Assembly: GCA_030248295.1 (NCBI GenBank)
Contig: JASANH010001455.1
Span: forward strand, 496,001 to 560,000
Origin: Mesodorylaimus sp. YZB2_4
Lineage: Eukaryota > Nematoda > Enoplea > Dorylaimida > Dorylaimidae
Length of the DNA stretch: 64,000 nucleotides
Direction of reading: 5' to 3'
A program made the translations under genes and the position numbers. Under the pieces are notes generated by a model. The model saw only the letters and a program-made list of their open reading frames with translations, had not been told where the DNA came from and did no database searches. How positions within the stretch are numbered: the stretch's first letter is position 1; every line of letters begins with the position of its first letter. Shown here one piece after another: positions 1-64,000 of the stretch.

Positions 1-3000
1 GACACATGTGCGATGACGCGTCGAAATGTTCTTTCCAAATCATTTCTGCCTTTTCTGGCGTCACCTGCAAAAAAGTGCCCTCGAAGGCCATTCTCCACAC
101 GCATATTTAAAAGTTTCTTCTTACTTTTTTGAAACGTTTCTTCAAATCCGGAAACGTTTCCAGTTTCGTACTCAGGCCTATATTCGGTCGATAAACGTGA
201 TACAATCTTTCGCCATTGTCTGAACGTTTCTTTCCAGCATCGCAAACCAGAATGATAGTCGGCGACACGGACGTATTCTAAACATAAAATTTATATTTCT
301 TAACCCATCGATTCCTCAACCGTCTTACATTCAAAATATAAAATCCATCGTTCGGTTTTGTGTGATTACGAAATATTTCCATTGCGCCTTCCCACGAAAT
401 TCCCCTTTCGACCATGACCTGAAAGAGAGAATTTTTACTCCACGATAAAATAACGACCTCGCTCACTCACTGTGTGCAATTCCGATTTCAACGATCCAGT
501 CTCATATTTTCCAACAAAAACTTGCGTCTTCACTTTCCTCACCGATTCACCGCCATGACCAAGATCTGAAAACGCTTGCATTTCTCACTTGAGCATAAAA
601 AGTCACTGGTATCCACTTACCCATAATGCCCAAATCGTATCGGCAATCGCGCTTCGCTTGGTCGATCACTTCGCGCAACGTATCGGAGAAATATTGGAAA
701 AGGCTATTTTGAGCTAAGACTGGCAAACCGAGTAAGCGATTCAAAAATTTTGCTAGATTCGTGTCTTTTTCGATACTAAACGAAGTTCCGCTCGGGTCGT
801 CACGATTCAATACGCCAACGCCTTCCAAATAGATGGGCATGTCTGAAAATACGAATCATTAAATCCAATCCAATCCATTTTAACCACGTCTCAACCAATT
901 CTTACCACGGAAAAAATCGCCTTGATATTCGGCCGGTGGACTAACGATGGGCTTATCTTGTTTTATAATCGACTTCAACGTGATGTCCAAGGCCACTCGA
1001 CCATATTTGGTATCCAAATTAAATTGACTCAAATCACGTGATTCGGTCGCTCGACGATCACCGTGCGTCAAAGCGCCCTAAAAAACCATCGATAATTGAT
1101 CGAAATATTTCATACATTGCCCTCGACTTACAAGACTCTCGAGACGTTTCGCCACAATCGATGCAAACCTCTGTTCACCGGCCAATTCCGAAATCAGAAA
1201 CACGTACTCCGGCGCGCTCACCTGATTCGAACGATGAGTTCGACCTGAAAAAAAAACATTTCTCCACCACCGAGAAAAACATTCAAAACACTTGGCCATA
1301 CCAAACTGCTGCACAGCTTTGTCGGCCGACCACGGCAATTCCAAAGTGATATGAACACGACGACGTTGATTTTTCGCTCTTCGATCGGATTGGAGCGAAA
1401 TACCTGAGCTAGCGGCTTCAGAAATTATTGCAATGTGCTTAAAAAAAAGGAAAAACACAATTGTAATTGTAAAGAAGCAAAACCCAAATTGCGGACTTAC
1501 CTTATCTCCATTCATGAACTTTTCGCGTTCAGCGACATTCAGTAATTCCAAGGGCACATCGCAATCGTCATTTCGAAGCTCGTAAAATATTTCTCCATCG
1601 TTCCCGCTTACTACTCGGCCTTTTCGACCAGTCATCTAAAACAGATCAATCTCATATTCGTATCAGAGCCATGCTAAATCTGAAGCGAGATATCGTGCAG
1701 GGTGGGCTTCAAAGGTCATTTCGAGGACCTTTCGCGGACCTGACAAGTTCGAGGAGCAGAGGAAACCAAGGTCATACCTCGGCCACATAGTCCGGACCAC
1801 CCATTTCGTCGATCAATTGATCCAATGTATTCGGAGGCAAGATTTCGCCCAGTCGTTCCACCGCCGCTAGTAATTCCGCTTTGAGCACTTGCGCTTTATC
1901 GAGTCCCAATTCCGATGCGAAACGTCCCGGTTTGAAGCCTGAAACTCGCACAACCGCTCTAGTCGACCTTTCTGGTCAAAAAATCCTTTTAGTAGCACTC
2001 ACTCGTATCCATATAGCTGCTCGACGTTTTCAGGAAGTCGTTGGCTGATATAGACGATATCAATCGATCGGTTTTTTTCTCAGATTTCTGCACGTCCTTC
2101 GCTTCATCGTCGCTGGTCTCTTGCAAGGCTTGCTCTAACTGACGTTCCAATTCTTCATCACGTTCCTCGGGGTTACTTCGCCGTCGTCTCTTCTTCCTTT
2201 TTGTACTTTTGTCCCGAATCTTGCTTTCCCATGGATCTAAACAGGGAATTAATGTAGGCCACGACAAGGCTAGACAGGTCGAAGTATCAGATTGGGATCG
2301 ACCTAGAGCGCCCTCTCTGCTGCTCCTATGACGTCAGCCACAGATCAATGGAGGGACCTTCCGCGAGACAGCCCCCGACTAAACGCTTATACGCTTTCGA
2401 GGGTGAAAGGGCACGTTATACACGAAATTATTTCCCCGGCTACGAGTTCATCGCCTCACGATCAGACAAATGAACAGACACACAACACAACTCTCCGCCT
2501 TGCAGCACCACTCAAGTCAACACTATCGATCCACTCACCCAGCACGGTTCAGCTTCAAAGTTAAAAAAGGCCCACCCCACTTACCAGCTTCTTCAGTCTC
2601 GTCGGCGAAAGGATTAAATTTATCCTCCGCGTCATCGCCCGTGTCCGTGTCGCTTTGCGAGCCTTCATTCTCTTCATCGGACGAGTATGAACTACTGTTA
2701 GTATCGTACTCGGATCTTTCCGTGTCCTCATTCTCCGACCCATCATCGCCATCTCCTCCATCATTGTCCGAACTGGATGACGATGACGGCCATTCCTCAT
2801 CTTCATCTTTCTCCAATTTCGCTTTCTTCTTTCGTTCACGATGTTCGGCCACCACTAAAACAAATAAAACTTTAACAATTGAACAACTTCCTATTAATTT
2901 CCGCCATACGTTTTCGTTTCCACGCCGCTTTGCCAAATTTCGGTTCCCCAAACAGATCGTCGTCGTCGCCGAAAAATAAAGTATCTTCGGCCATTTGTTG

Positions 3001-6000
3001 TTTACGTGCACGTCCAGAAGGAGTGGAATCATCGGCCGACGGGAAATGCTTCTCGATCAAAGCTTGGAATACTCCCCTCAAACATTAATTTTCAACATCA
3101 TCTCACTTCCAAATTTTTCATTACCTAATGGTCTCCCCTTTGTAATCAAGAATTTCGACCTTTTTTGCATTGGCTCTGAAGTTCCAGAATTTTTGGCTAC
3201 CCCCCCCCCCCCCCACTAAAACGTGCATGCTGAATCTGAATATCACATTCTTTTTGCAATATTCCACATCGATTCTACACTACACTCCGTCTTGAAGGTA
3301 AAAAAAACCAAGCACAAGCCATGAACTTACTTGGCTGTAGATACGAAATCGGTCAACTCGCCTCCAGTTTCTTCCAACTGATCTAACGTTCGAGCCTCGC
3401 CAGTTGATTGCAATCCGATAACCACGCACTAAAAAGGCAGCTTATTTGAAAAATCATATTTTTTCCCATCCGCCATGACATCGACCCTTTTTCCTTTCTT
3501 GGAGCGCCCCCCCGCACATTCAACCCTCGTCTGTTGGCCATCATGCGAGCCTTCAATGCCTAAAGTCGCACCATACCTTCCCATTCTTCACATTCTCCCT
3601 GGTCATTCGAACGCATTCCTTCACTTTGGCCGCTATGCATAAATATTTGAAAAATCTTTGATGAGCAGCCCAAAATTGACTCCACATTGCTTTTTTCTGA
3701 GTTCTTTCCGTACCAACCAAATCGCACGCTAATCGAAATTGTCTTTTCGCTTCCAACCACTAAAAATTATAAAATTTTCTTATTCTTTCAAGATAATCCA
3801 AACCAATTACAATACTCACCAATTTGACCGATTCGTCATACATTCTTATGAATTCTTCCGACAATGGTACTTCTTCGATGCGAAACGTAACGCCAGAAAA
3901 CGAGAGCTGACGAGCGATGTACAAGCCGCGAAGCTGAAAACAAAGAAGAAAGCATTAACAATTGGGCCACGATAAGAGATCGATGGGCTATGACACCTCT
4001 TCCAGTCAAGATAACGTATCAGTTAGGGATAGATCACCCCTGGGGACGCACCATGTTGTAGATGTGGCCCACCAACGATTCTTCCCTTTAAAAACATCTC
4101 CACAACATTCAGTCAACCCCACTTTTATCGGAATCCGAACGAACGCTACGTCGTGAGGCAATAAAGTCAGTTATTCTGAGCAATCCACCATGGCTACGCT
4201 CTCAAATATGACCATTAGGATGGGGCAATAACCACCCCTAAGCTTGGTGGGCTAAAAAGCTGTCAATGATCCCCTTACAATTTAGCGTTCGACCGGGGCC
4301 CCGACCCCGACCCCGAAAAATTATGGTCGGGGTTGGGGTTATGAAATTGTATATTAAATTATGAATTGTTTGCTAACAAGAAGTGCAACCAGAGAATCTT
4401 CTTGAGCTAGCTATAAAAAGTATACATCTGACAAGCACTTCGAAAATGTGCAGGAGGTTGTAATATTTTGTCTTTCCATCAATAAAGCTTGAGTTATCTT
4501 AGTAAGCGTTGCTCATTCAGGGCCAGAAAATGCGCGGTTCACTTGCTGGCAACTAACGCTTCCTGTGTAACTATTGCGCAACTCACTCGCCAGGCGGGGG
4601 ACATAATCGCGCAGTCTGCTAGTGAACCAAGCAGCCAGAATTCGCCGTTTAGTCGCTCTGTGAGTTGATTGTTTCGCCAGTTTTCGAACATGTCTGAAGC
4701 ATGGGCATATTTCGACAAGCTTCCTACTAAGCCATCGAATGCGCGATGCAAATTGTGCCAAAAAGTCTACAGTCTTGGAAAACGGGGATCTACGAAAGGG
4801 CTGTGGGATCATTTACAATCATGCCATAAAAAGGAATATAATTTGGCCAAGGCGTCGATGAAGCAGGCGTCTGAGGTGCGGGCTTCTCCTCAAGCTTCCG
4901 CATCCGACATTTATTTACTAATAAGAAATGCATGATTCCTGTCTAAAATTTTGTCCTTATTTCTGAGGAGATCAGTGACATCCGCTAAAAGTATTCTGCA
5001 CGTGCACTAAATCAATTGGGCTTAAAAATTCAAACCCTTAACCACTCCCGACCCCGACCCTGGAAATAGTTGACCCCGGTCGAACGCTACCTTACGTATG
5101 TTCTACAGTTACCAATGAGGTCTTCTGGAAGACACACCTAATCCCTGGAGTCTGATCAACAAGCGCGTTTGCCCTAACCCACCTCTGAGATTTCGAAAAA
5201 AGTGAGCTATCCTTAGTAGGTGTCATTTTCAGCTGACTGTACGACGACTAATTAGTCACGACAGGCTGATAAACCATGATTTCAGTCGAGCTTTGACGGC
5301 TTATCAGCAATGATGATAATCCATTGGATGTGACACCTTATCAGCCATGTGGATCAATCACATGTGGTATCCTATCAGTCATGACCAGACGTCAGCCGAC
5401 AGTTTATCAGTTATGATGACATATAAGCTACGACAGTTCAGAAACCACGAGCCTCGAGCCCGCACCCTCACCGCTGTGAGTACCGCAAGTGCTGGCGGAC
5501 AGCACCAAGCAGTCTCATCTCATTTTTCGATGCCAGATTTTCATTAAGTGACAGCTAATTACCAATGATAAGCTATCAGCACGCATGATCTACCATCCCT
5601 GTGCCAACCTACAATACCCGCCCACACATACCTTCATATCCATGGCAACGATCTCCATGGCTCCAACACCACGCTTCTCAACGGCGGCGATAAATTCGTT
5701 GAAATCCTTGAAAGGCTTTCCGATTCCCCACAAACCCAATCGTGTCATATAGGCCATATTTCGAGTTTCACTCGCTCCAGTCGCACTGGCGTAAAGTACG
5801 CGCGCTTTTGGCAACGCCCTTTGCAATTCCAATACGACTTGGCCAGTTTTCGTCGGTTTCGTGCTGCCGGTTGGAACTAAATTTTTCGCTCGATGACATT
5901 CGTCGAAAACGATCTGAAATAAGCAAAAATCCAATTAGAGCCGATTAGTCCTCCCTCTGCGCCCCCTCTAGGAATACTCCAATCCGTTTTGACTCTTTTT

Positions 6001-8609
6001 CCTCCATTTTCCAAAAACTATGGCAAACTTCTGGCCCAAAAAATCAAAAAATTACTTATCAATTGAAAGATTTTTGAGAAAAACACTATCAAATCCCTCC
6101 ACCCATAAAAAATCAATAAAACTACATTTTCCCCCAAAAGTATAAATTTTCAAAGCACTTACCACGCCCTCGAAATCTTTTCCACACCATTGTAGTAACT
6201 GTTTCAATCGACTTCGATATTTCGATTTAGCACTGTTACTTTCGCCGATTAAACTCGAATATGTAGCGAATATGACGCCTTTTTTCACCGATCCATTTTC
6301 TTTTCCAGAAATTTTTGCATATTTAAACTAATAATAAGAATTTCAGTTTTTTTAAATCAGAAAATCTCCGTTTTATTTACCTTGTTTAAAGAATAAACTT
6401 TAATTCTTCCAGCGCCGATATCGCGTAAATCTCTTTCGGAATCGTATTTCAAATCAGACGAAACGCTAAACCATAAAGCTCGTTTACGACCCAAAAGATA
6501 ATTTTCGTAAATAAATCCAGCAATAGTTCGTCCTTTGCCAACACCAGGCCCATCACCTTAAATGAAATATCCATTTTTATAAAAAAGATTCAAAAAACCA
6601 TACGATTTTTCTTTTACCAATCAAATAACCGGCACGTTCTCCGCTTGGTAAAAATGTCTCCGTTTTCTGGCACGCATAAATAACGGCCTCCAATTGTAAA
6701 GCGGACAATTTGCCCGTATCGATGACTTCTTCCGGAATGCTAATATGGTAACAAACGTCGGGAGGTAGAACACTGGATAATGAACTCGTTTCCACCACTT
6801 GATCCGGATGCGATAAACCGGATCGCACTGAAAAAAGTGCTGTTACTAACCGAATTAAAAAATTCATGTAAAATATGCCGATTATTCTATTCTATGCAAA
6901 TAATTGGGCGTAAATTTAAAATTTCACGCTTTTCCGCGCGCGAAGTGTAAAGAAAATGATCACTAAAAATAACTCCTATATCGAAGCGCGCGAATTTCAA
7001 ATTTAAAATTAAGTTCCGACTACACTCCATTTCAGCTGGTGATCATTTTTTGCATACCGCGCGTACGAAAAAGCGCGGAACTTGAAATTTGCGCGTGTAT
7101 TTTTCTTGACTTTTAATGTGTGGCTATCATAGTGCACTTGAGAGAAGTGATTTCGGCGCATGGTAAATATTGCAAAAATGTAAAAAAATTTTCCCGTTTT
7201 TTTAAACTCGCGCTTTTTTAAAAAAAAAAGACTTACATTTTGCTGGAATATACTCGGCGTAAGTCTCGGCGAAACCCAATTCTTCTTCGTCTTCTTCTTC
7301 GACCACGTTCGAATCTTGAACCACGACTGAATTCTGAGTCGAACCGATCGTCGTCAGCGAATTTGTCGAAGCCGGTCGTGTTGTCGTAGTCAACGGACGC
7401 ATGGGGCCAACCAATGATAGTCCACTCGCACTAGCGCTGGCCAAATTCTTTTCGTGATCAGCTGTGAATCGCTGAATAATCTGGCCACTGCCAGGCGTCG
7501 GTGGCGAGCTGCTGGTCGTCGATGGAGTCCTCTCATTAACGCGCACGTTCGGATTGAAGTGCACGAGGCGACTACGTTTCGGCAATGCGTTCAATGGCGA
7601 TGGCAGCGACGAGGGTGGAATAGGTTGACGTGTAGATGAATTAGGAACCAACGAGGGTGCAGTCGAAGATGGTTGTCTCAGTGACGACGACGATACGACA
7701 GCTGGCAACAATCGCGATCGTCCCAACGCGAATGGCCTCTGCACATTTGGGGATAAAGATGGAGCCGATGGATATGCGCGATTCAAAATCTGTGGCGCTG
7801 GTTGACGTAATTGACCAGAATTTGAAGGAATAATTGCTGGACCTCGAATCATCGTCGATTGAGAGGTCTCTGCGGGACGAACCACATTGGCAGTCGATAT
7901 CGGCGTGATCGTTTTCTCCGCTGGCTTAGCTGTTAAAATTCGTACAGCTCCTTGCGCCGGTGATCCTTTAGGTAAAGGTAAAATGACCAATTTTCCATCC
8001 GCACGAACAATCAATTTCGCATTTTTTATAGCCGTTGGTTGTTTTGATCCGGCCAACGGTACAGCTGATAATGCACCGGCACCGGCTGCCAACTGTGATG
8101 ACTAAACGAGAAAAATCACAGATAAGAAATAATTTTAGTCGTGAAACGTGAACAAACTCACCGCATTAATTGGCAAATCGGGTGACGTACTCGCCGAGGC
8201 TGTGATACCAGGCAATGGCGTATGAGCAGTGCGAGACTGTTCCATCACCCTGGAAATACTCGACGAGGCTGACGTGCTCGGTTGTTGATCACTATCGTCT
8301 GGTGACGTGGGAGCAAAGAATTCATCCAATCCAGCAGCACATAATGCCGCCGATAATAAATCTCCACTCGACGTATTCGGATCCGTTTGATCAGTATCCG
8401 ATTCATTCAAATCCACTGATTCATCTCGTTTCTGAAAAGAAAACGAGCTCGGTTATTCAAACTTGTACGTTATGATGCGCTAAACACAAAACACGCCTGA
8501 GCATCACGAAACATGTGCCTACAGCATGCGACCTCGCTCTTCCATTTAGACTTCTTTATGCTCAAATGAGAAAACAGCAGTTTCTAAAAGAAAATTCTCT
8601 TACCATCAT
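1..8609 (-). CDS. sbno: Strawberry notch homolog (SNF2-like helicase-family transcription/chromatin regulator), 3' end off the window
   Basis: Strawberry notch proteins are nuclear DExD/H-helicase-like regulators linked to Notch and EGFR/Ras signalling. I read 23 exons: 8609-8604, 8431-8162, 8101-7237, 6827-6618, 6556-6381, 6327-6163, 5913-5632, 3933-3820, 3759-3577, 3428-3331, 3076-2910, 2854-2585, 2236-2003, 1938-1778, 1635-1501, 1437-1302, 1244-1132, 1077-906, 842-621, 565-471, 418-329, 277-125, 64-1. All phases join, giving about 1460 residues; the last C-terminal part lies left of base 1. Visible signatures are the [10 protein letters not shown] segment, VVETSSLSS, the Walker A loop [10 protein letters not shown] (about residue 451), the DECH box (about 568), ASATGASE, an acidic Ser/Asp tract near 2600-2800, [11 protein letters not shown], and the helicase C motif [12 protein letters not shown]. 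The first 430 residues are Ser/Pro/Thr-rich and poorly conserved, as in the family. Exon 1 is inferred to be only two Met codons before a donor; a start within exon 2 is the alternative. Confidence 0.95.
3120..3290. repeat. Partial copy of the TA-flanked MITE family, with a 15-bp C run
   Basis: Lies in sbno intron 10. The right end (ATTCCACATCGATTCTA) matches the ends of copies at 25762-26036 and 49380-49628, and the inner text about an isolated GAATTTCGACCTTTTTTGCA stretch is also shared. The left arm is decayed. A run of 15 C (3200-3214) sits inside, which reads as G on the sense strand of sbno. Confidence 0.55.
4283..5099 (+). mobile_element. hAT-type DNA transposon derivative (817 bp) inside sbno intron 7
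   Basis: The ends are inverted repeats of at least 16 bp: TAGCGTTCGACCGGGG at 4283 and its complement ending at 5099. Both are followed inwards by runs of CCCCGACCCCGAC type. The flanks share CTTAC (4274 and 5101), possibly a worn 8-bp target duplication. The interior encodes a BED zinc finger, the N-terminal DNA-binding module of many hAT transposases, but no catalytic or dimerisation domain fits in the rest. It is therefore a non-autonomous hAT relative. Confidence 0.7.
4690..4935 (+). CDS. BED-type zinc finger peptide of the hAT element, no catalytic domain
   Basis: Encodes 81 residues in one frame from the Met of [12 protein letters not shown] to a TGA at 4933. It shows the BED pattern: aromatic WAYF, then C-x2-C (CKLC), a hydrophobic KGLWDH and a final H-x4-H (HLQSCH). 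The family role is recognition of transposon ends. A short basic/Ala-rich tail follows and the frame ends where a transposase would continue. It may be a truncated transposase or a stand-alone DNA-binding peptide that competes with full transposase; sequence alone cannot decide. A start 21 bases upstream (MFRQFSN) is also in frame. Confidence 0.55.
   Translation: MSEAWAYFDKLPTKPSNARCKLCQKVYSLGKRGSTKGLWDHLQSCHKKEYNLAKASMKQASEVRASPQASASDIYLLIRNA
5220..5600. repeat. Degenerate TTATCAG/CATGATGA minisatellite
   Basis: In sbno intron 7. Words such as TTATCAGCCATG, TATCAGTCATGAC and TATCAGTTATGATGACA recur about every 25-35 bases, with many substitutions and no constant spacing. Weaker related words occur at 3960-4030 on the other side of the hAT element. 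Confidence 0.5.
6909..7095. mobile_element. Foldback (long inverted repeat) element in sbno intron 3
   Basis: Two arms of about 50 bp face each other: the left begins AAATTTAAAATTTCACGC and runs to AAATGATCACT; the right runs from GGTGATCATTTTT to GCGGAACTTGAAATTTGC. About 80 bp separate them. The arms are rich in CGCG. No coding capacity. Confidence 0.55.
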
Positions 8610-9029
8610 TTTCTTTCGTCGAAAAGTTGAAATCTAAATCTACGAAATTAATTTGACAAAAAAACCGTAATTCGAGTGAATCCCTTCACCAAATAATACT
8701 AATGCCTTTAGTGTTTATGCGTCGATTGCGCAAAGTTTACTTTTTCTCAATTCAAATTTACATGCGATATGTTCCCGAAATAATTAAACTAAACACACAA
8801 TAACGTTGTTAATTAAAATATTTTGTTGAATCTTCAAATTTTGAAGCTATATAAAGAAAACGAGCAGAAAATGCACACTCATCATAGGTGGCGTGAACAA
8901 AGGGCACCCGCGCGCCCCCTCCGCGTCTCATCTGGCACCCGCCCAGCCTGCTTCTACGCGCACGGCATACGTCAGAGCGACGACGGCGCCATCTGCCGGA
9001 AGCTCCCACCAGCTTTACGATGCTTTTTC

Positions 9030-9139
9030 TGGGGTATATAAACTTGGCGGCGCATGGAGGAGGATATTAGTGGCTGGCGCGAGCGAAGGAGTGAAGCGAG
9101 TATATTGGGGAGTAAAACGGAAAAACTGGTTTCTGTCGG
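9030..9139 (+). promoter_or_regulatory. TATA promoter plus candidate non-coding first exon, possibly of FASN
   Basis: A full TATATAAA (9035-9042) in a GC-rich setting is followed at 9139 by GGTGAGTAA, a near-consensus splice donor. This would give a short leader exon of roughly 9065-9138. An acceptor-like TTTTTGGTTTTAG ends at 15074, 68 bases before the FASN start codon. I infer a 5.9-kb first intron for FASN; the TATA box could instead serve an unknown transcript. Confidence 0.4.
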
Positions 9140-9345
9140 TGAGTAATCGGTTTTATTAGAATTTAATCTGCTGATATGGATCATGGTTCATACTAAGTTT
9201 CAAAGAAAGCTGCGTGACTGGAAAATGTACTTTTAGTGAGGAAAATAGGGTCATACGCAAAAAAAGAAAATGCAAGAATTCCGATCTCCCTAGCGTAGCG
9301 CAAGGGTTTTTGTTGCTTGAGAATTCTTTTTGCTTTGCCAGTTTC

Positions 9346-9722
9346 CAGCATCGACCGATCCGACCCTCGGCCTGGATCCTCATCCCGATCCGATCCAGGG
9401 TCTGGATCTGGCCGATCCGGCAGATCCGCTTCAAAAAATTAAGATAGATGGGGCTGACGTATTTGGCACTGTATTCTCACCAACCTGCTCTGTCTCCTCG
9501 CTGTAACTCTGTCCGACCACTACAAAGGACACAGGAGAGCTGAACAGCGCACAAAGCGGGATTAAATGCTGATTTGAGAGGAAAAACCGGGATTCTCTCA
9601 TCATAGTGTGCTAAAATGTATCGTTTTCCTGCAGAGAAAGTGCCTACAGTTCTAGCTGCCCATGCGGCCGGATCGGATCGGGAACTCAACCACCCGTCGG
9701 ATCTCGGATCGATCGATGCTGA
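9346..9722. mobile_element. MITE, family with CAGCATCGACCGATCC ends (377 bp)
   Basis: Inverted ends CAGCATCGACCGATCC and GGATCGATCGATGCTG bracket 377 bp with no coding frame. The flanks carry a 9-bp direct repeat, GCCAGTTTC, at 9337-9345 and 9723-9731. The interior (CTCACCAACCTGC, AGGACACAGGAGAG) is shared with copies at 52522-53553 and 58236-58545. Confidence 0.75.
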
Positions 9723-9949
9723 GCCAGTTTCTGGGCCAGTGATTGTTTTGGTCTACTGATTTTCAGGAATCGATCAAGATGGTTGCAATGCGATCGGGGC
9801 CAGCAGCGGCTGACGATGAGAAAAAGGTGCGGGTTCGATTCCTGCTGAAGGCTCAAGTTTTTGATATATTACAACGTAGATGGGGCTGATCTCCTAAAAG
9901 GTACGCAGTTTTGTTCGTGAATGTGGTATTATTGGCGAAGCACAAAATC

Positions 9950-10200
9950 TCGCGAAGTCGATCGATCGATTTATCTGAATGAATCGATCAATCGGCTTCG
10001 ATCATTTAAGCGATCGATCAGTCTGCATGGATGAATCGGCAAATTGATTGATTGATCGATCGATCGATCAATATAGATGAATTGATCTATGATTGATTGG
10101 TCTGTTGAGCGCTTACCCAGATAAATCAATCAAGTGATCGAGCAATCTACATAGATGAACCGGCAAATTTATTGATTGATTGATGATCCAGATCATTCGG
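9950..10200. repeat. GATC / TTGA simple-sequence tract
   Basis: Imperfect repetition of ATCGATCGAT, TTGATTGA and CATAGATGAA words over about 250 bp. Self-complementary, so it can form hairpins. Confidence 0.6.
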
Positions 10201-11270
10201 TTGAACGGCTCAAGAGATTTCGTCCAGGTTTGACAATGTACAGGAAAGGGATAAATCCATCGAACAGACCTTCAGACCTCAGAGCCAAGGGAGGGTGGGT
10301 TCAGGCTGATTGGCAAGGAGGAGAGTACAGATTAACGGGGCATGGCATATGAAGAAAGGTCATGTGCCCTCGGAGCTAACCATCAGAACGCAGTCATTCT
10401 CACTATCATCCACTTGCACGTCCCAGGCTTGAAAGTCATGTTGTCAAGGTCAGCATTCATAAAAATGTAAGGGAACGTTTTCAAAAATTCAAAATCAGGG
10501 AACGTTTCGAAAATTTAGGATGAACTGTGTAAAAAATCGATAAAACGTGGTGTCGCGATGCTTCTAGTGTGAGGTTGATGTTGCTCTGGGACAAGGAGTA
10601 GCAGTCAGATGTCATGTGGTCAGGAGTGATCAAAGTGACCAGTGTAACCCTGGCTAGAGGGATAGAGTAATCGATCTCCCCTGGCTGGAAGACATCAACA
10701 CGTCGGGTTGATGTTTCAGCGCAGGTGCAGTCGCGGGACTTGCCTGGTCCAATGGCAGTTTTTGTCCCGCCGATGGTCGGCCGCATTCTCTGCTACTCCT
10801 GCCAGGCTTGGTTGCACAATGTTCGCTGGACAGGATGAATATTCTTCATTGGACAACGACCGGGCAAGACCAATGACACCGCCAGGCTGGTAAGTTGTGC
10901 GATGGTGGGGTAGGTCTGGGTGCTCAGTGGTTTCTCCCAAAATGTGAAGTTTTGGTGGGCTTCTGTGTGCGAACGCCACCCCGCAGCGGGTAGGTGTACC
11001 TGCTGCACGTGGATATAGTACCAGTACGCGGCGGGTACGTGGCCGCCTGAGGTAAAAACCTGGCAGGGAAGCTATTAGCAGGTTGCACTTGCATATTTAT
11101 CGTGCTGCACATTGGCTTCATGTTATTCCAGAGCGCAAGACCAATCCTTTAACCATTGTCTGGTCAAATTTGTGGGCTCACGTGGTGGAGTAGAGGGGCC
11201 GCACGGTTACAGTAGGTGGCCATATGGATCCGCGAGATCCCGTCGTAGCTGTGCCTACTGCTCTGAGGTG

Positions 11271-11383
11271 CAAAATCACGCGGTTCTCAAATAGCGCCGA
11301 CCCCCCCCCCCCCGGGAGAGAACCACCGCGGCCACTTTCAAGCAGCCTCTACTGTAGATTTGAGAACCGCGCGATAGATTGCA
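11271..11383. repeat. Short palindromic element with 13-bp C run
   Basis: CGCGGTTCTCAAAT (11279) is mirrored by ATTTGAGAACCGCG (11354), with flanking TGCA words on both sides. A run of 13 C lies in the loop (11301-11313). Possibly a tiny MITE. Confidence 0.45.
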
Positions 11384-12021
11384 GTAATTTTTGACCTTGT
11401 GCTAGACACCCTTGGATGAAATTTCGCAAAATTTCAGTCGGATGGGGACATATCGATCAAGAGTCACCTACTGCGAACGTGTGGACCTCCCACTTGTAAG
11501 GAGTCAGCAAACTCGACCAGAGTGGACATGTGGGAGTGGGAGAAGAATGTGGACTGAGTTCCCAGGTGGGGTACCCAGTGCATGCCCGGGGGTCCACTAA
11601 TTTACTGGAAAGCCTTGTATTCACAGAACTGAGCAAGCACGGGGGGAGACAAACTGGCTTTCGGCCGTCAAGACTGACCCACCCTTTCTATCCCGTCTGC
11701 CCAAATTCGGCTTTCGTGTGTTCGCAAACTGGTCTGGCGAATGACATGCGGGCGGACGACTCGGTCGTTCTTATAGTAAATTATCGAATTATGCAATGCG
11801 AGGCGGACGTGTCACCTGAGATGGTTCGAAGTCTTCTGACAAGTGACTGCGAGGTGTGGTATCCACCCTCTGCTCCGGGGGGGGAGCAAGTACAATCGTC
11901 GACTGCACGGCACAGGATGCGGGTTACAGAGGGGGTCTGATAAAAATGCATAGCTTTGTACACTTAACCTAGCCTGGCACGCGCAGGAGAGAATGAGGCC
12001 ATATCACGGGCTTCCTACATT

Positions 12022-12325
12022 GCAAAATTTAAATTTCCCGCTTCAATTCGCTTATGACAATTTCACACAGATGAAAAGTCCCTCACTTAAGCCTGTGCGC
12101 TAGTTGAAGTGACACAAAATTTTTTGACAGCTTTTTGATTCATGGTTTTCTTCGGAAATTTGGCAGTTTTTCTGATTTATCCGTTCAATCGGTTTTCTTT
12201 TCAAAAAGTGGCCAGGTTCGGTTGAAAAAATCTTTCAAGAGGGGTACGCGCACAATTTGAAGTGAGGGACTTTTCATCTGTGTGAAACTGGCATAGGCGG
12301 CTTTTAGCGGGAAATTCAAATTTTG
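12022..12325. mobile_element. Foldback MITE, family with GCAAAATTTAAATTTCCCGC arms
   Basis: The left arm begins GCAAAATTTAAATTTCCCGC and continues into CGCTTATGACAATTTCACAC; the right arm ends AGCGGGAAATTCAAATTTTG after TGTGTGAAACTGGCATAG. The arms pair over more than 50 bp. A second internal inverted pair, GTCCCTCACTTAAG against TGAAGTGAGGGAC, lies inside. Related copies are at 38589-38846 and 42711-42968. Confidence 0.7.
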
Positions 12326-13200
12326 CTCTGCAATAGTCTATACCTGCGGCCTCAATGGGTTGGCTTCCCACTAAGCACGAGGGCTGCATACATTTACCGA
12401 AAACCCCAACTATCAATTTTGGATTTTCGACTTGGAAGAACGTTTAAGTTTGGAAAAAGTACTGTGTTATGAGTATTATGATTGAAAATTTGGGCACTTT
12501 TTCTTTTGTCCCTCCATCCATGTGTACTATTTAAAAATTAGTTAAAATTCAAGTCATTGAAAATGGGATTGAATTTAAAGAAAAATGAAGAATAAATGTG
12601 GATATTTCCGTTGTGCATAGAATCGAGATCCGCCAATGGCATTAGTCGAGTCTAAGCAGCTCGTTTTGGTGTCCCCTTTTCTGAGATCCGGTTGGATGGC
12701 ATGTGAGGAGAAGGCAGTGTTGGGGTGGGCGTAATAGGCCGTTGAGAGAATGTTCTTCTGGACTGGAACCCCGCGGGAGGATATGCACTGATGTTGGGTT
12801 GCGAGGGGGCGTTGAGCACATGAGGATACCAAAATAACAATGACGACTTGCACACAATTCTACGTAAGGTGTTTTGTTTCGAGTGAGGGCGAGGGTGTCG
12901 ACTCGCCTCCACAATCAAACCGGCCTTTCTCTTTTATAGGCATGGTAGAGAAAGTGAAGAAACTAGTCTCGCTTCCCCTACGATTAGGGAACCTGTAGTG
13001 AGGGCGCCGGAAGGTGAGTATAAAGAGGTTAGGTTTGAAGCAAGTGGGTTCAATTTTTATGATTTGTAGAAAAGGCTTAAGATTTTGTACGAATTTTTAA
13101 TTAAATTGAATCGGCAATAATTTTGCATTTGAATAATTCGATTCGAATCGCCATCGATTTTTGGATTTGATTCGTTTTATTGAAATTTTGGATCGAAACG

Positions 13201-13490
13201 ATCGGAATATTTTGGTTGAGGTGAGTCGAGGGGATGCAAAAACTGGTGGGTCGAGTGGGAGCCCTTGATTGTCGCTGACAAAGTGCAGGTTGGGATCCAA
13301 ACCCTGGATCAGTCCGATCAGACCCTAGGACTGATCGCAATGCCCACCCGATTTTAATGATCGGGATATTTTGGTTCAGATGAGTCAAGGGGATGCAAAA
13401 ACTGATGGGTTGAGTGGGATTCGAACCCTTGATTGTCGTTTGCAGGTGCTGTTTGGGATTGGATCGATCCGATCCGACCTTGAGACTGAT
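13201..13490. repeat. Two-copy tandem duplication (period about 159 bp) with a tRNA-like B box
   Basis: GGGGATGCAAAAACT, TCGAGTGGGA and CCCTTGATTGTCG recur about 159 bases apart (first copy from 13201, second from 13360). The second copy holds TGGGATTCGAACCC, an antisense RNA polymerase III B box as in tRNA T arms. Confidence 0.55.
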
Positions 13491-13559
13491 TCAAATTGAC
13501 AGAATAGTATCAGTACGCAGGCTACTCTGAAGGGCTACAGGAGGAATATCCAGCGCCTA

Positions 13560-13905
13560 CAGCCTGGGCTGTGCTTTGTAAGTTTGCATGTACTTCCCAT
13601 CCTGGTCGTTCCAGGGGCGGGTCGCGCGAGCCGCAGGGATGCTATCGATTAGGGTCAGTCCGGGATGCCCTGGGGCAAGAGCTGGTGTTGGTCGCCACCC
13701 CGCGATGGGACCAACCATACCCAGTCTATGCCCCGTGAGGGAGCCCGAGTTGGAGAGCCTCCTCCCCTTAAGGCCTCTCCTGCAGGGATGAAAGGTGAGT
13801 GCAGGGCGCTTAGGACGGCCAGAGTTGAACTCAGGCTGACAGGTTTCCAGCAGTGCCAACCAAACTGTGACACACGCCTTCATCGCTACACCACCCAAGT
13901 GGCGC
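13560..13905. repeat. tRNA-related interspersed repeat fragment
   Basis: Ends in CATCGCTACACCACC, the complement of a GGTGGTGTAGCGATG tRNA-like head similar to the heads at 30700 and 63405. Internal words such as CCAGGGGCGGGTC and CAGGGATGCT are shared with other repeats in the window. Two open frames here are by-products. Confidence 0.4.
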
Positions 13906-15141
13906 AATAAATGTATTCAGTACCAACATTTGAATGAAAAATGGCGGGAAAGTGACCTGGATCTTGTCCCTGTATCGTTGAATGTCCTCCGGGGGATGGG
14001 TACAATAGTGTAGTGTCCACCTGACCAGAGGTCTGTACTGCACTGTTGGATGTTTGTTAGGTCGGCGCCAGTGATTTGCAGTGTGGTGGTGTGCACTGTG
14101 AATTGGGAGGTATAAGGTCGGATTGAAAGTGAGGGATTGTGAATAGGGTTTATTGGAGGGAGTAGTGATCCGGATCGACTGTCGTGGTGTTTTGATGTTA
14201 TTTACGTAAACGTAACCTTGACGGCGTCCTCGCAGCAAAGTTCATGTTGAGTTTTGGGGATTAATGTATGGGGGAGGAGGTAATCGTTCATGGAAGGGGG
14301 GCGCGCATGCATGGTGGCAGGTCGGCGTGAGATGGTACCAAGTTTACTCACCTATTACATAAAATATGGGTCGCATGGGAGAGTGTCTAACCAAAGTTCG
14401 ACGACCGTACGTTTTCGCCGGCGGGTTTGTCGTCGGTGGCCTTATTCTATGGTTACGGCTTCTTCGACTAAACTAGCCGAGATTAGGTGCAGTTGAGAAG
14501 GGGATCATGTGTGAAAAAAGGGAGCGCCAGTCTTGAAATATTCAAGAGTGTGAGATGGCGTGAAGGAGATTGTGCTGTGTGCTTGCATGGGGGACTTGTT
14601 CTACATTCCATCATCGTGTCTGTCAGAGTGACCTTGCTCTCTCAGTCAGTCTCGTCGCGCCATGCCATGCATGTGTGCCGTTAGGAGACTATTGTGAGAT
14701 TGAGTGTTTTAGTATTTGGTCTGTTGGAATCGATTGCAGTGTTTGATGGATTTTTCAATATTTTGTGCGACATATAATGCGGGCGCGAAGGGGCGTTGTG
14801 GTATTTGAGAGTGGAAGCGGATACGGATACGTTTTCGTACTCTTGGTTGACGTAGTGTAATTATGATGGTTGGCGAGGAGGGGGCTGGGCTGCGACGAAC
14901 CGAGTTCCGTCTTCTTTGGTGGATCCAGTTTGTGAAAGACAGTACGCGTATCCGTTTTCGACTCTTCTTCGTCGAGTGTATAGAACTGGTCGATGGAGGT
15001 CATTGTCGCTGATCGACGTCACTCGAAGGAGACGACCTCGACGAGTGGCACTAAGATTGCCTTTTTGGTTTTAGGTATATACGAGGTTAGGAATCGAATC
15101 AATATTTGGGAATTTGATAACCGGAATATCGAATTGCGAGA

Positions 15142-28323
<13,182 letters not shown>

Positions 28324-28918
28324 ACACGTTATTATTATTGTTTTATTGCTTTTACCAGCTTAGACGAATTGTGAGATAGTGCTGCCTTATACATATTCTT
28401 GAATTTTTCTGGGGTTTATTCAATTTTTAGTGTTTCCTAGGTTATTGCGCATTCGGTGTTGGCTATGGCAGTGTTTCTAGGGCTGTTCGGGGTTTAAGGT
28501 TTTGCACTTTTTTATACGTTATATTTTGAATGATGGCTGCAGGCCGCATCAAACCAGACGCTGTGTTCCTCGTATGCATATCTTATTTAAATATTGCCTT
28601 ATAATTAGCGCCTAATTTATGTTTTATCGATTACTTATCTTACAAGTGCCCTTATCTAAACTGGTTGTTTTTTAAGAACCTGCTTTTGAAAATGTAAATT
28701 TTTGAGAAAATTCTTCACTGGGTGCTCATTTTATCAAAACCAAATCTAAACACGGTGCAAGCAACTCACCCGTTACAATAAGAAAAACCGAATTAGCAAA
28801 ACACATGACCGCAGATAGCGAAAGAGAAAAAGCAATCAAAAAAATATTCACCTTTCTACCACATTGTGTAGACCATGGCCAAACAGAAATTTTCCACGCC
28901 CCTCCGTTCGTCCTTCCT
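28324..28918. other. Tail-to-tail intergenic space FASN / HID1
   Basis: 595 bp holding both 3' untranslated regions. An AATAAA on the minus strand at 28420-28415 is a possible poly(A) signal for HID1, and a second minus-strand AATAAA lies near 28345-28340. I found no canonical AATAAA for FASN on the plus strand. AT-rich, no open frame. Confidence 0.55.
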
Positions 28919-31900
28919 TTAGACTTTTTGAATTTCGAATAATTTCACTTCAGTGTCGTACCAAACTGGTGGATCAGTGTTCCTGAAAAATCGATGCGCT
29001 TAGCTCGAGATTAAATGCGGGAATCTAAAGTGGATTACAAGCACTGGCATCTCTGACATCAGAAAAAGATATTTTGGCGGGAATTTGAAATTCCGACCTG
29101 GCCGACTCATAGCTTGGTTGGATCAGTTCCCCCCCAAACCGATCCGGCTCGGATCGGTCGAAGCTGGAGCTGAAACCCAGGCCATACCTGAGGTAGATGA
29201 CTCCCCACATGTAGGTTCGGAACCACTGATTCGTGCCCGCATTGGCTTGATATTTGCGAATAAGGATCGGATGCGGGACTGGCAATAAACCGACCAAGGT
29301 GCCGTGCTGCAGGAATTTCAATATCTCGCTTTCGTCCGTCAATCCTCTGAAAGGCACAGCAGAGGACAGAATATCAAGCCACAGGTCAGCAGGCACCACA
29401 TCCCCCACTTACTTATCAATGCAGATCTTCTCCACCTGTGGTACCAGCACTTGCAAAAGACGCATGATGGTTTGCAACGGCAACTTCTGCTTCCAATTTT
29501 GAACCTAAAATTTAAAAAATATTCATCATTCAATCATAAACCATTAGGCAACGATAAAACGGACTGACCCAGTCCGGAGTGGCCAACCACAATTCACCTT
29601 GACCAGCCGCCTGTTGCTGCCCCACTTCAGGACTCTTCGCTCCATCCGATTCCGAATCAGGCGAATCGGGCGATTTCGATTCTTTGCTATCCTCCGTCTT
29701 TTGCAAATGAGCTTGCGATTTTTCAGTCATTCGAACAACACCTGCAAAATCAGCGCAGTCATCTCGGGTCCGTTGGATTAGTCCCAAAAGAGACCCTTCT
29801 AAGACCCCTTCACACACGTAACCAGCATTGCACTCCTGAGCGGTCGGCAGATCGGCACTGCCACCCGACACAAAGGCGAGCATCAAACCACTCGATCTGA
29901 TCTTTCCAATTCGCCTGGACAATCAGGGTTCATACAAGGCGCGGAAAATAATTATCCTTTTTTCTAAAGTTTCCAAACAAAAATTCAATTTTACACTGTG
30001 CCATGACTACTACAAAGTTCGGCTGATCGACCAATCCCACTCAACTCAATGACATGCTACTGACAAATTTCAGAGAGGGTTCGACTCCCGTCTGGGTAAA
30101 AATGATTGTCAAATTTGTGTTACTCAGCCCTCGCTTTTGAAAAATTTTTTGGCCGAAATCCGTTTTGCCTCTAGGCTGCCAGCAGTCAAGCCTTCTAAGC
30201 AAGGCTGTGCAAGAACCAGCGCACACAGCAGCTTCCCTCTGCGTATCTCCACTACAGTAGGAGCACCTCCGCGGGGCATCCTGGACTGGCCATCGACTTC
30301 CTCGGATGACGGCTGGGCTGAGAACCCGACAGCCTGGTCTTCCATCTCACAGTCAGGCGGGAGGCTCTCGAATCCGGGTCCCCCCCTCAACGGGGCACTG
30401 GCTGGATGGTCACCTCACCAGGTAACCGCCGACATGGCGGGGTAGCTAATAGCACGCACCAATGCCCGGCATGCATCCCGGATGGACCCAAGTCGATGGC
30501 AAGATAGGGTCAACAAACAAGCCCCCAGCCCGCGGGTAAAGGGCCAAAAATTGACCCTCCCCTGGACCGACCAGGATGGGTAAAAAACCCAAGGCCTGGT
30601 GAGCAAGGTCAACGAGGGTTTATGGTTCGCAAACCGAACTCCGTCAACGGGGATCGAACCCACGCAGTACGGGAATACGAATGCGGAACCGCTGCACCAC
30701 CACGGCCGCTAAGGCGGCCTATGGGGCTTTGCTATTGGTAAGGCTTTCCAGCACGATCAACGGGCACACGAAAATGCGACGAGGACGTTTCGAAATTTTA
30801 AAACCTCAAAATGCAACCTCTCAGTTTGTCCCTGATTTTGGGTCAAGAATTCCCATTTTCCCAGGTTTTCTAGACGCTCCTCGAATTCCATGACTTCCAG
30901 GTTTCCTTTTTCCCAACTGTATGAACCCTGATCGTATTTAATAGTCTCTCACATTCCCCGCCTGGGTGTGTTGGTTAGACCCGAGCCACAGCCAAGGAGA
31001 GCACGTACCTGGTGTAGCTGCCAACGTTGCCTTTAACGTCCCCGGCTTGGCGTCTTCCGGTACTTTCGCACCTACAAAATCAGGCATGCAGGAGTATCCT
31101 CCCCCAACCCCATCCCACCTTACCTTCCATGATGGGCAATTCTTCCTTCTTCGGTTCATATTCTTCGGCTGGCGTGGCCGGCTGGGAAACTGCCGGCGGT
31201 GCATTCTTAGCCACTGTCGCATCGGTCGCCCCCGCCTGGCCGCCACTTTTCGATTTCCGTCCAGCCAACGCTTTCGCAATAGCCGCATGATCGCTGGGTA
31301 AATTTGCCAATTGATAAAACACCTGTCGTTTTCGAATTATGGTGTAGACCAAGCTTGAGTTGCCTAAAAACCAGTCCCTATCAGCCTGCCTCCCATCAGT
31401 AATGCCATAACAAATACGCGGTCCTACCCCCTCTCGTCCCTGTAAGGCCCAGGTAACACTACCCTCAATGCACTGATCATGAGCTCACCGTTGATATCTT
31501 AACCATGCCTATGCTATGTGAGGGGCAAAAACTCCAGCCTAACCACGGCAAGTCTACTGTAGGACTACATCTGAACCATCAAGCCGAGTGGTTGACGTTT
31601 CGCCGCCGCGGCAAACCAGTGCCCCTCGCGAACCACGAACTGACTGACAGAGGTTCCTTCCGAATCCTGAATCCTTCCGGCGAACCTATGCAACCGACCT
31701 TGCACACCAAAAACTCCTACCAACACCTGAACGCTGCACATCAACTGCTGACCTGGCCAGACTGCCTTCCTCCATGATGCCGAACAACGCCACATCGCCA
31801 GATGGCAATCCAAAACTCAATATTGCGAATGGTATCAAAGAAGACAACTGAAAGCGTGGCGAGCGATCAAAATGACTAAACTTTCCATCTCATTACACGG

Positions 31901-34900
31901 GGGCCGTTTGGCCATTAAAAAACGCAGTCTATCGCTTATTCAAGTGGCAAATATCCGGCGGATATTTGCCCCTTGTGTCGCCACGGTTGACAGCCCAGCC
32001 TAGCCAAGATTCTCGCACAGTAGCGACGCTTGTCAGTGCATCTGCTGTTAATTATCACTCATTTCGGTACTAATATGTATTCTACTCGGTTCTGAAGGCC
32101 GAAACGTGAATCACTACTCTCTGCACAGACACACAAGCAAATCTATACCCCCATCGACTCTAGCGTCCCGATTAAAAGTGGCCAAGATTCGACACTGAAT
32201 ATTGTGCAGAAAATGTTTTTTTATCGCAACAGGAACGGGACTGGTATGTGGGAAACGAACTGTAGCGATGAGAATGGCATGATCGAATGAAAGGATTACA
32301 CAAAATGCATAAGTCCTGCATTTTCTGAAACACAATCTGCTCGCAGCTGGAAATAGTAACAGCCAAGTATGGGCGGGGGTAAACCCCCTATTGGGCCGGC
32401 CAGGACACTGAACCCTTCCTCTCCAATCCCCCCTTCAGGTCCAGCAGAAAGAAAGAAAAAGAAGCAAGCAAAAGCGATCAAATTGCATGTGGGCTGGACC
32501 AAGACCTGTCCTGACTGACCAAGCCCTGGCCAATTGTCCAGCCAGCCTACAGTACTCTATGCAAACAGTCATACAACTCACTCGACTCGACTCGACCCAA
32601 ACCTGACCTGTCTCACTCGCAATCAGATCAGGCTTAGGCGATCTGATCTGATCTCCTCCCCCTCCCCCTCCAACCCAGCCGACCTTGCCCATACTTGGTA
32701 ACAGCGCGCATTTGCAATTGCCTGTTCAGTCACCACATGGTGGGCCATCATCTGCTGCAGAAGCATGACATTCTGATCAACACTGATTCAGATTGTCATG
32801 GCGATCAAAATGTTTCAGAAGGGGAAGCTGGCGGAACTTTGGCGAATAATTGAATTGATAAGATGAAGGAAGGGATTGTTTGTGTGCTCCACCCCTGACT
32901 GCGTTTCGCAATGCTTGGTGAGAGTGAATGACATGACATGACTGCTTCTCCGCTTATTTGCTTGTCTGATTTTGAATGCAATGATAAATACGGCACTGGA
33001 AAATTATCCAAGGAAAGTGAATATTTGGCCCTATATTTGCTGGCTACCCAGGGTAGGGTGTAGGTCATGAACAATGAATGAAAAAAGCACTCTTTAAAAA
33101 TCCCGACGTCGGAATAGAGCGAGTCCCGAACGAACGCTAATCGACTTACCATCAAACTGGTATTGAATAATATTATTAAATACTTCCAACAAAAAGAAGA
33201 CCAAATGATGATTGTTCGGCGACGCGTATAAAAACCAAGGCGTCGAAAACGCTTCCAATAAATGAACTAATTTGTTCGCCGCCACCATCGACATCGATTT
33301 CAAATAGGGCGATACTAAAAACAAACATTGACGCGTCACTCGACGTGATTGCCTACGACCCGATCCATTCAAGGGCAACATCCAAATTCATCGACAATTT
33401 CCCGCCATTTTCAAATTTGATTTTTTAAATCCATCCTTCTTGTCCCCCCCCCCAATTTTCGCACACGGATTAAGCACCAGTCACACCACCCCCTTCTCCG
33501 CAATCGATCCCGGCTTACCATTCACGATTATCGTCAACAGACAATCGAACAGCGATTGTAATCGTTGATTCCCGGTCGTGATCAATTTATGGAAAACCTA
33601 TCAAATAATTTCATTCAAAACCAATTTTTCGCTTTTTACTCAGAATATAAGTGCTAGAATGGACCAACCCGACCCGATCCATCAGACCCAGCCTTGTATT
33701 GCTGCTGCGCGGCTGCTCATCCAGTATTTTCTAGCACGATACCCTTCTATTCATAACGGACATCAAGCAGGTAGGAGTGGCATTTTGGAGGGAATTTGAA
33801 ATTTCCAATTCGACTGACCCACGCCTACCAGCATCCGAGACTCGTGACCCCGTGACCCCCCCTTTAGGCTTGCAAATCGTCATTTTTTGTTATATTAAAA
33901 TTTTGAAAACTGGTCTGACCCTCCGTCTGGACGAGCCAAAAATATGACCCCCACGGAGAAGCCAAGGAAATCCTGACCCCCCGCCCCCCAGCCCTCGATG
34001 AGCCAAAAGTTAGTGAGGGGCCATCCATAAAGGTCGACCGCAGCCTAGGGGGGTTGGCAAAAAGTGGTCAGGTGTGGTCGGGGGAGATGCGGCCAATGGT
34101 CGACCGCAGCAAATTTTTAGACTTTTGATGACAAAAAAACACCTTTTATCGTCACCAGTAGTGCGCGCTCAATCTTCAAAACCTTTTTGTCTTCTCTTCT
34201 CCTTGGTCGTTTATTCTAGATAATGCAATTTCAGGCTTATCAGGACTTTTATTCCCAACTGGAATGGCATCTGATCCGAAATGGAAAAGTTGGGAGGCGA
34301 TGGCTCAGCTGATTTAGGCGTCGATCCGCCTTTCTGGCCCGCAACCCCGACTGGGAGGCCGAGGTTCTATTCCGACGGAGGACGGCAGTTTAGTAGCTTG
34401 TCGCTGGCTTTGGACACCTGGCTCCGGGCGACACCCCTGCTACTGTCAAATGGCGGACGCCCACCCAAGGGGCAGAGAATTGGGAAGCTGTCTTCAAACA
34501 CCAGTCGAGATGGTCGCTAAGCTAACGATAAGCCCAAGCCCCTTCTCACCCAGTATGCCCTCGTGTTGAGGTGATCCCAGTGAATACACAGTGAACCTGC
34601 CATGAGAGCTGGTCACCTCGAGGGATAGGTCGGTATCACCTTTTTCCAGGATCGAGATCAGGGCAAGCCCGATCGGGATCGGGATTTTTTGTTTGAGGTC
34701 GAACAGTTTGCACGCACGAAGGAGATGAGTCTTTTTTCCAGACCAAAGCACACTTTAGTCATCCAGGCTTTTTATCAGGTCGAGTTTCAGTCATTATAAA
34801 TAAGCTGAAATTTATGAGTACCATATTTCGTCGAAATTCTCCCCGCGGGAGAAATTTTTTCAAATGGGTCCCAGACGGGGCAGAATAAAGTTCAATCGGG

Positions 34901-37900
34901 GTCTAGACAGGGGAGAATAGCCAGAGGGGGGGGAAGATTTCGAGGAAATACGGTACATTCGCAGTTTCGATACGCGTCCAGCAAGGTCAGCCTGGACTGA
35001 GTAAAATCAGTGTTGCTATCATTGTCGATTTGAGCCGATGTTGCTGTTGCCTCTTCATGGCAGATATGATGGATCAGAGTGTGCCTGCCATGCTTATGCA
35101 TATCATAATTATTAGCAGAATCCCGATGCCTCAATATCAGGATCAGGATCGGGATCCCGACCTATCCCTCACAGCCGCGCTTATCATATTATGACTGCTG
35201 GCCAGCTAATATGATTGAAAGTTCCGTGGAGAACTGGGCCAGCACGGCCCAACTCGCAAAACTTTTAAAAAATATGGGGAAAAGTTTGTGGAGGCTATTA
35301 AAAAATAGAAATCCGCTCCATAAATCAAAAACGATTTGTCTTCGAAGGAGATGGCATCTTGTCGAGCTCGAGAAAGCATAAGATAAAACATTTCACAAAA
35401 CTGCGTTTGGAAGGGGGGTATGGCTGAAGTGGTCGACCATTTTTGAGGGGGGTTCGCGATAAGTGGTCGGCATGCGGTCAGGGGGAGGGGGGTCAAAAAA
35501 TCGAGATTTTGTGCGGTCGACCTTTATGGATGGCCCCTGAGCCCCAACTCTGTCCTGACCCTGCCAGGACTTCTGGCGCGGCGATGTACAAGTCAAATTC
35601 TCGAAGTAAAGAAAAATCAGCGAGGGGAGAATGCTCTATAACATCAGAAGAATCGCCTCCCCCCCAAATGACAATCAAATATTTGAATTTGCCGCACGCA
35701 CTGATGCTCAGGTGCACTGATCCCTTATGACAGTCAGGAGGGAAGTTTGGCTGCTGAGCGCAAGGAGAGGCTTGCGCAAAAATGACGGCTCTCATTGCGC
35801 TTCACAGTCCGCAGCTCCGACGCGACTCGGCGCGGCATGCCGATATTTACTATTCAAGGAGCTACAACGGCAAAGACGATACAGTTATAACATGGGACCA
35901 AAATTCAGTGCCAGCCATACTGCCACACTTAAAACTTGCGCCCCTGCTAAAAGAAGGGGACGCCAAGACCTGCGTGAGACCGCTATGTTTAACGAATATT
36001 GCCCCCAAACCGTGTGCGCACGCAATTGCATGCAGCACGATCGTAAAGCTCAGACTGAGCAGAGTTTCCTCATGATATAAGAGCGGTTTGGGCTGCTTAC
36101 TCTGGAAATCGTGAGAAAATATATAATTTTTCACCTTTTTCCCACCTGTCGATCAAATTTTGTGCTAGACTATCCGTCTGTCGTGAAAAAGAAAAGTTAT
36201 AAATTTACCTGCGACTTCCACAGTAAGCAGACAAGGCCGCTCATATGTCATAAGCGGCAAGTGGGCGGGAAATTCGAAAGGTGCGTATTTCTGGCACTTG
36301 GTGACCCCTACTTTCTTCCCCTCTATTTCCACGATTAGACGTCGAATTTCAACCAATCTACGCCATTCTAAGCTCTATCAGAAAATAAATGTCCGACTCT
36401 ATGATCTGCTTTGCAACAGTTTCAAAAAATGGATTTTTCTGAACATTACCTGTAGCTGGCAGTTGGGTGCATTTTTTGCATATTTGGATATCAAATGTAA
36501 AGTTAAAGTATGAACGATAGGGGTCAGATTGAAAGCTAGATGGATTGGGCATATTTTAGGCTGGTCAAACCCCGTCTCTCAGTTAGCATAAAAGAAAAGG
36601 GGGTCTGAAAGTCGTCAACCGGGAGGGCACCTTCAACTTTGGCTCCTAATATCTCCAGATAGGTGAAAGATAGAAAATTTTCGCGACAGGCATTCGATTC
36701 CTCATTGATTAGCGAACACGCTGATGTGTTGTTGATCGAGAAAGAGTGAAAGGTCAGCGAGTTATGGCCGATATCGCCCAAGCACTTTAAAAAAAAACGT
36801 TTTTTTGGGATAATCCCTTAAAAATCGAGTGTGCGCAAAAAAAGCACTCTTGAAACACTATCACCTCTCATGGGTGCATCGAATTCACACAGAAAAATTG
36901 GGGTTCAAAAATCGAAGCTTGGCAGTCTGTTTCCCATGGGTCGAACCTTACAGAAAGCCTGTCTTAAATCGAGAAAATGAGGAGATATAATTTTGATTTT
37001 AATCTGGAAACCACGGAAAAATCAGGAGAAATGGAAATCTTCTATCCAAAATCAGGAAAAACTGGAAAATTAAAAGGGTTTAAATTTTAACCCGATGTAC
37101 CGAGAAAAACCATTTTTCGGTGCCATGTGTGAGCCTTATTAATGTAAAAAGTTTAGCCGCAGTAGATACAAAAAACCTTGTTTTTGCTCTCTAAACCCTC
37201 CCTTTTCAAGTGCCCAAAAAATTTCAGACCCCCCTCTGGCCGGGGGCCAGCTTTCGGATGCTGACGCCTACGTCGTATCGAGTGGGGGGCCCACACATCA
37301 ACTTCAACTTACGATAATCAACAAATCGGCGTGTGTGCCCGTAAACACGGATATATCCATGGGAACTCGAACAGTATACGGCTTATTCAAACGAACTCCG
37401 AAATTACGTTCTCCGCTCAATAATAATAAAATAAATACGCCCATGTGAACAAGACCCACGCGTGCTGCAAAAAGAAACAAAGTCAATCTCCCAAAATCAA
37501 TATCTCCATCTCACTTACATTGGTCATTACGAGAATCGTTCAAGTGATACAAAATAGGAACGAGAATATCCAATACTTCGCTAGTTTTCAATACGTAGTA
37601 CAAGAATTTCTAGAAAAAATTACTAATTAAAACATTTTTATTCCAATGTCGAATGGGTCGGGTGGGAATCGAACCCCTACCCGCACGTGTGCAATGCCAA
37701 CTAGCTCCCTTGCTCGATAAGATTAAGACACGTTTTCTGCTACATTCGACACAATCGGCAGTGATTTTGCCAGGGGATCCTATTCGGGACGTGCAGACGG
37801 GGGGCTCGGATTTTGCATATACCTAAAAAAATTAGCACAAAATCTGATTTTTAAAAATGTGGTAATCACTTCGCTTGTAAAAAATCCTGAGATAAACCAA

Positions 37901-40377
37901 ACTGGGCTGACTATATTTTTGTGATGACACCCTAAAATCCCTGAAAAAATCATTTCTTTTCCGCTCGATTTAGCTTTATTTTTCTAGGTTTTTTGTATAC
38001 GAAATTAGCAGATGCCGTTAGGGGCATTGTAAAGTGCGTTCACTACCGCGTCGAATGATGTGTCGGCGTCGAAATTAATTTTTCGTGATCGATATTGCCG
38101 AAGCCACATTTTCGGTCAGTTTCCATTCCAAACATAAAAATTCGATAGAATCCCCGTCTGCACGTCTCCAATAGGACCTCTATTAACCCCATAAGATCGA
38201 CTGGACGTCGCATTTTTCACTTTCCCGACTCCAGGTTAATCAAATTATTCAAAAATTTCTCGATAAACCAAAAAACCTAACCTTATTATACTCGCAACAT
38301 TTCCAAAATAAGACCAATAATTCTTGATGAAAATTCACTTTCTTGCACGAACTAGGTAAATAAGTTTGAGTCAAAGGATTATTCAATAATCGAGTAAATC
38401 CTTTTAACATAAATTCGAAATCCTACAAAATAAACTCAAAATTTTATATCAACAAAATATTAAAAAAATTATCAACGCTTACTTCCTCTCGATGAATTCG
38501 AGATAAATAATTGACGAAAAAATTATCATGGTATCCGGGCTAAAATAAAAAAATCACATACTATGATTTAAAAAAAAAACGAAACAACGCAAAATTTGAA
38601 TTTCCCGCTGCAAGCCGCTTATGGCAGTTTTACTTAGTTGGAAATTTTTACGTTCAAAGCTTGTGCGCTCTTTCTTAAAAGTTTTTTCAAACAGAACAGC
38701 AACAAATTCTTGCCACTTTTTGAAAAGATAACCAAAGCAATCAATCAGGAAAACTGTGAAAAACGTATGTGGCGCACAGGCTTTGGGGACTTTTCAGCTA
38801 TGTGAAAGTGTCATAAAAGGTTTGAAGCGGGAAATTCAAATTTTGCCCTAAACAAATCAGAAAAACCGCCAGACAATTTAATTTTTATTAACACAACTAG
38901 CGCACAGGCTTTAAGGGACTTTTCATACAAGCAAAACTGTCATAAGTTTGAAGCGGGAAATTCAAAAATTGCTTTCGAAGATGTCAGTGAAATGATCTGT
39001 ACAGTTAAATTTTTGACTTACTTCCACATCGCCTTGCGGCTCGGTCTCTCCGACATCATGATCCAAACAAACGATAAGAATTTGCAAAGCGACTTGTACC
39101 AATGGTTCCCGACTGTCCGTGAACAAAAGATAATTATAGGGTAAACCATATCCGACCGGATCGTACGCGCAAACCACGTTGAGTAAACTCGTAAACAATG
39201 GCAATACGTGTCTGAAAGTTTTTTAAATTTTAGGAATTTCCTTTTAAATCAAAAGCGCCTCAACTCAGTTTATCAAGTTATTGGGAAATTTTCAAACGTA
39301 AATGTAAATTTTTGCATAATCAGAAAACTTTCTTACCGATTTTCGGCCGATGCAAAATGTTCAATCCAACGATTACGATATAAACCCGGTTCAACTGGAA
39401 AAAATAAAGAAAAGTGATTGAGAAAACGATGAGAAACGATTTGACGATAAGACTTCGAGGGGACATACCAGTGGGTGGAATGTAAATGACTTCGGAGAAA
39501 CAAGTCAATAGCAATTTCAAGATTTCCGTCCGATGATAATCGTGTTGTGGATAATGCGGTGGTGAAGTGGCGAAACCAACGCCCGCTTCCCAGATGTACT
39601 CGCAACTATCGATTTGTTGCAAGTCTTCTGGCGTTTCCTAGAAAAAGAACACGTTGCGTGATGACGTCATTGCAATAATGGACTCAATATCAAGGCCTCA
39701 CCGGTCCTTTCTTATTACTGCTAACAGTAAATTCCGGACAAAAAAGTAAGTCAGTTAAAGCGTTCAAGAGCGACTTGGCCAACGGAAGGCTTTCGGTCTA
39801 AAAAAAACACTAAAATAAACGTTTTGTTTAAAACATCAAAGGAAATGTTTACCGCAACTCCCTCGGCGCTGACTGCATTGTTAGATGGTAATGCTGACCA
39901 AAAGTAGCCCCTCCAATCGGGATCTTCGAAAATGTAAGGTAAAATTCGTGTAAGCAATCGAACGCAGTTGATTACTAAAAATCGATAAAGACATGAAAAA
40001 AGAGAGGAAAGAAAATCGATAAAAAAACTAATTGTCTACCTTTCTGCTGTTCCTTCGATGAATGGCACGAATGCTCGCACGCTTTTACCAATCGTTCCAC
40101 AGCCTTATAACATAACGTGGCCAAATTATTTGGCGATTCTTCGCGCAATGATCGAATTTCGGTAGCTGGTATTAAAGAAAATACGTCCTGCACCGAACTA
40201 ACATTCTCGGGTGACCAAAATTGTTCCCAGAATGAATCATCGTGAGCTTCGACAGGCTGAAAAAAAAGAATTCATTCAAATAGGTATTCGAAAAATCATA
40301 ATAAAATCTACTTTTTTCCGCGAAGTCAATTCGATGACTGCTTTACGAAAATTGACCCTACTATCGCCGTTTCCCAT
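28919..40377 (-). CDS. HID1: HID1 (high-temperature-induced dauer formation 1 homolog), Golgi/secretory sorting protein
   Basis: HID1 is a peripheral Golgi protein needed for dense-core vesicle cargo sorting in neuroendocrine cells. 19 exons: 40377-40312, 40256-40040, 39974-39853, 39797-39702, 39637-39469, 39394-39337, 39211-39022, 38539-38483, 38422-38282, 37609-37519, 37464-37313, 33597-33519, 33314-33150, 31363-31124, 31071-31009, 29741-29569, 29504-29413, 29346-29188, 28982-28919. They give about 797 residues, against about 788 in human, and the likeness runs from the first to the last residue. The start MGNGDSRVNFRKAV keeps Gly2 for N-myristoylation. Other blocks are FEDPDWRG, SCEYIWEAGVGF, YDPVGYGLPYN, GVFILLLLSGERNFGVRLNK, VFTGTHADLL, HHLVFFLLEVFNNIIQYQ and LQHGTLVGLLPVPHPILIRK, then the ending WYDTEVKLFEIQKV. 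Residues about 560-700 are low-complexity (Ser/Ala/Glu), as in the family. Introns 11 and 13 are large and transposon-filled. Confidence 0.96.
29742..31008. other. HID1 intron 15 content
   Basis: 1.27 kb. Holds a B box (GAGGGTTCGACTCCCG) at 30066, the tRNA-headed repeat 30170-30715 and a reversed piece of the AGGAAAAATCA family at 30790-30935. No exon or gene seen. Confidence 0.6.
30170..30715 (-). repeat. tRNA-headed interspersed repeat (SINE-like)
   Basis: Read on the minus strand, the head from 30715 is TTAGCGGCCGTGGTGGTGCA with a B box GTGGGTTCGATCCCC, then GGTTTGCGAACCATAAACCC. The plus-strand copy at 63396-63690 has the same order. The tail (TCATCCGAGGAAGTCGATGG, TCCAGGATGCC, GGAGGTGCTCCTA) recurs in parts at 17660, 61730 and 63650. 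Confidence 0.6.
31364..33149. other. HID1 intron 13 content
   Basis: 1.79 kb. Contains the hAT-type MITE 32364-32697 with a perfect target duplication. The rest (31364-32360 and 32706-33149) has short open frames only and no recognisable product. Confidence 0.6.
32364..32697 (-). mobile_element. hAT-type MITE, CAAGTATGGGCAAGG family, with perfect 8-bp target duplication
   Basis: 334 bp, reversed relative to the other copies. Ends CAAGTATGGGCGGGG and CCTTGCCCATACTTG are inverted. The flanks are an exact 8-bp duplication, GTAACAGC, at 32356-32363 and 32698-32705. An 8-bp duplication is the hallmark of the hAT superfamily. No coding frame. Confidence 0.85.
33598..37312. other. HID1 intron 11 content
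   Basis: 3.7 kb, the largest HID1 intron. From the left: a reversed piece resembling the 54821-55093 element (33660-33840), the inverted-repeat element 34016-35538, an unassigned AT-rich stretch with small open frames (35540-36950), and a piece of the AGGAAAAATCA repeat (36960-37075). No exon seen. Confidence 0.55.
34016..35538. mobile_element. DNA-transposon-like element with 27-bp perfect terminal inverted repeats
   Basis: The terminal repeat starts AGGGGCCATCCATAAAGGTC and is perfect for 27 bases at both ends (34016-34042 and 35512-35538). 1523 bp. No transposase frame is visible. The interior includes a tRNA-like stretch at 34298-34390 (GATGGCTCAGCTGATTTAGG then GAGGTTCTATTCC). A related left end (AGGGGCCATCCATGAAGGAC) occurs alone at 48967. 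No clear target duplication, so I do not name a superfamily. Confidence 0.65.
37652..37735 (-). repeat. tRNA-like fragment in HID1 intron 10
   Basis: On the minus strand GGTAGGGGTTCGATTCCCAC is a good B box and GAGCTAGTTGGC resembles an A box, about 40 bases apart. The anticodon arm does not fold cleanly. Probably a SINE head or tRNA pseudogene. Confidence 0.4.
38589..38846. mobile_element. Foldback MITE, GCAAAATTTGAATTTCCCGC family, in HID1 intron 7
   Basis: Arms GCAAAATTTGAATTTCCCGC and GCGGGAAATTCAAATTTTGC are perfectly inverted at the tips, with CGCTTATGGCAGTTTTAC against AAAGTGTCATAAAAGG further in. A half copy (right arm only, GCGGGAAATTCAAAAATTGC) follows at 38873-38972. Confidence 0.7.
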
Positions 40378-40808
40378 TTTCAAATACAATTAATAAATTA
40401 ATTGATACTTTCCAGCGCAATTAAAATCAAATAAATGATCCTAATCGCTGGCGATCGCAGAGGAACCAGCCAGCTGGCGCACCGCAAAAAGTACACACGG
40501 CTAACATAATAATTGCAAAGTCGCGCAAACGAACTTGCATTTTTTTAAGGCAACTTCGGATAATCGAGTAGCATTTGTTTTCAGAAAAAGAATTCAAAAC
40601 TTTGATCTCGCTGAGCTGCAACATTCTCGCGTAGATTCTTCTGTCAGGTTTTTTTATGCGTCTATCAGCAGGAGTTCCAATACTTTTATTAGCCGTGCTG
40701 TAAAGTGCGCGATGAGTTTACTGTACTTATCTCCGCAGAATTTTAAAATTTTCTTCCGTTATCTCAATTTTTATAAATCTAGCGTTACATTTCAAAAAAT
40801 ACATCAAA
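40378..40808. promoter_or_regulatory. Shared (bidirectional) promoter region of HID1 and MRPL17
   Basis: Only 431 bp separate the two start codons, which point away from each other, so both promoters and leaders must fit here unless upstream exons exist. No TATA box is evident. A short open frame at 40535 is incidental. Confidence 0.5.
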
Positions 40809-42066
40809 ATGCCGAGCACTTTGTTTTATTATCGATATCCGAAACCAATAGTTGATAAGTAAGTACGTTTTTCGAAGCATTTGAAACATATTTTTTTGAT
40901 TAAATTTTAGATATGCCCGAATTTTTCCAAAGACCGTGCCAAGTATCAAAACTCCTGTGCGTAAAGAATCAATAAAACTCAAACATGAACACGTGAAAAC
41001 GGAGGAAGGTAGGCTTTTGACGATTGGAAAATATATGACCAGGTTATTTCGGGAAGAACGCATCGAATTGAAGAATCATCACGGACACGCTGTCAGATCG
41101 TACACGGAAAGAGTAAGTGGGGGAAGCGTGTCCTTTGTGCCTTGCGCCGCTGGTCGGTAAATCCCACGCAACTTTTCTTGGCAATTTGGCGACCTACTCT
41201 GTTTCGGAGTCTGGCAGCAATGCTCATTTTTTTTGATTGCGCAGAAATGGATTCTCGAAAAACCCATTTTAAGCTTCAACTTAGCCAAGAGCGCTTTTAT
41301 GAGGATGAGTTATCGCATTTCGACGTGTTTTCTTTCGATTCCCATTTTGAGAAATAGATTTCTGGAAGTTGCTGAATTTCTGTGCTAACTTTTCCTTTTT
41401 TGTCTTTCCAGCTTATCCAATTGGCCATCGAATACGGCGATTGTCACAAACCGACAATGGAAGTATGCAATTATTATTTGAACGAGAAAGATCTTATTCA
41501 TAAACTTTTTAAAGTAATTTTTTAAGTTTTTGTTAAAAAATTTTTTAAATTGTTTTTTCAGGTTTATGTTCCTCGTTATCGAAATTGTTCGACGGCCTAC
41601 ACGAATCTTTATCAATTACCAGCTTTCTACGGACTGAATCCTAATCGTACCGGAGAACGAGGCGCATACGATTATTATTTTCCAGTCGTTTTAGAACTGA
41701 AAGGTAAATTCGGGTATCTTCGATATTTCCGAGCCTTCGTTTCGGGGGTCCCGAAGTTCAGTCTTAATTTTTAATCTGGTCTTGTAATCCAGTTCGCCGA
41801 GGACCAATTTTGTGTGCTTACTGATCCTAAACGCAGAAAAACTTTACTTTTATTGTTCAAACTAATATTCACATTTTTTTCCAGGAAATCCCTATCCTCC
41901 CGTCGTCCCCAAACCGGACGCCCATCGTAATTCGCTTCTGAACGTTTTATTGGACGCGGCCCGAAAGCAATACGTTTTGGAGAAAAGAGAAAAAACGGAA
42001 GCCTTATCGCAAAAAACCGATGAAAATCACGAAATCGCTTCGAAATCTGAAATATCTCCCAGTTGA
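40809..42066 (+). CDS. MRPL17: Mitochondrial large ribosomal subunit protein bL17m
   Basis: Nuclear-encoded protein of the mitochondrial 39S subunit, near the exit tunnel. Five exons, phases consistent: 40809-40858, 40911-41112, 41412-41513, 41562-41703, 41885-42066. About 225 residues, against about 175 in human. Family blocks are RLFREERIELKNHHGHAVR (matching the LTxLVxHERIExxxxRAxE region of L17), LIQLAIEYGD, YYLNEKDLIHKLFKVYVPRY and the ELKGNPYPPV ending. The N-terminus (MPSTLFYYRYPKPIVD) is taken as a mitochondrial leader. The extra length is a charged C-terminal tail of about 45 residues. Divergent with HID1, convergent with ILRUN (239 bp between stops). Confidence 0.9.
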
Positions 42067-42139
42067 GATCCGTTTTCTACGTTCTCCAATTTCGTCTAAA
42101 TTTTTCGAAGTACTGTAGTTGTAAAAAAAAGGTGGGTAG

Positions 42140-42149
42140 TTTATTTATT
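42140..42149 (-). terminator. Tandem AATAAA poly(A) signals of ILRUN
   Basis: Minus-strand AATAAATAAA about 160 bases past the ILRUN stop codon, in the MRPL17/ILRUN convergent spacer. Confidence 0.6.
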
Positions 42150-42305
42150 CAGAAATAGGAATCGGAAAATCTACAGAACATAACTGTATGTTACAAAATC
42201 CCAGCTAATGGCACTTACAGAAATCAGAAACAAACCCGGATTTGGTCCTTCCCTTGTAACAAACGGACAAACCGGGCTCGAAAAAAATCTGAATGTGAGG
42301 GCAGT

Positions 42306-44398
42306 TCAATTTTCCATATCATCGTCGGTTGAAGACGGCCCGTAAAGAGGCTGCAGTGGTTGGACCACAGTGACAGCACTCGCGCTGAAGGCGTTCGATC
42401 GTAGTCTCTCCTTCCTCAATGCCTCCGATTCCTGATCGATATCCGGATCAGCACTCCAATGTGAAGGCGGATCACAATGGTCATCCCAGCCGCGCCATTT
42501 TCGACTTAAACCGACTCGAGACGCCTAAAATGGCAAGATGCGATTTCAGTTGTGCCTTAAAAAAAGTAACCAGAGCCTTACGCCGATAGATTTAGAGTGA
42601 GGCCTGTCAGCAGCAGAAAAAACATTTTCTTAATCAAAAATTTTAATGTAAAATGGCGGGAACATTAAATTAGCACATCACAGACCATTTTGCCGGTCTC
42701 CGTCAACGCACAGTTTGAATTTCCCGCCGCAAGTCGCTTATGACAGTTTTACATTGATAAATATTCCCATACGTCAAAGCGTGTGCGCGCCCAGGATCTG
42801 TTTTTCCAGGCGGGCTAAACGACAACACTCGGTCACTTTTTCAAAAGGAAACGAATAATTAGTCAAACTAATACGCTCAAATTCTTTCAACATAGCGCTT
42901 GGTTTTCATAGTTTTTGCCTCTGTTTGAAACTGTCGTAAGCAGTTCTTAGCGGGAAATTCAAATTTTTTACTAAGAGGTGCGAAACAGTCTGTACAAGGC
43001 GACTCGTTCGGGACTTACAGGCACGTCGGATGTGGCTGAGCCGCTGCATGGTGTCTCCTTTGATGGAGAAGAGAATAGTTGCCTTGTAGAATTGCTCGAA
43101 GACGAGTCAGAAGGCGAGGAATTCACTCGGTGCGCGTTGATCGACGGATGCCCAGTTGTTGATAAGAGGCCTGAAAGAGTAATTAGAAAGGATATGAATG
43201 TACCCGTGTCGTTTCCGGTCGCCTGAACGGCAATTATATCCGCTGATCATGAGCGTAGGTGCCTGACTGTCGAGTGCGAATGGCTAAGATCAAAACAGGA
43301 AACACCAAAATACCTGACTACCTGAAGGAGAACATGAAATTCTGGCCTCTCGTTTTGGCACGCACTGACTAATGACTGAGTGGCAAGCCTGGATTAGTGA
43401 AACCTCAAAACTAAATCCGACGAAACCTCATTTACCCGAATGCTGGCTTTCCCTGCCGAAGGTGGGCTGCGATTGTTGATGCAAATCGTCGTGTTTGATT
43501 CCACTTTGAAATGGATTTCGATGCGCACTCGATTGATCGCCGGTCGAAGACCCATTCAAGCCGAACGACCATCGTGTTGGTATTTGCGATTGTTGCGCGC
43601 CACCGCAATTAGTCGAGGCCAAACGTTGCGTCAAATCCAACAAACCACTATTGTCCACCATGATAATGCACCAGATAGTTTCTAAAAAATACATAAAACA
43701 CTGATAAGTTAACTGAAAGATAACAAAACAGCTAACCTCCGAAAGGTAAACCTGAAGCAGTGAACATTCGCCAACGCGATTGGTAAACGCCTTGAGTTGC
43801 GGGACTCGTCATCGTGATGCTGAGGTCGGTAAGTTCGCCGACCTTCAGTGCTTCGACTACCACGTGATCGGCATCCGCCAATAAATCGCCTTCGATGTGT
43901 CGTAAACAACATCCAGTCGCCCATTGCTCCGGGCCGGGATTACGTATTCGCCAAGTTTTTACGAAACGGGAACTCGGTTGGACACTTTCTCCTTCACCGA
44001 TCGTAACGTCGGCTACGAATTGCATAGACGGCAAAGAATGAAAGATCATTTGTTGCGCATTATAATCGTAAAAACTACCCAAAGCTTCTTGCAGATTCCT
44101 AAAAATAATAAATATGTACGCATATAATTTTAAAATCTCCGTCGAGTTTGATGGCAAGTTTCAAAAAATCGCTGTCATGCAAATGGCAAAAAAAACGGAA
44201 GAAAAAACAACATATTTCGAAAACGTACCAATTATTCATATCCAAAAAGAATCGGCATAAGTCAGGACTGAGATCGGCGTGTGGAAGGAGAAGTTGTTGA
44301 AATTGTCGAATTAGCGTTTCCTCATCTTCCGTCCCCATACATGTCATCTGTCTCTCCAACTGGGCCAATTCACCTTCGACTTCTTTATCCGTCTCCAT
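42306..44398 (-). CDS. ILRUN: ILRUN (C6orf106) homolog: UBA-like plus FW (NBR1-like) domain protein
   Basis: In mammals ILRUN dampens innate antiviral and inflammatory transcription through IRF3 and p300/CBP. Five exons: 44398-44229, 44098-43737, 43681-43436, 43170-43019, 42524-42306, about 382 residues (human about 298). An N-terminal UBA-like segment has EETLIRQFQQLL and FFLDMNNWNLQEALGSFYDY. Then comes the FW domain: FVADVTIGEGESV, FVKTWRIRNPGPEQW, LTDLSITMTSPATQGVYQS, RWRMFTASGLPFG. The C-terminal third is Ser/Gln-rich and barely conserved, ending with VTVVQPLQPLYGP and an acidic tail. A start at the Met of METDKEVEG is chosen because it precedes the UBA-like region directly. Divergent from the checkpoint gene (702 bp between starts). 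Confidence 0.92.
42711..42968. mobile_element. Foldback MITE, GCAAAATTTGAATTTCCCGC family, in ILRUN intron 4
   Basis: Arms CAGTTTGAATTTCCCGCCGC with CGCTTATGACAGTTTTACA on the left and TTTGAAACTGTCGTAAGCAG with TAGCGGGAAATTCAAATTTT on the right. About 260 bp, the same size as the copy at 38589. Confidence 0.65.
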
Positions 44399-45100
44399 TC
44401 GTAAGGTTAAAATCAAAATATTTACGACGGCATTCGTTTTTATCGATTTCCAAAAATGACAACGCACGTTTTCTAACTGTGTCGAATGAAGTACAGTACC
44501 TACTTCAGCATGCAACTCCAAATACGCACTTGGGCTGGCTGTCCGCCAACAAGCAGCTGCCAGCAGTCGCAAGTATGTACCACCTGTTAAATTTTTTAAA
44601 AGAACCGAACATCCAACAAAAATAATAATACTCGAACTATATGCTGAACCCTGTAAAAAATTAGTGATAAAAATAACAATCACCGGATTCAACTCATTGC
44701 AAACGCCGTGTCTAAAAGTTTAACAGGTTATGAGTAGCTGTCATTATGGTAAATTGAAGTAACAGATCGCAACAAATTTTTATTGGACTTCTACTTTTAC
44801 TTTCTGTCTTTAAAGTTTTGAAAGAAATTTTGGTCAGATCGGAATTTTTCATTAGTAATTGGTCCAGAGAACAGTCAGATCGTTTTTGAAAAAGCAGGGA
44901 AAACCTTGAACTTAATTTTACCGCAAGTGTGCGCAAATCTTTGAACCAGGGAGGACGCTCCATTTTTTCAATTTTCGTGTTTTATTTACTTTTCTTCCTC
45001 CTTCTAGTTCGGTTCGTCCATTTTCTTTTCCAATATTAATAACCTTTTTTAATTGGGCACACAGTCGATTCCTTTGTCTTTTTTGCTTTTCTGGTGAGGA
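44399..45100. promoter_or_regulatory. Divergent promoter region of ILRUN and the checkpoint gene
   Basis: 702 bp between the two start codons; both promoters are expected here. AT-rich, no TATA box or clear motif picked out by eye. The open frames at 44281-44625 and 44712-44963 have no family likeness. Confidence 0.45.
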
Positions 45101-48100
45101 ATGGAGGAATCGGCGTGGGAGCTATCGAAAGAAAACATTCAGCCTCTGAAACAAGGTCGGCAACCAGCGATTTTATCGAAAGCATTGCGTGTTTCTACGG
45201 CTAACATACCTGGTGGTATATCGGCAGCGGGCGACGTTCAAGCAAATGCAAACAATTCAGCAACTTCGTCGGCCACGGTCGTCCGAGCACTCATTCTGCA
45301 GCAAGAGAAACAGTGAGCGCACTTTTTTGTGGGTTTCCTAAAATTTGCAGGTCTTTTTCGCGCTAAATATTTTGCGTAGGCTGTGTGATTATGTCGAGTT
45401 TAAAGCTGCGTCAAAATTTTGCTAAAAGGACCCTTCCCTTTCCGACGGCGGCGACGCACGTCAGGCGCAAAAGAAGGCATCCTCACTACTACTTTATATA
45501 CCTAAACCAAATTTTAAAAAAAAAAATAAAAAAACACAAAAACCAAAAAAAAAACAAAAAAAAAAAAATAAAAATAAAAAAATATAAACAATAATATAAA
45601 AAAAAAATATTAAAAAAAATTGCAATGTATCCATATCCGTATAAATCTCCATATACTTACTTTCTTTACTCCATCAAAAAGCTAATAAAATTATCGATAA
45701 TTTACTCGGGACTTTTCTGCACGAACCTCAAAAATTTACCCCCCCCACAATTTTTCCCCTCCCAAAGCCCCCCCCCCCCCCCCCACACCCCCACACCCTC
45801 CCACAAAAAAAACACCCAAAACACAAAGAGAAGCACGCGATGGCACCTATGCACTTTACGGGGCACAGCAAAATTTTCAAGTCCCGTCACGACTTGGAAC
45901 GAAGTAAAGTGCATAAGTACCGGGACTTTTAACTTTGTCGATATTTTTCGCTTTGTCTGATCGTGACCCAAGTTAATCAGTGAGAATGTCAAGTGACGCT
46001 CTGTGGACGGGCAACGTTGTGGTCGGAGCTCCAGGGATTGATAAAGTAGGAATCTTGCATAGCGTGCCCAATGCCCAGGGGTCGGCTGACATGTTAAACC
46101 AGTCACTGAAAATGTTTTGGAAATGGATGTCAGGGTGAATGAACTAGTACTTGCTCGTCATAGCTGAATTGCAGAAGGTAGACCAAGACGTCTGATAGTA
46201 CTGTAAGATACAGAATGAGAAGACCAATAAGCGCGGGATGGGCTGGGAGGCCATGCAAACGACGATCTGTCGTAGCCTTCACGTCAACGTCGCTCTCTGA
46301 ACCGCATGCGCCAATTACGATGCTGGGTGCGCACAGATTTCGCCTATGAGGATTTCTTTCATCAGAGATCACGTCAGAACACACACGACCAGAGCACATG
46401 AGTCACTCGATCACTCGCCATCTCTTCGTCAGCAGTTCTTCTTGGCCGGGATTAGATTGGCGGGGCCGACGGTCTCGTTGATCTTCCTGCACGTGCCCAG
46501 GACGCAGTACCAGTCGGGCTCGCTGGCCTTGCACTTGATTCCGTCCGGTATCTCATCAGGTTTCGACGACCCGCATTTGTACGACGTGCAGTCCCCGTCG
46601 ACGTCCAGACTGCATCCATCGCCGCGCACGCACTCGGCACATTTCCACACTCGGAATGGCAGGCCTGAAAACTCGAGAGTTAGAAGTTGCCACTTCGCAC
46701 TTAAACAGCCACTACGCACTTACCTTTGCACTTGCCCATCGCGGTTTGATCGTCACCGACTTTGCATCGAAGGTGTTGCATCCAGATGACTGCGTCCACG
46801 TTGTTCCCGCACGACGACTTCCCATTGCTACATCGCGAGCGATCGCCGAGTTGTTTCCTCTCGTCCAACACTGGCTTGGCGAGTCCCCAACACGCATTCG
46901 GCTCGTCGCAGTTGTCCTCCCACTCGCTCGTCTCGTTCCACTTCCCGACGTGGCCAGTGAACGCCTTGTCGCACTTGTCGTTGGTGCACACGCCCAGCCG
47001 CCCATCCTCCATCACGCACAGCAGACCAGTGCCGTTGGCGGGGGTTTCGCGTCGAGAGCTGGTTTCGTCCTTGACGTCGAAGTACTGCAATTCGCGCATT
47101 CGCTTCTCAAAAGCCCTGTACCAATATCTGGTGCAGTTTCCTGACGTGCATGAGTTTTTGTTCGGAGGCGAGCCAACCCAGCACGAACGGTCATTTCTAT
47201 ATGGTTGGCAAACGCCGTCCAAGAACGTGCGGGATTCTACGAAGAACGGCGGGATGCTGGTGGTGGTCGACGACTTGGAAGTGGTCGTAGCGCCCGTGGT
47301 CGTTGGCGGCGTCGCAGTCGAGGTGGTTGTGATCGCTGAGAGAACGCTGGCAGCGAGGAAGAATACGTTGCCGAGGATGTACAGGACGAACAGAATGATT
47401 ATGACTGCGTTTACGCACTTTTTGTGTCGCACACACCACCCTCGCAACTGTCCACACTTGTGGGACTGCAGTTGGCCGCCTTGTCCAGATGGTTGTGGCA
47501 AGAAGTCGTCGGGTTTGTGGTTCAGCCAGCGGGAATCTGGACGATCGGGCATCGGGAACAGGGGGGTGTCTGGAAGATGACGGCGGTTGGATGGCGAACG
47601 AAGGTCACTCGACGGCAGGGCGACCACGCGCACGCGGCGGAGTTCTGATAGCGACGGGAGCGGAATGTAGGTCTTGCCCGACGAGACGCCCACGGATCGC
47701 TTCGACTCTTTCTCGCAGACGGTCCTGGCGGCAGGATATGGAGTGCCCCTCGGTTCGTTCTTGTGGACGGTACTCGTCTGAGCCTTCGACGCGGTGCCCG
47801 GACGTGATGGCGGGTTGATGGGCACAGCTTGGGCCTTCTTCGGCAGCAGTTTGTTGATCTCGCCGTCTCGTTGCGGACCATCCTTTGGCAGCTCGTTGAA
47901 GTCTTGGCGACTCATTCTTGATGGATCAGAGAGAGGACACGAACTCTGAAAATAGAAAGCGGTCAGTTGGGCGGCAGTGTAAAAATAGCAGCAGGAGACC
48001 CTGACCTCGACGACGCTGAGGGCGGACACGACCGCACGGCAGACAGCTGACGAGCAGAATGAAGCGAAAAGTGGGGACGCTGTGGTCTCGATGAAGCACG

Positions 48101-51100
48101 CAGTTGCTGTCCATCAGTGCAAGAATAGTGTAAAGCCACGTACAGTGTAGCCGAGTGTAAAGTCCATTTTTATCTTACGTGACTTCCTGAAACTGGCGAT
48201 CTCTGAGTGCGCGAAACTCAAAAATTATAAATTAGGTGGAAGTCTGCCCGGGTGCATTAGTCGCAGCAAAAAGTGCAGGTTTAACTGAAATCGTGCCATC
48301 AATTGTGTTCAAGAAATGTTTTAAATTGTAACTGGCTCTTGAGTGGGAATTTTTGGACAGGAGTTGGTTCTTGCATAAAATTTAACACTGCTCTTTTAAA
48401 ATTTAGGGAATTCGAAGAAAATCTGAAGACATGCATGAACAGCCCGGATCCATTGGCCGTTTATTATCGATACGTTCGATGGATTGAAGAAACGCATCCC
48501 GCTGGAAAAGAGAAAGAAATTCGAGATTTGGTGAACAAATGCCTGACGTCGTTGAAAGATCAAAAATGGTTTGATAAATACGCCAACGATATTCGATATT
48601 TATATATTTGGCTGAAATTTGTAAGTTCTTTTTTTTGCGGAGGAGGTCTCACATTGGTCATAGATTCTTCGTTTTCTAGCAGGGACACAGTTTAGCATTG
48701 CAGTCAGGTCCTGTCCTCAGGTCGAGCTTCATTTTTTAGTCAGATGTCTTGGAGTTGGCTCGCGTCGTGACCGGAGTCTTGGACTCACGTCAGCGCGATT
48801 CATACCAAGGGGGGGTCAATGTTTGACAAAAGTGAGCGGCTACCTTGATACAAAATTGGGGTCACATAGGGGGCCCCCTCAGTTTCAAATGCTGGTGTGG
48901 CCGCCTAACCGACCTGACCCGATGTTGCATTGTATATTGCGCCTGTTATGATGTCTTCTGTTGCTGAGGGGCCATCCATGAAGGACATTTGCATTCAGGG
49001 GGTTGAAGGACTTCAGGCAAAACCAACACACAAACCGATCCAGCCCAGGTCGATGCTAGGGTTCCACTAGATCCTGACTTGATTCGACGACTCACAATTT
49101 TAGGCTTCATTCAGTAAGAATATGGGAAGCCATACAGTTTACGAATTCATGCGGTCGAATGGTCATTGCGTTCGTTTGGCTGGTTTTTATTTACAATGGG
49201 CTGGCGAGTTGGAAACGAGCGGTCATTACGACGAGGCAGCCAAAATTTTTCAATCCGGCATTCAAATGGAGGCACAACCGTTGACGTCGTTGGTAACTGC
49301 TTATGAGTAAGTGCGACTGTACGGGTCACCGGGGGGGGGGGGGGGGCTTGGACAGTGGTAGACGAAGTACACTCTCGAATCAATGTGGGAATATCGAAAA
49401 AGGATGTTTAGACTCAGCACCAGCCTTTGAGTGAGGTAGCCAAAATTTTGGACCGCTATCTCGATTTTTAAAGAAGTCGATATGTTCAACTCCCAAGGGT
49501 TCCCTGTGATCAAGAATATCGACTTTTTTACATTCCAGAGGTCTAGAATTTTGGCCAAATCTATAACACGAGTGTGCTGAATCTGAGCATCATATTTTCG
49601 ATATTCCGATATCGATTTTAGCAAATTCATAAGTTCGGGTCAGAAAATTGCACGCCAAGATTTCACAGAAGAGTCAGTCAGATTTTTATGATTTCTGATG
49701 AAATAATGGTATTTTTTAGAGAATTTCAAGCTCGTTATGCTCGTCGATTGATGGAAGAACAGAAATCGATTGCTGATGACGATGAAGACGCCACTCGAAA
49801 CGTGTTGGGCGTGCTGAAAGCTGTAGCGCCTCGACATGCCACCAGCGTGGTCTCAACCACGCCGTACATGCGTCAGAGTAAATTGGAAGAAGGTGAGCCA
49901 GTGTTTTCTTGGAATTCACTTTAAACTAGGAGGCTTCATGTAAGGCTAGAAAACCAGGTGAACCTGAAAAAGTGCCTGGAAAACCTAGGAAAATTGGAAT
50001 TTCGGCTCAAAATCAGGGAAAATTGAGAGGCTCTAAATTTCCAGTCACCCGCCCTTTCTGTTCTCATGCTGGAGGTTAGCGAGTCAGTCAGTTGATTGAT
50101 TGAGTAGTCATAGAAAAGGGTGGAAAAACAAATTTTGGCAGGAAAACCAGGAAAAATCATTTTCCGCTCCTTGTATCCCAGCATCGACCAATCGGCGAAT
50201 CAACTAAAATTTCTTTGGCTTTATCTGTTGGAAAAAAAGGTGTGGCGTACTAAAATGAGGAAATCGCGTTTTTTTCTCTCAAATCAGCATTTTATTCCAT
50301 TTCAGGCACTGGTTAATTCTCCTGTGTCCTTTAGACTAGAATTAAGAATAAAATATTTATTAATTTTTAGTGAAATGCGGCAAAGCAGCAATTTCGAATG
50401 AGAATCGTCGAACTGCTTTCGCAATTTACGAAGAAGATCAAGAAAACGCGGCCGCCTCGAAATTGCCGATAGCAACGGTTCGATCGAGCGCCATGAATAT
50501 TCCATCGGAAAAAAATTTCTGTAAAGAAAACGTACAAAATGCCGATATATGGACCAAAGCAAAAATTACTCAAGCGCCTTTTGTCAAGAAATCGATGCCC
50601 GCCTCGATGAAACCATTTTCAATTTATGTTGACGATTCGGCAACTTCGTCGGTTTTTATTACCGAATCGAGTCATAAATCTCAAAGTATTTTAGATTCGT
50701 CGATGAAATCGTGTAAAAGTCAATTTTTTACGGAAAATGGTGGTTTATTTATGTGTCGTATGGATCAGATTTACGACGGAGGGGTGGAGAAATCGTTGGA
50801 AGAATTACGCGTTCAACGATTTCAAGCGAAATATGGGAAGAAAATTGGTACGACACCATTTGCTAATCGTACACCATTCACGCCGATCGTTGATTCGATG
50901 TCGTCGGAATTGAATTTAAAGAAAATGGATCCGATTTGTTGGAATCAAGCGTCGAGTCCGCCCGGAAATACGTCTTTTACTCAAAATATTTATCGCGAAG
51001 CTATGGCCGCATTCAGTAATACGTTGCATTTGAGTAGTATCGGAGCGACGGGAGAAAACGATGAGGCGAGTGGACGACAATCGAAGAATGGGAATTCGAT

Positions 51101-54100
51101 GGCGGGTGGATTCGCTATTTTCGAAGATCCGCCAGTGATGGAAGGAGAAATGGGAAAAGAAGTGGATAAGGAAAATATTGATCCAAAAATTATGGGTTGC
51201 GCTGGAACGAATGAAAAGAAACGACGAAATGTGGCGGGAATTTTATGTCCATCGACGGAATTCGTATGTTTGAGCGAACGGAATAAGGACGATGTGATCG
51301 TTGTGGAAGAAGACGAGGAGCGGCCGCCGACTGCATCGACCTTGCCCGGACTGGCGTCGGCGACTGGCGGCCATACATCGTTCGATATCAATGAGAGTAC
51401 GGTGGCTGGATTTCATCGATTTTTGCCAGCGAATGGAAATCGCGCTTTTTCGACGCCGTGTTCGAATATGTCTCGAATGCAGCCATTGTCGCTGAGTTCG
51501 TACAGACCGTTGGATTTTGGCGATTCGGAGGAGACGACGGGCACGAATCTGATTATTGTCCTATCGGCACCGGAGAAACAGATGGAGGCGGGTGGAAGTG
51601 AGAATAGGGGGGAGGGGAATGGTGGTCAGTTGTCGGCGGACGTGGTGGCCAAGAATGGGAATATGGAACAGAAATTGAGCACTATTACCGAGACGTCTCG
51701 AGAATACGTGTCGAGCAGTACGAGTAGTAGCAGTACGACGACGACGAGTGGCAGTAATACTCGCAGGAGATTGCTGTCGGGTGCCAGCGCCGCTGCTACC
51801 ATGCCATCGATTAGCGAATGCGGCGATCCTGTTCGAAATGTATTGGCTTATAGTACGCCATTTTCCGATGGTTTTGGTCACGTGTTGACGGGCGCTAGCA
51901 CGGATGGCGTGAATGGAACGCCGTACGATGGCGCTACGATTAATAAATCAGGTGAGGGTTCGACTCCCGCTCGGAGCTAAAGTTTTTGTGCGGGATTGCT
52001 TAGTACAATGTTCATACAAGGTCAGGGAGTGTGAGAAGTGCCTGGGAAAATGGGGACCTTGCAACCAAAGTCTGGGGAAACTGAGAGGCTGCGTGTTGAG
52101 GTCTCAAAGTTCGGATCACCCGCCTTTTCTTTAACATCACTGACGGCTGTAGGAAGGGGATCAGATCGTGTTCCCAAACAGGGTGGTCGAAGTGTGGAGC
52201 TGGTAATCATTCTGGAAGTCAGGAAATCAGTTGTAATTGATTTAATAGTCGTGGGACAGCTAAAAAGGGAGCAGTCAATTTCTTTGCTGGAAAGCCTGGA
52301 AAAATCAGGGAATCATTTTCCACTCCTTGTTGATGTTAATAGCGACATGCGCAAGAATCCCCTGAACGAATTACTATGATATCCATGTAGTATGGTCTGG
52401 TGTATATTTCACGCCATTCTAGTATTTATCATTGCATTCATAACCAGGCGAGGTTCGATCCGGCAATCCTGACTGGGATCAGGATTGCCTGATTGAAATA
52501 GCGTTCGTTCGGGATCACGACAAGCATCGACCGATCCGACCCTATGCCTGTATCCCGATCCCAATCCGGCCGATCCGCTTCATGAAAAAACAAGATTGAT
52601 GGGGATGACGTGTTTGGCACTGAGTCCTCACCAACCTGTCCTGCTTCTTCGCTGTCACTCTCCATCAGACCACTCCACACACAGGAGACATGACCATCGC
52701 CCACGGTGGCATTGAATGTTGATTTCAAGTATTGGCAAGGTCGGCTTGGCTAGGGGGGTTTGGGGGGTACTGCTTTATAATGCGCCTTCTACGCTTTTTC
52801 CTGTTGTGAAATCTATGCTTCAACATTTTATATCCTTCAGTATTTCCTTGACTTGAATACCCTTCTTAGATGTGTTTGACTGAGTGTTATCAGTATATAC
52901 AATTAGACAAAGCAGACGTGGCGGCTGCTGGGGCTGGACCAGGCAAGCGAGGGACCTTGCTTGATATGTATAGATGATAGAACAAGCAGGACTTGGCTGC
53001 TGGCTATTTGGTTAGGTCAGGCTAGGAACTTGGTGAGTCAAGCTTCTGAATATATACTGAGTTGTACTTGAGGAGAAAAGCGAAACTAGCCCAGGCTAGG
53101 CTAGCTTTCCTGTGCAATGACAACGGCAAGCCTGATCTGATTGCGTGTGAGACATGTCAGGTTCGGGTCGAGTCGAGTGAGTTGCCTGACTGTTTACATC
53201 CAGTACTGTAGGCTGGCAGGACAATTGGCCTGTGCTTGGAGGCCAGGGCTTGGTCAGTCAGGTCAGGACTTAGTCCTGCCCAGATACAGTTCGATCGCTT
53301 TTGCTTCCTTCCTTTTCTTTCTTCCTGCTGGACCTGAGGGGGGAAGGGGGTTTCGAGAGGAGGGGTTTCAATGTCCTGGCCGGCCCTTCCCTCGCCCTTA
53401 CTTGGTTGATTTGAGACAAAGAAACGGGACTTTCTTATCATAGTATGCAACATTCTATCATTCCCAGCAGAAGAAGTGCGAAAAAGTTCAGTTGCCGATC
53501 CAGCAGTGGGATTGGATCGGGAACTGATCCACCCCCTGGATCGGTCGATGCTGGCATCGGGATCAGGAGTTTCAAAGTTGTTTTTTTTATTTTTAATTCT
53601 CTGTATGTACCCTACAACCCACCCCAAGTAGCCAGAAAATGTAGAGCCAAAATTTTTTTCGCAGTATTTGTCATTGCATTAAAAATCATGCAAGCAAAAA
53701 AAGCATAGAGTTAGTCATCAATTAGAAAACAAATGCCTTCCTTCCACTTTACCAGTTCAATCATCCACCAAAGTTCCTCCAGCTTACCCTTTTGGATCAC
53801 TCCCTTCCTCTCCCCTTCCCCTTATTTACACTTCTCCACAACATTCAATCCCGACGGGATCCCGAACTAACGCTGCATCACAGCACAGCAGAGCTCAGGG
53901 GCATTTTCGGGGCTCATGTGCCTTTTGATAATATCCTCTGTTTCAGGAAATCAAAAGTCGCATGTGGTTCGAAAATTATTGTTGAATGACGAGGATGGTC
54001 CCCAAGGCATGAATGAACCTATCGGGTAAGAAAATGGGTTTCTCGACGATTGCGTCAGTTGGGGGAGGGGGCTTGGATATCCTTTTTAGTGCTTGGATGT

Positions 54101-57100
54101 TTGTTCCTTGAAATTTTTTAAAGGGGACATCTTGTTTTCCGAGTGAAGTTGCCAGTAGAGTGAATAAATCTCCCTCACGGTCGATATGGGGGATTTATTG
54201 TTGGTCGTTGCCCCGCGGAATAGGGTCCGTCAGGGATATATGGACCTGGAAGGTTGAAGGCTGGGTCCTCCCATTTTGCAAGCCCGGGCGTGGGCTTTGC
54301 GTTCTCTGTCGAATGGGAATGTGTTGTGATCTGGGGCTGCTGTGCTAGCGAGATGTAGAGCCCTAAAGATCACGATCAGCACTTTTCTCCCAAGGATCCC
54401 CGAGGTTAGGAGCCTCAATAGTGCACCGACCTGACTGCCTGATCGTGGTCTCGTGAAACATCAACAGGATGGGTAAAGGGCGGTGCCTAATCGATAGTCT
54501 GCATGAACCAGACTCCATCACAGCATGTGAGCATTTAAATGAAGTACATTATGCAAATTCGTTGTAGAGCAAGTGCGGAGATGGCGATCAATCCGTGGAT
54601 GTCGTCGTTCGCGACGTATCAGTTATCGCGAGCCAGAAGACTCGAGAGTTATCCCAACTATCATACGTTCGATGAAAAACTGCCAGCAATGAAAGCGGGC
54701 CATACGGTTTGTTTGGGTAAGTGATATTGAGGCTGAGATGGCGGGGGACTGAGAGGTACTTGGACGATGGGAAGTCAAGCGGAAGTCAGTTGGGGATTGA
54801 CCAGAAAACGGCAGGCAGGCCAGCATCGACTGAACCGGCGTGGGCCAGATTGGGTTGGGGGCAGAGCCAAACTGTGGATCAGCTGCATCAAAATTTTGAA
54901 TTCCCGCCATAATAATTGTCTGTGGGCTAAAATATCTTATCAACCCCTCCTCGGCTAACTTTGGGTGTCTTTTATCAATGAAAAAACATGAGCAAGCGCA
55001 ATACAACGTTGGGTCGGGCCGATCTGGCTGGACCTTGGGTTGGCTTGGGTCAATTCGGTTCAGTGGCCTGACACCTCTCATCGGTCGATGCTAGAAGGAA
55101 GGCGCAGGAATTCAGGGCAAGTATGGGCAAGGTCGGCTGGGTTAGCAGGGGGTTAGGGGGTAGGAACACAGATCAGATCGCCTGAGCCTGATCTGATTGC
55201 ATGTGAGATAGGTTAGGTCAGGTTTGGGTCGAGTGAGTGACTTGCATGACTGTTCACATTCAGTACTGGAGGCTGGCTGGACAGTTGGCCTGTGCTTGGA
55301 GGCCAAAGCGTTATCAGTCAGGTCTTGGTCCTGCCCAAATACAATTTGATCGTTTTTGCTTGCTTTCTTTTCTTTCTTCCTGCTTGACCTGAGGTGGGGA
55401 GTTTCGAGAGGAAGGGTTAAATGTCCTGGCCGGCCCAACAGGGGGGTTTACCCCCTCTTACCCTCCCCCTTGCTCATACTTGATCAGGGCATAGTATACT
55501 ATACGGAGTCGCGCTGGAGATGGCTTATGGCGAGGAGCTAGGGTTCTCCGTCTGAGGGTGATGCCTTGTTACTAGCCTGAGCGGTGGTGACTGAATATTC
55601 GGCCACTATTGTCTTATCCGTCTGTGCTGCCAGTGACTTCCTGCCAGTACTGGTCACTCACTGGTCTGGTCGTTGGTACATAGGTTAAGCGTTCTAGACT
55701 GGGACCTAGACCCGGGGAGGGGGAGTGTCGGGCGGGTATCTCGTGAATACAGCCTTAGCAGTGTCCATTTCTTCATTTAGGCGGCGAGACGTACTTGATT
55801 TTGGGTGTGGCTGGCGAAGGAGCGTATGCGAAAGTGTTCAAATGTCATTTGGAGAACGAAGACAGCGAGGAGTTCGCGTTGAAGGTGAGCGGACATTATT
55901 TGCATTATGGAGGTTTCGAGTGGATTTTTGTTTTGTAGGTTCAAAAACCGTGTTGCCCCATCGAATTCTATATTTGTCAAGAATTGTATCATCGTTTGAA
56001 ATCGATTAATTTGTTGGAAAGTGTGGAGCGAGGATTGACGCTGTTTCGGGACGCCTATATGTTCACGGACGGCAGTGTTCTGGTGGGCGAATATGCGCCC
56101 TATGGAACTTTGCTCGATTTGGTCAATGTGTATAAACAAATTAGCAGCGAACAAAGCCCGCCCGAAATTATTGTGGCTTATTTGACGGCTGATATTTTAC
56201 GCATTTTGGAAGCCGTACATGGCCAGAAGATCATACACGGCGATGTGAAGCCGGATAACTTCCTCGTGCTCGATGCGTAAGTCAAGGGGCGGGTTCGAGT
56301 CCCTCTTGGATCGAGTCTTTTGCATTGCAATTGAGGGGAAGTTTGAATGCATTTCTAGTGACACGTAAAAACTTGTGCCTTGGGTGGGATTCGAACCCAT
56401 GTCATGCTGTATCCAAAGCCAAGCAATTTACAGCGCACTCCAGGGCCAAGGAACATATCGATAATAATCTTTTACCAAGGCGGGAGTCGAACCCTCCCCT
56501 AGCGTGTGAGAGGCAGACGCTAACCGCTAGGCCCTGGTCCGGTAGCCGCCTGTGGCATTGGAGTTGAACGGCTGTTCATGGCCCCTTTTTCCGTGTCCAC
56601 GTTGAAGTTTTTTTCAGACCCTCGTTGGATGTTGGCGATGTATCGAAAGTCCCGAATGTGCGTTTGATCGATTGGGGTCGTTCGATCGACATGGCCTTGC
56701 TGCCTCCGTCGATAACGTTTTGCGGTCCCTCGAAAACGTCGGGATTTTTGTGCTGCGAGATGCAGGATGGACGTCCTTACACATATCAGGTGAGTGTGGA
56801 GACGGAGGGGGAGGGGTGTTAGTGAAGGAAAGTTGATATTCTAGACGGATTATTACGGCATACTGGGCACAGTACACGCCTTGGCATTCGGTGACTACAT
56901 GACCACCTACAAGGTGGCCTCGACCAACACCTGGCGTATCAGTCGCACTTTCAAAAGGTATTGGGCGAGTGTGAATTGGTGGAACTGGCACTCGTAGGTG
57001 GTATTTTAGGCCAACCGTGGGATTAAGGGGCTTGGAATTTCACAGAAATGGGACTTTTAAGATTGGGAATCCAACTTTTGGAACCAAACCCGAGGCTAGT

Positions 57101-57632
57101 TATCAAAGGTTCAGTTCAGGATGGGGATTGGTGGCGGAATGGTCATGGCGATTTTTGGAGACAGGAACAGATTCCTGATAATTTGGGGGGGGGGTCATGT
57201 TTCGGTGGACGTCAGGGGAGATTCTGACATTCCATTCGAGGAATCTGGCTAAGGAGGAATTCTATGCCACCTCAAACCAGGTCCGATATCGGTCAACTGA
57301 GCACCAGTCGATGCGGCCTCCAAGAATGTTTTTACCCAGCACGGAATCTTCAGGCCTTGTGTCCAGTGTCTCGAGAGTTCGCCTGTTTTGACTGGATCAA
57401 TTTTTTCAGGCGTTGGGATGATCGTTTATGGCGAGAATTCTTCGATGCCTTCTTGAACATTGCCGACTGCTCATCACTGCCTTCTTTGGGCGAATGGCGG
57501 CAACGATTCGATGATTTTGTGGACAGGAATCGCGCAATTCGTCCATCCGTATTTGTGTCGGAAGTGAAGAAAATGCGGGACGTTTTGGTGGAATTGAAGA
57601 GATCTTTGGCGAAGAAGAAGAAACTGGTTTGA
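45101..57632 (+). CDS. BUB1: Undivided Mad/Bub spindle-checkpoint protein (BUB1 kinase plus Mad3/BubR1 features)
   Basis: Kinetochore checkpoint protein that restrains APC/C-Cdc20. 12 exons: 45101-45312, 48407-48620, 49104-49306, 49720-49892, 50371-51951, 53947-54025, 54568-54716, 55781-55884, 55939-56276, 56618-56789, 56845-56957, 57410-57632, about 1186 residues. In order: first KEN box (SKENIQP, residues 10-12); TPR domain (YVRWIEETHPAG, FYLQWAGELE, AAKIFQSGIQMEAQPL); a cassette of ABBA motif FAIYEE (284), KEN (319) and ABBA FSIYVD (350); a GLEBS-like Bub3-binding segment (IYDGGVEKSLEELRVQRF, about 400-420); a third ABBA FAIFED (515) and KEN (534); a PP2A-B56 motif LSTITE (703) in a KARD-like setting; then the kinase: GEGAYAKV, LKVQKP with Lys about 905, HGDVKPDN with Asp 1007, IDWG with Asp 1036. 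The kinase matches BUB1, not degenerate vertebrate BubR1. Intron 1 hosts an antisense gene. Confidence 0.95.
45500..45800. repeat. Low-complexity A-rich tract and C homopolymers in checkpoint-gene intron 1
   Basis: About 110 bp of nearly pure A with scattered T and C (45515-45620), then C runs of 8 (45739-45746) and 17 (45768-45784). Open frames here are compositional artefacts. Confidence 0.7.
45841..45935. repeat. Short perfect inverted repeat
   Basis: CCTATGCACTTTAC is mirrored by GTAAAGTGCATAAG, and inside it TTTTCAAGTCCCG faces CGGGACTTTTAACTTTG beyond the right arm. The alternative pairings could give hairpins of two sizes. Role unknown; it lies downstream of the nested antisense gene. 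Confidence 0.55.
46200..48380 (-). repeat. Segmental duplication, copy 1 (nested gene plus flanks)
   Basis: This stretch in checkpoint-gene intron 1 matches 59030-61290 in WDR91 intron 1 in the same orientation. The match includes the nested gene, its 3' flank (CAGAACACACACGACCAGAG, then GAGTCACTCGATCACTCGCC) and weaker 5' flank words (AAGTGCAGGTTTA / AAGGTGCAGGATTA, TGAGTGGGAA, TGTTCTTGCAT-like). The left limit is unclear. Confidence 0.7.
46429..47915 (-). CDS. Nested cysteine-rich type II membrane protein, paralog A (unrecognised family)
   Basis: Family not recognised. Two coding exons, 47915-46724 and 46664-46429, joined across a 59-base intron; about 475 residues. An upstream acceptor near 47947 implies a 5' leader exon. 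The start MSRQDFNELP is chosen because paralog B has a Met at the same place (MSVYQEISK). Residues 1-168 are Pro/Arg/Lys-rich and lack a signal peptide; 169-193 (NAVIIILFVLYILGNVFFLA onward) is one hydrophobic span with basic residues before it, so a type II topology is likely. Next is a Thr/Ser-rich stalk, then an ectodomain with about two dozen Cys, N-glycosylation sites (WNETSEW, INETVG) and repeated DG-x2-C...G-x-C modules (FLDGVCQ, GLLCVMEDGRLGVCTNDKC, IPDGIKCKASEPDWYCVLG). It lies wholly inside intron 1 of the checkpoint gene, antisense to it. Confidence 0.8.
49380..49628. mobile_element. TA-flanked MITE in checkpoint-gene intron 3
   Basis: The left end CACTCTCGAATCAATGTGGG after TA (49378-49379) and inner words (ATCAAGAATATCGACTTTTT, CATCATATTTTCGATATTCC) match 25762-26036. 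The right end is diverged. It follows a run of 17 G (49330-49346). Confidence 0.55.
49930..50175 (+). repeat. Interspersed repeat of the AGGAAAAATCAGGGAAA family
   Basis: In checkpoint-gene intron 4. Starts near TTCATGTAAGG and ends near CATTTTCCGCTCCTTGTA, so ACAAGG-type ends are roughly inverted. The interior GCCTGGAAAACCTAGGAAA, AAATCAGGGAAAATTGAGAG and GTCACCCGCCCTTTCTGT is shared with 52012-52335. Confidence 0.55.
51952..51985 (+). repeat. tRNA T-arm-like sequence abutting the exon 5 splice donor
   Basis: GTGAGGGTTCGACTCCCGCT begins exactly at the splice donor of checkpoint-gene exon 5 (GT at 51952). GGTTCGACTCC is a perfect B box. AGTTTTTGTG follows, as in the fragment at 24070. Confidence 0.5.
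52012..52335 (+). repeat. Interspersed repeat of the AGGAAAAATCAGGGAAA family
   Basis: In checkpoint-gene intron 5. Left end ATACAAGGTCAGGGAGTGTG, right end CATTTTCCACTCCTTGT, roughly inverted. The interior matches 49930-50175. Confidence 0.55.
52522..53553. mobile_element. MITE, CAGCATCGACCGATCC family, split by a later insertion
   Basis: The left half (from AAGCATCGACCGATCCGACC) runs to 52725 and the right half resumes at 53413, ending GGATCGGTCGATGCTG. Together they match the intact copies at 9346 and 58236. The break is filled by the 679-bp element 52726-53404 plus its target duplication. Confidence 0.75.
52726..53404 (+). mobile_element. hAT-type MITE, CAAGTATGGGCAAGG family, long copy nested in another MITE
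   Basis: Ends CAAGTATTGGCAAGG and CCTCGCCCTTACTTG are inverted. The insertion duplicated 8 bp exactly: GTTGATTT at 52718-52725 and 53405-53412. It carries the family's right-hand core (TACAGTACTG-like, AGTTCGATCGCTTTTGCTTC, CTGGCCGG) plus some 300 bp of extra left-hand sequence that the short copies lack. No transposase frame. Confidence 0.85.
54821..55093. mobile_element. MITE with CAGCATCGACTGAACCGG ends
   Basis: In checkpoint-gene intron 7. Inverted ends CAGCATCGACTGAACC and TCATCGGTCGATGCTAG, 273 bp. The terminal bases match the 9346 family but the interior differs. Reversed pieces resembling it lie in HID1 introns (33660-33840 and 29040-29170). Confidence 0.6.
55118..55482 (+). mobile_element. 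hAT-type MITE, CAAGTATGGGCAAGG family
   Basis: Ends CAAGTATGGGCAAGG and CCTTGCTCATACTTG are inverted, 365 bp. Flanks ATTCAGGG and ATCAGGGC look like an 8-bp duplication with one lost base. The interior matches 32364-32697 along its whole length. Confidence 0.8.
56285..56312 (+). repeat. tRNA T-arm-like sequence near the exon 9 splice donor
   Basis: GGCGGGTTCGAGTCCCTCTT, a B box, starts about ten bases after the donor of checkpoint-gene exon 9 (GT at 56277). Confidence 0.45.
56378..56555 (-). repeat. Two tRNA-like heads, minus strand (tRNA pseudogenes or SINE heads)
   Basis: At 56380-56395 the minus strand reads GGGTTCGAATCCCACC. At 56478-56552 it carries GGCCTAGCGGTTAGCG, then GAGGGTTCGACTCCCGCC, with ends ACCAGGG and CCTTGGT able to pair as an acceptor stem. 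The middle resembles tRNA-Glu or -Val but the anticodon stem does not pair properly, so a working tRNA is unlikely. Confidence 0.45.
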
Positions 57633-57732
57633 TGATTGTATTTATCGAGATGCTCATTTGACCATCACCTTATTTTCTGGGTCCCCTTACTTGTGGTGTT
57701 CCTAATTTCGTAGCTCGACCTCGTTTCAGTCC

Positions 57733-57738
57733 AATAAA
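57733..57738 (+). terminator. AATAAA poly(A) signal of the checkpoint gene
   Basis: AATAAA 101 bases past the stop codon at 57632 and about 100 bases before the WDR91 start, so the two genes are closely packed head-to-tail. Confidence 0.6.
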
Positions 57739-57835
57739 GTGTGGCATGCGAGGGTGGCTGGTTGTGGCCCGACCTGGCTCCGTCCATGTGCATTGCGAGT
57801 GCAGTGGCCCAGGGTGCTGACCGTGTGTTTCAGGC

Positions 57836-60800
57836 ATGTCGTCGGTGGTCGACGCCTTGATCAAAGAGTATTTCGTCTTCCGGGGCTTCGCGGCCAGCTT
57901 GAAACAATTTGAAAATGACCTCAAGCACGAGAATGAGAGGGGCGGATTTCGAGTGGATAAAGTGGTCGAACAGATTTGTGCCCTCATCTCGTCCTTCGAT
58001 TTGAGAAGTTTGAGAGAACTGTGGAATCATTTGGAGAATAAGGTCTTTTTGTATTTGACCAGGGTAAGTGGTGGTTGTGTGCTCCCGGGGGCCTCACCCG
58101 TCACGATGATGTTTCAGCCAGGACTGGGGCGGAAGACTTGGTTGTCGCGGGTGCAAGAGATGATACCCCAGCGTGTAGAAATCGATAGCCAGGGCCCTGC
58201 TTCCATTAATAACTGCAAATTGACGAGTGACAGGCCAGCATCGGCCGATCTGACCCTAGGCCTGGGTCCCGATCCGATCCGCTTCAAGAAATAGGAGATA
58301 GATAGGGATGACGTCTTTGGCGCTGCGTCCTCACCAACCTGCCATGGTTCCTCGCTGCCACTCCGAAGGACACAGGAGAGATAAGCAGCACCGAAAGCGA
58401 AATTGAATTCTGAGTTGAGAGAAAAAACGGCATTTTCTCGTTAAACTCTCACATTCTGTCATTTCCCAGCAGAGAAAGCGCGACAAAATGTATTAGTTGC
58501 CGGTCGGATCGGGAACTGATCCACCCCTCGGATCTGTCGACGCTGGGTGATCAGTCTGGTCAAACTGAGTTACAGAAAAACGTCAGGCCAGCACCTGCCA
58601 AGCTTGTCGATGCCATGGTGCAACTTGCCCAAATCAGCCTCTGCACGCCAAGGGTTCAACCTGAGGATTGAATGGATGGTGGAATTCAGCGGGCGGGGTT
58701 TGCGACATCCGCGATTCTCCGACTGGGGCGAGCCGACCACGCATTCATCCTGAATGACGGACTGTGCAGATGGTCAGAGGTCCGGGAATGCGCGTGGTGG
58801 GTGGATCGTGGAGGCGTCGAGGTCGTCGTGGTTGATGTGAATATCGTAAAGATTATGACAGCGATGACGAGCAGACTTGAAGAATCACGAGGACGATTAT
58901 GACCCTGACTCTTCCCGCCTGGAATCCCTGCTCTGGTTTGAACTTGTGCATGAGCTGACCACAAAATGGCCCAGGTCCATCGCTCAGTGCACTGTGAGAC
59001 TTATCGGTCGGGCAACTTGCGTCTATCGCAATGCTTGGTGTGCACAGATTTCGCCTGTGAGCATTTCTTTCATCAGAGAATCACGTCAGAACACACACGA
59101 CCAGAGCACATGAGTCACTCGATCACTCGCCATCTCTCCATCAGCAGTTCTTCTTGGCTGGGACTGGATTGGTCGGGCCGACGGTCTCGTTGATCTTCAT
59201 GCACGTGCCCAGGACGCAGTACCAATCGGGTTCGCTGGCCTTGCACTTGATCCCGTCCGGTATCTCATCAGGTTTTGACGACCTGCATTTGTACGACGTG
59301 CAGTCCCCGTCGACGTCCAGACTGCAACCGTCGCCGCGCACGCACTCGCCGCATTTCCACACTCGGAATGGCAGGCCTGAAAAACCAAAAGTCAGAAATC
59401 GAAAACAGGCAGCCACTTCGCACTCACCTTCGCACACGCCCATCGCCGTTCGATCGTCTCCGACTTTGCATCGCAGGTGCTGCACCCAGATGACCGCGTC
59501 CACGTTGTTCCCGCACGACGTCTTCCCACTCATGCATCGCTGACGATCTCCGAGCTGTTGTTTCATGCGCTTCATTGCAGCCATGTTTCCTTCCCAGCAG
59601 TCGATCATCTCGTCGCAGTTGTCCTCCCACTCGCTCGTCTCGTTCCACTTCCCGACGTGGCCAGTGAACGCCTTGGCGCACTTGTCGTTGGTGCACACGC
59701 CCAGCCGCCCATCGTCCATCACGCACAGCAGACCAGTGCCGTTGGCGGGGGTCCTGGTTTCAGTCTTGGATTGGTCGTTGAATTGGTAGTATGTCGACTC
59801 ATCCGTTTCCATCTGGTCCACTTTGTACGAGTAGCGAACGCACTTGCCCGACGTGCACGAGTCTTTGTCAGGAGGCGAGCCAACCCAGCACGAACGTGCC
59901 CCTTTCACTTTGCAAACGCCGTCCAAGAACGTGCGCGATTGTCCGACGAACGAGGGGATGCTGGTGGTGGTCGACGGCTTGGCAGTTGATGTTGAGGCCG
60001 TTGGCGAGGTGGTCATCGACATTCGACGAGTCGAGCGGACCATCGCCGTGGTGGTTCTTTGGGGCCAGTAGACGTAGACGACGACGCCAGTCACGGCACC
60101 GACCATCAGGATGAGCATGACGACGAAGATGGCGATCCAGCATTTCGCGTTTCGGTCGCAGCAGTCCTTCTTCCTTTCCCACAGGCGGGTGTGGAAGTCC
60201 CCATCTGGTGCCGTGGGCCATTTCCGTTTTAGTTGCGAGTCGATTTTCCGAGGATTCTTCTTGCCGCTTGGACTTTCTCGCAGTTGGGGTCGATTTGGCT
60301 GGGGGGAGCGAGGGCTGGTTCGAGGACGGTGGAGTTCGGATGGCCGATCGCTTTTTTTCGATGGGATGTAGCTGGGATCGGAGACGGTGCTGATGACGTG
60401 CAGGGATGGGAGCGGATTGAAGGTGCCGGGGATGAGGGTCTTGCCCGACGATTCGCCAACGGATCGCCTCGTCTCGTTCTCGTAGACGGTCCTGGCGGCA
60501 GCGGATGGAGCGCCCCTCGGTTCGTTCTCGTAGATGGTGCCCGTCTGCGCCTTCGACGCGGTGCCTGGACGGGATGGCGGGTTGATGGACGACGGAGCCC
60601 CTCGCAGCATCGACGACGGGTCGACCTCGCGGTGTCGTTGGGGACCTTTCACGGGTGGTTGTTTCGTGGACGATTCGCTGAGCTCGCGGTATCGTTGGGG
60701 ACCGGGCGCAGCGATTTCTTTCTTGGACGACTTGCTGATCTCTTGGTAGACGCTCATTTTCGACGGAGCAGTTGGAGCAGAGGCGGACGATGCGAACTCT

Positions 60801-63800
60801 GAAAACAGAAAGCAGTCAGTTGGGCGGCAGTGTAAAAATGGCAGGAGGAGACCCTGACCTCGAACGACGTTGAGAGAAGATTGGACACGACCGCACGGCA
60901 GACTGATGACGAGCACAATGAAGTGAAAAGTGAAACTGGTGTGGACTGGATGAGAGTGTAAAGCACGCAGCTGCTGTCCATCGGAACAAGTTCAGTGTGA
61001 AGCTACGAAGAGTATGGCCGAGTGTAAAGTTCATTTCGCGGTATCACGTGACTGCCCGAATGTGGTGGTCGCTCAGCGCGCGAAATTCAAAAGTTAGAAA
61101 ACTGTGCAAGCCAGTGTGCCCCCGTCGCGATAACAAGGTGCAGGATTAGCATAATTCTCGCCATCAATCTTTTTTCGCAGAAAGGAGCGTGTATCTCGTG
61201 TTGTAGCTGCTTTAATCAAGAAATGCTTGAAATCGTGACTGACTCGTGAGTGGGAAATTTCGTGAGAGCGTTTGTTCTTGCATGAAAAACAGGCCAGCTA
61301 TAGCACAAAGAAGAGGGTAGTGCGATTTTTGTCTGACTCGGATATGAAGAAGGAAGCAGCGCGGCTTATTCGAATAAGAAAAATGAAGAAAACGGCTCCT
61401 CGTTTGCGCATTTTTGCGCAAAGTGCTTCTCTTTTAGTCATCGAACTTGAAAAACTTGAATTTCACTCTTGGTGACATGGTCGTGTAAGAAATAGAAAGA
61501 CTGTGACAGTGCGACTGGGGTGCGGTGCGCCCACGCGTGCTGATGTGCGACACTCGCAGTGTCAGGCCTGGATAGTAAATGGATCAGGGAAGGGGTTCGA
61601 GTGAGTCCTCCTTTCTTATCGTTTCTGGTTCAGAGTTCTTCAAACTCCTGCTGTCCCCTCGCTCGTATGCGCCGGGTAAGCGAGGAAGAGGCGAGCAACT
61701 CTCGCAGCAGCTCCCTCTGATCTCCACTAGGAGCACCTCCACGCAAGGGCATCCTGTGCCAGCGCCAGTGTCCCAGGACGAAACTGGGCGAGGGACCTTG
61801 CCAACTGGTGTTCGAGAAGCAGTTTCCTGATTCTCCTCTCGACGGTACTGGGTGTGCACGGGCAAGACTAGTTGCCCCTGACAATTGCCACCCTCAGTCA
61901 AAATAGAACTGCGACCTCCCAATCAGGGTTGCTAGTCCAGGCATGTCGGTGTAATATGGGGCCAGCCGACTGGACAAAGAGTACACTCTGAGATGCACTG
62001 TTGAGGGGAGGGGCACTGAGAATGAGGGTGGTGGGCAATCAATGGCATGTGGTGAAGTGCTGTTGGGTTTGTGTGGAGTGAACTAGCCACCACTGATGTG
62101 CTGTGAGGCCCAGTCTGAGCTAGCTTAGACTGACTCGAGTCTCCATTTCGACCATGTTTCAGGAGCAATCGAAACACGCGCACCAGTTTAGGGACGATCT
62201 GTACCGTTACTACTTGGTCGTGTGCGTGCAGAATCGACGGACGGACAAGGCGGCTGAGTTCTTCGAAGTGTTGGCGCCCAGCTTGCACGCCGTCGATGGT
62301 TGGAACGAGTGGTTTGGTGAGTGGGTGTGGTCTGCTCCATCCCAGGGGAGGACAGTTGATGGCGGGACTACAACCGAGGGCTGTCCCCTGGGATGTTCTC
62401 TGGGGAAGCTGCGACCCATAACCCAGAAGCATGCGTTTTTACAGAGCAGTATGTAAGACGGAATGCTGGAAAAAGACACGCTTTTGTAATCCAATAGGGT
62501 CAATAGGAATTCCGACAAGCATTCTTACAAGACATTTGAAAACCCCTGTCATTCTCAAAAATTCTTGTAAGTGTTCTTGTCCGAATTTTGTGCAAGAAAT
62601 TAGGAAAGTCTTCGCAGTCTTCTTGCAAGTCTTAGCAATGTTTTGTGAGCGCGTGGTCGCAGCGCTGCAAGCCTCCAAGAGCTAGAACGTTATGTCAAAG
62701 AATCTTAGTCAGTCATTCAGGCCTGCCGCCTCAAAGCCAAAGTCTGTGCTAGGTTTTTGGATTATATATAGCTAAATATCAGATTGTGCCCTCGCGGCTA
62801 TGGCATCTTCCGCCAGTGCTGAACGAATGTTTCAAAAAGTACTGTACTCGAATCATTCATGGCAATTAAAGGGCCGTCCACATTGCACCTTGTCAGCTAA
62901 GGTGCTCTTCACATTGCGACTATCAGCTCGGCTAACTCACAAGTCATTCGCGGTCGGCTCAGTTTGCGGCTTGCGGTTAAGCCAGCTCGGCAGGGAGAGT
63001 TGAAAATTTTTAGTTTTTCCAGCCGAGGCCAGCCGAGCTTGGAATAATCGTTCCAGAGTTATCAACAGGAAAGTAGCCGATTTCGATTAGAACATGGATT
63101 ATCATGAAATTATTGAATTATTATGAACATATGAAACCTTATATCGGTTCTAGCGGCTTGGAATCTCAAAAACTTCAGGGTTTGAACCAGGAAATTTAGG
63201 AAAAAAAGCGGGTGGCGTCTGATGCGAGTCGGCATCATTTGCGTGAGGGGAACAGGTGGGACTGAGGCGTGAACTTTGGCATTTTAATCCAAAACACGAT
63301 TCGAGAATTGGTCTCGAGGAAGTCTAGAAATAGTGTGATTCAAGATTTACAGAAGGCACGCTAATTGAATTTAGAAACGAGCAGCTACAGTGAAGTTAGC
63401 GGCCGCGGTGGTGCAGCAGTTCGGCATTCGTCTCTCCGTATTGCTTGGGAGCGAGTGGCTGGACTTGTCCCGGGCTCGATCCCCGCTGATGGAGGTCGGT
63501 TTGCAAAACCATAAACCCTCGCTGACCTGCACGCCAGGCCGTGGGTGACTCACCTAGTACCCTAGAGGTGCTCCGAGTGGAGAGACGGAAGCCAAACGAG
63601 GAGACAGTCTCGGCTGTCGAAGACGGACAAGGTTCACAGCCTGCCCGCCATCGTCCGAGGAAGTCGGTGTCTTGTCCAGGATGGCCTCGCATACCTCATA
63701 ATTGATCTAGATCTAGATCAATATATTACCTCATAATTGATCTAGAGCAACTTTGACTCCGTTGAAAAACATATATTTATCAATATGTTTTTATGATCAT

Positions 63801-64000
63801 TGAGTGTTATCACTGCGTTTTGAAATTTCCTGTGCTATTGAGTATAAATCGTGCAATTTTTGACTGCCTCCCAATTGATCTAGAGCAACTTCGCCTTCGT
63901 TTAAAAGACAAACATTTATTGATATATTTCTATGATCATTGAGTGTTATCACCGCATTTGAAAATTTTCCGTGCTATGAAGTATGAATCGTGCAATTTAT
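57836..64000 (+). CDS. WDR91: WDR91 homolog, first two coding exons (gene continues past the window)
   Basis: WDR91 is a Rab7 effector that inhibits PI3-kinase complex activity during early-to-late endosome conversion. Only the N-terminal part is here: exon 1 57836-58063 (76 residues: MSSVVDALIKEYFVFRGF, GGFRVDKVVEQI, LRELWNHLENKVF) and exon 2 62163-62316 (HQFRDDLYRYYLVVCVQNRR, KAAEFFEVLAP, GWNEWF). They align with the start of human WDR91 ([42 protein letters not shown]). The WD40 repeats are off the window; I found no further exon between 62317 and 64000. A TTTCAG just before the start codon hints at an upstream leader exon. Intron 1 (4.1 kb) contains antisense paralog B. Confidence 0.92.
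58236..58545. mobile_element. MITE, CAGCATCGACCGATCC family, in WDR91 intron 1
   Basis: Ends CAGCATCGGCCGATCTGACC and GGATCTGTCGACGCTG, 310 bp. The interior (TGGGTCCCGATCCGATCCGC, GTCCTCACCAACCTGCC, AGGACACAGGAGAG) is collinear with 9346-9722. No clear target duplication. Confidence 0.75.
59030..61290 (-). repeat. Segmental duplication, copy 2 (nested gene plus flanks)
   Basis: Counterpart of 46200-48380. Identity is highest over exon 3 of the nested gene and its 3' flank and falls off towards the 5' side. Confidence 0.7.
59141..60757 (-). CDS. Nested cysteine-rich type II membrane protein, paralog B (unrecognised family)
   Basis: Paralog of the gene at 46429-47915, antisense inside WDR91 intron 1. 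Exons 60757-59428 and 59376-59141, about 521 residues. The intron between them (59427-59377) is 51 bases, a multiple of three and free of stops, so retaining it would only add 17 residues. The N-terminus is longer than in A and repeats GPQRxRE (GPQRYRELSE, GPQRHREVDP). Shared with A are NPPSRPGTASKAQT, the RTV(C/Y)E motif, one hydrophobic span (CWIAIFVVMLILMVGAVTGV), a Thr-rich stalk, FLDGVC, NGTGLLCVMDDGRLGVCTND, GKWNETSEWEDNCDE and a nearly identical last 78 residues ending PAKKNC. The cytoplasmic part and membrane span have diverged much more than the ectodomain. Function unknown; a cell-surface or shed binding protein is a guess. Confidence 0.8.
   Translation of the reverse strand: MSVYQEISKSSKKEIAAPGPQRYRELSESSTKQPPVKGPQRHREVDPSSMLRGAPSSINPPSRPGTASKAQTGTIYENEPRGAPSAAARTVYENETRRSVGESSGKTLIPGTFNPLPSLHVISTVSDPSYIPSKKSDRPSELHRPRTSPRSPQPNRPQLRESPSGKKNPRKIDSQLKRKWPTAPDGDFHTRLWERKKDCCDRNAKCWIAIFVVMLILMVGAVTGVVVYVYWPQRTTTAMVRSTRRMSMTTSPTASTSTAKPSTTTSIPSFVGQSRTFLDGVCKVKGARSCWVGSPPDKDSCTSGKCVRYSYKVDQMETDESTYYQFNDQSKTETRTPANGTGLLCVMDDGRLGVCTNDKCAKAFTGHVGKWNETSEWEDNCDEMIDCWEGNMAAMKRMKQQLGDRQRCMSGKTSCGNNVDAVIWVQHLRCKVGDDRTAMGVCEGECEVAACFRFLTFGFSGLPFRVWKCGECVRGDGCSLDVDGDCTSYKCRSSKPDEIPDGIKCKASEPDWYCVLGTCMKINETVGPTNPVPAKKNC
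61670..61930. repeat. Interspersed repeat fragment
   Basis: CAGCAGCTCCCTCTGATCTC, CACTAGGAGCACCTCC and GGGCATCCTG match the tail of the tRNA-headed repeat at 30225-30285. Confidence 0.5.
62791..62832 (+). pseudogene. hAT transposase C-terminal (dimerisation domain) remnant
   Basis: One frame reads LAAMASSASAERMF, the core of the hATC dimerisation motif (hydrophobic block, then SSAxSERxF). Stops flank it within about 30 residues upstream, so only a scrap of the transposase is left. Confidence 0.4.
63396..63690 (+). repeat. tRNA-headed interspersed repeat (SINE-like)
   Basis: Head GTTAGCGGCCGCGGTGGTGC, then a B box GGGCTCGATCCCC, GGTTTGCAAAACCATAAACC, and tail CCGCCATCGTCCGAGGAAG. Collinear with the minus-strand copy at 30170-30715. 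Confidence 0.6.
63700..64000. repeat. Satellite-like tandem repeat, period about 138 bp, cut by the right edge
   Basis: AATTGATCTAGAGCAACTT occurs at 63735 and 63873, each followed by TATGATCATTGAGTGTTATC and TCGTGCAATTT. At least two units are present, with a short extra AATTGATCTAGATC at the front. It probably continues beyond the window. Confidence 0.7.

Follow-up and report, generated by a model that had tools for sequence, protein, structure and literature searches.

Antisense nested genes from a mosaic family of predicted cysteine-rich membrane proteins in the nematode Mesodorylaimus sp. YZB2_4

Results

The window, a stretch of 64,000 nt from Mesodorylaimus sp. YZB2_4 (Nematoda, Dorylaimida; assembly GCA_030248295.1, contig JASANH010001455.1, hereafter C46, positions 496,001-560,000, forward strand), holds two related genes, A and B. 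Each lies antisense and wholly between coding exons 1 and 2 of another gene, and is thus an opposite nested gene by position (Table 1).

Table 1. Features of the two nested genes, their hosts and the duplicated segment (window positions)
Feature	Position	Strand	Remarks
A (whole)	46429-47915	-	ATG 47915, end 46429; 475 aa
A exon 1	46724..47915	-	N-terminal part, one transmembrane segment, Thr-rich stalk, most of Cys-rich ectodomain
A small intron	46665-46723	-	59 bp, GT-AG
A exon 2	46429..46664	-	end of Cys-rich ectodomain
B (whole)	59141-60757	-	ATG 60757, end 59141; 521 aa
B exon 1	59428..60757	-	
B small intron	59377-59427	-	51 bp
B exon 2	59141..59376	-	
B transmembrane cassette	60056..60175	-	120 bp; strongly different in inverted twin L011
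B ectodomain cassette (loop 2)	59568..59646	-	clustered differences vs L011; L019 type
BUBR1/Mad3-like coding exon 1	45101..45312	+	KEN box, WELSKENIQPLKQGR
BUBR1 intron 1	45313..48406	+	A inside
BUBR1 exon 2 (part)	48407..48618	+	Mad3_BUB1_I domain, PF08311, 3.4e-16
Checkpoint-gene part within duplicated segment	55984..57632	+	kinase-domain match PF00069 at 56023-56280
WDR91-like coding exon 1	57836..58063	+	human WDR91 match
WDR91 first coding intron	58064..62162	+	B inside
WDR91-like exon 2	62163..62316	+	human WDR91 match
6.6-kb segment	55823..62416	.	inverted at C46:331418-338066; 95.4% identical overall

The original prediction placed A antisense in the first intron of a checkpoint gene, and its coordinates and strands are right; the two BUBR1/Mad3-like exons splice with the reading frame kept. 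A further frame at 57264-57632 had no Pfam match and was assigned by eye as the 3' end of the checkpoint gene. B was likewise said to occupy the first intron of WDR91. Its antisense, intronic position stands, and the WDR91-like exons 1 and 2, matched with a human WDR91 query sequence, also join in frame. However, a 3' splice-site-like TTTCAG lies immediately 5' of the start codon, so the intron is the first coding intron and not surely the first. The WDR91 copy in the window stops after exon 2, and exon 3 occurs only at C46:331049-331255, which points to a probable truncation of the window's copy. Searches for the distal part of WDR91 found it nowhere, so both copies may be incomplete, and caution is due in treating the host of B as a whole gene.

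Neither A nor B has lost its long open frame or its splice sites. The family is predicted to encode a Pro/Ser-rich N-terminal part, one transmembrane segment, a Thr-rich stalk and a Cys-rich ectodomain with glycosylation sequons. In A, five K/R residues precede the membrane span and none follow it, whereas in B six K/R and five D/E precede it and four K/R follow; charge thus favours a type II topology in A and does so weakly in B. A and B are most likely single-pass type II surface proteins.

Genome-wide, 61 candidates were scored and 60 matched B at E <= 0.001; of these family stretches, 24 lie at 18 places on C46 and 36 on 21 other contigs. The common cysteines align in 13 chosen members, and stops are present in some members (L020, L021/L025). 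The joined ectodomain of B had no Pfam match above cut-off, and a profile of the 13 members had no such match in the PDB. Pfam searches with the 13 members gave weak matches only (best E 0.0019); cut-offs were displayed for B alone, and B falls short of them. The family has no name to search by, and no publication in the openly licensed literature could be tied to it. Homology to B stops at differing places from copy to copy, which speaks against a mobile element with fixed ends. Col_cuticle_N has 133 matches in this genome, in keeping with its nematode origin, and a 22-base spliced leader SL1 query has no exact match.

The survey of nesting drew on 28 loci (A, B, L010-L014, L016-L022, L024 and L026-L038), and neighbouring open frames were viewed for 22 of them, all but L027, L029, L030, L033, L036 and L037. 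Some members had only 1.5 kb of flank, four distant members had 10 kb each, and the choice of host exons, made from codon scores and visual inspection, is subjective. Five of the 22 (A, B, L011, L014 and L021) are antisense-nested, B and L011 representing one placement; L016-L019 (4/22) adjoin DPP3- or DGKE-like pieces; and 13 have no host assignment, including L010, L012, L013 and the four distant members. Two of these nested members, other than A and B, lie in introns of one DGKE-like (DGK-epsilon-like) gene. DGKE-like and DPP3-like fragments are joined to a family member at C46:1.5-4.4 kb and C212:101.6-103.8 kb, and some of the host pieces are broken. An opposite-strand position is reported for about 63% of nested genes in humans (PMC3192792), so the four antisense placements do not reach significance on their own.

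A and B are paralogs, as originally described, and look intact, and their DNA is alike in the same orientation: parts of 46307-48380 match parts of 59018-61287 at 83% over 981 columns, 86% over 160, 75% over 403 and 81% over 73. In this comparison, the stretch of A at 47283-47661, which contains the transmembrane segment, has no match in B. The closest relatives of B by amino acid identity lie at C46:637 kb (89%), 333 kb (88%) and 615 kb (85%), whereas A reaches only 52%. The ectodomain tree places A beside L016/L017/L018 (100/98) and B beside L019/L011 (100/99). The AU test rejects a clade uniting A and B (p 2.9e-57). The tree of the 5' part again sets A apart from B with moderate support (90/92).

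The 6.6-kb segment around B recurs in inverted orientation about 220 kb away, where it carries L011, the inverted twin of B. Outside 60070-60190, 1.8% of sites differ (117/6452), and WDR91 exon 1 is 100% identical. Beyond the ends, the neighbours are different: the window has the upstream BUBR1 exons, the inverted site has WDR91 exon 3, and 2.9 kb beyond C46:338066 shows no match to the BUBR1 of the window.

Within 60070-60190, 42 of the 121 sites (35%) distinguish B from L011. Up to 45 mismatches fall within 150 sites, a clustering reached in 0 of 1000 shuffles. The transmembrane cassette of B recurs at C46:615740-615865 (100%) and C46:637856-637981 (99%), with 81-82% identity at three more places, and no second match was found for the cassette of L011. 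In its similarity, the B cassette is therefore at odds with its flanks and is shared with other paralogs, the pattern by which interlocus gene conversion is recognized. When B, L010 and L011 are compared as a triple, the 173 informative sites fall into 36 runs, and in all eight triples run, so few runs occurred in 0 of 5000 shuffles. B may have received this cassette, or L011 may have lost it.

Discussion

Taken together, we consider it probable that A and B belong to a large mosaic family shaped by segmental duplication, a staggered-break inversion and short conversions. The family would have spread by segmental duplication at the DNA level, carrying pieces of neighbour or host genes along with some copies, because A and B share the same small intron and host pieces travel with some members; the position of that intron rules out retrocopying. 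Several copies lie in introns on the antisense strand or next to genes in tail-to-tail orientation. A 6.6-kb piece comprising part of BUBR1, WDR91 exons 1-2 and B would have been doubled at both ends of an inversion by staggered breaks, and later gene conversions of about 80-120 bp may have swapped transmembrane and ectodomain cassettes among paralogs. B and L011 offer a case of known order, in which an inverted duplication, now 1.8% diverged, was followed by cassette replacement in one copy.

The original prediction held that about 2.2 kb had been copied over 12.7 kb into the neighbouring gene. The same-orientation DNA similarity is what such an event would leave, but several relatives are far closer to B than A is, both the identities and the trees rule against A-to-B copying, the transmembrane stretch of A is unmatched in B, and the flanks of B match those of L011 across 6.6 kb; a direct copy in either direction is highly improbable. 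The repeated landing in a first intron was also thought striking. Both genes do lie in first (coding) introns, but the second landing is less coincidental given that the family has at least two further antisense intronic members. A seemingly simple local nested copy can therefore belong to a dispersed, mosaic gene family. It is unlikely that A and B are pseudogenes in decay, with their nesting as debris of segmental duplication. Stops in L020 and L021/L025 and the broken host pieces would suit decay, as would the many comparisons with dN/dS near 1: exon 1 gives 0.6-1.0 in eight of nine pairs and 1.8 in B/L011, so that constraint is either weak or masked by conversion. However, besides the open frames and splice sites of A and B, the ectodomains are open and the common cysteines kept in 11 further aligned members, and in the final block of exon 1, dN/dS is 0.06-0.39 in five of nine pairs (0.74 in B/L013, silent changes only in two pairs and no changes in one).

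Near-identical inverted repeats can give rise to misjoins, and the identity of about 98% outside the divergent patch would agree with an assembly artefact or a misplaced allelic stretch. The unlike DNA beyond each end, with BUBR1 exons on one side and WDR91 exon 3 on the other, and the unmatched 2.9 kb speak against this, and we regard it as rather improbable, although the repeat may mark a misassembly or an inversion polymorphism. An inversion with staggered breaks fits the duplicated segment best; inverted duplications at breakpoints are described as a mark of such breaks (PMC5080602). Strong positive selection at hypervariable spots within each gene, with no exchange between genes, could account for the high dN/dS between B and L011 in the transmembrane segment and stalk (2.8) and in loop 2 (2.5). 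Yet paralogs carry the alternative cassettes in different combinations at 96-100% DNA identity, and silent sites differ too (in loop 1, B and L010 have a dS of 0.39, vs 0.01 in the N-terminal part). Cassette sharing and silent differences together argue that point selection did not make this pattern, and we find this explanation very unlikely. On the sequence, the mosaic genes are best explained by two known processes, segmental duplication and gene conversion over short tracts.

If cassette exchange is adaptive, the family would be a candidate for variation of the nematode surface in recognition or immune-facing roles. We can imagine a surface family for which antisense intronic or tail-to-tail sites are a regular habitat and exchange is biased to the transmembrane segment and two ectodomain loops, perhaps guided by host transcription, as a paralog-based counterpart of the shuffling of antigen or recognition genes; we hold this broader idea to be quite doubtful.

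Parts of this arrangement resemble known systems. The cyst nematode HYP effectors, as described in PMC11228951, vary among alleles at single loci through motif arrays; they resemble this family in having a rearranged variable part, whereas variation here lies among dozens of membrane-protein paralogs. A pectate lyase search matched nothing in this genome and no control genome either. As in the opposite nested pairs described for C. elegans (n=567; PMC12274878), a predicted protein-coding gene lies wholly in an intron of an opposite-strand host, but here the introns of at least three different host genes hold paralogs of one expanded family, and some members were duplicated together with host pieces. 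Like the Drosophila staggered-break inversions of PMC5080602, the putative breakpoint DNA is duplicated in inverted orientation with different neighbours past each end; unlike them, a single arrangement points to the inversion, and the duplicated piece holds a nested gene. Finally, conversion tracts in Caenorhabditis are reported to cluster at 50-200 nt and to be commoner within a chromosome (PMC3966223). Short tracts would be swapped among paralogs here as well, but they coincide with the transmembrane segment and the ectodomain loops, giving new combinations.

Results

Relationship of A and B

The original prediction described A and B accurately, including their positions, minus strand and antisense nesting within introns of two hosts. 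Its proposal that about 2.2 kb with A or B was copied 12.7 kb into the neighbouring gene's intron is contradicted by our data. B has closer relatives on C46, the contig holding the window (637 kb, 89% amino-acid identity; 333 kb, 88%; 615 kb, 85%), whereas A and B share 52%. In a DNA tree built from the ectodomains of 14 members, A groups with L018/L016/L017 (support 100/98) and B with L019/L011 (100/99), where L011 is B's counterpart in an inverted copy on C46; constraining A and B to group together was rejected (log-likelihood lower by 97, p 2.9e-57), and since the family genes are mosaics, any single tree is a mere summary. Searching the whole genome with the B exon-1 protein identified 60 family stretches among 61 scored candidates, 24 at 18 places on C46 and 36 across 21 other contigs; these counts are lower bounds, and the sorting into places is our own.

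A and B have matching small introns, and each protein contains one strongly hydrophobic stretch (residues 170-188 in A, 208-226 in B), followed C-terminally by a Thr-rich stalk and a 22-cysteine ectodomain bearing 3-4 N-glycosylation sequons. Pfam gave no match for B's joined ectodomain, and a family profile built from 13 members gave none in PDB. L010 (C46:635708-639928) carries three copies of a short N-terminal in-frame tandem repeat, QRYRELSESSTKQPPVKGP, at ~638.4-638.7 kb; B has a single copy.

Coordinates of the genes, their hosts and nested members (window positions unless C46 is named)
Feature	Position	Strand	Remarks
A	46429-47915	minus	two exons, open frame of 475 residues
B	59141-60757	minus	two exons, open frame of 521 residues
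BUBR1/Mad3-like host, protein kinase domain match	56023-56280		Pfam
WDR91-like exon 1	57836-58063
WDR91-like exon 2	from 62163
DGK-epsilon-like gene matches	C46:382008-381697, 378671-378510, 377887-377603, 377325-377002, 376467-375991, 371031-370834	minus	human query
L021	C46:379.4-380.5 kb	plus	carries stops
L014	C46:373.9-375.1 kb	plus	open frame

Host genes and antisense nesting

The host of A is a BUBR1/Mad3-like gene, with a KEN-box motif within exon 1, a Mad3_BUB1_I match (Pfam) in exon 2 and a single continuous frame across the splice 45312 -> 48407; it is known here from individual exons and domain matches. The host of B is WDR91-like. Elsewhere in the window, open frames at 21021-26644 resemble by eye an animal fatty acid synthase gene. 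The genome belongs to a nematode, as its 133 matches to the cuticle-collagen N-domain show, yet it contains no exact copy of the standard 22-base SL1 spliced leader of nematodes.

Two further members lie within a DGK-epsilon-like gene, detected with a human query: L021 between its first and second matches, and L014 between its last two. A Rab-like gene lies a few kb from L014 on the same strand. L018 and L019 stand tail-to-tail with 3' ends that look DPP3-like by eye, from a HELLGH motif and sequence resemblance, and L016 and L017 adjoin DGK-epsilon-like fragments fused to DPP3-like tails. In chimeric segments at C46:1500-4400 and C212:101560-103960 (C212 being another contig), a family member is fused to a DPP3-like 3' tail and to a fragment of a DGK-epsilon-like exon.

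Among the 22 of 28 members whose neighbourhoods were examined, 5 are antisense-nested (4 placements, counting B and L011 as one), 4 lie beside DGK-epsilon/DPP3-like pieces and 13 have no assigned host. The host or named piece is on the opposite strand in 9/9 such cases. These cases are too few to argue for anything beyond the known opposite-strand bias, which applies to 63% of human nested genes (PMC3192792).

Mosaic cassettes

Block-wise identities revealed conserved blocks, mostly >86% among closer members, interspersed with cassettes of distinct types. The transmembrane block is 99-100% identical among B, L010 and L012, whereas L011, elsewhere B's twin, shows 63%. Loop 1 (59960-59760) has one type in B and L011, and in L019 (96% over the part covered), and another in L010 and L012, joined by L014 only for 59880-59760. 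Loop 2 (59640-59540) has three: B/L019, L011/L022 and L010/L012/L014. B and L011 differ at 42/121 sites within 60070-60190 and 117/6452 outside, a clustering equalled by 0/1000 shuffles. Moreover, shared-site patterns switch in long runs in 8/8 triples run (0/5000 shuffles each).

B's transmembrane cassette recurs at two loci (100% and 99%) and at three more (81-82%). No second match to that of L011 was found, and nothing elsewhere matches A's transmembrane part at the DNA level: with a 301-base query, each of the 13 other matches starts at base >=179. Exon-1 dN/dS was 0.6-1.0 for 8/9 pairs computed and 1.8 for B versus L011, the latter driven by the transmembrane and loop-2 cassettes, which fits the import of diverged cassettes.

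An inverted twin of the B region

Window 55823-62416 recurs inverted at C46:331418-338066 (95.4% identity). Besides B, this segment carries WDR91 exons 1-2 and some of the kinase end of BUBR1; a 223-base query from WDR91 exon 1 is 100% identical in both copies. WDR91 exon 3 occurs once genome-wide, at the twin site, with no credible match in the window, BUBR1 exons 1-2 are located in the window, and the 2.9 kb examined past C46:338066 gave no match to the window's BUBR1. The two ends therefore seem to adjoin different remnants of an ancestral BUBR1-WDR91 neighbourhood. The twin-site WDR91 may be an incomplete copy: its far part (WD40 repeats) was found neither with a human query nor by eye in 5 kb of open frames. 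Directly past the duplication, window 62416-64000 contains dispersed repeats (at least 46 matches on at least 34 contigs, with 40 of 3913 candidates scored), so one breakpoint adjoins repeats.

Discussion

We infer that an inversion of ~220 kb through staggered breaks, which would leave duplicated ends with differing remainders, accounts for the two ends. Opposite nesting, segmental duplication, gene conversion and inversion with duplicated ends are each already known, and nothing observed here needs a new mechanism. Their co-occurrence in a single expanded nematode family that lacks a Pfam model merits annotation and testing. The duplicated breakpoint signature is like that attributed to staggered-break inversion in Drosophila (PMC5080602). 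Likewise, the family's tract lengths of ~80-120 bp fit the 50-200 nt of Caenorhabditis gene conversion tracts (PMC3966223).
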